Origin: Cnuella takakiae
Lineage (GTDB): Bacteria; Bacteroidota; Bacteroidia; Chitinophagales; Chitinophagaceae
Length of the DNA: 49,749 bases
Direction: 5' to 3'
Assembly (NCBI RefSeq): GCF_001953305.1
Contig: NZ_MTFE01000010.1
Location: forward strand, 1,409,136-1,458,884
Below are positions 1 through 49,749 of the stretch, piece by piece. The translations under genes and the position numbers were made by a program. The notes beneath the pieces are model-generated. The model saw only the letters and a program-made list of their open reading frames with translations. It was not told where the DNA came from and did no database searches. Each line of letters opens with the position of its first letter. The first letter of the stretch is position 1.

Positions 1-36
1 TAGGAAAGGTACAGTATAACTCCGGTCCGCAGTGTC

Positions 37-121
37 TGTCATGCCGAACTTGTTTCGGCATCCCCTTGTTTTTACGGGTACTCCGGAGAAAGCTGGAGAT
101 GCTGCGACGTCAGCATGACAG
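37..121. repeat. Dispersed inverted-repeat element, copy A
   Basis: The left arm begins TGTCATGCCGAACTTG and continues with TTTCGGCATCCCC. The right arm ends with a diverged complement, GATGCTG...CAGCATGACA. The same core recurs at 25753-25840, 38937-38990 and 40024-40111, always between genes, so this is a dispersed REP-like family. Copy A is diverged on its right arm. No gene is recognisable in positions 1-428; the rest of that stretch holds only this element, the hairpin at 323-368 and a trace of an AGCTTGCAG-type repeat near 400-425. Confidence 0.75.
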
Positions 122-322
122 TGGCTAAGGGTGCTGTCATCCCGTTCTCCGCCACGGAACGTTATCTCCTCTACAGGCAGGTGCTTCGAAAATGGCAGTA
201 GCTGCCAACATACGCCTGTTCTTGGGTTTTGTTATCCCGAACGGCCTCGGCGTACTGCCTCACAGCGCTGGCTACTTAAAAGATCTACTGCCATCATCAT
301 GCTTGCCTCCTTTGCTTTTATG

Positions 323-368
323 ATAAAGAAGAAAGGGAACTATACCTGCAGTTCCCTTTCTTCTTTAT
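323..368. terminator. Bidirectional hairpin terminator downstream of the histidine kinase
   Basis: A perfect stem of about 19 bp (ATAAAGAAGAAAGGGAACT paired with its complement) encloses an 8-nt loop, ATACCTGC. The arm ends in pyrimidine-rich sequence on either strand. It lies about 60 bp beyond the stop of the minus-strand kinase and would end that transcript. Confidence 0.75.
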
Positions 369-428
369 GTACTTACACTGGCGTAGGGCTATAACCACAT
401 GCGGCTTGAAGCTCAAAACTTGCAGCTC

Positions 429-1361
429 CTAAGCATACTGCTCCAGCATTCTTTCCATGTCCTCTTTGCTGGCAGGTTTCGACAGGTAATCGTTGAAGCC
501 TGCGGAAAGGTATTTTTCCTTTACACCCTTAATAGCATGCGCGGTAAGGGCCACAATGGGTGTGGGTAGCAGTCCTTGTTCCACTTCCAGGTCGCGGATG
601 GCACGGGTCGCAATATCGCCGTCCATTTCCGGCATCTGTATATCCATCAGCACAAAATGCGGTTTATCGCGGCGGAACTTTTCAACAGCTTCTACGCCGT
701 TGCGGGCAACGATGATTTCGCTGTTGGCAAATACCCGCTCCACCATGATGCGGGTGTAGAGCAGGTTGGTGGCATTGTCTTCTGCAATCAGGATCTTTTT
801 CCGGCTGCCTTCCACCTGTTGAGCGGGTGCTGCTGCGGGCAATGCCAAAGGGTGGGAAACCTCTGCCGGTGGTGCCGGCAGCAGGTTGTTGAGTGCCTCG
901 AAAAGTGCCGTTGGTGTAAGCGGCTTGGCAAGCGTGGCTGCCTGCAGCAGCTGCACGTTACTGTTATCCATAGTTGTGTTTGCTGCATCGCACAAAAGCA
1001 GCACGGCTATGGCTTCGGGCCCTTTTTTCATTTCGTTGCGCACCAGTTCCAGTAGTTGGTGTCCTTTGATCACCGGCATTTGCTCATCAATGATGGCCAG
1101 GTCAAAATCGGGGGTAGTAGCCAAAAAGGTCATGGCTTCGGTAGCACTTTTTGCCTGCACCACTGCCAGCCCTTTATGGCGCAGCCAGCCGCTGATGGTT
1201 TGGCGCAACCCTTCATGATCGTCCACCACCAGTACCTTCTTCAGCCTGGGGTGGGTACGGGTGTCAAATGCAGGCGCCTCAGTGCAGGGCAGCTCCAGGC
1301 TGAAACGAAAAGTGCTGCCAGCGCCCAGGGTGCTATCCAACTCCAGGTTGCTGCCCATCAT
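429..1361 (-). CDS. C-terminal fragment of hybrid histidine kinase (two receiver domains)
   Basis: 310 residues from the first ATG after the amber codon; the Met is internal to the ATPase domain. Residues 1-25 ('GSNLELDSTLGAGSTFRFSLELP') are the end of the HATPase. The first receiver (about 42-160) has 'VVDDHEG' and a phospho-acceptor Asp in 'AIIDEQMP'. The second receiver (about 190-310) has 'IAEDNATN', the acceptor Asp in 'LMDIQMPEMDG' and the Lys of 'YLSKPAS'. If translated alone it would be a double receiver protein with no kinase. It most likely represents the 3' half of the broken gene rather than an independent gene, since there is no spacing for a promoter or ribosome site. Confidence 0.65.
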   Translation of the reverse strand: MMGSNLELDSTLGAGSTFRFSLELPCTEAPAFDTRTHPRLKKVLVVDDHEGLRQTISGWLRHKGLAVVQAKSATEAMTFLATTPDFDLAIIDEQMPVIKGHQLLELVRNEMKKGPEAIAVLLLCDAANTTMDNSNVQLLQAATLAKPLTPTALFEALNNLLPAPPAEVSHPLALPAAAPAQQVEGSRKKILIAEDNATNLLYTRIMVERVFANSEIIVARNGVEAVEKFRRDKPHFVLMDIQMPEMDGDIATRAIRDLEVEQGLLPTPIVALTAHAIKGVKEKYLSAGFNDYLSKPASKEDMERMLEQYA

Positions 1362-1433
1362 CTGCAGCAGGCTGGAGCTAATGGCCAGTCCCAGCCCGGT
1401 GCCGCCATACTTGCGGGTAGTGGAAATATCGGC

Positions 1434-2975
1434 CTATGCAAATGCCTGGAAAATATGTTTGCGGTTGGCTTCGGCAATGCCGATGCCGGTATCGGAAACG
1501 GAAAAGTTCAGCCGGGCTATGCCCGGTTCGGTGCCTGGCAGGTAGGCGATGCGGAAAACGATGGTTCCTGCTTCCGTAAATTTTACGGCATTGCTGAGCA
1601 GGTTGGCCAGCACCTGCTGCAGGCGCATACCATCCAGCAGGTAGTGGCGGGGCATGGCGGGATTTATATCCAGCAGCAGCTCCACGGGTTTGTTGCGCAG
1701 GGTATGTTTTACCAGGCTGCAGGTATTTTCGGCCAGCTCCACCAGGTCGGTACGGTCCATATCCAGTTCCATCTTGCCCGCCTCTATTTTACTGAAGTCG
1801 AGGATATGGTTGATGAGTTCCAGCAGCGACTGTACCGAGTTGCGCACCTTGTCGATATACTGTTTTTGCATTTCGTTGAGGCCGGTTTCCATCAACAGGT
1901 CGGTAAAGCCCACCACGCCGTTGAGGGGCGTGCGTATTTCATGGCTCATATTGGCCAGGAAATCCGATTTGTGGCGGTTGGCATTGGTGGCCTCGGCTGC
2001 CAGCAGGGTAGCCTGCTCCGTTGCTGCACGCAGGTGCTGGGTTTGCTCGTTGCGCATGATCACCGAGCCAAGGTTGTGACCCAGGATGGCCAGCAGGTGC
2101 CGCTTGCTGCGGTCCCACACCACACGGGTGTGCACCGCATCAAAGCCAATAAACCCGTACAGTTTGCCTTCGGCCATAACAGGCAATGCCAGTAATGATT
2201 GCACGCCCTGTGGTTCCAGTATGTCCCGCTCGGCCTGCCAGCTGGGGGGCAGTTCGCCTACGTTGGGAATATAAACTTCTTCGTTGGCCTCCAGTTTTTT
2301 CATCCATTCTGGAAAGATCTCGCAGGGTATACCCTGGAGGTTGTCTTTTTCTGCCGACACCCCGTCGGCACACCATTCGTGGGTATTGCTCATAATGGTA
2401 CCCGATTCGGAAAGGGCAAAATAGTAGGCGCGGTCAACCCCGGCAAAGGACCCGATCTGTGCCAGCACCGATTCCAAGGCGACATCAAATCCCTGCTCGC
2501 TGCTTTGAATGAGGGTGCTGGTGGCATCTGCCAGCAGGGTATCGAAGGCGGCATGGAAACGCAGGGCCGCCTCGTTGCGGCGTTCCTCCGAAATATCGAT
2601 GATGGAAAGCAGGTAAAAAGGTTTGCCTGCGGCATTTTCGTAGCTCACCAGGCCTCGGTACCAGGTATTGTTATCCCTGGTGCGGCTAAATTCAAGGGCT
2701 ATCTCTTCCCCGCTTTGGCGGGCCTGCTCAAAACAGGCTTTTGTTTGCCGGGCCAGTTCGGCATCCTGTACTTCATCGATGGTTTTACCCAGGTAAGTCC
2801 GTTTAAGCTCCTGCTGCAGGTTGGCGTTGTGGGCAAATACCTGCTGGTGCAGCAAGTCTTCGTTTAGCAGAAATACGGTTTTGCGTGCATGACGAACCAA
2901 CCTGGAAAATGCCGGCTCAAAAGGAATGGCGCTCATAAGATGCGGATGTCTGTTGTAAAATACATTGGGTTTCAA
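1434..2975 (-). CDS. N-terminal fragment of hybrid histidine kinase (PAS-GAF-HisKA-partial HATPase)
   Basis: 513 residues. A PAS-like region spans about residues 20-130 and ends in 'YLLSIIDISEERR'. A GAF domain spans about 140-310. HisKA spans about 337-402, with the phospho-accepting His345 in 'MSHEIRTPLNG'. The HATPase N box is at about 455-465 ('NLLSNAVKFT') and the G1 box 'DTGIGI' at about 495-500. The frame stops just after 'IFQAFA', so the G2 box ('GGTGLGL') is lost from this fragment and ATP binding should be impaired. A start at the Met at 2936 ('MSAIPFEP') is about as likely as 2975. No membrane segments are seen, so sensing would be cytoplasmic and by the PAS or GAF domains; the ligand is unknown. 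Confidence 0.75.
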   Translation of the reverse strand: MKPNVFYNRHPHLMSAIPFEPAFSRLVRHARKTVFLLNEDLLHQQVFAHNANLQQELKRTYLGKTIDEVQDAELARQTKACFEQARQSGEEIALEFSRTRDNNTWYRGLVSYENAAGKPFYLLSIIDISEERRNEAALRFHAAFDTLLADATSTLIQSSEQGFDVALESVLAQIGSFAGVDRAYYFALSESGTIMSNTHEWCADGVSAEKDNLQGIPCEIFPEWMKKLEANEEVYIPNVGELPPSWQAERDILEPQGVQSLLALPVMAEGKLYGFIGFDAVHTRVVWDRSKRHLLAILGHNLGSVIMRNEQTQHLRAATEQATLLAAEATNANRHKSDFLANMSHEIRTPLNGVVGFTDLLMETGLNEMQKQYIDKVRNSVQSLLELINHILDFSKIEAGKMELDMDRTDLVELAENTCSLVKHTLRNKPVELLLDINPAMPRHYLLDGMRLQQVLANLLSNAVKFTEAGTIVFRIAYLPGTEPGIARLNFSVSDTGIGIAEANRKHIFQAFA

Positions 2976-3138
2976 ATGGCCGGTACTACCTGGCTAATGG
3001 AACGGCGGCACAGCCATTGTTCTTAGGTGCGGGCCACTGGCCCATTCAGTATCCCAGCTTTGAAACGGAACAGGTGCAAAGTTGAGCCGAAAACACATAC
3101 CATGTTCTGGCCTTTAACGACCCGGGTGCCGCTGGCAA

Positions 3139-3170
3139 CAAAAAGTGCCAGCTTCTGTAAGCCGGCACTT
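3139..3170 (-). terminator. Hairpin terminator after the small minus-strand gene
   Basis: Arms AAGTGCCAGCTT and AAGCCGGCACTT (one mismatch) surround the loop CTGT. On the minus strand the hairpin is followed by TTTTTG. It lies about 36 bp past the stop codon at 3206. Confidence 0.65.
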
Positions 3171-3205
3171 GAAACAGGTACCTAAATGTTTGCATAGCCT
3201 GGAGT

Positions 3206-3454
3206 TTACTCCAGCAACCCGTTGATGGGTATCTGGTCGAGGTAAGGTTGTAAAAACCGCATGTCGGTAAAGGCCTTGTACTCGCACACTTTTTTGCTTT
3301 GCTGGTCGCACAGCAGTTCTACATAGAATTGATCCAATTGAAAGAGGAAGCGGATTTGTTCCGGCGCTTTTTGCTTGGCTACCAGGATGCCCTGGTGCAG
3401 CACTGCTTTGTTCTTGTCGTTTTCCTCCAGCACGATGAATTCGGACAGTTTCAT
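3206..3454 (-). CDS. Small unknown protein, 82 aa
   Basis: The start is placed at the ATG at 3454 ('MKLSEFIVLEEND') because the longer frame, open to 3562, has an unconvincing N-terminus. The product is soluble, mixed charged/hydrophobic, and has no signal peptide or membrane segment. It reads like the small proteins in Bacteroidota that carry a beta-rich fold ('IRFLFQLDQFYVELLCD'). A similar-sized unknown is at 19489-19713. It is flanked by a terminator and lies alone between the kinase and the oxidoreductase. I do not recognise the family. Confidence 0.55.
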   Translation of the reverse strand: MKLSEFIVLEENDKNKAVLHQGILVAKQKAPEQIRFLFQLDQFYVELLCDQQSKKVCEYKAFTDMRFLQPYLDQIPINGLLE

Positions 3455-3711
3455 AACGGATGCATTTGAGGTGATACCCTTGCGGGCAATAGGGCTTAAA
3501 TGAACCGGTGATGCAGGCGGACTGAAATAGCTACGTAAAATTTTGAATCCCGGACTGCACAAGGTTGCGTGAGGCTGTTATTTTATAGGGCTTCCATTTG
3601 GAGCAACCGGGCTTGAGGCTGATGCGATGTGAACCGTTGGGCGGTTTGTTTGAAGATAAGCAATTGCTGTTACACCAACAACAGCTAAGCGCGAACATTG
3701 TTCTGGAAAAA

Positions 3712-3737
3712 AGAAAAACCCCGGCAGTACCGGGGTT
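3712..3737 (-). terminator. Rho-independent terminator of the Tat-exported oxidoreductase
   Basis: On the minus strand the stem ACCCCGG / CCGGGGT around a 5-nt loop is followed by TTTTTCTTTTTT. It begins a few bases after the TGA at 3744-3742. Confidence 0.85.
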
Positions 3738-3741
3738 TGTA

Positions 3742-5058
3742 TCAGGCGTCTTTAGGTGGCGGTGTGCCCCGGAAGGCATCGGGCTTCTGGGGTGTTTTGA
3801 GGGTAATGGGTTTGCCTTCCCTTGCCGATTGATAGATGGCTTCCATGATGCGGTGGTCCTGCAGGCCTTCGGCGCCGGGAGTATAAGGTTCCTTGTTGTG
3901 CAATACGCACCAGGCCATGTGGTCCATTTCCAGTGCAAACTGGTTTTGCTCCGGTATTTCGGGCGCCTGCTTCCAGTCGTACTGCTCCTTGGCCTGAGAC
4001 ATTTCCAATTGCAAACCATGGTAAGCAAAGGCGGGGTCCAGTCCAAACCAGGCGCCGTTATCGGCCAGGCAGCGGTACCTGCGCGACTGGTGTACGCTGT
4101 AGCTGGTTGCCGCATTTACCAGGATGCCACTGGGAAAGCGCATCTGCCAGAGCACCGATTCCTCTACCTGCCGGAACCGTTCGTCGCCGGGGGTATTGTA
4201 CACCGATCCCATCACCCATTCGGGTTCTTCGCCGGTGAGGTAGCGGGCGGTGTTGAGGCAGTAAATACCGATATCGGGCAGTGCGCCACCGCCGGCCAGC
4301 TTTTTATCCAGCCGCCACTGCCCGTTGTTGGCAATATTCTGTGCGTTGAACATTTCCATTACCCGCACCTTGCCATGGGTTTTGTTGCGTACCAGTTCTT
4401 TGACAAAAGCGTTTTTGGGCTCATACTGTATGCGGTAGGCGATCATCAGCTTCCTGCCCGCTTTTTCGCAGGCATCGATCATCCGCTGGGCTTCGGCCGA
4501 TGTGTTGGCCATGGGTTTTTCGCACAGTACATGTTTGCCCGCCTGCGCCGAGCGAACGGTGAACTCTTCGTGCATGCTGTTGGGCAATACGATATATACT
4601 ACCTGTACTTCGGGGTTGTTGCGGATGGTATCGAAGTTCTGGTAGCTGTACACACTGGTGGATTTGATGCCATATTGCGCAGCCACCTGTTTGGCCTTTG
4701 CGGCATCGCCGCTCACCAGGGCTACCGGCTTGGCATATTTGCACTGGCCAAAAGCAGGCAGCAGCTCTTCAAGGGTCAGATGTCCGAGGCCTACCAGGGC
4801 AAAGCCGATCCGCTTGGCCGGGTCGAGGGGAGCCGGCACTTTTGCCGGAGCCCTTTCCGATGGATGATCGAGCGGGTAAAGCTTAACCGGGATGGTATCG
4901 GTAAGCGGCTGGCCGGCTCCCTGTGCGGCTGCACTGTTGCCGGGCAGTTGACTCAGCCCGGCAGCGGCCAAAAAACCCATACCGGCATCGGCCAGGAACT
5001 GCCGGCGGTTGCGTGCAGCGGGCTGCAGCAGGGATTGGAAAATGGAGGTGTTTTTCAT
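3742..5058 (-). CDS. Tat-exported Gfo/Idh/MocA family oxidoreductase (glucose-fructose-oxidoreductase-like)
   Basis: 438 residues. The N-terminus carries a twin-arginine signal ('RNRRQFLADAG', Arg18-Arg19, then a hydrophobic stretch to about 45), so the enzyme should fold with NAD(P) in the cytoplasm and act in the periplasm. The Rossmann motif 'VGLGHLTLEELLP' is at about 89-101. The family signature 'CEKPM' is at about 178-182, with the catalytic Lys. The C-terminal sheet domain has 'GGGALPDIGIYCLNTARYL'. Exported members with tightly held cofactor include glucose-fructose oxidoreductase, and 'YRIQYEP' also resembles that branch. The likely role is oxidation or reduction of a sugar or glycoside; the substrate is unknown. 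It is followed by a terminator, and its upstream neighbour on the same strand is a PQQ-type sugar dehydrogenase 160 bp away. Confidence 0.85.
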   Translation of the reverse strand: MKNTSIFQSLLQPAARNRRQFLADAGMGFLAAAGLSQLPGNSAAAQGAGQPLTDTIPVKLYPLDHPSERAPAKVPAPLDPAKRIGFALVGLGHLTLEELLPAFGQCKYAKPVALVSGDAAKAKQVAAQYGIKSTSVYSYQNFDTIRNNPEVQVVYIVLPNSMHEEFTVRSAQAGKHVLCEKPMANTSAEAQRMIDACEKAGRKLMIAYRIQYEPKNAFVKELVRNKTHGKVRVMEMFNAQNIANNGQWRLDKKLAGGGALPDIGIYCLNTARYLTGEEPEWVMGSVYNTPGDERFRQVEESVLWQMRFPSGILVNAATSYSVHQSRRYRCLADNGAWFGLDPAFAYHGLQLEMSQAKEQYDWKQAPEIPEQNQFALEMDHMAWCVLHNKEPYTPGAEGLQDHRIMEAIYQSAREGKPITLKTPQKPDAFRGTPPPKDA

Positions 5059-5109
5059 TTTTACGTATGTAGGTGAGGGAGAAAAATACAGTAGTTGGTA
5101 GGTGGGGTA

Positions 5110-5165
5110 AGTGGAGGATGATGATGAACAACGGACGATGGACGATAGACGATGGACGATGTTAG
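5110..5165. repeat. Tandem GGACGATG-type short repeats
   Basis: Degenerate units such as ACGGACGATGGACGAT follow one another upstream of the oxidoreductase start. The same low-complexity family forms the much larger block at 8186-8440 before the LacI gene. Confidence 0.6.
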
Positions 5166-5178
5166 ATGCAGGTATATA

Positions 5179-5215
5179 GATGTGTAGAAGTGCCGCAAGG
5201 CACCTCTACACATCT
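5179..5215. repeat. Palindromic element directly after the dehydrogenase stop codon
   Basis: Arms of 17 nt (AGATGTGTAGAAGTGCC and its near-complement, one mismatch) flank a GCAA tetraloop. No T-tract follows on the minus strand, so it may be a transcript-stabilising or REP-type palindrome rather than a classical terminator. Confidence 0.65.
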
Positions 5216-5217
5216 GA

Positions 5218-6549
5218 TTATTTGCCCTGCGGTTTTACCAGCCAGATGGTGTTAGCGGCATCGTCGGCAACCAGCATGTTGCCCTGTTGGGTAAAGGCAA
5301 TGCCTACCGGGCGGCCATATACTTTTTCATCCTCGCCGGTAACAAACCCGGAAAGGAAATCTTCGGGATTGCCGGAGGGTTTGCCGCCGGCAAAAGGCAC
5401 AAATACCACTTTGTAGCCGGAAAACTGGGAGCGGTTCCAGGAGCCATGCTGGCCGATAAAAGCGCCGCCTTTGTATTTACCGGGCAGGCTGCCTTTCTGG
5501 TCGAAGGCCAGCCCCAGCGATGCGGTATGGGCACCCAGCGGTACATCGGGTACAATGGTTTGTTTTACCAGTTCGGGTTTTTGCTGGTCCTTCATGCGGG
5601 GATCTTCGTTTTGCCCGAAGTAGGCATAGGGCCAGCCGTAAAATCCACCAGCCCGCACACTGGTGAGGTAATCAGGCACGAGGTCGTCGCCAAGCCCGTC
5701 GCGTTCATTTACTGCCGTCCACAGGGTGGAGGTGCCGGGTGCCCAATCCATGCCTACGGGGTTGCGCAGGCCTGCGCCATATATTTTTTCGCCGCTGCCA
5801 TCGGGGTTGATTTCCAGGATGGCGGCCCGGCGCACTTCGTGTTCCATGCCGTTCTCGCCCACATTGCTGCCCGAGCCAACGGCTACATAGATCTTGGAGC
5901 CGTCTTTCGCCGCCAGCAGGTTGCGCGTCCAGTGGTTATTGTATCCACCGGCGGGCAGTTCCAGGATTTTTTTGCCCGCGGCCTTGATGCTGGTTTGCCC
6001 TGCCGTATAGGGAAACTGCAGGATACCATCGGTATTGGCTACATAAAACTGGTTGTTGAGTACCAGCATGCCCAGGGGCTGGTTGAGGCCTTCCAGGAAA
6101 GTAGTGCGCAGTTCGTAACGGCCATCGCCATCCGCATCGCGGAAGAGGGTAATGCGGTTGGCACTATTGCCCAGGTTCTGCGATTTGGCCTTTCCGCTCA
6201 CCACAGCCTTTGCCTTGTCTTTGATATTGGGTTCGGTATTGGCTTCGGCTACCAGTATATCGCCGTTGGGTGTCGCGTACATCCACCGAGGGTTGTTGAG
6301 GCTATCAGCAAATTTGGAAACCGTAAATCCTGCCGGCGCCTGTGGTGTGCGGCCTTCGGGCCAGCCAATAACATTGCTGAACTTGGTACTGCTTTCGGTA
6401 GCAAAAGGTGCGGGAAGATTTACCTGTTGTACTGCGGTCTTGGCTGAAGCAGTATCGCCGGCATGTTCGGCTTTTTGCTGCTGGCTGTCGTTGCCGCAAC
6501 TGCAAAGAAGCAGGATTGTAAAGCCTGCCGTAAGGGTAAAAGCGTGCAT
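5218..6549 (-). CDS. PQQ-type sorbosone/glucose dehydrogenase lipoprotein
   Basis: 443 residues. The signal ends in a lipobox ('LLLCSCGN'), so the protein is an exported lipoprotein. After a Thr/Ala/Gln-rich linker, a six-bladed propeller of the soluble glucose/sorbosone dehydrogenase family runs from about residue 65 to the end. Family markers are 'NNPRWMYATPNGDILVAE', 'NNHWTRNLLAAKDG' (the His corresponds to the catalytic base region of soluble glucose dehydrogenase), 'GLRNPVGMDWAPG' and 'GRPVGIAFTQQGNMLVADD'. These enzymes oxidise aldoses or related sugars with PQQ, passing electrons to respiratory carriers. PQQ use is inferred from the family; no PQQ synthesis genes are in the window. The substrate is unknown. 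Confidence 0.85.
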   Translation of the reverse strand: MHAFTLTAGFTILLLCSCGNDSQQQKAEHAGDTASAKTAVQQVNLPAPFATESSTKFSNVIGWPEGRTPQAPAGFTVSKFADSLNNPRWMYATPNGDILVAEANTEPNIKDKAKAVVSGKAKSQNLGNSANRITLFRDADGDGRYELRTTFLEGLNQPLGMLVLNNQFYVANTDGILQFPYTAGQTSIKAAGKKILELPAGGYNNHWTRNLLAAKDGSKIYVAVGSGSNVGENGMEHEVRRAAILEINPDGSGEKIYGAGLRNPVGMDWAPGTSTLWTAVNERDGLGDDLVPDYLTSVRAGGFYGWPYAYFGQNEDPRMKDQQKPELVKQTIVPDVPLGAHTASLGLAFDQKGSLPGKYKGGAFIGQHGSWNRSQFSGYKVVFVPFAGGKPSGNPEDFLSGFVTGEDEKVYGRPVGIAFTQQGNMLVADDAANTIWLVKPQGK

Positions 6550-7138
6550 CGGTTTAGGTTTAGATCATTTTGCTGTCAAAACCCATGCCCTTTGGGGATC
6601 GTTGTTGGGTATAGCAATCGGTTATGGTAAGTCGCTTAAAAACAACAGACAAAGAATCGCAGGCAACTATTGGTATTGTACCGGCTTGCCGCAGCCTGCA
6701 GGCTATGGCTGGAATGTATAAAGACGGTCCTTGTAAAACCGGTAATTGCCCGTTCCTGTTCCCAAGCAGTTCCCACCTTGTCCCTACGCTGTCCCTAGTA
6801 TATCCTAAGTATATCCCCACCTTGTTCCCACTTTACCGAAAAAGTGGGCGGTTGTTCGGGAAGCAGGTGTAAGCAAAGCGTTTCTTTTTGCGTTTGAAAA
6901 ATGCTTTGGTAGCTTCCGGTTTGGGTGGCAGGAGAACAGATAAGGTGCAAAAGCAGGCCAGGCTTTTTATTCCGGTACTGTTCAGCGTAAAGCCTTTAGG
7001 GCTTTAACGGTTATCGATACAGGAGGTTAACGGAAGATGTTGTGTCTTTAGGCTGTTATCCGTTGTCCGTCCTCCGTAGTCTTGCCTGCACAAATGCACA
7101 TTATCCAATATCTTCCAGCCGCAAATAAAACGATACAC
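6550..7138. other. Intergenic region with GTCCC/GTTCCC repeat block
   Basis: Divergent intergenic region of about 590 bp with no convincing gene. Positions 6750-6845 hold repeated GTTCCC/GTCCCT words around an internal near-palindrome, CCTAGTATATCC / AAGTATATCC, and look like another dispersed low-complexity repeat. A TCCGTTGTCCGTCCTCCG run lies at about 7061-7078, another trace of the GGACGATG family. Confidence 0.5.
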
Positions 7139-8185
7139 ATGCAAGCCATTTCCACCGCTATCTGCTCTTTCGGTATGTCGGGCAGGGTATTCCACGCACC
7201 CTTCATCAGCCTGCACCCTGGCTTTCAGCTCCACAGTGTGTGGGAGCGCAGTAAAAAAGAAGCCGCCCAATTTTACCCCAGGGTAAAAAGTGCCGATACC
7301 CTGGAGGATTTACTCGCTGATGATGCCGTGGAACTGGTGATTGTCAATACCCCCAACTACACTCATTTCGAGTACGCCAAAAAAGCACTGGAAGCAGGCA
7401 AGCATGTAGTGGTAGAAAAACCTTTTACCACTACTACGGCCGAAGCCGATGAGCTGAATGCACTGGCAAAAGAAAAAGGCCTGGTGCTGGCCGTTTACCA
7501 CAATCGCCGCTGGGACAGTGACCTGCTCACGGTAAAACAGGTATTGCAGCAAGGCCTGTTGGGTGAGGTGGTGGAAGCATCCATTTCCTTCGACCGGTTC
7601 AAGGAAGAACTGAGTCCCAAGGTGCACAAAGAGCAGCCGCACCCCGGCACCGGTGTGTTGTACGACCTGGGTTCGCATCTCATTGACAGCGCACTGCTGC
7701 TTTTTGGTATGCCCGAAAAAGTATTTGCCGATATCCGCATTGTGCGGCCCATTTCACAGGTAGATGATTATTACGAGGTGCTGCTGTATTATCCCAATAA
7801 CCTGCGGGTGCGGCTGCATTCCAGCTACCTGGTGCGCGAGGCGGGCGCCGGTTTTATCCTGCATGGTGCCAAAGGTTCTTTCCTGAAGTCGCGGGCCGAT
7901 ATACAGGAAGCCGACCTGCTGGCGGGCAAAAAGCCCGAAGGCGCCGGATGGGGCCGCGAACCCGAAGGTGCACAGGCTTTACTCCATACCGAGAAAGACG
8001 GCATGGTAATCCGGGAAGAAATACCCATCCTGCAGGGTAACTACATGGGCTTTTTTGATGGCCTGCAGGCTGCCATCCGCAATGGTGCGCCTGCACCGGT
8101 ACCGGGTACAGAAGCTGCGCGGGTGATCCGCATCATTGAAGCGGCACACCAAAGCAGCCGCGAGGGCAGGGTCGTGGCGCTGTAG
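7139..8185 (+). CDS. Cytosolic Gfo/Idh/MocA family oxidoreductase (YdgJ-like)
   Basis: 348 residues from the ATG at 7139 ('MQAISTAICSFGMSGRVFHAPF'). The upstream in-frame ATG at 7082 adds non-conserved sequence and lies in the repeat-rich leader. The nucleotide-binding motif is 'GMSGRVFHAPF' at residues 12-22, typical of the YdgJ/MviM branch. 'VVEKPFTTT' near residue 98 holds the catalytic Lys. 'GTGVLYDLGSHLIDSALLLFG' near 180 is the conserved substrate-side segment. No signal peptide is visible, so it is a cytosolic NAD(P)-dependent sugar or inositol-type dehydrogenase of unknown substrate. The LacI regulator lies about 300 bp downstream on the same strand, with a large repeat block between. 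Confidence 0.85.
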   Translation: MQAISTAICSFGMSGRVFHAPFISLHPGFQLHSVWERSKKEAAQFYPRVKSADTLEDLLADDAVELVIVNTPNYTHFEYAKKALEAGKHVVVEKPFTTTTAEADELNALAKEKGLVLAVYHNRRWDSDLLTVKQVLQQGLLGEVVEASISFDRFKEELSPKVHKEQPHPGTGVLYDLGSHLIDSALLLFGMPEKVFADIRIVRPISQVDDYYEVLLYYPNNLRVRLHSSYLVREAGAGFILHGAKGSFLKSRADIQEADLLAGKKPEGAGWGREPEGAQALLHTEKDGMVIREEIPILQGNYMGFFDGLQAAIRNGAPAPVPGTEAARVIRIIEAAHQSSREGRVVAL

Positions 8186-8489
8186 GGTGGACCATGGAAG
8201 ATGGATCATGGACCATAGGTAGGGACGACGGACAATAGACCACAGACTACGGGTGAGAAAAAACAGACCACGGAAAACTGACGACGGACCACTAGTGAAC
8301 TTGGACTTTAAACTCTTGCTATTGCAGGTGCTTTGTATCCAGGCACTGTTCTTTGTCGTCCGTCGTCCGTGGTCCCTCCATGGTCCATGGTCCATTGTCC
8401 ATCGTCCATCGTCCATCGTCCATGGTCCATCCTCCATCCCTTCTTCCCTCCGGAAAATCTTACCTTGGTGCCACATCACCCCACCCTCC
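8186..8489. repeat. Long degenerate inverted repeat of GGACCATGG / CCATGGTCC units
   Basis: Positions 8189-8310 are rich in GGACCATGG, GACGACGG and GACCAC words. Positions 8352-8440 carry the complementary words (GTCCGTCGTCCGTGG, TCCATGGTCCATGG, CCATCGTCCATCG repeated three times). The two halves can form an imperfect long hairpin. The block translates as spurious WTMDDGRW-like repeats and is not coding. The LacI start codon lies in a last diverged unit (CTCCATGGACCATCGACC). Confidence 0.75.
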
Positions 8490-9506
8490 ATGGACCATCG
8501 ACCCCCTACCATCAAGGAAATTGCGCGGCAGCTGAATGTTTCCGTGTCTACCGTTTCGCGTGCCCTGAGCGATCATCCCCGTATTGGTTTGCAAACCCGA
8601 CTCCGGGTGCAGCAGCTTGCCCGCGAACTCAACTACGAGCCCAACACGCAGGCCATATTTTTCAAGCAAAAGAAAACCTATGTCATCGGGGTGGTGCTGC
8701 CCTTTATCCGCGAAGAGTTTTTTTCGCAGGCCATCAGTGGTATGGAAACGGCGGCCATGGCCCACGAATACACCATCCTGTTTGGGCAGAGCTATGATGA
8801 CACGGAGCGCGAACGCAAAGTGGTGGCGGCCATGAAAAAACAAAGGGTGGATGGACTGATCATTTCCCTGGCAAAGGAAACCCGCCGCTTCGATCACCTG
8901 CAGGCACTGGAGTCTACCGGTACGCCGGTAGTGTATTTCGACCGGGTACCACCCTTTGCCGAAGCGCATAAAGTATACTGCAACATGTACCAGGGTACCG
9001 CCGAACTGGTGGGCTGGCTGTATGGAAGGGGGTACAAGAGGGTTGCCCTGATCAACGGCCCCGAGAAAATGCCGGCCAGCCGCGAAAGACTCAATGGCTA
9101 TATTGAAGGCGTGTCGCGGAAAAAACACAAGGTGGACATGCAGCTGGTGGAGACCACTGATTTTTCCCGCGACAGTACCTACCGCGCCATGGAAAAACTG
9201 CTGTCGCTCAAGCACCCGCCGGTAGCCATTATTTCCTTCAACGATTATGTGCACATGGATGCGGTGCAGTATGCCCACCGGCAGGGGGTGGCGGTAAACA
9301 AGGACATCGTTTTTGTGAGTTATGCCAACCTGCCCATTACCAGCTATACCGCTTTTCCGCCCATTGCCTCCATCGAGCAGTATCCCTACGGGCAGGGCGA
9401 AAAAGCCATGGACCTGTTGATACAGGTTTTGAATGAAAAAGGACTTCCGGATGCCGGCACCCGCTATTACTGCGAGGAGCTGGCACCTACCCTTGTAATG
9501 CATTGA
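8490..9506 (+). CDS. LacI family transcriptional regulator
   Basis: 338 residues from the ATG at 8490 ('MDHRPPTIKEIARQLNV'), the only start directly before the DNA-binding domain. The helix-turn-helix is 'TIKEIARQLNVSVSTVSRAL' (about residues 7-26) and the hinge 'RVQQLARELNYEPN' is about 41-54. The periplasmic-binding-like effector domain starts at 'YVIGVVLPFI'. The 'VYCNMYQGTAELVGWLY' and 'RVALINGPEK' segments are typical. It should bind a sugar or sugar-derived effector and repress or activate nearby catabolic genes; the oxidoreductase upstream and the lipase and kinase downstream are candidates. The operator is not identified. The leader is made of repeats, so its own promoter is unclear. 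Confidence 0.9.
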   Translation: MDHRPPTIKEIARQLNVSVSTVSRALSDHPRIGLQTRLRVQQLARELNYEPNTQAIFFKQKKTYVIGVVLPFIREEFFSQAISGMETAAMAHEYTILFGQSYDDTERERKVVAAMKKQRVDGLIISLAKETRRFDHLQALESTGTPVVYFDRVPPFAEAHKVYCNMYQGTAELVGWLYGRGYKRVALINGPEKMPASRERLNGYIEGVSRKKHKVDMQLVETTDFSRDSTYRAMEKLLSLKHPPVAIISFNDYVHMDAVQYAHRQGVAVNKDIVFVSYANLPITSYTAFPPIASIEQYPYGQGEKAMDLLIQVLNEKGLPDAGTRYYCEELAPTLVMH

Positions 9507-9569
9507 ACCTTTTGGCCGGGGCCGCTTGTTGTTATCCTATCCATAACACTCATCACCCTTTCGCCTCTT

Positions 9570-11018
9570 ATGAAATTTGCTTACTTCCTGATCGCCCTGC
9601 TGCTTTTGGTTGGCCGCACCACCTTGCAGGCACAAACCCTGCTGCCGGGTTTTTCTAAAGCCGAGTATACCGAGCTGATGCGGGTATCGGCACGTACCAC
9701 CTTCGACACCGTTTATGCCAATAAACATCCTGCTCCGGAGCGCTTCCGGATGGTGTACCGCTCGCCGGTGAGCGGGCTGGACAACCTCTGGGATCTTTGG
9801 GCCGATGGGCAGGGCACGGCTGCCATCTCCATCAGGGGTACCACCAAAAAACAGGAAAGCTGGCTGGAAAATTTTTATGCTGCCATGGTGCCTGCCAAGG
9901 GCAGTTTGGTTTTGCCTGGCAATACCCATTTCAGTTACCAGCTGGCACCCCAGCAGGGTGCTGCCGTACATATGGGCTGGCTGATTGGTATGGCCTCCAT
10001 GGCGGGAGATATGCGCAGTAAAATAGATTCGGCTTACCGTGCGGGCACCCGCAACCTGCTGATTGTAGGACATAGCCAGGGCGGCGCCATCGCCTACCTG
10101 CTGACGGCTTACCTGCTGCAGTTGCAACAGCTCAGGCAGCTGCCTGCCTATCTCCGGGTTAAAACCTATTGCAGTGCGGCGCCCAAACCGGGTAACACGC
10201 AGTTTGCCTATGCTTATGAAGCCATGACCTTTGGCGGCTGGGCATTCAACGTGGTTAACAGCGCGGACTGGGTGCCGGAAAGCCCTTTTACCATCCAAAC
10301 CATTTCCGATTTCAACAAGCAAAATCCTTTTGGAGGGGCAAAGGACGCCATCCGGAAAGTAAAATTTCCCCAAAGGCTGGCCCTGATGCATGTGTACAAC
10401 AGGCTGGATAAAACCACGCGGAAAGCGGATAAAACCTACCGCAAATACCTGGGCCGGATGATTGGCAAACAGGTGGCCAAACTAATGCCGGGGCTGGATG
10501 TGCCCGATTATGTGGCTTCCAACAATTACGCACGGGCAGGAACGCCGGTGGTGCTGCTGGCCGACAGTGCCTATTTTGCCCAGTACTCCGACACTTCGGC
10601 CAATATCTGGATCCATCATCTTCATGCGCCCTACCTGCTGCTGTTGGACAGGCTGGCGCCCAATGCTACCGCTATGCAATCCATTCCCGATGGCAGCTGG
10701 GAGTTGTCTTTTCTGGCCGGAAGCCCGCAGCCGATTGCCGAATTGTACCCCGGACGCAAACCCTCTTTGCAGTTTGACGCCGCCAATGCAAGGGTTGGCG
10801 GTTCCACCGGTTGCAACCGTTTTAGTGGCGGGGTAACCCTCGGCGAAAAATCCATTCATTTTGCCGCCATGGCTTTAACCAAAATGTATTGCCCCGGCGA
10901 GGGCGAAAAGCGGTTTTTGGATGCCTTGCAGCAGGCCAATGCTTTTGCTTTGACTGACAGCGGGGAGCTAACCTTACTGCGTGACCAGGAGCCGCTGATG
11001 CGGTTGCAAAAGCGTTAG
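9570..11018 (+). CDS. Secreted class-3 lipase fused to a META/HslJ domain
   Basis: 482 residues. A signal peptide covers residues 1-22 ('MKFAYFLIALLLLVGRTTLQAQ'). The alpha/beta-hydrolase lipase_3 domain runs from about 60 to 270; the nucleophile elbow is 'VGHSQGGAIAYLL' (about residues 165-177), and 'CSAAPKPGNTQFA' and 'NSADWVPESPF' follow in the usual order. From about 372 to the end is a separate domain of the META/HslJ type: 'GSWELSFL', 'PSLQFDAANARVGGSTGCNRFSGG', then 'MALTKMYCPG' and 'EKRFLDALQQANAF'. META domains are usually stand-alone stress lipoproteins, so the fusion to a lipase is unusual. The product is probably periplasmic or secreted; the lipid substrate is unknown. Confidence 0.8.
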   Translation: MKFAYFLIALLLLVGRTTLQAQTLLPGFSKAEYTELMRVSARTTFDTVYANKHPAPERFRMVYRSPVSGLDNLWDLWADGQGTAAISIRGTTKKQESWLENFYAAMVPAKGSLVLPGNTHFSYQLAPQQGAAVHMGWLIGMASMAGDMRSKIDSAYRAGTRNLLIVGHSQGGAIAYLLTAYLLQLQQLRQLPAYLRVKTYCSAAPKPGNTQFAYAYEAMTFGGWAFNVVNSADWVPESPFTIQTISDFNKQNPFGGAKDAIRKVKFPQRLALMHVYNRLDKTTRKADKTYRKYLGRMIGKQVAKLMPGLDVPDYVASNNYARAGTPVVLLADSAYFAQYSDTSANIWIHHLHAPYLLLLDRLAPNATAMQSIPDGSWELSFLAGSPQPIAELYPGRKPSLQFDAANARVGGSTGCNRFSGGVTLGEKSIHFAAMALTKMYCPGEGEKRFLDALQQANAFALTDSGELTLLRDQEPLMRLQKR

Positions 11019-11063
11019 GCGGTTCAGGCTTTTAAGTACCTGTATGATTCAAAACTTAACGGC

Positions 11064-11204
11064 ATGAATACGTTCCTGCTTTGTTTTATGTGGGTAGCTG
11101 CTGCCTGTGCTACCATCCCGGAACAGCAATCCGACAGGTTCGCCGATACTAGTGTCCTCGAAGCATCCGACAGCCGCATGGCAAGAGTGGCCGGCGCTCG
11201 GTAA
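11064..11204 (+). CDS. Very short putative lipoprotein, possible gene remnant
   Basis: 46 codons starting 'MNTFLLCFMWVAAACATIPEQ'. The N-terminus looks like a lipoprotein signal with Cys15 in 'AAAC'. After the stop, another frame reads for about 50 residues in protein-like fashion ('SVREVAFWRSGKGWLEGAG') before it too stops. The region may therefore be a frameshifted small gene. The remainder to 11630 shows no recognised gene. Low confidence; it could equally be noncoding. Confidence 0.25.
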   Translation: MNTFLLCFMWVAAACATIPEQQSDRFADTSVLEASDSRMARVAGAR

Positions 11205-11630
11205 GGGAAGTGGCCTTTTGGCGCAGTGGCAAAGGCTGGCTGGAAGGTGCCGGCTCCACGGCTGGCCGCAAAGGCCGCGATGCGGTACGCAGTTTCGCCG
11301 ATCGCAGAAAACTCCAGTTTGGCAACGCTACCTGCCTGCCGGTGCCTTGCGGGTGATGGATACCTGCAGTTTTTCAAGAAGCAGGAGGGCTGCGCCAGCC
11401 TTTCTTTTTTATTCATTTATTCTCCTTAAAATGCCTGGGTTGGACCGCTAAATGCCTTTGGTACCTTACAGCCATCGGCCTTCTTTTGCACAACCGTTTG
11501 CATGAACGCCATGCCTTGATATTACCTACTTTTTGGGTGCACGGGAACACCGGGACTTGTAGTCCGGTAGCTAAAAAGAGCCTGTGCAGGTGCAACAATT
11601 TTACCCGGTAGTGCAAATACCAAACTAATA

Positions 11631-12695
11631 ATGGAAATAGGGCAGGTGTTAGCAGCATATGGAATAGAGGAGGCAACTGCTTCTGTTTCGCCATTCGGAT
11701 CAGGGCTGATCAATTATAGCTGGAAAGTGCAGCAGGGCGATGCCGTTTTCTTATTGCAAAAAATCAATCATTTTGTTTTTCAGCAGCCTTGGGATATTGC
11801 CCATAATATTTCCGCAATTGGCCAGTACCTGGGTAAGTACCATCCGGAATATCTTTTTGTAGCTGCCTTGCCTGCGCTGAATGGCAGGCCCATGGTGCAC
11901 CTGCCCGAGGCAGGCTATTTCCGGCTCTTCCCTTTCCTGCAACAGGCGCATGCCTTCGACGTGGTAGCCACACCGGAGCAGGCTTATGAAGCGGCAGTTC
12001 AGTTTGGCCGCTTTACCCGCATGCTGGCCCATTTTGATGCTACACGTTTGAAGCCTACCATCCCTCATTTCCATAACCTTCCGTTGCGGTTTCTGCAGTT
12101 TGAACATGCCGTGCAGGAAGGCAACCCGGAACGGAAGCAACTGGCTGCCCGCACCCTTGCGGAGCTGTTTGACCTGCGCCACCTGGTGAGGCGGTATGAA
12201 GCCATTGCAGCCAATGCTGATTTCAGGATACGGGTTATTCACCACGATACCAAGATTTCCAATGTGCTGTTTGATGGCCGGGATAAAGGCCTTTGCGTGA
12301 TTGACCTCGATACCGTGATGCCCGGTTATTTTATTTCTGATGTGGGCGATATGATGCGCACCTACCTGTCGCCGGTAAGCGAGGAGGAGCAAGATTTTTC
12401 CAGTATTGAAGTGCGCCTGCCCTTTTATGAAGCCATTGTAAGCGGTTACCTCCAGGAAATGCAGGCGGAGCTGAGTGAAGCCGAATGCGCAGCCTTCTTT
12501 TATGCGGGCCAGTTTATGATATATATGCAGGCCCTCCGTTTTATTACCGATTACCTGAATAATGATGTGTATTACGGCCAGCGTTACCCGGGTCACAACC
12601 TGGTGCGTGCCCAAAACCAGCTGGTTTTGTTGCAAAGGCTGATGGAAAAAGAGCCTTTGCTGTGCCGCTACCAGGGGGTGCGCAAAAGCGCATGA
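11631..12695 (+). CDS. APH/NahK-like sugar kinase (phosphotransferase family)
   Basis: 354 residues with the aminoglycoside-phosphotransferase/choline-kinase fold. The nucleotide-binding N-lobe has 'GSGLINYSWKV' and 'FLLQKINHFVFQQPWDIAHNI'. The 'LQKIN..VF..P....NI' pattern matches N-acetylhexosamine 1-kinases and related proteins. The catalytic loop is 'VIHHDTKISNVLF' (about residues 203-215) and the metal Asp is in 'VIDLDTVMPG' (about 222-231). No signal peptide. It probably phosphorylates a free sugar such as an N-acetylhexosamine at the anomeric position; this is inferred from family resemblance. It stands alone, with a hairpin after its stop separating it from the convergent response regulator. 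Confidence 0.8.
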   Translation: MEIGQVLAAYGIEEATASVSPFGSGLINYSWKVQQGDAVFLLQKINHFVFQQPWDIAHNISAIGQYLGKYHPEYLFVAALPALNGRPMVHLPEAGYFRLFPFLQQAHAFDVVATPEQAYEAAVQFGRFTRMLAHFDATRLKPTIPHFHNLPLRFLQFEHAVQEGNPERKQLAARTLAELFDLRHLVRRYEAIAANADFRIRVIHHDTKISNVLFDGRDKGLCVIDLDTVMPGYFISDVGDMMRTYLSPVSEEEQDFSSIEVRLPFYEAIVSGYLQEMQAELSEAECAAFFYAGQFMIYMQALRFITDYLNNDVYYGQRYPGHNLVRAQNQLVLLQRLMEKEPLLCRYQGVRKSA

Positions 12696-12704
12696 TAGGG
12701 TTAT

Positions 12705-12779
12705 GAGTTTTTGGTTTTTTTGTTGGAAAAGGCGGGTTGATTAAAACAGCCTGCCACAATACCAAAAACCAAAAACTCA
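12705..12779. terminator. Hairpin between convergent kinase and response regulator genes
   Basis: GAGTTTTTGGTTTTT at 12705-12719 pairs with AAAAACCAAAAACTC at 12765-12779, with a loop of about 45 nt. T-rich on either strand, so it could stop both convergent transcripts. The AAAAACCAAAAACTC word is also a common-looking repeat (a variant is at 21685-21705). Confidence 0.5.
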
Positions 12780-12792
12780 ATTGCTTTTTTGG

Positions 12793-13434
12793 TTAAACAA
12801 ACTGCGCCTGGCTATTGATGAAATTGACCAGTGCTGCTGTGTTTTTCATTTTCAGCTTGCGCAAAATATTATAGCGGTGCGCTTCGGCGGTCTTAGGGGT
12901 GATAAAGAGTTTGTCTGCAATCTCCTTAGACGAGAGTCCATCGCGGATCAGTTCCACGATCTCCAGTTCGCGGTGCGACAGGCAGTTGATATTGGGCTGG
13001 TCGTCCGCTTCGCTGAATACCTGTTGGGACAGGTTCTCCTTGATCTCGTTGCAGATGTACTTGCGGCCATTTTTGATTTCCTCGATGGCTTTGATCATTT
13101 CAAGGGCTGTTACATTCTTGGTTAGATAACCTGCTGCGCCCACCTGTATCATTTTGCGGGCATAGCTGGGCTGGGTATATGCCGAAAGCCCCAATACCTT
13201 TACCTGTGGCAGCTTCTGGGTGATGTGCAGTGTTGCGGTGATGCCATCCATCAGGGGCAGGCCAATGTCCATCAGCACGATATCGGGTTTCAGCAGGAGT
13301 GCTTTTTCAACCACTTCCTTGCCGTTGTTGGCCTCGCCAACAACTTCTATTTCAGGCTGGCTGTTCAGAACAATGCGCCAGGCCTGGCGCAGGAGCATGT
13401 GATCGTCGGCAACGAGGATACTTAGTTTCTTCAT
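12793..13434 (-). CDS. NarL/LuxR-type response regulator
   Basis: 213 residues from the ATG at 13434 ('MKKLSILVADDHMLLRQAW'); the frame is open further upstream, but the receiver starts here. The receiver domain spans about 1-120, with acidic pocket 'ADDH', phospho-acceptor Asp in 'PDIVLMDIGLPLMDG', Ser of 'LGLSAY' and Lys of 'YLTKNV'. The LuxR-type helix-turn-helix spans about 145-210: 'LSHRELEIVELIRDGLSSKEIADKLFITPKTAEAHRYNILRKL'-like in order, here cited by its ends only. No sensor kinase is adjacent. The only kinase in the window is the broken one at 429-2975, which has its own receivers. Partner and targets are unknown. Confidence 0.92.
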   Translation of the reverse strand: MKKLSILVADDHMLLRQAWRIVLNSQPEIEVVGEANNGKEVVEKALLLKPDIVLMDIGLPLMDGITATLHITQKLPQVKVLGLSAYTQPSYARKMIQVGAAGYLTKNVTALEMIKAIEEIKNGRKYICNEIKENLSQQVFSEADDQPNINCLSHRELEIVELIRDGLSSKEIADKLFITPKTAEAHRYNILRKLKMKNTAALVNFINSQAQFV

Positions 13435-14013
13435 GGATGGTTTTTTGGTTGGTTTCAGAGGTTCCTTGCGGAAGTGGATACAAACTGGTGTGCAGGGCAA
13501 CAGGGCCTGCGCCCACCGGGTATAAATACCAGGGGTTTATACTAGGCTACAGGTTGTGCAATAAACTTAAAGTGGAATGACCGGTTTAGGCAATGCCGGT
13601 GCGGGATGATACCAGTAAGGCTTGGATAAAAGGCAGAAGCCGTGGGCATTGCCCATGCAGCAGGTGGATTCATTTGTTTTGGGTTTAATGGCTTTACAAG
13701 GATTTGGATCATGGGGCAGCGGGACAATTACTAAGCCGGGCTGCGTATTTATACTTACAAGAGTAGTGTAAAAAACCATTGAGCCTCGTGATAACCAGGA
13801 TTTACTTTTTCACATTGGGTGCACAGTAGTATAGATTCGATTTTTTTGTTTGTCTGTTTACGTTTAGGTGTACCTGTTATTTAATCCTGCTCAGGTTAAC
13901 CCCTTGCCCGGTATTTACCTTATCCGGTAGCAGCAGTTCAATAAAGATGGTCAATTCATAAAAGAAGAGATTGGCGGGTGTTTATGGCAAGCAGCGCTAT
14001 TGCACTTGTGCAT

Positions 14014-14042
14014 AAAAAAAGCCCACTGTGGAAACAGCGGGC
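14014..14042 (-). terminator. Rho-independent terminator, minus strand
   Basis: GCCCACTGT / ACAGCGGGC around a GGAA loop (14021-14042, one mismatch). On the minus strand it is followed by TTTTTTT. No annotated gene ends here, which suggests a small transcript running leftward from about 14160. Confidence 0.7.
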
Positions 14043-14160
14043 GACTAACGATTGCTTGCCATATGAAAGAGGTAAAATAGTTTCTATTGTATCTTTTGCC
14101 AAAACCAGGCCAAAGTGTGTTTTTTGATTTGTTTCTTCACAAATTTAGAAAATGCCTGCG
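14030..14160 (-). ncRNA. Candidate small RNA or leader-peptide transcript
   Basis: A TATACTTG box on the minus strand at 14173-14166 matches seven of eight positions of the Bacteroidota -7 motif TAnnTTTG. It lies about 130 nt before the strong terminator at 14014-14042. Within it, an 18-codon frame (14140-14084) begins with GTG and encodes a basic, aromatic-ended peptide ('KKQIKKHTLAWFWQKIQ'). The -33 element is weak. It could be a regulatory RNA, a tiny peptide gene or chance. Confidence 0.25.
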
Positions 14161-14471
14161 TAAAACAAGTATATTATTTAAAATAATTTGAAAAAAAGGA
14201 ACAATTTTATCCTGCTGACAGCAATGATTAAAGCTAAATAAAGTCAAACCTGTCATATTATAACTGATTTAATTTATGAATTTTATTCCAGATCTTGAAT
14301 CATGGTGTTGGTTAAAGAACGGTGTGCAAGGTACACAACCCTTTGCCAAAATGGTACCACTTATCGATTGGCGTGGGTTTTTTCCAGATAAACAGGCTCC
14401 TGGCCGTGGTAAGCGGTGGCACCTGGCTGCGAAATGTCACTTCTTTACCTAACTTCCCCTTACCGTTTGCC

Positions 14472-15425
14472 ATGAACCAAAGAAACCTTTATTTACGCAG
14501 GGTTCCAGTAGTGCTGGTGCTTACTGCAACTCTGATTGCTTGTAATTCCCTAAACCGATCGCAACAGAAAATGGATGCAAATGCCAATATTCCGGCCGAT
14601 ACTGTAGTGTTGGCGCCCGGTGCTACACCCAAACTGGTATCCAAACAATTTGCTTTTACTGAAGGTCCTGCAGCCGACAAAGCAGGCAATGTGTTTTTCA
14701 CCGACCAGCCCAATGACCGGATTTGGAAATGGTCGGTAGATGGCCAGTTGTCCGTCTTTATGGAGCCTACCGGCCGGTCCAATGGTATGTTTTTCGACCG
14801 GAAAGGCAACCTGCTTTCCTGCGCCGACCTGCGCAACGAAATCTGGCGAATCAGTCCGGACAAAAAAGTGGAGGTTTTATTAGGCAAGGTGGGCGGTAAA
14901 AAACTCAATGGCCCCAACGACCTGTGGAGCGATAATGCAGGCGGTATATATTTTACCGATCCTTTTTACAAACGTACCTGGTGGGATCATTCGGAACCCG
15001 AAATCCCAGGTCAGTACCTGTATTACCTGCCCGCTGGCGCTGCAGAGCCCAGGGTTGTGGATTCGGCTTACAACAAACCCAATGGCATTGTGGGTACGCC
15101 CGATGGGCGTTATCTCTATGTGGCGGATATTGGTGCCAATAAAACTTACCGCTACGATATGCAACCCGGCGGAAAGCTCAGCAACCGCAGCCTTTTTGCT
15201 GCCATGGGCTCGGATGGCATGACCCTCGATGAAAGAGGCAACCTGTATATAACCGGAAGAGGCGTAACTGTTTTTAGTCCGCAGGGTAAACAGATCGCCC
15301 ATATTGATATACCGGAAGGCTGGACGGCCAATCTTTGTTTTGGAGGCGCCGCACGCAAGATGCTTTTTATTACAGCTTCAAAGGCGGTGTACACCGTTGA
15401 TATGGCAGTAAAAGGCGCCTGGTAG
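14472..15425 (+). CDS. SMP-30/gluconolactonase-like lipoprotein
   Basis: 317 residues from the ATG at 14472 ('MNQRNLYLRRVPVVLVL'); upstream in-frame sequence is not conserved in character. The signal ends in the lipobox 'LIACNS' (Cys at about 24), so the protein is anchored outside the cytoplasm. The six-bladed SMP-30/LRE propeller has the expected metal and core motifs: 'FTEGPAADKAGNVFFTDQP' with the first Glu ligand, 'LNGPNDLWSDNAGGIYFTDP' with the Asn ligand, 'NKPNGIVGTPDGRYLYVAD' and 'GSDGMTLDERGNLYI' with the Asp ligand. It likely hydrolyses a sugar lactone, a fitting partner for the sugar dehydrogenases in the window. A plus-strand terminator follows at 15597-15626. Confidence 0.88.
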   Translation: MNQRNLYLRRVPVVLVLTATLIACNSLNRSQQKMDANANIPADTVVLAPGATPKLVSKQFAFTEGPAADKAGNVFFTDQPNDRIWKWSVDGQLSVFMEPTGRSNGMFFDRKGNLLSCADLRNEIWRISPDKKVEVLLGKVGGKKLNGPNDLWSDNAGGIYFTDPFYKRTWWDHSEPEIPGQYLYYLPAGAAEPRVVDSAYNKPNGIVGTPDGRYLYVADIGANKTYRYDMQPGGKLSNRSLFAAMGSDGMTLDERGNLYITGRGVTVFSPQGKQIAHIDIPEGWTANLCFGGAARKMLFITASKAVYTVDMAVKGAW

Positions 15426-15596
15426 CCAGATTGTCGCCTGGGTGTCCTTAAAATGGGTTTGGCTCCTTTACCTAAAAGATTGATTTTCTTAAGTATATAT
15501 CTATAAAAAAAATAATGGGTTTTTGCTTGCACTTAACCCTTAATATTTCCGAACTTTAAAATAGGTTCTCAATAGCAGATAACCATTTTTTAGTTC

Positions 15597-15626
15597 GGCC
15601 TGCCACTTTCGCGGCGGGCCCTTTTT
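15597..15626 (+). terminator. Rho-independent terminator
   Basis: GGCCTGCC / GGCGGGCC stem of 8 bp with one T-G wobble, 8-nt loop, followed by CTTTTT. It lies about 170 bp beyond the SMP-30 gene and before the isomerase gene. Confidence 0.7.
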
Positions 15627-15706
15627 ATGTCCCTACGCGCCGGTGGCCGCCAATTGTATGCCAAACGGTTTTGGTTGGTACCTCCTTATCTGCTGATTTT
15701 TACGCC

Positions 15707-16606
15707 ATGAATTTCCCCCTTAAGGATCGCCGGACTTTTCTGCGCAACAGCATACAGGTGCTGGGTGCCCTGGCCTTGCCAGGTTCCGGATTCTGCCAGT
15801 GGGCTCCGGTTCCGCTGTTTGCCCACCTGTGGGTTTATGCCAGCAAATACCCGCCCCGGTGGGATGCTGCACCGGTGCTGGACCAGGCATTTGCAGATAT
15901 CAAAGGCGCTGGCTTTGCCGGTATCGAGCTGATGGCGGTGAACCTGGAACAGGATGATGCCGTAGGGCGAATTGGAAAACTGGTGGGCAAATATGAACTG
16001 CCCGTTTCCGGGGCTTCCTTTGAGGCCAATATGTGGGACAGGGAGCGGCATGATGCCATTTTGCAGGATGTGGTGCTCCTCACCGGGAGGCTCCGGGAAT
16101 TGGGCGGCAGAACCTTTGGTTTGTCAGTCGGCGATGCAGGCCGCAAGAAAACGGATGCCGAACTGGAGGTGCAGGCAGCCACCCTGAACGAAATCCTCAA
16201 TATCTGTGACAAAAGAAATATTATCCCCAACCTGCACAATCATACCTACGAACTGCGCGATGGTTTGTACGACCTGCAGGAAACCCTGCGGCGGGTGCCC
16301 GAGCTCAGGCTGGGACCGGATATCAACTGGCTGATCAGGGGCGGTGTTGATCCTGTTGCTTTTATAGACACTTACGGCAGCCGCATCGGCTACCTGCACC
16401 TGCGCGACCAGCACGCCAATGGCCGCTGGACGGAAGCGTTGGGTGAAGGTGCTACCGATTTTGCAGCCATTGCCAGGGCATTGCGGCGGGTAGGATTTTC
16501 GGGTGCTGCAGCAGTGGAGCTGGCCTATGATGCTGAGCCCAGCCGCACAACAGCACAAAACTGGCAGATCAGCCGCAATTATATGCGGCGTGTTTTTCAA
16601 TGGTAA
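15707..16606 (+). CDS. Tat-exported sugar phosphate isomerase/epimerase-like TIM-barrel protein
   Basis: 299 residues from the ATG at 15707. A twin-arginine motif opens the protein ('DRRTFLRNSIQVLGALALPG'), implying export. The remainder is an AP-endonuclease-2/xylose-isomerase-like TIM barrel: 'GFAGIELMAVN' carries an acidic residue at the metal site, 'NIIPNLHNHTYEL' provides His, 'LRLGPDINWLIRGG' provides Asp, 'IGYLHLRDQ' provides His and 'AAVELAYD' the final Glu. Exported members often act on 3-keto or other oxidised sugars or as inosose-type isomerases; the exact reaction is unknown. It is not tightly linked to the next gene (about 140 bp). Confidence 0.82.
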   Translation: MNFPLKDRRTFLRNSIQVLGALALPGSGFCQWAPVPLFAHLWVYASKYPPRWDAAPVLDQAFADIKGAGFAGIELMAVNLEQDDAVGRIGKLVGKYELPVSGASFEANMWDRERHDAILQDVVLLTGRLRELGGRTFGLSVGDAGRKKTDAELEVQAATLNEILNICDKRNIIPNLHNHTYELRDGLYDLQETLRRVPELRLGPDINWLIRGGVDPVAFIDTYGSRIGYLHLRDQHANGRWTEALGEGATDFAAIARALRRVGFSGAAAVELAYDAEPSRTTAQNWQISRNYMRRVFQW

Positions 16607-16746
16607 TCAATGGATGTTGGTTGGAAAGCTGCCGTGCGATCATTGGGTAGCCAAGGTGTTTTTGGTTCGAAATAGAAACCGGTATTGCTGTAAGTTGTAC
16701 AACTCCGCGGTAACTGTGTTACATTAGAAAGGAACATTCCCTTGCC

Positions 16747-17721
16747 ATGATGAAAAAGATCTTCCTGCTTTTTGCATTAGCCGCCTGCTCCCTCCGGGGG
16801 GCCGCACAGGCGCAGCCGGTTATTTTCGACAGCGATATGGGCCCCGACTACGATGATGTGGGCGCCATTGCCATGCTCCACGCTTATGCCGATAGCGGGT
16901 ATATTGATATTTTGGCTACAGTGGCCAGTACCCGCTACCCGGGTGTTGCGGGTGTTTTTGAAATACTCAATACTTATTTTAATAGGCCGCAGTTGCCCAT
17001 TGGGGTACCGCATACTTCGGGGCTGGAGCTCCGCGATAGGCAACACTGGTCCGACTCGCTGTTGGCCCAATACCCGCACCGGATACAAAACAATAAGGAG
17101 GTGCCCGAAGCGGTAGCTGTTTACCGAAAATTGCTGGCAGCACAACCCGATACCAGCGTGGTCATTATTACAGTAGGCTTTCTCACCAACCTGGCCGACC
17201 TGTTGCGGTCGGGTCCCGACCAATATTCAAAGCTGGACGGTGCCACACTGGTGCGTAGTAAGGTAAAAAAGCTGGTGAGCATGGCCGGCATTTTTCCAAA
17301 GGGCAAAGAGTTTAATGTGGAAAAAGACGCCGCCGCATCGCAGTATGTTTTTTCCCGTTGGCCTACCGATGTTGTGCTGAGTGGTTTTGAAATAGGAAAG
17401 GAAATCAAGGTGGGCGTGCCGCTGGTGCGCAATGTTCAAATACGTAACAGTCCGGTAAAAGATGTGTTCCGGATCGCCATACCCATGGACCCGCAGGATA
17501 GTGCCGGCCGGATGAGCTGGGATGAAACGGCGGTGCTGGTGGCGGCAAAAGGAGCAGCACCCTGGTACCGACTGGAACGCGGAACCATGACGGTGGCTGC
17601 CGATGGCAGCAATGGCTGGCAGGAGGGTAGCGGCAAACATTTTAAAATGGTCGCCGTAGCGCCTCCAAAAGTAGTGGAGCAGCTGATTGAAAAAGCCATT
17701 ACCCATCAGCCGGTTAAATAA
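16747..17721 (+). CDS. Exported nucleoside hydrolase family protein
   Basis: 324 residues with a signal peptide (about 1-22, 'MMKKIFLLFALAACSLRGAA'). The calcium-binding N-terminal cluster of inosine/uridine-preferring nucleoside hydrolases is clear: 'VIFDSDMGPDYDDVGAIAML' at about 25-44. The C-terminal segment 'MSWDETAVLVAA' supplies the last metal Asp. Canonical enzymes have His-Asp at that point, but here the His is replaced by Trp, so the leaving-group acid may differ or activity may be altered. It would cleave ribonucleosides, or a related N-glycoside, in the periplasm. A 13-bp palindrome follows the stop and the next gene begins 68 bp on. Confidence 0.85.
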   Translation: MMKKIFLLFALAACSLRGAAQAQPVIFDSDMGPDYDDVGAIAMLHAYADSGYIDILATVASTRYPGVAGVFEILNTYFNRPQLPIGVPHTSGLELRDRQHWSDSLLAQYPHRIQNNKEVPEAVAVYRKLLAAQPDTSVVIITVGFLTNLADLLRSGPDQYSKLDGATLVRSKVKKLVSMAGIFPKGKEFNVEKDAAASQYVFSRWPTDVVLSGFEIGKEIKVGVPLVRNVQIRNSPVKDVFRIAIPMDPQDSAGRMSWDETAVLVAAKGAAPWYRLERGTMTVAADGSNGWQEGSGKHFKMVAVAPPKVVEQLIEKAITHQPVK

Positions 17722-17724
17722 CTC

Positions 17725-17759
17725 CACCCCTCACAGGTTTTAAAAGCCTGTGAGGGGTG
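17725..17759. repeat. AGGTTTTAAAAnCCT-type palindrome
   Basis: CACCCCTCACAGG and CCTGTGAGGGGTG form a perfect 13-bp stem around TTTTAAAAG. It shares its centre with the palindromes at 32730-32762 and 32774-32806, indicating one family with variable outer arms. It may stop or stabilise the nucleoside hydrolase transcript. Confidence 0.7.
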
Positions 17760-17789
17760 TTCCATAACCTTCTTCCAAAGCCTGCCATC

Positions 17790-18782
17790 ATGAACAAGCT
17801 TTTTGCTGCTTTCATTTTGTTGGTTTCTGTTTGCGCCCACGCCCAGCACCCTACCATTGGGTATATTGAAAGGCTGCATCCTTCCCTCGATAAGGTGCTG
17901 AACCCTGCAGGCGCCATCGAAATCCTGGACAGCGGCTACACCTGGGTGGAAGGTCCACTGTGGTTGCCCAGCCAAAGGGCGCTGCTGTTTAGTGACATAC
18001 CCTCCAACCGGGTGCTGCAGTGGACGGAAGCCGGGGGGAGTAAAACTTATGTGCAGCCTTCAGGTTATACCGGGTCGGTGCCCAGGAGTGGCGAAGTGGG
18101 CTCCAATGGATTGCTGCTGCTTGCCAATGGGCAGCTGCTGCTTTGCCAGCATGGCGACCGCCGCCTGGCGGTGATGGACGCCCCGCTTTCTGCACCCACA
18201 GCCCGGTTTCACACGCTGGCAGCAGCCTACCAGGGCAAGCGGTTCAACAGCCCCAATGATGCGGTGCAAACCAGAAGTGGCATTATCCTGTTCACCGATC
18301 CGCCTTATGGCCTGGAAGGAAACGACAAGGATACCGCAAAGGAATTGCCCTTCCAGGGTGTGTATCAGCTGGAACAGAACGGCAAGGTGCGGCTGCTTAC
18401 CGACACCATCAGTCGCCCCAATGGCATTGGTTTATCGCCTGATGGAAAAACTCTGGTTGTTGCCAATTCTGATGCCGGCAAAGCGGGATGGTATGGCTAT
18501 CAGTATGATGAAAAAAACGGGTTGCAAAAGGGGCGGATGCTGCTGGATGTAACTCCGGAAGTGCGTGCCATGGGTGGTGGTTTGCCTGATGGGCTTAAAT
18601 TCAACCGCCTGGGTTATTTGTTTGCTACCGGTCCGGGTGGGGTATGGGTCTTTGATCCCAAGCTGCAGCTGGTTGGCAGGATCCGGTTGCCGGTACTTGC
18701 TGCCAACCTGGCCCTGGACGAAACGGAAAAGACCCTATACATTACCGCTACCCAATATGTGCTCCGGTTAGTGTTGCGCTAA
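17790..18782 (+). CDS. Exported SMP-30/gluconolactonase family protein
   Basis: 330 residues from the ATG at 17790 ('MNKLFAAFILLVSVCAHAQ'), whose first 19 residues form a signal peptide. The propeller motifs match the family: 'YTWVEGPLWLPSQRALLFSD' with the first Glu, 'FNSPNDAVQTRSGIILFTDP' with Asn, 'SRPNGIGLSPDGKTLVVAN' with Asn and 'GLPDGLKFNRLGYLFATG' with Asp. Compared with the copy at 14472 it lacks a lipobox and so is probably soluble in the periplasm. The likely role is lactone hydrolysis in sugar oxidation. The palindrome upstream (17725-17759) may limit read-through from the nucleoside hydrolase. Confidence 0.88.
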   Translation: MNKLFAAFILLVSVCAHAQHPTIGYIERLHPSLDKVLNPAGAIEILDSGYTWVEGPLWLPSQRALLFSDIPSNRVLQWTEAGGSKTYVQPSGYTGSVPRSGEVGSNGLLLLANGQLLLCQHGDRRLAVMDAPLSAPTARFHTLAAAYQGKRFNSPNDAVQTRSGIILFTDPPYGLEGNDKDTAKELPFQGVYQLEQNGKVRLLTDTISRPNGIGLSPDGKTLVVANSDAGKAGWYGYQYDEKNGLQKGRMLLDVTPEVRAMGGGLPDGLKFNRLGYLFATGPGGVWVFDPKLQLVGRIRLPVLAANLALDETEKTLYITATQYVLRLVLR

Positions 18783-18855
18783 AGATTCCAGGGTGCAACA
18801 ACACCTGCAACCACCCCATAAAAAAATGTCGCACATTTGATCCAAAGAACTGATT

Positions 18856-19359
18856 TTGATTCCATTGATACAAATCTCGGAAACCATCGGCCGTTTTCAC
18901 CCGGTACTGGTGCACCTGCCTATAGGTATTATGGTTATTGCCGTGGCTATGCACTGGTTATCTGAAAACCCCAGGTATGCCATTTCGGAACAGGTGCTGC
19001 GCCTGCTGTATGGGGCGGGCATCGGCGGGGCCCTGCTGGCGCTGATTACCGGGTTTTTGTTGAGCAATCATGGCGAATATGAGGATGGCACCCTTGCCCT
19101 GCACATGTGGCTGGCCATTTTTACCGCCACATTATCGCTGCTGGTATTTGCCCGGCTGGTACAGCGGAAAAGCGATGCCCGCTGGCTGGCCCTGCTGCTG
19201 GCGGCAATGATCCTGTGCACCGGGCATTGGGGCGGCGTCCTCAGTCATGGTGCAGATTACCTCAACAGATCGGGTAAAAAAAACCAACAGGGCGCTGCGC
19301 AAAAGGAGCTCCAGAACACGGATAGTGACCCGTTGTTGGTGAAAAATATACAGCCCTGA
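18856..19359 (+). CDS. DUF2231 inner-membrane protein
   Basis: 167 residues. The best start is a TTG at 18856 ('MIPLIQISETIGRFHPVLVHLP'); no in-frame ATG precedes the conserved segment. Four membrane helices are visible at about residues 18-37, 49-68, 80-98 and 113-128. 'GRFHPVLVHLPIG' is the DUF2231 signature; His residues in such proteins suggest haem or metal contacts, but this is not established. The C-terminal tail is polar. Bacteroidota versions often continue into cytochrome c domains; this one is short and ends without it. Confidence 0.75.
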   Translation: MIPLIQISETIGRFHPVLVHLPIGIMVIAVAMHWLSENPRYAISEQVLRLLYGAGIGGALLALITGFLLSNHGEYEDGTLALHMWLAIFTATLSLLVFARLVQRKSDARWLALLLAAMILCTGHWGGVLSHGADYLNRSGKKNQQGAAQKELQNTDSDPLLVKNIQP

Positions 19360-19488
19360 GTGCTGCCGCTTACAAGATTGTGCTGCCGAAAGCTTAAGGT
19401 GTTTTACCTAAGCTTTCAAGGTTTTGACCGGTTTGTGATGTATCTGCTTTCTTTTGGATGTAGCTTGAAGCCTCTTCAATTGCAACCT

Positions 19489-19713
19489 ATGAAGTTCAAA
19501 GCAGCCTTATTTTACCAGGACACACTTGTTTATTACAGCATTTACCACCTGGGTGAAAACTTTTTCAAAGCCAAACTGGACACCGAAGGGGAGCCTGCGC
19601 CCAGGCTGCTGGAGCTGCGCCGGTACAACCGCTCCTGGGCCTCTGATTGCGGCGACCTGCAACTGGTAAGTGAACTGGGCGCCGCCATCGAGCAGCGCAT
19701 CCTGCAAGCCTGA
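19489..19713 (+). CDS. Small unknown protein, 74 aa
   Basis: The start is set at the ATG at 19489 ('MKFKAALFYQDTLVYYSIYHLG'); upstream in-frame sequence is unlike protein. The product is soluble, with a beta-rich aromatic N-terminal half and a helical end ('ELGAAIEQRILQA'). Family not recognised. It resembles in size and composition the protein at 3206-3454. It ends before a strong bidirectional terminator. Confidence 0.5.
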   Translation: MKFKAALFYQDTLVYYSIYHLGENFFKAKLDTEGEPAPRLLELRRYNRSWASDCGDLQLVSELGAAIEQRILQA

Positions 19714-19736
19714 CACAACAATACTGTGCTTACATA

Positions 19737-19764
19737 AAGAAGCCGGCAAAGTTGCCGGCTTCTT
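19737..19764. terminator. Bidirectional terminator between convergent genes
   Basis: A perfect 13-bp stem (AAGAAGCCGGCAA and complement) with a 2-nt loop, ending in T-rich sequence both ways. It serves the small plus-strand gene and the minus-strand SIMPL gene. Confidence 0.85.
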
Positions 19765-19781
19765 CGTTTTGTGTTAGTTTA

Positions 19782-20501
19782 TCAGTCCAGTAAAAAACTA
19801 ACCGGGGCTTCAAACTTCAGTTTTAGCTTTTTAAAATCTACTTCCATTGCGGGCTCTTCTGCCATTTCCATTGCTGCACTTTTGCGCATGGCCTGGGCAT
19901 ATACCATTGGGCGGTCGTACATCTGCTCCATTGGTTCGTTGATCTGGTACACGGCGCCCACCTTTGCACCCACGGCTTCAGCCAGCACCCGGGCTTTTTC
20001 GCGGGCATTTTTGAGGGCCTGTATTTTTAACTGCTCGCGGAAACTATCCATTTTGGTGTGCGACAATTTCTGGATGTAAAAGTTCTGGGTAGCTTCGTCA
20101 TCCAGCTGCTGCACCACCTGTTCCATCTGTTTTACTGAGTTCAATTTCAGCAGGTAAGAAGTGGAGGCTTTCATGTCGGGTGTTTTCTGCTTGCTGCGGC
20201 GGTACCACTGCCAGTAGTTGTTGTCAAAACCGCTGGCATTTAGCAGGCTCACCTCTTTCTCCGTCAGCCCAAGGCTTTTCATCCTGGCCAGGAACTCGTT
20301 GCTGATCTTTTCAATGGAAACCTTACCCGTGCCTTTCTTATCATATTCCTGCAACTGCACCTGCACCCACACTTCGTCGGGTACCACTTCCATTTCGGCG
20401 GATGCCGTAACATTTACCAGCCTTGGGTTGGCGGGTGCAGGTTGGGCATTGGCAAAGAAAAAGCCGGCAACAGCGGCAAGGGTCATCATCAAATGTTTCA
20501 T
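19782..20501 (-). CDS. SIMPL domain (DUF541) exported protein
   Basis: 239 residues from the ATG at 20501 ('MKHLMMTLAAVAGFFFANAQ'), a clear signal peptide. The SIMPL/DUF541 pattern is visible: 'LVNVTASAEMEVVPDEVWVQVQL' at the start, then 'ARMKSLGLTEKEV' and the C-terminal 'ALKNAREKARVLAEAVGAKVGAVYQI'. Members are periplasmic and linked to oxidative stress tolerance in some bacteria, but the molecular activity is unknown. It is transcribed toward the terminator at 19737-19764 and divergently from the ebo operon, with 230 bp between. Confidence 0.85.
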   Translation of the reverse strand: MKHLMMTLAAVAGFFFANAQPAPANPRLVNVTASAEMEVVPDEVWVQVQLQEYDKKGTGKVSIEKISNEFLARMKSLGLTEKEVSLLNASGFDNNYWQWYRRSKQKTPDMKASTSYLLKLNSVKQMEQVVQQLDDEATQNFYIQKLSHTKMDSFREQLKIQALKNAREKARVLAEAVGAKVGAVYQINEPMEQMYDRPMVYAQAMRKSAAMEMAEEPAMEVDFKKLKLKFEAPVSFLLD

Positions 20502-20582
20502 GTTCCTGTGTTTATGAGTGAGACGGTTGAAGGGCTTGTTTGTCACAAAATAAGCCGGTACTTAACAGAAACTTAGCGAATA

Positions 20583-20670
20583 GGGGGATTTCGGAAGTGC
20601 GATCTCGGATCTTGGATTTTTGAAATAGTGGAAATATGCTTGGTTGACAGATTCCGAAATCCGAAATCCC
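20583..20670. repeat. Inverted repeat upstream of the ebo operon
   Basis: GGGGATTTCGGAA near 20583-20595 is complementary to TTCCGAAATCC at 20652-20662, and CCGAAATCCC follows directly. The element occupies much of the divergent intergenic region between the SIMPL gene and eboA, so the eboA promoter probably lies in the 60 bp to its right. Confidence 0.55.
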
Positions 20671-20731
20671 AAAGCGTCTTTCTGACAATTATCAACCCGC
20701 ACAATAAGGCTTCTTCCTTAATTTAGCCCCC

Positions 20732-21664
20732 ATGTCACAGGTTAATCCCACAACCACCGAACCCTTGTTGCTGCCTTATGCCTACGATGTGGAGGCCCTC
20801 AAAACCCTGTTGCAGGAAATGTTGCAAGCGCAGTTGCCTGTTGCTGCCTGGCAATGGCTTCAGGAAAAATCCGCAGCGGTAAACCAATCCGGAAATTCCG
20901 CCTTTGCCGTGGCTTTTGCCGCCATGCCCCGCAAAACGGGCAAAGCGGTAGTGACACTATCTGAAGAACAGGAGCAAAAGCTTGCCGCCGCCCGCAAAGG
21001 TTTGTCCATCCAGGGCTGGACCCTCGACCGCCTGGCCCGGGTGTGGCTGCTGCTCCAACTGGATGCAACCGACCAGCAGGCTTACGTGGCCCGCATCGAG
21101 CAGCTTTTTCCCGCCGCTGAAATGAATGAGCTGGTGGCTTTGTATTCGGCACTTCCGGTACTGGCCTATCCAGAAGCCTGGCGCGGCCGCTGTGCCGAAG
21201 GTATCCGCAACAATATTGGTACGGTGCTGGAAGCGGTAATCACCAACAATCCTTACCCTGCCGAACAACTGGCTGAAGGCGCCTGGAACCAACTGGTGAT
21301 GAAGGGTTTTTTTACCGAAAAAAGAATGGACCAGGTGGTGGACTTTGACAAACGAGCCAACCCCGAGCTGGCGCAAATACTGCTTGATTTTGCCCACGAA
21401 CGCTGGGCTGCCGGCCGTGCCGTGCCGCCGCTGTTGTGGCGCGGGGTGGCGCCTTTTGTAAATGAAAAAAACTTTGCCGACCTGGAGCGTGCTTTTTTCT
21501 CCGAGAACAGCCTGGACCGCGATGCTGCTGCTCTTGCCTGTGCCCAAAGCAGCTATGCGCCTGCACGGGCATTGCTGGAAAAACATCCCGAGCAAAAAGA
21601 TGCCGTTGCCAGTGGTGTAATAACCTGGACATCCATTGCAGAAAAGGCCGCGCTAAACGCATAG
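20732..21664 (+). CDS. eboA: EboA, ebo operon protein A
   Basis: 310 residues, soluble, helical, no signal peptide. The conserved C-terminal portion of EboA is readable: 'TNNPYPAEQLAEGAWNQLVMKGFF' near 172-195, 'DKRANPELAQILLDFAHERWAAGR' near 208-231, then 'PPLLWRGVAPF'. The biochemical function of EboA is unknown. It is the first gene of a complete eboA-F set; in cyanobacteria the ebo cluster is required to place a scytonemin precursor in the periplasm. The next gene begins 53 bp on. The start at 20732 follows a short AT-rich stretch that could be the promoter (TTAATTTAG). Identity is firm from motifs and context together. Confidence 0.88.
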   Translation: MSQVNPTTTEPLLLPYAYDVEALKTLLQEMLQAQLPVAAWQWLQEKSAAVNQSGNSAFAVAFAAMPRKTGKAVVTLSEEQEQKLAAARKGLSIQGWTLDRLARVWLLLQLDATDQQAYVARIEQLFPAAEMNELVALYSALPVLAYPEAWRGRCAEGIRNNIGTVLEAVITNNPYPAEQLAEGAWNQLVMKGFFTEKRMDQVVDFDKRANPELAQILLDFAHERWAAGRAVPPLLWRGVAPFVNEKNFADLERAFFSENSLDRDAAALACAQSSYAPARALLEKHPEQKDAVASGVITWTSIAEKAALNA

Positions 21665-21717
21665 TTGCCGCTGCCCAACGAAAAACTAAAAACAAAAAAC
21701 TATAAACCGCTCCCGAT

Positions 21718-22701
21718 ATGTGTTGCCATCAAATAAGTGAAGAAGACCTGCAGAACCGCGAACGCATGCCCCTGTACATGGACCTGATACAGGGCATGCA
21801 GTTTTTCGATCCGCATGTGCACATGACCTCGCGCACTACCGACGACTACCAGGCTATGGCCGATGCGGGCGTGGTGGCGCTTATCGAGCCTGCTTTCTGG
21901 CTGGGACAGCCCCGCACTGGTATCGACACGTTTCGCGATTATTACAGTTCGCTGATCGGGTGGGAGCGTTTCCGCTCTTCGCAGTTTGGCATCAAGCACT
22001 ACTGTACCATCGGCCTCAACAGCCGCGAGGCCAACAACGAAGCCCTTGCCGAACAGGTAATGGAAATACTGCCGCTCTTTATTTACAAAGAAGGCGTGGT
22101 AGGCGTAGGTGAAATTGGTTTTGACGACCAAACCGCCGCCGAAGAAAAATACTACCGCCTGCAACTGGAGCTGGCCAAGGAAGCCGGCCTGCCCGTGCAG
22201 ATTCACACACCACACCGCGACAAAAAGCGCGGCACCACCCGCAGCATGGACATTGCCCTGGAGCATGGCCTTGATCCGGCCATGGTGATTGTGGACCACA
22301 ACAACGAAGAGACGGTAAAAGAAGTGCTGGACAGGGGTTTCTGGGCGGCCTTCACCATCTATCCTTTTACCAAGATGGGCAATGAACGGATGGTGGAACT
22401 GGTGCGCCAGTATGGCCCCGAGCGCATCATGGTAAATTCGGCCGCCGACTGGGGTATTTCCGATCCGCTGGCGGTGCCCAAAACTGCAGCACTCATGGTA
22501 CAGCGTGGTATTGCCAAAGAAGACATCCATAAAGTGGTGTATCAAAACGCACTGGATGCCTTTGCGCAGAGCGGCCAGATTGATGTGGCCGACTTTACCA
22601 CGGTAAAGGCCATCGACCAAAGCCAGCGCTTTGAAGGCAATACCGTATTGCGTGGCGGGCAGGCACCCAGGGTAGATAAGGATTCGGTATTTATCCGGTA
22701 A
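21718..22701 (+). CDS. eboB: EboB, TatD-like metal-dependent hydrolase
   Basis: 327 residues of the amidohydrolase/TatD-type TIM barrel. Metal ligands are recognisable in order: 'FFDPHVHMTSRTTDDYQAM' (HxH-like, residues about 29-47), 'VGVGEIGFDD' (Glu), 'VQIHTPHRDK' (His), 'MVIVDHNNEETV' (His) and 'VNSAADWGISDP' (Asp). TatD proteins are usually nucleases or related phosphodiesterases, but EboB forms its own branch with longer insertions and an unknown substrate. No signal peptide, so it is cytosolic. It is followed after 51 bp by a GNAT gene not normally part of the ebo set. Confidence 0.88.
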   Translation: MCCHQISEEDLQNRERMPLYMDLIQGMQFFDPHVHMTSRTTDDYQAMADAGVVALIEPAFWLGQPRTGIDTFRDYYSSLIGWERFRSSQFGIKHYCTIGLNSREANNEALAEQVMEILPLFIYKEGVVGVGEIGFDDQTAAEEKYYRLQLELAKEAGLPVQIHTPHRDKKRGTTRSMDIALEHGLDPAMVIVDHNNEETVKEVLDRGFWAAFTIYPFTKMGNERMVELVRQYGPERIMVNSAADWGISDPLAVPKTAALMVQRGIAKEDIHKVVYQNALDAFAQSGQIDVADFTTVKAIDQSQRFEGNTVLRGGQAPRVDKDSVFIR

Positions 22702-22752
22702 TAATATTGTTCCATTTAGTTGCATGGCCACCAGCAAACATCTTTAAAGCTA

Positions 22753-23304
22753 ATGTTGGATCGTTTCCCCCTTTTGCAAACAGAAAGGCTCAATCTTGTT
22801 GAAATCAAACAGGCGCATTTGGGCGACATCTTCCGACTCTTTAGCGATGAACAGGTGACCCGGTTCTATAACGTGGCGACTTTAAACAAAGCGGAAGAGG
22901 CGCAGAAGTACGTTGATTGGTTTTGCAGCCGATTCAAGGAAAAAGCAGGAATTCGTTGGGGGATCGCAGTTAAAGGCGAGGACCGCATCATTGGTACGAT
23001 AGGTTTCAACAACTTTACAAAAAAGCACCGCGCCAACTTGGGTTACGATTTGCAATCTGAATATTGGAATAGGGGCTATGCCACAGAGGCAATAAAAGCA
23101 GTAACGGCTTTTGGTTTCAAAGAGCTCGAGGTAAACCGGATTGAAGCAGAAGTGATGCAAGGCAATACCCAATCAGAAAGCGTATTGCTTAAATCGGGTT
23201 TTACAAAAGAAGGCATACTAAGAGCATGGATGTACTGGGACAACAAACATTACGACATGAGCATGTTCTCCCTTTTACAATCTGATGTACTGGGCCACCG
23301 GTAA
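22753..23304 (+). CDS. GNAT family N-acetyltransferase (RimJ/RimL type) inserted in the ebo operon
   Basis: 183 residues from the ATG at 22753 ('MLDRFPLLQTERLNLVEIK'). Features of the RimJ/RimL branch: 'LLQTERLNL' at the start, the acetyl-CoA loop region 'LGYDLQSEYWNRGYATEAIKAVTAFGF', and 'NRIEAEVMQGNTQSESVLLKSGFTKEGILR' further on. It should acetylate an amine, often a protein N-terminus or a small amine; the target is unknown. It is more AT-rich than the genes around it. It lies in the ebo operon between eboB and eboC, where a GNAT is not a standard member, and is followed by a hairpin with T-tract. This suggests a recent insertion, or recruitment to modify the ebo product. Confidence 0.85.
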   Translation: MLDRFPLLQTERLNLVEIKQAHLGDIFRLFSDEQVTRFYNVATLNKAEEAQKYVDWFCSRFKEKAGIRWGIAVKGEDRIIGTIGFNNFTKKHRANLGYDLQSEYWNRGYATEAIKAVTAFGFKELEVNRIEAEVMQGNTQSESVLLKSGFTKEGILRAWMYWDNKHYDMSMFSLLQSDVLGHR

Positions 23305-23451
23305 GCCGTGGCAGGTACCCTGGAGCTTGTGTTGTGTAGATGGCTTTTTTAAGGCGAACCCGGTTTTGTCACTGGTCATTTACCTTCAATTTTGTTCCGC
23401 GTACTGGAAGTGCCGATGCCCATGCAAAGGCTCGCAATGTTTCATTTTTTC

Positions 23452-23494
23452 TTGCCGGTTGCCTGACCCGGCAACTGGTAACCGGCAACTTTTT
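23452..23494 (+). terminator. Hairpin with T-tract immediately upstream of eboC
   Basis: TTGCCGGTTGCC at 23452-23463 pairs with GGTAACCGGCAA at 23477-23488 (12 bp, one G-U), followed by CTTTTT. It has the form of a rho-independent terminator and ends 13 nt before the TTG start of eboC. The CCGGCAAC words also repeat nearby, so it may be a repeat element with terminator shape. Confidence 0.6.
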
Positions 23495-23506
23495 AATTCG
23501 CCTGAT

Positions 23507-24436
23507 TTGAAAAAGCTTATAGGCTTGCTCCGTCTTGCCAGACCCGCCAATATTGTTACGGCCATTTCCGACATTCTTGCCGGAGTGGCCATTGCCTTTT
23601 ATGCCCTACCCGCAGCAGGCGCCATCACGCTTGCTATGTTTGGCCGCTACGAGTGGCTTTTGCCGGTATTGCTGCTGGTGGTAGCTACCAAGGGCCTTTA
23701 CGGCGGCGGTGTGGTGATGAACGATGTGTTTGACGCTGAACTGGATGCGGTGGAGCGCCCCGAAAGGCCCATTCCCAGCGGACTGATCAGCAAGGGAGCA
23801 GCAAGTGCCTGGGGCATGGGTTTGCTGCTGGTGGGCATTGTTGCTGCAGGCTTTGTACACTGGCCGCAGTTCTTTTCCCTTTCTTTCTGGCTGGCGCTGG
23901 CTACTGCAGGTGCGGCCCTCTTGTACGATGGCTGGGGCAAGCACCAGGATATTTTTGGTCCCGTCAATATGGGGCTTTGCCGTGGACTCAACCTCTTGCT
24001 GGGTATGAGCCTGGTACCCGAAGCTGTGCTGCATTATTGGTACCTGGCACTTGTGCCCATTGTATTTATTGCTGCCATCACCATGATCAGCAGGGGCGAA
24101 GTGCATGGCGGGAAAGCCAGCACCCTGAAATGGGCTGCTTTGCTTTATGTCCTGGTGATGGCAGCCATTGCCATCCATAGCTGGATCAATGATACCCTTG
24201 TTGCTACCAGTATTTTCCTGGTGCTTTTTGGTATTATGAACGCTGTTCCCCTCTTCCGGGCTAATGCAAATCCTACAGGTCCGAATATCGGCAAGGCGGT
24301 TAAAGCCGGTGTGTTGTCGCTGATCCTGATGAATGCGGCCTGGGCGGCGGCCTTTGGTGCGCCCCAACTTGCAGTAGGTATGGTACTGCTCCTGCCGCTC
24401 TCCCTATTTTTAGCAAAAGCTTTTGCCGTAACCTGA
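23507..24436 (+). CDS. eboC: EboC, UbiA-like prenyltransferase
   Basis: 309 residues if started at the TTG at 23507 ('MKKLIGLLRLARPANIVTAISD'). The frame is open back to 23285, but that extension overlaps the GNAT gene and a repeat and has no conserved sequence; no internal ATG precedes the conserved region. Seven to nine membrane helices are visible. The UbiA signature is intact: 'NDVFDAELDAVERPERPIPSG' (about residues 70-90 of this start) provides the Asp-rich Mg-prenyl-diphosphate motif. The second motif, 'YDGWGKHQDIFGPVNMGLCRG', is partly diverged. It should transfer a prenyl group from a polyprenyl diphosphate to an unknown acceptor at the inner membrane. eboD follows after 71 bp. Confidence 0.87.
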   Translation: MKKLIGLLRLARPANIVTAISDILAGVAIAFYALPAAGAITLAMFGRYEWLLPVLLLVVATKGLYGGGVVMNDVFDAELDAVERPERPIPSGLISKGAASAWGMGLLLVGIVAAGFVHWPQFFSLSFWLALATAGAALLYDGWGKHQDIFGPVNMGLCRGLNLLLGMSLVPEAVLHYWYLALVPIVFIAAITMISRGEVHGGKASTLKWAALLYVLVMAAIAIHSWINDTLVATSIFLVLFGIMNAVPLFRANANPTGPNIGKAVKAGVLSLILMNAAWAAAFGAPQLAVGMVLLLPLSLFLAKAFAVT

Positions 24437-24507
24437 TCCTTGTTTTTACTACCTTTCGCACCGCTTTGCGGCAAGGCCGCATTTCCTGATCCCATTAGTT
24501 TTTCCTT

Positions 24508-25662
24508 ATGACCGAATTCCTGCAGCAAACGTTCCAGGTGCGTTTTGAATATAAAGTAGCTTTTACGGAGCACCTGTTTGCGCCGTCCAATCCTGCTTTC
24601 CGTGATTTTTTGGGGGCGCAAAAAAGTGCCGTTGCCCGCAAACTGCTTTTTGTATTGGATAAAGGTGTTGTTGCGGCACATCCTGAATTGCAGCAGCAAA
24701 TCCGCGATTATGCCGATGCCATTGAAGGCTACAAACTGGTACCCGAAATGATGGTGATTGAGGGCGGCGAGGGCGCCAAGAACGATATCGCCCTTTTCGA
24801 TAGCATTGTAGAAGCAGTGAATGCCTATGGCATCGACCGGCACTCTTACATTGTAGCTATTGGCGGTGGTTCCCTGCTCGACCTGGTGGGTTATGCCGCG
24901 GCCGTTTCGCACCGGGGTATCCGCCTCATCCGCATCCCCACCACCGTACTATCGCAAAACGACTCGGGTATCGGGGTGAAAAACGGAATCAACTGGTTTG
25001 GTAAAAAGAACTTTCTCGGCACATTTGCGCCGCCCGTGGCCGTGTTCAACGACTACCATTTCCTCACCACACTCAGCGATGCAGACTGGCGTTCCGGTAT
25101 GTCGGAAGCCGTGAAGGTGGCCCTGATCAAGGACGCGCCTTTCTTTGAATGGATGGAAGCCAACGCCGCCAAGCTGGCGAAGCGCGATATGCCTGCCATG
25201 CAGTACCTCGTAAAGCGTTGTGCCGAACTGCACATGCAGCATATTGCCGGCGGTGACCCTTTTGAAATGGGCTCTTCCCGCCCCCTCGATTTTGGGCACT
25301 GGAGTGCGCACAAACTGGAAACCCTTACCAATTTCAGCATCCGCCACGGTGAGGCCGTAGCCATGGGTATTGCGCTGGACAGCGCCTACTCCCTGGTATC
25401 AGGCAGGCTGGATGAAGAGAGCTACCACCGCATCATTGCCCTACTGCAAAATCTTGGCTTTGCCATTACGCATCCCCTGATGGAGATCAATGACGAGCAC
25501 AGTTCCGTGATTGCCGGGCTTAATGAATTCCGCGAACACCTGGGCGGCCGCCTCACCATCATGCTGCTGGTAGCCATTGGCAAAGGTGAAGAGGTACACG
25601 AACTTGATAATGGTTTGCTACAACAGGCGAGTGCGTTGTTGCAGCAGGCAGTGGCGGCTTAA
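24508..25662 (+). CDS. eboD: EboD, dehydroquinate-synthase-like sugar phosphate cyclase
   Basis: 384 residues, soluble. NAD-binding loop 'VAIGGGSLLDLVGYAAA' (about 113-129) and 'IPTTVLSQNDSGIGVKNGIN' (about 142-161; AroB has VDSSVGGKTGIN here, so the family differs). Metal ligands follow the AroB order: Glu in 'GMSEAVKVALIKD', His in 'PLDFGHWSAHKLE' and His in 'SIRHGEAVAMG'. It is a member of the sugar phosphate cyclase superfamily and probably converts a heptulosonate or related sugar phosphate to a cyclitol. The changed loop (QNDSG in place of VDSSVG) argues against a plain dehydroquinate synthase. eboE follows after 333 bp that contain a repeat element. Confidence 0.88.
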   Translation: MTEFLQQTFQVRFEYKVAFTEHLFAPSNPAFRDFLGAQKSAVARKLLFVLDKGVVAAHPELQQQIRDYADAIEGYKLVPEMMVIEGGEGAKNDIALFDSIVEAVNAYGIDRHSYIVAIGGGSLLDLVGYAAAVSHRGIRLIRIPTTVLSQNDSGIGVKNGINWFGKKNFLGTFAPPVAVFNDYHFLTTLSDADWRSGMSEAVKVALIKDAPFFEWMEANAAKLAKRDMPAMQYLVKRCAELHMQHIAGGDPFEMGSSRPLDFGHWSAHKLETLTNFSIRHGEAVAMGIALDSAYSLVSGRLDEESYHRIIALLQNLGFAITHPLMEINDEHSSVIAGLNEFREHLGGRLTIMLLVAIGKGEEVHELDNGLLQQASALLQQAVAA

Positions 25663-25752
25663 AAGAAGCTTGTTGTCCTTTGTGTTTCATATTTATGTAG
25701 GCACTGCTAATTACGGGCACAAAATGAAAGTCGGTTGCAACCTTCGGAGGTT

Positions 25753-25840
25753 TGTCATGCTGAACTTGTTTCAGCATCTCCTCCTGAAACATAGGCCCTT
25801 TTAAAATAAGGGGATGCCGAAACGAGTTCGGCATGGCAGT
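25753..25840. repeat. Dispersed inverted-repeat element, copy B, inside the ebo operon
   Basis: The left arm TTTGTCATGCTGAACTTG pairs with the right arm ATGCCGAAACGAGTTCGGCAT. The same family as copies at 37-121, 38937-38990 and 40024-40111. It sits in the 333-bp gap between eboD and eboE. The rest of the gap (25841-25995) shows nothing recognisable. Confidence 0.8.
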
Positions 25841-25995
25841 CACTGCTATAATTTAGAACCGATCAATAATAAGGATTGAGTTGTTGACTGCATCAATACT
25901 GTTCTGCAAGTACTCTGTCGGCTATTCATATTAAAGCCCTATGGGCTTCGCCACAAAACGAACTAATAAACCAAAATCAATACGGGAAGGTCATC

Positions 25996-27201
25996 ATGCA
26001 CACACCTTACGGACACCTGAGCTATTGCACCAATATTCATCCCGGCGAAGACTGGGCCGGCCATTTTGCACAACTGCAGCAACATGTGCCTGCCATCAAA
26101 AAGCGCCTATGTCCCGGTGCACCTTTTGGCATTGGTTTGCGCCTGGCCAACAAGGCATCGCTCGACCTGCAGGATGCCGGCATGCTGGATGCATTCAAGG
26201 CATGGCTGCAGCAGGAAGGCTGTTATGTGTTTACCATGAACGGCTTTCCCTATGGCGGTTTTCACCACACGGTGGTAAAGGCCGATGTGCATACCCCCGA
26301 CTGGCTCACCGAAGACCGGGTAGCCTACACCATCCGCCTTGCCGAAATACTGGCGCAACTGCTGCCGGCAGGTGAGGAGGGCAGCATTTCCACCAACCCG
26401 CTTTCTTACCGCTACTGGCATGAAGCAAACAAGTATGCAGCGGTGTTTGAGAAAGGCACCCACAACCTGTTGCGGGTAGTTGCGGCACTTGTTGGTATCA
26501 AACAAAAAAACGGTGTTCTCATTCATATCGACCTGGAGCCCGAGCCCGATGGCATGATGGAAACAGGTCCCGAGTTTATCAACTGGTTCAAACAATACCT
26601 GCTGCCGCTGGGTGTTCCGTTTTTGCAAAAAGAATTGGGCCTTGATGCCGCAGCCGCCGATGCTGCCCTGCGCGAGCATGTGCGCCTGTGCTTTGATATC
26701 TGTCATTTCGCCATCGGTTTTGAAGATTATGAAGCGGTGCTCAGGGAGATGGAGCAGGAAGGCATCCGCACCGGCAAGATACAGGTGAGCGCTGCCCTGC
26801 GCAGGGAATTGCCTGCCGATGCTGCCGAACTTAAAACGGTACTGGATGCATTTGCCCGCTTCAACGAGCCGGTGTACCTCCACCAGGTAATTGCCCGCCA
26901 AGAAGATGGCAGCCTGGTGCGGTTCCGCGACCTGCCCGAAGCGCTTGCTGCCAACCAGGATGCTGCTACCGAATGGCGTGCCCATTACCATGTGCCGCTT
27001 TTTGCTGCCGAGTACGGCATCCTGCATTCCACCCAGCCCGATATTGAACGGGTGCTGGAGCTGCACAAGCAGCAGCCTTTTGCCACCCACCTGGAAGTGG
27101 AAACCTATACCTGGGATGTGCTGGCCGAAGACCTGAAGCTGCCCATCATCGACTCCATTGTGCGCGAACTGGAGTGGGTGCTGGGTAAAATCAATTCCTG
27201 A
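25996..27201 (+). CDS. eboE: EboE, metabolite traffic protein (xylose-isomerase-like TIM barrel)
   Basis: 401 residues, soluble, from the ATG at 25996 ('MHTPYGHLSYCTNIHPGEDW'). The opening 'HLSYCTNIHPGEDWAGHFAQL' is the family hallmark. The barrel carries acid and His residues expected at a metal site: 'GVLIHIDLEPEPDGMMET' (Asp/Glu), 'RLCFDICHFAIGFEDYEAVL' (Asp-His), 'GKIQVSAALR', and 'THLEVETYTWDVLAEDLK' near the C-terminus. Named for the ebo cluster's role in metabolite traffic to the periplasm; its reaction is unknown. No signal peptide. It is separated from eboF by 228 bp containing a second repeat element. Confidence 0.9.
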   Translation: MHTPYGHLSYCTNIHPGEDWAGHFAQLQQHVPAIKKRLCPGAPFGIGLRLANKASLDLQDAGMLDAFKAWLQQEGCYVFTMNGFPYGGFHHTVVKADVHTPDWLTEDRVAYTIRLAEILAQLLPAGEEGSISTNPLSYRYWHEANKYAAVFEKGTHNLLRVVAALVGIKQKNGVLIHIDLEPEPDGMMETGPEFINWFKQYLLPLGVPFLQKELGLDAAAADAALREHVRLCFDICHFAIGFEDYEAVLREMEQEGIRTGKIQVSAALRRELPADAAELKTVLDAFARFNEPVYLHQVIARQEDGSLVRFRDLPEALAANQDAATEWRAHYHVPLFAAEYGILHSTQPDIERVLELHKQQPFATHLEVETYTWDVLAEDLKLPIIDSIVRELEWVLGKINS

Positions 27202-27207
27202 TTTTGG

Positions 27208-27285
27208 GCCACCAAGCCACTAAGTCCCAAAGGAGCACGAAGATTTCTTTGTGTTTTCTTTGCGCCTTTGTGTCTTTGTGGCAAA
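27208..27285. repeat. GCCACnAAG-type inverted repeat between eboE and eboF
   Basis: The left arm GCCACCAAGCCACTAAG is built of degenerate 8-9 nt units. The right arm carries the complementary words (TTTGCGCCTTTGTGTC, TTTGTGGC). The two can pair as a long imperfect hairpin. It is unrelated to the repeat between eboD and eboE. Confidence 0.7.
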
Positions 27286-27429
27286 AGATATTCCGTGCCT
27301 TATTGGTACTAAATTCCTTTTTTTCTTGTCTCTCCCTCTGCGCAGGGCTGCCATCGGAGGTGAAGGGTGCCGCGCAGCGGAAAGAGGAGTTATTGACCAT
27401 TGACCATTCACCTTTGTCGATTCACGCCC

Positions 27430-28779
27430 ATGCAAAAAACGGTAGTTATTGATATTGTAGGCCTGTCGTCCGCACTCATTGGCGAACACACGCCCTTTTT
27501 ACAGGCATACCTCAAAGACAGGCAACTGGCTACCATTGTGCCCATGCTGCCTGCGGTTACCACTTCGGTGCAAAGCACCTATATCACGGGCCAGTGGCCG
27601 TCCACCCATGGCGTGGTGGGCAACGGCTGGTACGACCACGAGGACTGCGAGATCAAGTTCTGGAAACAGTCCAATAAACTGGTACACGCGGAAAAAATAT
27701 GGGAACGTGCCAAAGCCATCGATCCCACCTTTACCTGCTCCAAGATGTTCTGGTGGTACAATATGTACTCCAGCGCCGATTACGCGGTAACGCCCCGTCC
27801 CAACTACCTGGCCGATGGCCGCAAGATGCCCGATTGTTACAGCCATCCCGCTTCCCTGCGCGATGAGTTGCAACAGGAGCTGGGCCAGTTTCCTTTATTC
27901 AAGTTCTGGGGGCCCGGCGCCGATATCACTTCCACCCAGTGGATTGCCGATGCATCGGTATATACGGATAAGAAATACAATCCCACGCTTACGCTCATTT
28001 ACCTGCCCCACCTGGATTACTGCCTGCAGAAATTTGGTCCAGATACGGGCAAAATAGGCAAGGACCTCCGCGAGGTGGATGGCGTAGTGAAAAGGCTGGT
28101 AGATCATTACAGCACAACTGGTGCCCGCATTATTTTGTTATCGGAATACGGCATCACGCAGGTGGACCGACCCATACACATCAACCGCCTGCTGCGGCAG
28201 GAAGGATTGCTCGGTATCCGGGTAGAACGCGGGCTGGAACTGCTGGATGCAGGTGCTTCCCGCGCTTTCTGTGTTGCCGATCACCAGGTGGCGCATATCT
28301 ATTGCAACGATCCATCAGTGTTGCAAAAAGTGCGGGCGCTGGTGGAAAAGCAACCCGGCGTGCAGCTGGTATTGAACAAGGAAGAACAAAAAGCTTATCA
28401 CATCGATCATGAGCGTTCGGGCGACCTGGTGCTGATGGCCGATGAACACAGCTGGTTCACCTATTATTTCTGGCTCGATGATGCCGTGGCACCCGACTAT
28501 GCACGGGTGGTAGATATCCATAAAAAACCGGGTTATGATCCCGTGGAGTTGTTCATGACTTCGAAGGCACGTGCCGGGTATAAACTGCTCCGCAAAAAAG
28601 CGGGATTTCGTTATGTGATGGATGTGATCCCGCTGGATGCTGCGCTGGTGAAAGGATCACATGGATCGCTGGCAGCGGGTAAAGGATTTCACCCGATACT
28701 GATAACCGATGGCGCACAAAAGGCAAACCTGCAGGCCACCGATGTGTATGACATTATCTGGCAACACCTGCAGGATTGA
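27430..28779 (+). CDS. eboF: EboF, alkaline-phosphatase/nucleotide-pyrophosphatase superfamily protein
   Basis: 449 residues from the ATG at 27430 ('MQKTVVIDIVGLSSALIGEHTP'). Type I phosphodiesterase/nucleotide pyrophosphatase fold: 'VVIDIVG' gives the first Asp, 'VTTSVQSTYITGQWPSTHGVVGNGW' gives the nucleophile Thr and the following conserved turn. 'LIYLPHLDYCLQKFGPD' gives Asp and His, and 'LMADEHSWFTYYFWLDD' gives the late His. Where most members read 'SDHGM', this one reads 'LSEYGIT', so the metal ligands are altered there. No signal peptide, so it is probably cytosolic. It closes the operon, and a 12-bp hairpin follows within 20 bp. Confidence 0.88.
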   Translation: MQKTVVIDIVGLSSALIGEHTPFLQAYLKDRQLATIVPMLPAVTTSVQSTYITGQWPSTHGVVGNGWYDHEDCEIKFWKQSNKLVHAEKIWERAKAIDPTFTCSKMFWWYNMYSSADYAVTPRPNYLADGRKMPDCYSHPASLRDELQQELGQFPLFKFWGPGADITSTQWIADASVYTDKKYNPTLTLIYLPHLDYCLQKFGPDTGKIGKDLREVDGVVKRLVDHYSTTGARIILLSEYGITQVDRPIHINRLLRQEGLLGIRVERGLELLDAGASRAFCVADHQVAHIYCNDPSVLQKVRALVEKQPGVQLVLNKEEQKAYHIDHERSGDLVLMADEHSWFTYYFWLDDAVAPDYARVVDIHKKPGYDPVELFMTSKARAGYKLLRKKAGFRYVMDVIPLDAALVKGSHGSLAAGKGFHPILITDGAQKANLQATDVYDIIWQHLQD

Positions 28780-28795
28780 GTAATTTAGAAGACCC

Positions 28796-28828
28796 AGATC
28801 TTCCATCTCTCAGAGCGATGGAAGATCT
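28796..28828. terminator. Hairpin after the ebo operon
   Basis: AGATCTTCCATC and GATGGAAGATCT form a perfect 12-bp stem with a 9-nt loop. No long T-tract follows, so it may be a weak terminator or processing site at the end of eboF. Confidence 0.55.
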
Positions 28829-28872
28829 ATGAAACAGTAAACAGTTCTCTTTTTATAACACTAATTAGTTGT

Positions 28873-30711
28873 ATGAAATCTTCAACAAAGAATGCCGGGA
28901 GCAGGCATGCCGCTCTTGCATTGTTGCTGAGTACGGGTTTGGGGTTGCAGCAGGCCAACAGCCAGGATTCGCTGCCCCTCCAGGACCTCTCGCCCTTTAA
29001 GCCTGCTTCCAAAACCTGGCGCATTGCAGGCGATGTGCAGGCCGACCTCGCTGCTGCCAACACGCTGAAAACAGCTTCCGGCAGCGGTGTGCTGGTAAAT
29101 ATGCCTACCGACAAAGAACATGGCCAGGACCTGTTTACCAACCTGGTACACGGCGACGCCGATGTGGAATTTGAGTACCTGATGGCCAAGGGTTCCAACA
29201 GCGGGCTGTACCTGCAGGGCCGCTACGAAATACAGCTGTTCGACTCCTGGGGCAAGCTGCATCCTTATGCCGGCGACAATGGGGGCATTTACGAACGCTG
29301 GGACGACAGTAAACCTGATGGCCAGAAAGGCTACGAAGGTCATGCACCCCGCCAGAACGTGAGTAAGGCACCGGGCCTGTGGCAGAAAATGCGTATTTCG
29401 TTCCAGGCGCCCCGCTTTGATGCTTCGGGTAAAAAGGTTGAAAATGCCCGCATTCTCTCCCTTCAGCTCAATGGTGTGACCATCCACGAGAACGTGGAGC
29501 TGAGCGGCCCTACCCGTGGCGCGATGGAGAACAACGAAGTGCCCCAGGGCCCCATCCGCATACAGGGCGACCATGGTGCGGTGGCTTTCCGCAACATCAA
29601 GCTCACCCAGTTCGATAACCCCCGACCGCAGATCAGCAACCTTAAATACAGCGTATACAAGGGTAAGTATCAGGCCGAGCCTGCCAGCTATGCATCGCTT
29701 GCTCAAGCCAGCACGGGTGCTGCCAATGCCCTGTCGGCAAGTGTATCGGACCTCGACAACGAGTACCTGATCCGCTATACCGGTACCATTAAAGTTGCAA
29801 AGCCCGGCACCTACAATTTTGCCCTGAATGTACCCGGTGGCGGTGGTGGCTTGCGCATCAACAACAAGGTGGTGGTGCCTGTGTCCGAGCGGCAGGGCAG
29901 GGGCAGCGTGGAACTGCCTGCCGGCGATCTGCCTTTTGAAATGATTTATTCCAAATTCCAGGATTGGGAACGTGCCAACCTGGGCCTGCGCATCTCCGGT
30001 CCCGGTGTACGCGAATACATTGCTTCGGATGCCAACAGCAGTACCGGCGGCGATGTGGTGGACCCCATCCTGCTGGACGCACAGCAGAATACCATCCTGC
30101 GATCTTTTGTTGACCTGCCCGGCCGCTACCGCGTGGTACATGCCATCAATGTAGGCAGCAACAAAGGCCTGCATTTTACCTACGATATGGACTATGGTAC
30201 CATGGTGCAGCTGTGGCGCGGCGATTTTGTTGATGCCACGCCCATGTGGCACGACCGGGGCGATGGCTCTTCGCGTCCCCGTGGTGCGGTGCAGTATTTT
30301 GGCAAACCTGCCTTTACCCTTGCCGCCCTCACCGGCACCGACTGGCCTGCCGATACCGTAGGCAGTGCGTTCCGTCCCAAGGGCTATGTGCTGGATGCCG
30401 ATGACCAGCCCACGTTCCGCTACGAAATTTTTGGCGGAAAGGTGCAGGACGCCTTCCGGGTTACTGCCGATGGACAAGGCCTGACTCGTACCATCACCGT
30501 GGAAAACACCCCTGCCAACCTCCATGCGCGACTGGCAACCGGCAACAACATCGAGCAAGCAGGCAATAACCTGTACCTGGTTGATGGAAAGGCCTATTAC
30601 CTGCGTATTGACGATGCCGGTGGTGCTGCTGCTGCCATCCGCAACAACAGCAACGGTAAGGAACTGATCGTGCCGGTAAAAGGTAAGCTCACTTACACCA
30701 TTTTGTACTAA
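28873..30711 (+). CDS. DUF1080 (3-keto-disaccharide hydrolase type) protein with PA14-like domain
   Basis: 612 residues with a signal-like N-terminus ending near 'QANSQDS' (about 30). A DUF1080 jelly-roll spans about residues 40-245: 'TLKTASGSGVLVN' , 'DVEFEYLMAKGSNSGLYLQGRYEIQLFDSWG', 'GGIYERWDD', 'WQKMRISFQAPRFD' and 'GPIRIQGDHGAVAFRNIKL'. A PA14-like module lies at about 260-385 ('YLIRYTGTIKVAKPGTYNFAL', 'LPFEMIYSKFQDWERANLGLRI'). A further beta-rich domain of unknown type ends the protein. DUF1080 enzymes cleave 3-keto-glycosides in several Bacteroidota and proteobacteria. PA14 suggests carbohydrate binding. It is 15 bp from the next gene, with which it surely forms an operon. Confidence 0.85.
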   Translation: MKSSTKNAGSRHAALALLLSTGLGLQQANSQDSLPLQDLSPFKPASKTWRIAGDVQADLAAANTLKTASGSGVLVNMPTDKEHGQDLFTNLVHGDADVEFEYLMAKGSNSGLYLQGRYEIQLFDSWGKLHPYAGDNGGIYERWDDSKPDGQKGYEGHAPRQNVSKAPGLWQKMRISFQAPRFDASGKKVENARILSLQLNGVTIHENVELSGPTRGAMENNEVPQGPIRIQGDHGAVAFRNIKLTQFDNPRPQISNLKYSVYKGKYQAEPASYASLAQASTGAANALSASVSDLDNEYLIRYTGTIKVAKPGTYNFALNVPGGGGGLRINNKVVVPVSERQGRGSVELPAGDLPFEMIYSKFQDWERANLGLRISGPGVREYIASDANSSTGGDVVDPILLDAQQNTILRSFVDLPGRYRVVHAINVGSNKGLHFTYDMDYGTMVQLWRGDFVDATPMWHDRGDGSSRPRGAVQYFGKPAFTLAALTGTDWPADTVGSAFRPKGYVLDADDQPTFRYEIFGGKVQDAFRVTADGQGLTRTITVENTPANLHARLATGNNIEQAGNNLYLVDGKAYYLRIDDAGGAAAAIRNNSNGKELIVPVKGKLTYTILY

Positions 30712-30726
30712 CCAACGAAAATTGTC

Positions 30727-32718
30727 ATGAACTATATACAGTTGATCAAACGTGCAGCGGCGCTCTGTTCGCTGGCTGCGCTGGCCCTGAACGGCGGCGC
30801 ACAGGAGTCGCCAAAGGAAGAAGACTTCTTCCGTATTGCCCGTCTTTCCGCCCCCGAAGGCACCATCCTCGAAGTAGGTGGCCTCACGGTAATGCCCAAC
30901 GGCAACCTGGGTGTGGCCACCCGCCGCGGTGATGTTTTTATTGTTGAAAACCCCACCTCTGCAAGGCCTTATTTCCGCAAGTTTGCTTCGGGTCTGCACG
31001 AAGTGCTGGGCCTGGCCTATAAAGATGGTTCGCTGTACTGCGCACAACGCGGCGAGCTCACCAAGCTAACCGATACCAACAAGGACGGCAAGGCCGATGT
31101 AATTGAAACCGTGTACCAGTGGCCGCTGTCGGGTCACTACCACGAGTATAGCTTTGGTCCCAAGGTGGCGCCTGATGGTTCCTTCTTTGTGTCGGGCAAC
31201 GTAGCCTTTGGCGATGAAGAATGGTACCGGGGTGAGAGCCGCGTGCCCTGGCGTGGCTGGGTGATGCGCATCACTCCCGAAGGACAAATGCAGCCCTGGG
31301 CAACCGGTGTACGTTCTCCTGCCGGACTGGGTATGATCGATGGCGAGCTGTTTTACGCCGACAACCAGGGCGACTGGTTGGGCTCGGGTGGCATTGTGCA
31401 TGTGAAAAAGGGTTCCTTCATGGGGCACCCTGCAGGCCTGCGCTGGAGCCAGATGCCCGGTTCACCGGTGACGCTTACCGAGGCGCAATTTCGCGCCAAG
31501 GTAGACGAGCGCCGCAACAAGGACGCCAATGGCCGTGCCATCAAACCGGAAAATATCCAGAATGAAAAGTTTGTGACCATCGCCGAAATGAAGAAGGAAT
31601 TCCCGATGATACAAACGCCTGCCGTATGGCTGCCACATGGCATCTACGGTATTTCCAACTCGGAGATCCTGCCTATCCCGGATAATACTTTTGGTCCTTT
31701 TGCCGGCCAGTTGCTCATCGGCGACCAGGGCCAGAGCAAGATCATGCGGGTATTTATGGAAAAGGTGAATGGTGAATACCAGGGTGCTGCCTTCGATTTC
31801 CGCGCCGGCTTCCAGAGCGGTGTGCTGCGGATGGCCTGGAGCCCCGACGGTTCGCTGTTCGTGGGTGAAACCAACCGCGGCTGGGGTTCGGCAGGTGATG
31901 CCAACCAGGGCCTGCAACGCCTGATATGGAACGGCAAGCTGCCCTTCGAAATGCGTGCCGTACGTGCCATGCCCGATGGTTTCGAAATTGAATTTACCAA
32001 GCCGGTAGATAAAGCTTCGGCAGAGGATATTGCTTCTTACAATGTAGAAAGCTTCCTGTACAAGTATCATCCTGTTTATGGCTCTCCAACGGTAAATACC
32101 AGGGGGCATGATATCAAAGGCGTAAAGGTTTCAGAAGACGGCATGAAGGCCCGCATCATCGTGGATGGCCTGCGTCCTTCCTATATCCACCACATCCGCC
32201 TCGATGGCGTGCGTGCACAGGAAGGCTCTTATTCGCTGGTGCATCCCATGGCTTATTATACCCTGAACAATATTCCCGAAGGGGAAAGGTTGACCGGCAC
32301 CGGTATCAGCACCAAGAACTCGGCGAAGAGCCCCAAGCAGACCACACCTGCAAAGGCACCTGCAAAGACCGCTCCGCAGAAGACTACCGCTGCGCCGCTG
32401 AAGTCGCCCGATGACCCGGCAAACCGTAGTGCCGCCAAGCCTACCGCACAAAAAGTAACGGCCCCTACCTATGCCGAGGTAAAACCTTTGCTGGCAAAAA
32501 ATACCTGCCTGGCCTGTCACAATGCCGATAAAAAGCAGGTAGGACCCGCCTATAAGGATGTAGCTAAAAGGAAGTACAGCGTGGAAAAGATCGTGCAGCT
32601 GATTTACAACCCGCAGCCGCAAAACTGGCCCGACTACGCTACGCCCATGCCGCCCATGCCACAGGTGCCCAAGGCTGAAGCGGAGAAGATCGCCCGTTGG
32701 ATCAACTCGCTGAAATAA
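30727..32718 (+). CDS. PQQ-type dehydrogenase propeller fused to a C-terminal cytochrome c
   Basis: 663 residues with a signal peptide (about 1-25, 'LAALALNGGAQ'). A sorbosone-dehydrogenase-like propeller spans about 30-415: 'GLTVMPNGNLGVATRRGDVFIVEN', 'GHYHEYSFGPKVAPDGSFFVS', 'GVRSPAGLGMIDGELFYADNQGDWLGSG', 'SPDGSLFVGETNRGWGS'. A beta domain follows, then a Lys/Pro/Ala/Thr-rich linker (about 540-590). The last 75 residues are a class I cytochrome c: haem motif 'CLACH' near 597-601 and axial Met in 'MPPMPQVP'. It could oxidise a sugar or keto-glycoside and pass electrons straight to its own haem. The palindromes following may terminate it. Confidence 0.88.
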   Translation: MNYIQLIKRAAALCSLAALALNGGAQESPKEEDFFRIARLSAPEGTILEVGGLTVMPNGNLGVATRRGDVFIVENPTSARPYFRKFASGLHEVLGLAYKDGSLYCAQRGELTKLTDTNKDGKADVIETVYQWPLSGHYHEYSFGPKVAPDGSFFVSGNVAFGDEEWYRGESRVPWRGWVMRITPEGQMQPWATGVRSPAGLGMIDGELFYADNQGDWLGSGGIVHVKKGSFMGHPAGLRWSQMPGSPVTLTEAQFRAKVDERRNKDANGRAIKPENIQNEKFVTIAEMKKEFPMIQTPAVWLPHGIYGISNSEILPIPDNTFGPFAGQLLIGDQGQSKIMRVFMEKVNGEYQGAAFDFRAGFQSGVLRMAWSPDGSLFVGETNRGWGSAGDANQGLQRLIWNGKLPFEMRAVRAMPDGFEIEFTKPVDKASAEDIASYNVESFLYKYHPVYGSPTVNTRGHDIKGVKVSEDGMKARIIVDGLRPSYIHHIRLDGVRAQEGSYSLVHPMAYYTLNNIPEGERLTGTGISTKNSAKSPKQTTPAKAPAKTAPQKTTAAPLKSPDDPANRSAAKPTAQKVTAPTYAEVKPLLAKNTCLACHNADKKQVGPAYKDVAKRKYSVEKIVQLIYNPQPQNWPDYATPMPPMPQVPKAEAEKIARWINSLK

Positions 32719-32729
32719 GTTTTGTTGCT

Positions 32730-32806
32730 ACACCTAACAGGTTTTAAAAACCTGTTAGGTGTTACCCTCCGCCAAACCTATAAGGTTTTTAAAACCTTAT
32801 AGGTTT
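32730..32806. repeat. Two tandem AGGTTTTnAAAACCT palindromes
   Basis: The first (32730-32762) has 16-bp arms ACACCTAACAGGTTTT around one A. The second (32774-32806) has 16-bp arms AAACCTATAAGGTTTT around one T, followed by TTTT. Only 11 bp separate them. Both share the AGGTTTTnAAAACCT centre, also in 17725-17759 and, degraded, in 32834-32859. The second, with its T-run, probably terminates the cytochrome-fused dehydrogenase mRNA. Confidence 0.8.
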
Positions 32807-32833
32807 TTTTGCAACAGGCAACCAATGCCAATC

Positions 32834-32859
32834 CTTGGAGGTTTTTAGAAACCTTCAAG
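32834..32859. repeat. Degraded AGGTTTT palindrome
   Basis: CTTGGAGGTTT and AAACCTTCAAG pair around TTAG with one mismatch. It is a further, shorter member of the family at 32730-32806, before the Dabb gene. Confidence 0.55.
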
Positions 32860-33011
32860 AATTTCTCAACAAGCGCCTGTTCTGCCGACAGGCGCTTTTA
32901 TTTTGCCATTTATGTTGTGCTGTTCACCCAACAGGATATTTACCTATTTTGGGTGGCTGTTTGCCCACAGGGCCATGCATTTATTTTAAAACCAACCCCT
33001 GCGCGATTGCC

Positions 33012-33332
33012 ATGTTTGTTCACCACGTATTTTTCTGGCTTAAGGAAGGCCTGAGTGAGGCCGATATCCAACAATTTGAAAACGGTGTGCGTTCCCTGCT
33101 CACCATTCCTTCGGTAAAGTTTGGCGATATAGGCAAGCCTGCCGCTACCGATCGGCCCATCATCGAGCGTAGTTACTCTTATTCACTGCTCACCGTGTTT
33201 GATGATTTCGAAGGACATGAAGCCTACCAGGTGCCGCAAAGCGATATCCATAAAAAGTTTGTGGATGAGTGCCAGCACCTGTGGGACCGCGTATTGATCT
33301 ACGATTCGGAATCTGAAAATACCATTGGGTAA
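33012..33332 (+). CDS. Dabb (stress-responsive alpha/beta barrel) domain protein
   Basis: 106 residues from the ATG at 33012 ('MFVHHVFFWLKEGLSEADI'); the longer frame upstream runs through repeat sequence. The Dabb pattern is plain: 'HHVFFWLKEG' (first strand, conserved His), 'FENGVRSLLTIPSVKFGDIG', 'YSYSLLTVFDDFEGHEAYQ' and 'HKKFVDECQHLWDRVLIYD'. Dabb proteins form dimeric barrels and are linked to stress or small-molecule binding; no reaction is assigned. It is 22 bp upstream of the small membrane protein. Confidence 0.85.
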   Translation: MFVHHVFFWLKEGLSEADIQQFENGVRSLLTIPSVKFGDIGKPAATDRPIIERSYSYSLLTVFDDFEGHEAYQVPQSDIHKKFVDECQHLWDRVLIYDSESENTIG

Positions 33333-33354
33333 GGGTCTTGCCCTTTCTTTCGTT

Positions 33355-33579
33355 ATGGCTACAACCAATAATAAAAAGGCAAGAGGCCGCCTCATCTGGG
33401 GCGTCGTTTACCTCGTGGCGGCCATCCTTGTTTTGGTATCACTCCTTAATGAGCGGGATACGATGCGGATCGGCTTCCGGGCCGTGATCCTGCTCTTATT
33501 CCTGGTGCGGGTATTTGAACATTTCCGTGCCTGGAGCCGCCTGCGTAAGGAGCCCGACCAGGATGAAGTTTTACCTTAA
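33355..33579 (+). CDS. Small two-helix membrane protein
   Basis: 74 residues from the ATG at 33355 ('MATTNNKKARGRLIWGVVY'). Two hydrophobic helices lie at about residues 12-31 and 40-55, joined by a charged turn ('NERDTMR'). Function not recognised. It is flanked at close range by the Dabb gene and the sugar porter and probably shares their transcript. Confidence 0.6.
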   Translation: MATTNNKKARGRLIWGVVYLVAAILVLVSLLNERDTMRIGFRAVILLLFLVRVFEHFRAWSRLRKEPDQDEVLP

Positions 33580-33634
33580 TGAAACTTTTGTCTTGCTGCT
33601 ATTGAAACCGCACCATTCCTTCAAACCTTTTTTT

Positions 33635-35038
33635 ATGCAAGTAGTTCAGAACAACCCCGGTGTGCAGCCGCCTGTTTCTTCAGGTGGCGCTTCGGCTTAT
33701 GTGATGCGGATTTCCTTAACCGCAGCCCTTGCCGGTTTCATCTTTGGTTTTGACACCGTGGTGATATCGGGTGCCAACCTGCCCATCAAGGAGCTATGGC
33801 AAACCTCGCCCTGGTTTCATGGTTTCTTTATCATGTCGATGGCCCTGTGGGGTACGGTAGTAGGTGCCATCTTTGGTGGCTGGCCCACGCAACAATTTGG
33901 CCGTAAGAAGACGCTGATCTGGGTAGGTATCCTCTTCACGCTTTCTGCATTCGGAACAGCCTTTGCGCCTGATCCCTACACGTTTTCTTTCTTCCGGTTC
34001 TTAGGTGGTTTGGGTATTGGTGTGTCGTCGGTTGCGGCCCCAACGTATATCTCCGAAATTGCCACACCAGCCACGCGTGGCCGGTTGGGTGCCCTGTACC
34101 AGTTCAATATCGTATTCGGCATCCTGGTGGCTTTCCTTTCCAACTACTTCCTGGAAGGGGTAGGGGGTGAAAACGACTGGCGTTATATGCTGGGTGTGCT
34201 GGCCATTCCTTCGCTGATTTATTCCGCACTGGTGTTTGGTATTCCCGAAAGCCCGCGCTGGTTGCTGTCTGATAAAAACGACCGTGCCGGGGCAAAGAAG
34301 ATTTTAACCCAGTTGGGCGTGGCCGATGCCGAATCGGAAATCGCTACCATTGAAGCCAATAACCGGCAGGAAGCCGCAATGGGCAAACCCTCGCAGTTCT
34401 TTAGTGCCAAGTACAACAAGGTGATCTGGCTGGCTTTCTGGATTGCATTTTTCAACCAGGCATCAGGTATCAATTTTATCCTGTACTACGCCCCTGAAAT
34501 CCTGGAGCGTGCAGGCCTTGCAGCAAAGGATAGTTTGTTCAATTCGATTGCCATTGGCGGTACCAACCTGGTGTTCACGTTTGTGGGACTTTACCTCATA
34601 GATAAACTGGGCCGCCGCACCCTGATGTTGATTGGCTCTTTCGGATATATCCTTAGCTTGTCGCTGGTGGCCTATGCCTTTTATGCAAAAGCCGGCGCTG
34701 GTTTCCTGCTGGCCAACCTGCTGATTTTTATTGCGGCTCACGCCATCGGGCAGGGTGCGGTAATCTGGGTGTTTATTTCTGAGATCTTTCCCAACAAAGT
34801 GCGGGCTATGGGCCAGAGCTTTGGCGCCAGTACCCACTGGGTTTTTGCCGCACTGATCACGCTGATCACACCGGTATTCCTCGATGCGGATGAAGGCATT
34901 TTCAAAGACAATCCCTGGCCCATCTTTGCTTTCTTTGCCTTTATGATGTTTTTGCAGCTGGTATGGGTGCTCACAAAGATGCCGGAAACAAAAGGAGAAT
35001 CGTTGGAAGAGTTGGAGCAAAAACTGGTATTGCATTAG
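33635..35038 (+). CDS. MFS sugar porter (XylE-like)
   Basis: 467 residues from the ATG at 33635 ('MQVVQNNPGVQPPVSSGG'); the conserved portion starts at about residue 20. Sugar porter signatures are clear: 'ALAGFIFGFDTVVISGA' in helix 1, 'FGRKKTLIW' after helix 2, 'PESPRWLLSDKND' after helix 6, 'NQASGINFILYYAPEI' in helix 7, 'DKLGRRTLM' after helix 8 and 'PETKGESLEELEQ' at the end. Twelve membrane helices are expected. It should import a monosaccharide with protons across the inner membrane. Its specificity is not deducible here. The carboxylesterase genes follow after a repeat-filled gap. Confidence 0.9.
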   Translation: MQVVQNNPGVQPPVSSGGASAYVMRISLTAALAGFIFGFDTVVISGANLPIKELWQTSPWFHGFFIMSMALWGTVVGAIFGGWPTQQFGRKKTLIWVGILFTLSAFGTAFAPDPYTFSFFRFLGGLGIGVSSVAAPTYISEIATPATRGRLGALYQFNIVFGILVAFLSNYFLEGVGGENDWRYMLGVLAIPSLIYSALVFGIPESPRWLLSDKNDRAGAKKILTQLGVADAESEIATIEANNRQEAAMGKPSQFFSAKYNKVIWLAFWIAFFNQASGINFILYYAPEILERAGLAAKDSLFNSIAIGGTNLVFTFVGLYLIDKLGRRTLMLIGSFGYILSLSLVAYAFYAKAGAGFLLANLLIFIAAHAIGQGAVIWVFISEIFPNKVRAMGQSFGASTHWVFAALITLITPVFLDADEGIFKDNPWPIFAFFAFMMFLQLVWVLTKMPETKGESLEELEQKLVLH

Positions 35039-35108
35039 GGAGCTGCAAGCTATTAGCTACAAGCTGCAAGTCATTAGCTGCAAGCTTATAGTTACAAGCT
35101 GCAAGCCT
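35039..35108. repeat. AGCTGCAAG repeat block 1
   Basis: Overlapping units such as AGCTGCAAGCTATTAGC and TACAAGCTGCAAG repeat for about 70 bp directly after the porter stop. Related blocks lie at 35313-35345 and 37213-37278, with a trace near 400-425. They contain alternating complementary words and can fold. Confidence 0.65.
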
Positions 35109-35168
35109 TTTACCTCCAATAGCATTTGCAGTCTATTGTTTAATAAGAGATTCGGCTGGATATTGAAA

Positions 35169-35286
35169 AGAAGAGGCTGTCTCAAAAGTTTGGGGCAGCC
35201 TCTTCTTATTCGCGTAGGTGATGAAGTCTATTTTCAATTATGCGATTCTCAGCGCCATTAAAAACCTTTTGAGACATCCTTTTTCT
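35169..35286. mobile_element. Candidate MITE or IS remnant with terminal inverted repeats
   Basis: AGGCTGTCTCAAAAGTTT (35174-35191) and, inverted, AGGATGTCTCAAAAGGTT (35280-35263) match at about 15 of 18 positions and face each other about 70 bp apart. GAGGCTGTCTCAAAA-like ends are typical of some transposase families. No transposase gene is present. The left end also forms an 11-bp hairpin (AGAAGAGGCTG / CAGCCTCTTCT), which could act as a terminator. The small size suggests a miniature or decayed element. Confidence 0.45.
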
Positions 35287-35312
35287 TCTGAAAAAGAAAT
35301 CGGCAATTATTG

Positions 35313-35345
35313 AAGCCTTGCAGCTTTAGCTAAAAGCTTGCAGCT
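35313..35345. repeat. AGCTGCAAG repeat block 2
   Basis: GCCTTGCAGCTTTAGC followed by TAAAAGCTTGCAGCTA, a diverged inverted member of the family at 35039-35108. The remaining intergenic sequence to 35563 shows no other feature. Confidence 0.55.
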
Positions 35346-35563
35346 ACCCCTTTCCCCACTCCTTGATTTTTTCTTTGGTGCCATCCTGCCCAAACCTTAA
35401 CTTGTGTCTGCCTGACGCAATGAAGCGTACGGCCGTTTGCCATGAATGCCCCTGATTGCCTTGCTTTCAACTGCTGTAATAGCGCACATGCCGCTATTTG
35501 CCTTCATGCATACTGCGGCTGCCTCTATCTCCCAACCTTTCCCATAAACCCAATCGACTTGTC

Positions 35564-37210
35564 ATGAAATTCAATCGTCGCATCCTGCTGGGGCTTTGCC
35601 TGGCTGCTCCTGTGCTGGTGATGGCCCAGGGCAACAGTGCCACTGCTGTTAATTTGAAGAGCGATAAGCCTGCCCTTGTTGCCGGTAAAGATGTTGCCGT
35701 GGTGCAAACCTCTTTTGGCAAGCTCCGTGGGTATGTACACAACGGCATTTTTACCTACAAGGGTATCCCGTATGCCAAGGCGGAACGCTTTATGCCACCT
35801 ACCAAACCTGCGGAGTGGACCAATGTGCGCACAGCCTTTAGTTATGGGCCTGTTTGTCCTACAGATGTAACCACACAGGTGAACGACGAAATCGAATTTC
35901 CTTTCAACCACAACTGGGGTTTCAGCAATGAAAACTGCCAGGTGCTGAACGTGTGGAGTGCGGGTATCAACGATAGTAAAAAACGCCCGGTGATGGTGTG
36001 GCTGCATGGCGGCGGCTTTACTGCAGGTTCTTCAATTGAGCTGCCTTCCTATGATGGGGAAGCGCTGGCTAAAAAAGGCGATGTGGTGGTAGTATCCATC
36101 AACCACCGTCTCAATATTTTGGGTCACCTCGACCTGTCGGCTTTCGGCGACAAATACAAGGCTTCCGCAAACGTGGGCATGCTCGATGCGCTGGCAGCCC
36201 TGCATTGGGTGAAGGATAATATCGCGCAGTTTGGGGGTGATCCCAACAACGTAACCATCTTCGGCCAGTCGGGTGGCGGCGGCAAGGTAACCACCCTGAT
36301 GAGTGCACCTGCTGCCAAAGGGTATTTCCACAAAGCCATTGTACAAAGCGGCAGCTACCTGATGAACGGCATCCCCACAAAAGAGATGACGCAGAAAGTA
36401 GGCGCAGCCCTGTTGGAAGAACTGGGTTTACAACCTGCGCAGGTAGATTCGCTGAAAAATGTTCCTTACGAAAAACTGCTGGCTGCAGGCAAGAAGGCGC
36501 AGCAAAAAGTAAATGCAGCCTTGCGGGCTGAAGGCCGCACAGCAAACCTTGGTTGGGGTCCTGTGCAGGATGGCGACTTCCTGCCATACCAGCCTTCGAG
36601 TGCAGAAGCCTTGCAGCTTTCCGCCGATGTACCCATGCTGGTAGGCACTACCAAGAATGAGTTCACCGCTTTTGCTCCCAGCGGCGGCGACCTGACCATG
36701 GATGCCATAAAAGAAAACCTGAAGAAGCGGTATGCCGATAAAGCTGATGCCTATATGATGGCTGTGAAAAAGGCTTATCCCAATACCACCCAGCCGTTCC
36801 AGTACACCGATATCGACTTTGCCTTCCGTCCCGGCGCGGTAAAGCATGGCAACAGCAAAGCTGCATTGGGCAAGGCGCCTGTTTATATGTACCTGTTCAA
36901 CTGGCAAAGCCCTGTGAATGATGGCCGCTACAAGGCCATGCACTGTATGGAACTGCCCTTTGTATTCAACAACATTCAGCGCTGCGAAGAAATGACTGGT
37001 GGCGGCAAGGAAGCCTATACCCTCGCCGACCAGATGAGCGGCGCCTGGATCAATTTTGCCCGCACCGGCAACCCCAATTACAAGGGCCTGCCCAAATGGC
37101 CTGCCTATACCGAGGCCGGTGGTGCTACCATGCTGTTTGATGTAAAGAATGAAGTGCGCAGCCACCCCGACAAGGAGTTGCTGGATATTGTGACAGCGAA
37201 ACCGATGTAA
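35564..37210 (+). CDS. Exported type-B carboxylesterase (paralogue 1)
   Basis: 548 residues from the ATG at 35564 ('MKFNRRILLGLCLAAPVLVMAQ'), a signal peptide. Type-B carboxylesterase fold: 'FTYKGIPYAKAERFMPPT', 'ENCQVLNVWSAG', oxyanion hole 'MVWLHGGGFTAGSS' and nucleophile elbow 'NVTIFGQSGGGGKVTTLM' with the catalytic Ser. Glu is in 'GTTKNEFTAF' and His in 'KAMHCMELPFVFNN'. It should cleave carboxylic esters in the periplasm, possibly acyl or aryl esters on plant glycans; the substrate is unknown. A second, diverged copy follows 90 bp downstream, separated by a palindromic repeat. Confidence 0.88.
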   Translation: MKFNRRILLGLCLAAPVLVMAQGNSATAVNLKSDKPALVAGKDVAVVQTSFGKLRGYVHNGIFTYKGIPYAKAERFMPPTKPAEWTNVRTAFSYGPVCPTDVTTQVNDEIEFPFNHNWGFSNENCQVLNVWSAGINDSKKRPVMVWLHGGGFTAGSSIELPSYDGEALAKKGDVVVVSINHRLNILGHLDLSAFGDKYKASANVGMLDALAALHWVKDNIAQFGGDPNNVTIFGQSGGGGKVTTLMSAPAAKGYFHKAIVQSGSYLMNGIPTKEMTQKVGAALLEELGLQPAQVDSLKNVPYEKLLAAGKKAQQKVNAALRAEGRTANLGWGPVQDGDFLPYQPSSAEALQLSADVPMLVGTTKNEFTAFAPSGGDLTMDAIKENLKKRYADKADAYMMAVKKAYPNTTQPFQYTDIDFAFRPGAVKHGNSKAALGKAPVYMYLFNWQSPVNDGRYKAMHCMELPFVFNNIQRCEEMTGGGKEAYTLADQMSGAWINFARTGNPNYKGLPKWPAYTEAGGATMLFDVKNEVRSHPDKELLDIVTAKPM

Positions 37211-37212
37211 TG

Positions 37213-37278
37213 GGAGCTGCAAGCCATTAGCTACAACCTGCAAGTTCTTGAAGCTTGTAGCTAATGGTTTGCAGCTTT
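37213..37278. repeat. AGCTGCAAG palindrome between the two carboxylesterase genes
   Basis: A 22-nt arm starting AGCTGCAAGCCATTAG pairs with the downstream TAATGGTTTGCAGCT arm with one G-U pair; the loop is about 18 nt. It fills the whole gap between the two genes and could uncouple their expression. Confidence 0.7.
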
Positions 37279-37300
37279 ATATCAACCAATGCAATAAACC

Positions 37301-38839
37301 ATGCTTAAAACGCATTTCTGGGCCCTTTGCTGCCTCTTTGCTGTTTTTGCCAGGGCTCAGCAGCCTTTGGGTGGAAAGCCGGTAAAAACGGCCTCAGGGT
37401 TCGTTTCCGGTGTATTGGCTGCCGATAAGGCGGTGGTCAGCTTCAAGGGCGTTCCCTTTGCTACACCGCCTGTTGGTGCGCTGCGGTGGAAAGCGCCGCA
37501 GCCGGCAGCTGCCTGGAGTGGTGTGCGGGCCTGTACCGATTTTGGAGCCAGTCCCATACAGGGCAAGCCCGCACCGTTCAGCATGTGGTCGGCGGAGTTT
37601 CTGATTCCGGCGGCAGGACCCATCAGTGAAGATTGTCTCTACCTCAATGTTTGGACGGGTGCCAAAAGCAACCGTGACAAACGCCCCGTGCTGGTATGGA
37701 TCTATGGTGGCGGGTTTAACAGCGGCGGTGGCAGTGTACCCATTTATGATGGCGAAGCATTGGCCAGGCAGGGCGTTGTATTTGTTTCGTTCAACTACCG
37801 CGTTGGTGTCTTTGGATTTTTTGCCCACCCCGAGCTCACCAAAGAATCGGGTGTAGGTGCTTCGGGCAACTATGGCCTGATGGACCAGGTAGCTGCGTTG
37901 AAATGGGTGCAGCAAAATATTGCCGCCTTTGGTGGCGACCCGGCCAACGTTACTATTGCGGGGCAATCGGCAGGTGCCATGAGTGTGAACTGCCTGGTGG
38001 CATCGCCTTTGGCAAAAGGTTTATTCAACAAGGCCATTGCACAAAGCGGCGGCTTGTTTTCGCACAACTGGATGCAACTGGCCGAAGCCGAAAAGCAGGG
38101 GATGAGCAATATGCAAACCCTGGGTGCCAGCAGCATTACGGAACTGCGCAATGTGCCCGCCGAGGAGCTGATGCAAAAGGCGCAGGGTTTCCGCAGGCCC
38201 ATTGTTGATGGTTATGTGCTGCCCGATGCCATCGTCAACATTTTTGCACAGGCAAAGCAAAACAAAGTGGCCCTGCTCACCGGCTGGAATGAAGATGAAG
38301 GCTTCCTGCCCGGGCCGCTCAAAAAAGCCGATGCCTACCGGCAGCAGATCGAAGAGCAGCAGGGTGCAAAAGCGGCAGCCTTTTTACAACATTACCCCGC
38401 CACGGATGACGCCGTGGCGGAGCAGTCGCAGTACGACTGGGGCCGCGACCAGGTGTTTGGTGCCCACGGTTTTACCTGGGCCAATATGCAGGATGCACAA
38501 GGGTTGCCGGTATACCTGTACCGCTTTACCCGCAAGGTGCCCGCCACTGGTGCATACAAAAAGTACGGCGCCTTTCACACCGGCGAAGTGCCTTATGCCT
38601 ACAACAACTTGAAGTTTGTAGACCGGCCATGGGAGGCTGCCGACCGGCAGCTGGCTGCCACCATGTCTTCGTACTGGATCAACTTTATCAAAACCGGAAA
38701 TCCAAATAGTGCAGGACTACCGCAGTGGCCTGCTTATCATGTAGCCAACAAGCAGGTGATGCTGTTGGGTGCAACGCAGGAGGCGACTGTATTGCCGGAT
38801 GCCGATAGGCTGGCCTTTTTGTATGAACTGATTAAATAA
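37301..38839 (+). CDS. Exported type-B carboxylesterase (paralogue 2)
   Basis: 512 residues with a signal peptide ('MLKTHFWALCCLFAVFARAQ'). Conserved elements: 'FKGVPFATPPVGALRWKAPQ', 'SEDCLYLNVWTG', oxyanion hole 'LVWIYGGGFNSGGG', nucleophile elbow 'NVTIAGQSAGAMSVNCL', Glu in 'GWNEDEGFLPG' and His in 'GAFHTGEVPYAYNN'. It is closer to the canonical carboxylesterase consensus (GQSAGA) than paralogue 1 (GQSGGG). Together with the EstD-like esterase downstream it makes a run of three exported esterases, consistent with deacylation of a decorated glycan or of plant esters. Confidence 0.9.
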   Translation: MLKTHFWALCCLFAVFARAQQPLGGKPVKTASGFVSGVLAADKAVVSFKGVPFATPPVGALRWKAPQPAAAWSGVRACTDFGASPIQGKPAPFSMWSAEFLIPAAGPISEDCLYLNVWTGAKSNRDKRPVLVWIYGGGFNSGGGSVPIYDGEALARQGVVFVSFNYRVGVFGFFAHPELTKESGVGASGNYGLMDQVAALKWVQQNIAAFGGDPANVTIAGQSAGAMSVNCLVASPLAKGLFNKAIAQSGGLFSHNWMQLAEAEKQGMSNMQTLGASSITELRNVPAEELMQKAQGFRRPIVDGYVLPDAIVNIFAQAKQNKVALLTGWNEDEGFLPGPLKKADAYRQQIEEQQGAKAAAFLQHYPATDDAVAEQSQYDWGRDQVFGAHGFTWANMQDAQGLPVYLYRFTRKVPATGAYKKYGAFHTGEVPYAYNNLKFVDRPWEAADRQLAATMSSYWINFIKTGNPNSAGLPQWPAYHVANKQVMLLGATQEATVLPDADRLAFLYELIK

Positions 38840-38936
38840 AATTTCGATCACCTGACGGGTGCTTTACACCTGAACACTACAAGGTAATATGATGATTTTA
38901 GTGGGGTAAAAGTGGTGGTTGCATTTATCGGAAGCT

Positions 38937-38990
38937 TGTCATGCCGAACTTGTTTCGGCACCCCCTTTTTTATGCAGGTACTCCGTCACT
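38937..38990. repeat. Dispersed repeat element, copy C (left arm only)
   Basis: TTGTCATGCCGAACTTG then TTTCGGCACCCCC, followed by a TGCAGGTACTCCG segment like that of copy A. No right arm is seen, so this copy is truncated. It creates a false in-frame extension of the esterase gene. Confidence 0.75.
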
Positions 38991-39066
38991 GCAATCATCA
39001 ATATTCTACGACTTGGGATTGGGTGTAAAAGACCTGTTAGATGTAGCCCAACTTAAAAGAAACACA

Positions 39067-39930
39067 ATGCGCAACTTATTTTCCCTTTTCCTGATCCTTG
39101 CAGCCAGCTTGGTGCATGCCGCACAAACCGATTCGCTGGATGTGCCCAGTGCAGCCATGAAGCAAAACTACAAGGCTGCCGTGGTGCTGCCCGATACATA
39201 TGCCAAAAACAAGGCGGCAAAGTTCCCCGTGCTTTACCTGCTGCATGGTGGTGGAGGCCATTTCCGCGACTGGCTCACTTCCACACCTGACAAGACCTTG
39301 GTGCACCGCCTCGCCGACCAGTACGGCATCATCATCGTAATGCCCGAGGGCGAAACCTTTGGCTGGTATTTGGATGCACCCAACAAACCCGAACACCAGT
39401 TTGAAACTTATATCACCAAAGAGGTAATTGGTAAGATCGATGCTACCTATCGAACGGTTGCCGATAAAAAGGGCAGGGTGATCACTGGCTTGTCGATGGG
39501 CGGTCATGGCGCACTGTACCTGGCCACCCGCAACCCACAACTGTTTTGCGCAGCCGGCAGCATGAGTGGTGCTGTGGATATGAACTGGAGCAACTGGCGC
39601 ATCAATGCTGACTTCTTGAAAAGTGTGCAAACCCGGTTCGAAAGCCTGCTTGGGCCCATGGAAACCAATGCACCCGTATATTACCAGAACTCGGTGGTGA
39701 ACCTGGCCGAGCAAATGAAAAAGAACGCACTGCCCTTGGTGATTGATTGCGGTGTGGATGATTTTCTGATCGAACCCAACCGCGAATTGCACCGCAGGCT
39801 GGTGTACAACAAAACGGTTCATGATTATACAGAACGGCCCGGTGGCCACACCTGGGACTATTGGGAGAATTCACTGCCTTTTCACGTGCTGTATTTTTCA
39901 AAAGTGCTCAAGGCAAATAAGGTGTTGTAG
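39067..39930 (+). CDS. Exported EstD/esterase-family alpha/beta hydrolase
   Basis: 287 residues from the ATG at 39067 ('MRNLFSLFLILAASLVHAAQ'); the frame upstream of it translates repeat copy C and is not coding. The esterase D / putative-esterase pattern is clear: 'KFPVLYLLHGGGGHFRDWL', nucleophile elbow 'ITGLSMGGHGALYLATR' with Ser, Asp in 'IDCGVDDFLIE' and His in 'PGGHTWDYWE'. Similar enzymes act as feruloyl or acetyl esterases on xylans, or as S-formylglutathione hydrolases in the cytosol; the signal peptide favours the former. A strong terminator follows. Confidence 0.88.
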   Translation: MRNLFSLFLILAASLVHAAQTDSLDVPSAAMKQNYKAAVVLPDTYAKNKAAKFPVLYLLHGGGGHFRDWLTSTPDKTLVHRLADQYGIIIVMPEGETFGWYLDAPNKPEHQFETYITKEVIGKIDATYRTVADKKGRVITGLSMGGHGALYLATRNPQLFCAAGSMSGAVDMNWSNWRINADFLKSVQTRFESLLGPMETNAPVYYQNSVVNLAEQMKKNALPLVIDCGVDDFLIEPNRELHRRLVYNKTVHDYTERPGGHTWDYWENSLPFHVLYFSKVLKANKVL

Positions 39931-39953
39931 TTAAGTAAGTGTCGCAAAACAGA

Positions 39954-39977
39954 AAGGGGCTGGTTAGCCCCTTTTTA
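39954..39977 (+). terminator. Rho-independent terminator after the esterase
   Basis: AAGGGGCT / AGCCCCTT stem with a GGTT loop, followed by TTTTTAT. Confidence 0.85.
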
Positions 39978-40023
39978 TCTTAATGGATTGGATAAATGTA
40001 GGTGCGCATTGGTTTCACGAAGT

Positions 40024-40111
40024 TGTCATGCCGAACTTGTTTCGGCATCCCCTGCATTTATCGGAACACCTGGTGATACAAGGAGATGCCGAAACAAGTT
40101 CGTCATGACAG
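40024..40111. repeat. Dispersed inverted-repeat element, copy D
   Basis: Both arms are well kept: TTGTCATGCCGAACTTG then TTTCGGCATCCCC, and on the right GGAGATGCCGAAACAAG then TTCGTCATGACA. It is the best-preserved copy and gives the full element length, about 88 bp. It lies between the convergent esterase and alditol-oxidase genes. Confidence 0.85.
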
Positions 40112-40147
40112 CTCCTGGTGCAGCAGCTTGTATTTCTTAAACTAATA

Positions 40148-41488
40148 TCATATCCCAAGGTTAGTAGCCAGAAACTCATTGCGGAATTTACCCTTTGGGT
40201 CATACTGTTTTACCAGCATTTTGAAATCCTGCATCTTGGGGTAAAGCGCTTGCAGTTGTGCCGGCTCCATGGTAAACAGCTTACCCCAATGCGGCCTTAC
40301 GGCAAAAGGTTTTAGTGCCGCTTCAATTTGGGGCAGCACTTTCTTTACTGCGGGCCAATCCTGTTGCCAGGTGAAATGTATGGCCAAAGTATCCTGGCCG
40401 TATTGTGGGCTCAGCCAAAGATTGTCGGCGGCAATGGTGCGGATCTCCGAAGTAAGGATGTGGGGGTTGACGGCTTTGCTCAATTGTGCCACGGCCATTA
40501 CCGCCATTGCGCCCTGTTCGATGGGGACAAAATATTCGGATTGCAGTTCCTTGCCGCTGCTGGGTGTAAAACCCATTTTAAAATGCGGCAAACGCTCATG
40601 CCAGGGGCCGGGTACGCCCATCTGGTCGGTGCAGTTTTCTGCAGGCATGATGGCGATAGGGTGGAGGTTGCGGGTGGCCGCCTTGCTGCCATAGAATTCA
40701 GGTGCTATGGAAAATGGCTTTTCGTCAACTAGGCTTTTGATCCATACTTCGTTGAATGCAGGCGCACTCCAGTCGGTGAACAGGCTTACACTGTAACCCG
40801 CACCTAAGATGGCGGTTGCATTCCGCTGGAATTGTTTAAAAGGCAGGTCGGTATACACTGTTTGCCGCACCTCGAAAGTGGGTACCATATCAAGGGTAAC
40901 TTTCGTGATCACGCCCAGTGCGCCCAATCCGACTACCGCGCCCAAAAACTGTTCGCCATCTTTTTGCCGCGACAGCGTGTGGATGGTGCCATCTGCCGCA
41001 ATAAGCTCAATGGCAGCAACGGATGTTGCCAGGTTTCCGTTGCGCATACCCGAACCATGTGTGGCTGTAGTAATGGCGCCTGCAACGGATATATGCGGCA
41101 GCGAGGCAAGATTGTGCACAGCAAAACCTTCGCGGTGCAGGTACTCGGCCAATTGTCCATAGCGGATGGCGCCATGTACCTGCACGGTTCGGGCTTCGCG
41201 ATCGAGGTGCAGTATCTTGTCCAGTTCCTGTTGCGATAAAAGGTTGTGGCTGCTGTCGGCAATGGTGTTGAAACAATGCCTGGAGCCAAGTGCCTTGATA
41301 TGGGCGTGTTTCTTAACTGCTTCCTGCACGGCAGTAATAGCATTGGGTGTATGCAGGCGGTTGGTGCTGTATTGCAGGTTGCCCGCCCAGTTGGTGAGCT
41401 TGGTATCGGGTATCCAGGAGGCCAGCGGTGCTACTATGGGTGCGCTCATCAGCGTTGCGGTGGTTTTGATAAAGGTTCTTTTATCCAT
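40148..41488 (-). CDS. Alditol-oxidase-like FAD flavoprotein
   Basis: 446 residues. After a single-Arg signal-like start ('MDKRTFIKTTATLMSAPIV') the sequence follows the Streptomyces alditol oxidase from end to end: 'NWAGNLQYSTNRL', 'ALGSRHCFNTIADS' (His71 matches the FAD-linking His), 'ASLPHISVAGAITTATHGSG', 'SVSLFTDWSAP', 'CTDQMGVPGPWHERLPHF', 'TPSSGKELQSEYF', 'SEIRTIAADNLWLSP' and 'RPHWGKLFTM' (Lys near the flavin). It should oxidise a sugar alcohol such as xylitol or sorbitol at the end carbon, with oxygen or another acceptor. Export is plausible but not proved by a clean signal. Confidence 0.88.
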   Translation of the reverse strand: MDKRTFIKTTATLMSAPIVAPLASWIPDTKLTNWAGNLQYSTNRLHTPNAITAVQEAVKKHAHIKALGSRHCFNTIADSSHNLLSQQELDKILHLDREARTVQVHGAIRYGQLAEYLHREGFAVHNLASLPHISVAGAITTATHGSGMRNGNLATSVAAIELIAADGTIHTLSRQKDGEQFLGAVVGLGALGVITKVTLDMVPTFEVRQTVYTDLPFKQFQRNATAILGAGYSVSLFTDWSAPAFNEVWIKSLVDEKPFSIAPEFYGSKAATRNLHPIAIMPAENCTDQMGVPGPWHERLPHFKMGFTPSSGKELQSEYFVPIEQGAMAVMAVAQLSKAVNPHILTSEIRTIAADNLWLSPQYGQDTLAIHFTWQQDWPAVKKVLPQIEAALKPFAVRPHWGKLFTMEPAQLQALYPKMQDFKMLVKQYDPKGKFRNEFLATNLGI

Positions 41489-41599
41489 GGTGGCAGGTTG
41501 AACAATCGGTAGGAGCTATCCTTGCTGCACCAGGAATGGGTGCAAGTTCGGAAGGCTTGTGTTGGTAAAGTAAAAAATTCTCTATCAAACAGCTGATTT

Positions 41600-41725
41600 C
41601 CTTGCAGTGTTGTTTCACGCGGAGACCGCAGAGGAGCGGATGACACAAAGAGCATATATTAAAAGGTCCATAATGTGCTTCATCCGTTTCTATCCGTTTC
41701 ATCCGTTCAATCCGCGTTCCTATCC
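41600..41725. repeat. Low-complexity repeat with ATCCGTTTC units
   Basis: Four imperfect 9-10 nt units (ATCCGTTTCT, ATCCGTTTC, ATCCGTTCA, ATCCGCGTT) at about 41682-41718, preceded by CACGCGGAGACCGCAGAGG-type sequence. It lies between the two oxidoreductase genes and is not coding. Confidence 0.55.
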
Positions 41726-41731
41726 CCCAAC

Positions 41732-41760
41732 AAAAAAGGCAACACCGCAGTGCTGCCTTT
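41732..41760 (-). terminator. Rho-independent terminator after the GMC dehydrogenase
   Basis: On the minus strand AAAGGCAGCAC / GTGTTGCCTTT with a short loop is followed by TTTTTG. It lies about 25 bp beyond the GMC stop codon. Confidence 0.7.
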
Positions 41761-41783
41761 CAATTCCAATATCAAATCCTAAC

Positions 41784-43493
41784 TTATATATTCCCCTTCT
41801 TCATTTCCTGAACGGCATAGTCCACCGCGCGGGCAGTAAAAGCCATGTAGGTAAGCGAAGGGTTCTGTGTAGATGTAGAGGTCATACAGGCGCCATCGGT
41901 TACAAACACGTTGGGCACGGCATGCATCTGGTTGAAACCGTTAAGTATGGATGTTTTCGGGTCGCGGCCCATGCGGGCGCCGCCCATTTCGTGGATGTCC
42001 AGACCGGGTGCCTGTTTCGAATCGCTGAATTCGATCTCTTTGAATCCTGCCTTGGTAAACATTTCCGTCATCTGCTCCTGGTAGTCTTTTACCATCTTTT
42101 CGTCGTTGTCGTCGTAATCCATGGAGATCTTCAATTGTGGAATATCCCATGCATCTTTCTTCGTGCCGTCCAGCGCCACGTAGTTCGACTCCTTCGGAAT
42201 GGTTTCGCCCATCATATGCGAGCCCACACGCCAGGGACCATATTCTTTCTTCGCCAGATTTTCTTTAAGAGAAGCACCAAAGCCGTCGCGGTTCTGGTAG
42301 GTACTGCGGTTGGCGCCGAAGCCTGCAGCATAGCCGCGCAGAAAATCTGTTTCCTGCTTGTGCACGTTGCGGAAGCGGGGAATGTAACCGCTGGTAGGAC
42401 GCCGTCCGTCGGTGGTGCTGTCCAGGTGGCCTTCGTGTACGCCGCTAACGCGTGCCCGGTAGTTGTGGAAGGCAACATATTTACCCAGTACACCACTGTC
42501 GTTGCCCAGGCCGTTGGGAAAGCGCTTCGATGTGGAATTGAGCAGGATCAGGTTGGTATTGAGGGCTGCCGCATTAACAAAAATGATGCGTGCATAAAAG
42601 TCAATGGCGTCTTTGGTGGTATCGTCAATTACCCGCACACCTACGGCCTTGCCTTTTTGTTCGTCGTACAAAATGGAGTGTACAACGGAGTGTGGGCGCA
42701 GGGTCATATTGCCTGTTTTCAGCGCCCAGGGTATGGTGGTGGCATTGCTGCTGAAATAGCCGCCAAAGGGGCAGCCGCGCTGGCAGAGGTCGCGCTTTTG
42801 GCACTGTGCCCGACCCTGTTGCAGGTGTACCGGTTGCGGCTGTGTAAGGTGTGCGCAACGGCCATAAATCACCTGGCGGTCGTTGTAGTTTTTGGCTACG
42901 TTCTGAATAAAATATTTTTCTACGCAGTTCATCTCCAATGCAGGCAGAAACTCGCCATCCGGAAGCTGTGGGATGCCATCCTTATTGCCGCTGATGCCGG
43001 CAAATTTTTCCACGTAGCTGTACCAGGGTGCAATGTCCTTATAACGGATCGGCCAGTCAACGGCAAAGCCGTCACGTGCCGGGCCTTCAAAGTCAAATTC
43101 GCTCCAGCGCTGGGTTTGACGGGCCCACAGCAGGCTTTTGCCACCTACCTGGTAACCGCGTATCCAGTCAAATGGTTTTTCCTGAACATACGGATGCTCT
43201 TCGTCCTTGCAGAAGAAATGTTGCGCGTCTTCTTTAAATGCATAACACTTGCTCACCACCGGGTTGGCCTGTTGCACCTCGTATGGTATCTGCCCGCGGT
43301 GTGCAAACTCCCAGGGCATATTGTTGGTGGTAGGATAGTCGGTAAGGTGCTTTACATCGCGGCCACGTTCCAGCACGAGGGTTTTAAGGCCTTTCTCACA
43401 CAACTCTTTGGCGGCCCAGCCGCCCGAAATACCCGACCCGATGACAATGGCGTCATAAGTACGGTTCTTGGTGCTATCTGCAGTAGTGCCCAT
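41784..43493 (-). CDS. GMC family FAD dehydrogenase with likely iron-sulfur motif
   Basis: 569 residues from the ATG at 43493; an open frame extends to 43592 but overlaps the small-subunit gene and is not conserved. FAD site 'YDAIVIGSGISGGWAAKEL' (about 13-31), then 'LVLERGRDV'. A cysteine cluster 'CQKRDLCQRGCPFGGYFS' (about residues 239-256) has the C-x5-C-x3-C spacing of the [3Fe-4S] site in Burkholderia FAD glucose dehydrogenase. The C-terminus has 'DIHEMGGARMG' (His) and 'STQNPSLTYMA' (Asn), the active-site pair. It probably oxidises a sugar or sugar acid in the periplasm and is exported with the Tat-signalled small subunit, whose gene is 52 bp upstream. Confidence 0.88.
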   Translation of the reverse strand: MGTTADSTKNRTYDAIVIGSGISGGWAAKELCEKGLKTLVLERGRDVKHLTDYPTTNNMPWEFAHRGQIPYEVQQANPVVSKCYAFKEDAQHFFCKDEEHPYVQEKPFDWIRGYQVGGKSLLWARQTQRWSEFDFEGPARDGFAVDWPIRYKDIAPWYSYVEKFAGISGNKDGIPQLPDGEFLPALEMNCVEKYFIQNVAKNYNDRQVIYGRCAHLTQPQPVHLQQGRAQCQKRDLCQRGCPFGGYFSSNATTIPWALKTGNMTLRPHSVVHSILYDEQKGKAVGVRVIDDTTKDAIDFYARIIFVNAAALNTNLILLNSTSKRFPNGLGNDSGVLGKYVAFHNYRARVSGVHEGHLDSTTDGRRPTSGYIPRFRNVHKQETDFLRGYAAGFGANRSTYQNRDGFGASLKENLAKKEYGPWRVGSHMMGETIPKESNYVALDGTKKDAWDIPQLKISMDYDDNDEKMVKDYQEQMTEMFTKAGFKEIEFSDSKQAPGLDIHEMGGARMGRDPKTSILNGFNQMHAVPNVFVTDGACMTSTSTQNPSLTYMAFTARAVDYAVQEMKKGNI

Positions 43494-43545
43494 GGCAGTA
43501 CGGGTTTGAAGTGAAGGGAATGGTTGGCTTGTAAAAGGGGAAAGC

Positions 43546-44103
43546 TTACACGGTTTTTGCTCTTGCTTCCTGCGGCAGCGGTACGCAGCCACGGTAACGG
43601 CCAGGTACCAGTTCGTACACCTGTACCTTGGTGAGAAAGTGCTGCGAACTCATATAACCCTGGATGGTAAGTCCTTTCATCTTGTTGTAAAATTGGGTAA
43701 CCGCTTCAGGCACCTCTTTCTTGCTTTCTATTTGCTGCAACAGCGCGGTACGTTGTGCCGGCGTCAGTTCGGTAAAGCTTTTCTGCTGCTGCTTTTTGCT
43801 GAATTGTTCAAATGCCTGCAGCCCTTTTTCAAAAGCCTGCTGGTCTTCGGGACTGTGGCAGTCGTCCAGCATGCGGAGGGCAAACTGGTCCACCTTCAAA
43901 TCCTTTGCGCCCGGCGTGTTGGTGGCAGGAATAATGGTTTCTGCCAGTTCGGAAAGCAGTTGTTCCTCGCCTGATGAAAGTTTCAGGTGCTTGAAGGATG
44001 TTGCTGCTTTTGTATCTCCTTTTTGCATACAGGAAGGCAGCAGCACTACGCCTCCGGCTACGATCAGGAATTGTTTCAATGCAGTGCGGCGACTAATACT
44101 CAT
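43546..44103 (-). CDS. Gluconate 2-dehydrogenase subunit 3-like protein, Tat lipoprotein
   Basis: 185 residues from the ATG at 44103. Signal 'MSISRRTALKQFLIVAGGVVLLPSCMQ' has the twin-arginine motif and a lipobox Cys. The body matches the gluconate_2-dh3 family: 'LSELAETIIPATNTPGAKDLKV' at about 50-71, 'FALRMLDDCHSPEDQQAFEKGL' and the C-terminal 'GYMSSQHFLTKVQVYELVPGRY'. In related enzymes this subunit carries the FAD large subunit through the Tat system and assists its assembly. Here it would also anchor the complex to a membrane. The operon is small subunit then large subunit; no cytochrome subunit gene follows. Confidence 0.88.
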   Translation of the reverse strand: MSISRRTALKQFLIVAGGVVLLPSCMQKGDTKAATSFKHLKLSSGEEQLLSELAETIIPATNTPGAKDLKVDQFALRMLDDCHSPEDQQAFEKGLQAFEQFSKKQQQKSFTELTPAQRTALLQQIESKKEVPEAVTQFYNKMKGLTIQGYMSSQHFLTKVQVYELVPGRYRGCVPLPQEARAKTV

Positions 44104-44706
44104 ATGGCTTGTTTAAGCAGGATGAAGATAGGCACTGCGGGCCAATGCCCCCATTAACAGGAAGCAGTAAATGAAAGGAGGGTGAAAAAATGCGAAGCAT
44201 TGAATAATATAATACCACTTTATTGGTATTTCTATGCTTTTCTTTAACTCCATTTTTAGAATTCCATTAGTTTAAAAGGTTTCCATGCGGAGCCTGCACG
44301 CATAGTTTCACAATGGCGTCGAGGGCTTTCTTGTTAGCGCCCTTATCTTGAACTGCGGTATATTTTATATTAGGTGCAGCACTTCAATAGAGCAGTTATT
44401 TCTTCCAGACTCTATCAATGCAAACAGAATTTTGCTGCTAACAAATGACCAGGGTTCAGACTTTCTCAGGACAAGGTTTGCTGCTGTTCTGCAAAAGATA
44501 AATTTTGATGTCGGTTTGACGCAATGATTGCAGGTGCTGCCAGCCTTTCTTTTACATTTTTTATGGACTAACGCAGTCCTTATTAAACGTTTTTCAGCGT
44601 AGTCGGGTGTTGAAAAAATATTTTTGAAAAATAAGCATCTTGTTAACGTTTGTTAACTTTTCATTCCTACATTGTGAGGAGTTAACGATTCTGCTATAAC
44701 TAAAAA
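44104..44706. promoter_or_regulatory. Long AT-rich leader upstream of susC with GTTAAC repeats
   Basis: About 600 bp with no gene. Three GTTAAC sites occur at 44642-44647, 44652-44657 and 44681-44686, and a TACATTGT box lies at 44668-44675, close to the Bacteroidota -7 motif TAnnTTTG. The repeated GTTAAC could be an operator for a SusCD regulator (no regulator is adjacent). The last 150 bp are strongly AT-rich. Confidence 0.4.
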
Positions 44707-47700
44707 ATGATTGCAATGCCATTGAGACTAGCTACGCGCCGGTTCCTTACCGCCGTGTGCCTGACCTTCCTCTCGTCTGTTGCACTTGCGCAACAAAAAA
44801 CCGTAACAGGTAAGGTTACAGACGCCAACAACCAGTCCATTGCGGGGGCAACGGTTACCGTTAAAGGTACCAACACCGCCACCCAAACCAACCCGGACGG
44901 TACTTTCTCGCTTAACGTTCCTGCAGGTGCCACACTGGTTGTTTCCTTTGTGGGATTTGAAAGCCAGGAAATAGCTGTTGCCGACAAGAACACCATCAGT
45001 GTAGGACTGAAGAACAATGCTTCGAACCTGAACGAAGTGGTGGTGACCGGTTACTCTTCCCAGCGTAAAAAAGACATTGTGGGTGCCGTTACCATTGTGG
45101 ACATGGAGAACGTAAAATCTGTGCCTGCTGCCAACCTGGGTGCACAGCTCCAGGGCCAGGCTGCCGGTGTTACCGTGTCTTCTACCGGTGCGCCCGGTTC
45201 GCCCGCAGTGGTGCGTATCCGCGGTTTCCAGTCTTCGGGTAACAACAACCCCCTGTATGTTATTGATGGAGTGCCTACCGAAGATCCTTCGATCCTCAAC
45301 CCGCAGGATGTGGAGAGCATGCAGGTACTAAAAGATGCCACTGCTACCGCTATTTATGGTACCCGCGCTGCCAACGGTGTAATCATTGTTACTACCAAGC
45401 AGGGCCGCTCCGGTCGTACCAATGTTAGCTACGAAACTTATGTGGGTATTCAGGAGATTTCCAAGGGCCAGGTTCCCGAAATGCTGAACAACCAGGAGTA
45501 CATGGAGTACCTGCGCCGCACGGGTGCTACCAAGCACGTTGCATTGGGTAATGGTCCTTTTGCCATTCCCGATTACATCATTGTAAGCCCCGGCTTTAAA
45601 GGTGGTGTATCCGCTTCCGATCCCCGCGCTGCAGCCAACCTGTACTCACTCGATCCCCTGTATCAAATCCTGAAAACATCACCCCAGGGTACCAACTGGT
45701 TTGATGCTATCAGCCGCAAGGGCATTATTCAAAGCCACCAGCTTTCTGCCAACGGTGGTACTGATAAATTGAACTACTCTGTAGGTTTGAACTATTTCAA
45801 CCAGCAGGGTACCTTTAAGTTTACCGGTTACGATCGTTATACAGCGCGTGCCAACACTACGTTTAAACCCAAAACCTGGTTGCGCTTTGGCGAGAACATG
45901 CAGGTAAGCTGGGAAAACCGCCTCGGTGGTGACCAGCGTGGTGAAGGTGGTGCATGGTCGCAGGCCTACCGCATGGTGCCCTATATTCCTGTATATGACA
46001 TCAATGGCGGCTTTGGTGGTAACGGCGTAGGCGAATCGGGCAACGGTACCAACCCCGTGGCCAACCTGGTTCGTTCCAAAGACGACAAAAACCAAAACAT
46101 CCGTTTGTTTGGTAACGTGTTTGCCGAATTACAGCCCATCAAATCGGTGGTACTGCGTACTTCAATGGGTATTGATGCCGGCGACAACTTTGGTCGCTTC
46201 ATCTCGCGCAAAACTTATGAGCGTGCCGAAAACCAGGGTACTACCCAGCTCACCGAGCAGGCTTCCCGTTACCTGAACTGGACCTTTACCAACACCGCTA
46301 CTTTCCAAAAGGTATTTGGTGGCGTACATGACGTGAAAGTGCTGGCTGGTTCTGAAGCCATCCGCCGCAAGTTCCGTCAGATCCGCGCCTTTGGTCAGCG
46401 CTTTGACTTCGACAACTCAGACTTCATCAACCTGAACCGCGCAGGCAACCAGTCTGGTGACCGCAACGTGTTTACCGATGCGGATAACATTGTAACCATC
46501 TCCTCGCTCTTTGGTCGTGTAGACTATGCATTCGATGGCAAATACTTGCTCAATGCTACCGTGCGTCGCGATGGTGCATCTGTATTTGGCCCCAACAACC
46601 GTTATGGTATCTTCCCCTCTGTAGGTTTGGGCTGGCGAGTTTCTGAGGAGAACTTCATGAAAGGCATCTCCTGGATATCTGACCTGAAGCTGCGTGGTGG
46701 CTGGGGTACTGTAGGTTCGATCTCGAATGCCAGTGCACTGAACGCCATTTCTACCTTTAGTTCGACTCCTGGTACTACCAACTATGACATTGATGGTAAT
46801 AACACCAGTTCATCAACTGGTTACCGTCCCGGTAACATTGGCAACCCCGACAGCAAGTGGGAAACTACCGAGTCGAAAAACATTGGTCTGGACCTGAGCA
46901 TTCTGAATGGTAAGTGGAACTTCACTTTTGATGCTTATCAGAACGATACCCGCGACCTGCTGGTGCGCCGCCAGCGCAATTCCATGGATATTATTGCCAA
47001 CCAGCCCCTGGACAACGTAGGTACCATGCGCAACCGCGGTTTCGAATTCCAGATCAACAACCGGGGCAAGATCACCGGCGACCTGGGCTATGACTGGTCG
47101 TTGAACTTCACACATTACAAGAACGAAATGACCAAGTTCAATAATGAGGGTACTCCTTATTTCCAGGGTCTGGATCGTTTCTCCAATGCGTTGATCACCC
47201 GCAATGGTCTGCCTGTTTCCAGCTTCTATGGTTACCAGATCACCGGTTTCTACAACACCCAGGCCGATGTGGACAAAGGCCCCAAGCTGGCCGGTCAGGC
47301 TGCCAAGATTGGTACCTGGATGTACAAGGATGTTAACGGAGATGGCAATATCAACGGTGATGACGTAACCGTACTGGGCAACCCCCACCCTGATTTCACC
47401 CTCGGTGGTAACTTCAGCCTCAACTACAAGAACTTCGACTTCAATATGTTCCTGTTCTGGAACTATGGTAACGAAATCTACAACTATACCAAGTGGTACA
47501 CCGACATGCGTGGTTTCGTAGGTGGTGTAAGCAAGCGGGTACTGTACGACAGCTGGACACCGCAAAACCAAAATGCCAAGTTGCCCGTGTTGCAGGCCGG
47601 CCAGGATGGGTTCAACGTTCCCGGTGGTTTTGTTACTTCCCAGTCCAACTCTTACTATGTTGAAGACGGTTCTTACCTGCGTGCCAAAACCCTGCAGCTG

Positions 47701-47919
47701 GGTTATACCCTGCCCCGCGGTTTGAGCCAGAAAATCGGTTTGCAAAATGTACGTGTATATGTACAGGCGCAAAACCTCTTCACCATCACCAAATACGAGG
47801 GTGCTGATCCGGACCTGAGCCTGATCAACAACAACGGTACCGACCTGTACATTGGTGTTGACCGCTCCGGCTTTCCCAACCCCAAGCAGTTCCTTTTTGG
47901 TCTTAACGTGTCCTTTTAA
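44707..47919 (+). CDS. susC: SusC/RagA family TonB-linked outer-membrane protein
   Basis: 1070 residues with a signal peptide (about 1-29, ending 'VALAQ'). A carboxypeptidase-D-like regulatory domain follows (about 32-110, 'VTGKVTDANNQSIAGATVTVKG'). The TonB-box-like 'NEVVVTGYSSQRKKD' precedes the plug domain (about 118-235: 'VVRIRGFQSSGNNNPLYVIDG', 'VLKDATATAIYGTRAANGVIIV'). The rest is a TonB-dependent beta-barrel, ending in Phe ('GLNVSF'). It should import oligosaccharides or another large substrate with SusD as the lid. It is followed after 20 bp by susD. The Met at 44716 is an alternative start. Confidence 0.95.
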   Translation: MIAMPLRLATRRFLTAVCLTFLSSVALAQQKTVTGKVTDANNQSIAGATVTVKGTNTATQTNPDGTFSLNVPAGATLVVSFVGFESQEIAVADKNTISVGLKNNASNLNEVVVTGYSSQRKKDIVGAVTIVDMENVKSVPAANLGAQLQGQAAGVTVSSTGAPGSPAVVRIRGFQSSGNNNPLYVIDGVPTEDPSILNPQDVESMQVLKDATATAIYGTRAANGVIIVTTKQGRSGRTNVSYETYVGIQEISKGQVPEMLNNQEYMEYLRRTGATKHVALGNGPFAIPDYIIVSPGFKGGVSASDPRAAANLYSLDPLYQILKTSPQGTNWFDAISRKGIIQSHQLSANGGTDKLNYSVGLNYFNQQGTFKFTGYDRYTARANTTFKPKTWLRFGENMQVSWENRLGGDQRGEGGAWSQAYRMVPYIPVYDINGGFGGNGVGESGNGTNPVANLVRSKDDKNQNIRLFGNVFAELQPIKSVVLRTSMGIDAGDNFGRFISRKTYERAENQGTTQLTEQASRYLNWTFTNTATFQKVFGGVHDVKVLAGSEAIRRKFRQIRAFGQRFDFDNSDFINLNRAGNQSGDRNVFTDADNIVTISSLFGRVDYAFDGKYLLNATVRRDGASVFGPNNRYGIFPSVGLGWRVSEENFMKGISWISDLKLRGGWGTVGSISNASALNAISTFSSTPGTTNYDIDGNNTSSSTGYRPGNIGNPDSKWETTESKNIGLDLSILNGKWNFTFDAYQNDTRDLLVRRQRNSMDIIANQPLDNVGTMRNRGFEFQINNRGKITGDLGYDWSLNFTHYKNEMTKFNNEGTPYFQGLDRFSNALITRNGLPVSSFYGYQITGFYNTQADVDKGPKLAGQAAKIGTWMYKDVNGDGNINGDDVTVLGNPHPDFTLGGNFSLNYKNFDFNMFLFWNYGNEIYNYTKWYTDMRGFVGGVSKRVLYDSWTPQNQNAKLPVLQAGQDGFNVPGGFVTSQSNSYYVEDGSYLRAKTLQLGYTLPRGLSQKIGLQNVRVYVQAQNLFTITKYEGADPDLSLINNNGTDLYIGVDRSGFPNPKQFLFGLNVSF

Positions 47920-47939
47920 TTTTCAAACTCTCAAGTGCT

Positions 47940-49679
47940 ATGAATCATAAATTTCTTAGAACTTCATTGGTTGCCGCAGCTATGGGCGTTGGTTTGTACG
48001 CCTGTAAAAGCGAGTTCCTGGAGCCCGTGCCCCAGGGTATTTATTCCGAACAGCAGCTTACCAACAAGCAGGGGCTGAACGGTATGTTGATTAACACCTA
48101 TGCTACCCTCGACGGGCAGGAAAGCACCCAGTCAGGCGGTGCTTCCAACTGGGAGTGGGGTAGCATCCGTGGTGGCGATGCCTACAAAGGCACCGAGCCC
48201 AGCGACCGTGTGGACGATAACCCCATCATGCGTTATGAGGTTACTTCCAACAACCCCATCGTGCTTACCAAGTGGAACGCTACTTTCGATGGTATCGGCC
48301 AGGCAAACGTTGTACTGCGCGTACTTGCTAACGTAAAGGATATGACGGATGCAGAAAAAGTACAGGCTGAGGCCGAAGCTAGGTTTCTGCGCGGTCACCA
48401 CCACTTCGAAGGCAAGAAGGTGTTTGGCAATATTCCGTACATCGATGAAAAGGTTACCGACTTCAAAGTACCCAACACCGATGCTTCGGGCAACTACGTA
48501 AACATCTGGCCCCAGATTGAAGCCGACTTTAAATTCGCATTCGAAAAGCTGGATGAGAAAAAAGCCAATAAGGGCCGCGCCAACAAGTGGGCGGCTGCCG
48601 CTTACCTGGCCAAGGTTTACATGTATCAAAACAAGTTTGCCGAAGCCAAGGCGCTGTTCGACCAGATTGTAACACAGGGCAAAAACGCACAGGGTGTTCC
48701 CTATGCACTCACTACTACCTACCAGGAGAATTTCCGCGTTACCAGCGAGAACAATCCTGAAACGGTATTTGCCATCCAGTTCTCGTATGGCGATGGTACC
48801 AACACCAATGGCAACTACGACAACTCGCTCAACTACCCCCACTCGCCTTCTACGCCGGGTGCTGGTTGCTGCGGTTTCTTCCAGCCTTCGCAGAACCTGG
48901 TAAACTCGTTCCGCACCAGTGCTGCCGGTTTGCCCATGCCCGACACTTATGACAATGCCGATGTAACAAGCGATGAAGCGCTGACCTCAACAGATGCTTT
49001 CACCCCATATGCCGGAACTTTGGATCCGCGCCTCGACCACACTGTAGGTCGCCGTGGTATTCCTTATTTGGACTGGGGCCTGCATCCCGGCCGTGCCTGG
49101 ATTCGTCAGGCCAGCTATGGTGGTCCTTTCTCGCCCAAGAAACACGTGTTTCAAAAGGCTGATGTTGGTACCACCGGTGGTTCCGTTGGTTGGGGCTGGA
49201 ACAACACTGCCCTCAACTACACCATCATCCGTTATGCCGATGTGCTGCTGATGGCTGCTGAAGCGGAGATTGAAGTGGGTAGCATGGAAAAGGCCCGCGA
49301 GTATATCAACCGTGTACGTGCCCGTGCTGCTGCCTCACCGGTGAAACTTGCCAGCGGTGCTGATGCTGCCAACTACTCCGTTGGTTTGTACACGGCTCCT
49401 TTTGCCAGCAAAGACGAGGCCCGCAAAGCCGTTCGCTTTGAGCGCAAACTGGAACTGGGTATGGAAGGCCACCGCTTCTTTGATCTGTTGCGTTGGGGTA
49501 TTGCCGATACAGAGATCAACAACGCTTACCTGGCCAAGGAAACCACACGTCGTGCCAGTGCACTGGGTGGCGCCAAGTTTACCAAAGGTGTAAGCGAATA
49601 CATGCCCATCCCGCTCTTTGCCATCTCGCAAAGTATCAAGGACGGCAAGCCTACCCTGAAGCAAAACCCCGGTTACTAA
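47940..49679 (+). CDS. susD: SusD/RagB family glycan-binding lipoprotein
   Basis: 579 residues. The lipobox is 'VGLYACKS' (Cys at about 22). The SusD fold is supported by 'NGMLINTYATLDGQ' near the start, 'QAEAEARFLRGHHHFEGKKVFGNIPYIDE' in the TPR-like part, 'AAAYLAKVYMYQNKFAEAKALFDQIV', and the C-terminal 'ERKLELGMEGHRFFDLLRWG' and 'YMPIPLFAISQS'. It sits on the cell surface and delivers ligand to SusC. The window ends before any glycoside hydrolase that might reveal the glycan. The esterases and oxidases upstream are possible partners only by proximity. Confidence 0.95.
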   Translation: MNHKFLRTSLVAAAMGVGLYACKSEFLEPVPQGIYSEQQLTNKQGLNGMLINTYATLDGQESTQSGGASNWEWGSIRGGDAYKGTEPSDRVDDNPIMRYEVTSNNPIVLTKWNATFDGIGQANVVLRVLANVKDMTDAEKVQAEAEARFLRGHHHFEGKKVFGNIPYIDEKVTDFKVPNTDASGNYVNIWPQIEADFKFAFEKLDEKKANKGRANKWAAAAYLAKVYMYQNKFAEAKALFDQIVTQGKNAQGVPYALTTTYQENFRVTSENNPETVFAIQFSYGDGTNTNGNYDNSLNYPHSPSTPGAGCCGFFQPSQNLVNSFRTSAAGLPMPDTYDNADVTSDEALTSTDAFTPYAGTLDPRLDHTVGRRGIPYLDWGLHPGRAWIRQASYGGPFSPKKHVFQKADVGTTGGSVGWGWNNTALNYTIIRYADVLLMAAEAEIEVGSMEKAREYINRVRARAAASPVKLASGADAANYSVGLYTAPFASKDEARKAVRFERKLELGMEGHRFFDLLRWGIADTEINNAYLAKETTRRASALGGAKFTKGVSEYMPIPLFAISQSIKDGKPTLKQNPGY

Positions 49680-49704
49680 TTTTTACCTTGTCCTTATCAC
49701 AAAT

Positions 49705-49734
49705 AAAAAGCGCCACCTCCGGGTGGCGCTTTTT
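49705..49734 (+). terminator. Rho-independent terminator after susD
   Basis: AAAAAGCGCCACC / GGTGGCGCTTTTT, a long stem with a 4-nt loop and T-tract. It ends the susCD transcript and could act on both strands. Confidence 0.9.
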
Positions 49735-49749
49735 ATTTAGTAGATGAAT

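Follow-up and report, generated by a model that had tools for sequence, protein, structure and literature searches.

An ebo operon of Cnuella takakiae with a GNAT acetyltransferase gene between eboB and eboC

Operons of the ABCDEF type, which carry the six genes eboA to eboF, are known in Bacteroidetes, Cyanobacteria and Leptospira (PMC5133447). The same paper holds the isoprenoid-cyclitol idea for ebo (section 3.7) and describes non-ebo genes inside ebo operons, namely cyanobacterial glycosyltransferase, tyrA and dsbA genes between eboC and eboD. In Nostoc punctiforme the ebo cluster is needed for scytonemin export, and the Nostoc study demonstrates transfer of a metabolite to the periplasm by ebo for the scytonemin monomer in that organism only; in its account of the cluster, eboD lies outside the cluster proper and is not among the genes tested (PMC6282210). 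How a small molecule crosses the membrane with the aid of Ebo proteins is treated as a hypothesis in a 2018 study. In vitro, 8-hydroxyquinoline-2-carboxylic acid is a farnesyl acceptor for the EboC homologues of Maribacter, Zobellia and Algoriphagus (PMC9235831).

Here we describe an ebo operon in a 49,749-nucleotide stretch (the window) of the C. takakiae genome. It shares with the ABCDEF type, as laid out in PMC5133447, the six genes, their order, their single strand and their families, and it differs at the eboB-eboC junction, where a GNAT gene and a terminator-like hairpin are found. The GNAT resembles the insertions described there in being a foreign gene within an ebo operon; those insertions, however, are other genes at another junction and are common to several species, whereas the GNAT is private. 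The set of EboA, EboB, EboC, EboE and EboF is homologous to that described for Nostoc (PMC6282210), and the EboC is the same type of UbiA prenyltransferase as in the Ubi-297 ebo operons of Maribacter, Zobellia and Algoriphagus. By contrast, the operon descriptions of that report mention no GNAT, and the acceptors it gives as assayed, for those EboCs, are quinoline acids and other aromatics (PMC9235831). Among the 19 window proteins scanned with profiles, none matched a scytonemin gene above the cut-off; a propeller-cytochrome of the window reached 26.7 bits against the NCBIfam ScyD/ScyE-family model, below its cut-off of 80.

The six-gene operon and its conservation

The ebo genes are arranged A-B-C-D-E-F on one strand and are interrupted by a single GNAT gene (Table 1); by ORF coordinates the operon occupies exactly 20732-28779, from the eboA start to the eboF stop. 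In profile searches EboA scored 168 bits against NF035938 (cut-off 50) and 226 bits against the stricter NF035937 (cut-off 320). EboB and EboF matched the Pfam families TatD and PF01663, respectively, and no Ebo-specific model in that search; they were assigned by synteny and by their identity to the relatives' counterparts (66-86% for EboB and 55-79% for EboF). The start of eboC is probably the TTG at 23507. NF004852, the model matched by EboD, carries the name 3-dehydroquinate synthase.

Table 1. Features of the ebo locus, in window coordinates
Feature	Position	Strand	Product	Match or description
eboA	20732..21664	+	310 aa	NF035938 1.1e-49, above cut-off; NF035937 4.5e-67, below cut-off
eboB, TatD-like	21718..22701	+	327 aa	PF01026 8.2e-18
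GNAT acetyltransferase	22753..23304	+	183 aa from ATG 22753	PF13302 5.7e-32
Intrinsic-terminator-like hairpin	23452..23494	+		12-bp stem, 13-nt loop, then C and five T; in the GNAT-eboC gap
eboC, UbiA-like prenyltransferase	23507..24436	+		NF035940 370 bits, cut-off 250
eboD, sugar phosphate cyclase / DHQS-like	24508..25662	+	384 aa	NF004852 580 bits, cut-off 333
Large imperfect inverted repeat	25750..25846 (limits approximate)			eboD-eboE gap
eboE, TIM-barrel protein	25996..27201	+	401 aa	NF035939 496 bits, cut-off 250
eboF, type I phosphodiesterase-like	27430..28779	+	449 aa from ATG 27430	PF01663 4.1e-58

All six Ebo families of the ABCDEF type are therefore present, EboB and EboF by way of synteny and identity. 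An earlier note on this DNA had recognised the six families in canonical order from their motifs, and the family scores, synteny and identity to relatives bear it out. The note had also called the product of the Bacteroidota set unknown; we found no definition of it in the literature, where the published chemistry includes the in vitro farnesylation by EboC homologues (PMC9235831). The prenylated or lipid-carried cyclitol that the note suggested has a printed forerunner in the isoprenoid-cyclitol idea (PMC5133447). The operon belongs to the ABCDEF type already described for Bacteroidetes (PMC5133447) and so is not itself new.

The six proteins are also well conserved. Across near-invariant columns, which were defined from the compared relatives and not from known active sites, 2 of 474 are changed in the window. 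None of these changes falls in EboA (0/15, against 59 relatives), EboB (0/125), EboC (0/46) or EboD (0/89), while EboE and EboF carry one each (1/79 and 1/120). With so few deviating columns, the ebo genes look constrained.

An acetyltransferase gene private to this genome

The GNAT begins 51 nt downstream of eboB on the same strand and belongs to its superfamily by a PF13302 score of 111.7 bits, against a gathering score of 25.4. As the earlier note held, it is more AT-rich than its neighbours, with a GC content of 0.449 compared to 0.531-0.562 in the six ebo genes. Its GC3 (0.511) is lower than that of the six ebo genes and of the 24 other window genes measured, for which the minimum is 0.533. 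The eboB-eboC gap spans 808 bp, whereas in 61 relatives it never exceeds 210 bp and its median is 12; the GNAT insertion is thus not chance.

No GNAT match was found in the ebo loci of relatives (0/66), comprising 46 of 46 family loci and 20 of 20 loci of the class sample, in which 20 of the 21 other ebo loci were compared and the G565 locus was left out. On this count of 66 loci we reject the GNAT as a conserved ebo gene. At E <= 1e-30, matches occur in 3 of 67 other ebo-positive genomes, at best 55% identical and away from the ebo loci, and the closest GNAT of the same genus is 35% identical. Relatives at 44-69% identity form 25 records scattered across Bacteroidota; their gene contexts are mostly unrelated, and in none of the 25 does the surrounding stretch hold ebo genes. 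By either comparison the GNAT is not conserved beside ebo in any other species examined, and among the genomes compared its insertion is peculiar to this one.

Several sources for the gene were considered and rejected. Known plasmids offer a distant link (37-47% identity in the best 10 of 23 records, E limit 1e-20), as do known phages (29-36% identity across all 10 records at an E limit of 1e-10). A bounding dispersed repeat was likewise discarded: at E <= 0.001, the 202-bp GNAT-eboC gap has no match in its own genome other than itself. Comparison of the window flanks with those of the GNAT relatives yielded one 17-nt stretch (E 0.018) among the 30 best matches. In the GNAT tree the window branch has a support of 0.44, so no donor or direction is read from it.

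Transcription signals and competing explanations

Between the GNAT and eboC lies the predicted hairpin, which ends 12 nt upstream of the eboC start. Folding of 23440-23500 gave -20.8 kcal/mol (z -4.77), and none of 200 dinucleotide shuffles was as stable; a simple terminator scan with a loop limit of 8 does not list this hairpin, whose loop is longer. The hairpin makes uninterrupted transcription of the operon, and hence co-transcription of the GNAT with eboCDEF, doubtful. In the 51-nt eboB-GNAT gap there is no stable hairpin and, given the short distance and shared strand, the GNAT could be co-translated with eboAB and take the product as its substrate. Two downstream gaps are longer than in most relatives compared: the eboD-eboE gap is 333 bp (median 17; a single one of 65 relatives has a longer one) and the eboE-eboF gap 228 bp (median 23; 5 of 64 relatives attain this length). 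The former contains the inverted repeat, the right arm of which recurs elsewhere in the window; the region 25740-25850 folds at -51.0 kcal/mol, a value without a shuffle control. The promoter-like motif TAnnTTTG is absent from the operon gaps and also from the region upstream of eboA, so its silence in the other gaps says little. Scans for sigma-70-type promoters and for terminator-like sites found 7 (6.6 expected) and 18 (11.4 expected), respectively; the promoter count carries no information.

The reading that we consider probable as a whole is an intact Bacteroidota-type ebo operon with an acquired passenger GNAT unrelated to the ebo product. A solitary GNAT gene would have entered at the eboB-eboC junction, horizontal transfer within Bacteroidota being the most likely route; alternatively, the relatives may have lost the gene. 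It would probably be transcribed with eboAB, and the hairpin behind it would weaken or end read-through into eboCDEF. That the insertion and terminator have divided the operon into two units, eboAB-GNAT and eboCDEF, with the pathway heading to decay or separate regulation, is unlikely in our view. The position of the hairpin just before eboC and the long eboD-eboE and eboE-eboF gaps speak for such a split, and split ABC / DEF arrangements occur in a few relatives. The retained near-invariant residues, however, make no decay visible, and none of the gaps offers a TAnnTTTG motif, although this weighs little for the reason given above.

The earlier note had suggested that the GNAT might acetylate an amine in the product. 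As a recruited tailoring enzyme it would N- or O-acetylate the ebo product and yield a modified carrier or cargo, and its place within the operon, close behind eboB on the same strand, fits this. Its solved relatives include, at low similarity, small-molecule acetyltransferases acting on bleomycin and diamines, but the best are generic or ribosomal-protein acetyltransferases. With an ebo linkage in no other locus examined and a terminator-like hairpin downstream, we regard this role as quite unlikely. An artefact, whether an assembly join or a misread ORF, has the lower GC of the GNAT as its sole point in favour and is highly improbable: the site lies inside a 5.6-Mb contig of an assembly that is 99.7% complete and 0.08% contaminated, the frames are open, and GNAT relatives appear in 25 records. 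The earlier interpretation thus stands as to the Ebo families, their order and a GNAT foreign to ebo neighbourhoods (0/66 loci, 0/25 GNAT relatives). The same counts, with the hairpin behind the gene, leave its functional place in the pathway unsupported, and a GNAT found here in this genome only, which the note had itself set against its reading in combination with a lack of shared transcription, is what the genomes examined show.

On the passenger reading, GNAT acetylation is most likely unconnected to the ebo product; our analysis found nothing linking the two, and we attach little importance to the GNAT as such. For the operon proper, EboD would cyclise a sugar phosphate and EboC would prenylate an acceptor in the membrane; intermediates may be trimmed or modified by EboB, EboE and EboF, and EboA probably scaffolds the other Ebo proteins. 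By analogy with the scytonemin monomer in Nostoc, the product could be a prenylated carrier or cofactor by which a small metabolite crosses the inner membrane, a role in export that we carry over from cyanobacteria to Bacteroidota as a hypothesis.

TMEM220 and other neighbours of ebo

TMEM220 is a family of membrane proteins of about 120 aa, named after its human member. TMEM220 (PF15071) co-occurs with ebo across genomes, being present in 45 of 46 ebo-positive compared to 60 of 348 ebo-negative genomes of the family and, in the class-wide sample without the genome studied here, in 20 of 21 compared to 29 of 373. These genome counts are uncorrected for relatedness; counted by genus, the figures are 16/16 for ebo genera and 18/85 for others. 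In ebo-positive genomes the gene often adjoins eboA, and we found no earlier report of the association in the literature. These data point to TMEM220 as a frequent companion of ebo operons. The window genome lacks this adjacency: its copy is 1.1 Mb from the ebo locus and so is not part of it. A TMEM220 tree sampled the ebo-negative genomes with TMEM220, 20 of 60 from the family and 6 of 29 from the class; some copies of ebo-positive genomes are also absent from it, among them those lying 9-16 kb from eboE (genomes G064, G006, G192, G283, G341 and G364) and those of G495, G664 and G781. We tentatively propose, as a possibility short of an even chance, that TMEM220 is the missing membrane partner of the Bacteroidota Ebo system and works with EboC and EboA in carrying an ebo-dependent lipid or cargo over the inner membrane. 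A type 1 subfamily would be dedicated to ebo, and the window genome would use an unlinked type-2 copy.

Neighbouring periplasmic genes were also counted. DUF1080 occurs at 14 of 47 ebo loci of the family and 1 of 20 of the class, compared to 2 of 20 control stretches; two cytochrome-propeller models have matches in 7 of 47 family loci each, in 0 of 20 controls and in 0 of 20 class loci. Because the models were built from those same loci, a single genus supplies 5 of the 7 matches of one model and the counts carry no significance test, we claim no link of these genes to ebo.

The intact operon, with a natural insertion separating eboAB from eboCDEF, is a built-in test of the need for co-expression of the six genes. 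The TMEM220 association is more interesting than the GNAT insertion: the comparative survey makes TMEM220 a concrete candidate component, which could give the TMEM220 family a biochemical setting.

The ebo operon and its insertion

The window operon is an ordinary member of the known ebo kind, with a private insertion: a 183-aa GNAT acetyltransferase gene. ORFs, NCBIfam, Pfam and the ebo loci of relatives bear out the coordinates, gene order and motif calls of the earlier note. EboA, EboC, EboD and EboE score above curated NCBIfam cut-offs; EboA passed the domain model NF035938 and not the stricter NF035937, and the model passed by EboD carries the name 3-dehydroquinate synthase. EboB and EboF were assigned by Pfam matches (TatD and type I phosphodiesterase, respectively) together with identity to the matching genes in relatives' ebo loci. 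As listed by the ORF tool, eboC starts inside GNAT; starts placed by homology are tabulated. Integrity was assessed at columns ≥97% constant in alignments with 59-66 relatives per protein. None of these columns is altered in EboA (0/15), EboB (0/125), EboC (0/46) or EboD (0/89), and one each is altered in EboE (1/79) and EboF (1/120). Judged by these alignments, the operon looks constrained rather than decaying.

Coordinates of features in the window
Feature	Position	Description
ebo genes	20732-28779	six, intact, + strand, order A, B, C, D, E, F
GNAT gene	22753-23304	between eboB and eboC
Hairpin	23452-23494	12-bp stem, then C and five T; between GNAT and eboC
eboC start	near 23507	TTG, by homology
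eboF start	27430	ATG, by homology
PF06439 gene	28873-30711	3-keto-disaccharide hydrolase-like protein, directly 3' of eboF
Propeller-cytochrome c gene	30727-32718	ScyD/ScyE-family match below threshold
7-nt unit arrays	5131-5163; 8375-8440	
Dispersed repeat around TGTCATGCCGAACTTGTTTCGGCATCCCC	37-102; 25803-25846; 38937-39002; 40024-40113	both orientations
Palindromes	17726-17758; 32730-32762	85% alike, 15 kb apart, flanking the ebo region on either side

With the own genome always counted, EboE exceeded its cut-off in 46/394 genomes of its family, 4/18 of its genus and 22/395 of the class-wide sample. Besides the locus of the window, we fetched 46 ebo loci at family or genus level and 20 of the remaining 21 in the class sample. 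Several depart from an uninterrupted ABCDEF arrangement. Two loci of one genus (L038 and L059, genus g6) have an opposite-strand gene pair inserted between eboC and eboD, which by eye we take to be a response regulator and a sensor kinase, and locus L134 has several genes inserted among the C-D, D-E and E-F junctions, one pair of which, again by eye, resembles RES/Xre toxin-antitoxin genes. In genomes G120 (L048/L207), G781 (L126) and G686 (L131), eboABC, or at least eboA, lies at least 15 kb from eboDEF on the same contig, and in L056 (G290) eboF is on the strand opposite to eboA-E.

The product suggested by the earlier note, a prenylated or lipid-carried cyclitol, agrees with the isoprenoid-cyclitol argued for in passages of PMC5133447, and therefore restates a published inference rather than a new one. 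Passages of the same paper give ABCDEF as the Bacteroidetes order and describe non-ebo genes inserted in ebo operons. Part of PMC9235831 reports that EboC homologues from three Bacteroidota farnesylated 8-hydroxyquinoline-2-carboxylic acid in vitro. In Nostoc, ebo genes are needed for export of the scytonemin monomer to the periplasm (PMC6282210).

Origin and role of the GNAT gene

Comparison of the eboB-eboC junction across relatives, which the earlier note had called for, revealed GNAT to be private: tblastn (E ≤ 1e-3) matched it in 0/46 and 0/20 of the relatives' ebo stretches. The eboB-eboC distance is 808 bp in the window and has a median of 12 and a maximum of 210 in relatives (n = 61, both genes in the stretch). 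At E ≤ 1e-30, three of the 67 other ebo-bearing genomes contain a GNAT match (best 55% identity), in each case on a contig other than that of ebo or megabases from it; the best within the genus reaches 35% identity. Nearer relatives (44-69% identity) came from 25 records, by their titles all Bacteroidota, and ebo genes were found in 0/25 of the surrounding stretches. The gene contexts of these relatives are mostly unrelated; the Cytophaga records L111 and L113 have a long context in common, four further pairs have one or two context genes in common, and L141 and L142, from one genus, share both GNAT neighbours. The closest DNA-level match, with 70% over 539 nt, comes from a Segetibacter record, and the window branch of the GNAT tree has a support of 0.44.

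This distribution could alternatively reflect loss of GNAT from the relatives rather than its acquisition by the window genome. GNAT, with a GC content of 0.449 vs 0.531-0.562 for the ebo genes, is indeed more AT-rich than its neighbours, as the earlier note had observed, and has the lowest GC3 among the genes measured. With these values, horizontal acquisition is the simplest reading of the sequence data.

GNAT starts 51 nt past eboB, and this gap folds no better than shuffles. The hairpin beyond GNAT, which ends 12 nt before the eboC start, folds at -20.8 kcal/mol (z -4.77; 0/200 shuffles equally stable) and looks like an intrinsic terminator; it is missing from the output of a simple terminator scan, whose limit is exceeded by the 13-nt loop. 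The predicted message covers eboAB and, as its final gene, GNAT, and expression of eboCDEF would depend on read-through or on a start that escaped recognition. The Bacteroidota -7 element is TAnnTTTG. On the + strand of 20301-29000 it occurs only twice, both within eboC; as eboA too lacks it upstream, promoters could have escaped the scan.

The likeness of GNAT to solved structures is generic, the first being a GNAT of unspecified substrate, followed by probable and ribosomal-protein acetyltransferases. The earlier note suggested that GNAT might acetylate an amine of the ebo product; nothing was found tying it to such an amine. Most likely, the private insertion is a passenger.

Other features of the operon and its surroundings

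The eboD-eboE gap, larger than that in 64 of 65 relatives, contains a large inverted repeat; one of its arms is found again at other sites of the window. One copy of the dispersed repeat also lies in this gap. In a strict autocorrelation scan, period 7 yielded two arrays whereas periods 5, 6, 8, 9, 10 and 11 yielded none, and Tandem Repeats Finder added further, weaker arrays of 7-nt units. A few other genera also have cytochrome-propeller genes related to that of the window close to ebo; together with the PF06439 gene, the window copy is suggestive of a periplasmic oxidation partner.

TMEM220 proteins and ebo

The standout neighbours of ebo loci are membrane proteins of 118-154 aa, present in 28 of 67 fetched stretches (window included) from 10 groups and mostly adjoining eboA; one member is Pfam TMEM220 (PF15071, 1.6e-26). 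We scored TMEM220 at E ≤ 0.001 in the genome samples of the ebo survey. In the family it is present in 45/46 genomes with ebo vs 60/348 without (Fisher p 1e-28), and in the class sample, own genome excluded, in 20/21 vs 29/373 (p 3e-19), both tests ignoring relatedness and genome size. By genus, the counts are 16/16 for genera with ebo vs 18/85 for the others (p 1e-9). Genomes G131 and G587 gave no match, though both have ebo.

The distance between TMEM220 and eboE is at most 20 kb in 29/46 family genomes and at most 8 kb in 8/21 class genomes. Genomes with a divided operon also show TMEM220 next to eboA: G120, with ~15 kb separating eboABC from eboDEF, and G384 and G139 (L062/L209), whose ebo halves sit on separate contigs, which may reflect breaks in the assembly. 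In a tree of 90 TMEM220 sequences, 30 of the 31 members of a type-1 clade (support 0.97) come from genomes with ebo, the exception being G112, a genome 69% complete. The type-2 group is looser and mixed (n = 42, support 0.74) and includes the window genome's own copy (G000:C1:2542712-2543029, L140), 1.1 Mb from the operon. Thus, TMEM220 is more widely spread than ebo, with a close tie for part of the family only.

Literature searches found nothing on TMEM220 in Bacteroidetes or mentioning PF15071, and TMEM has no occurrence in the ebo paper PMC5133447; among the matches listed for TMEM220 function, titles or abstracts name human or animal subjects. Plasmid records gave no type-1 TMEM220 match and 48 with eboE, at least 29 of them Streptomyces; since plasmids are only part of a genome, this negative tells little about other phyla. 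The association with ebo is a correlation only, drawn from genome comparison, and is the part worth following.
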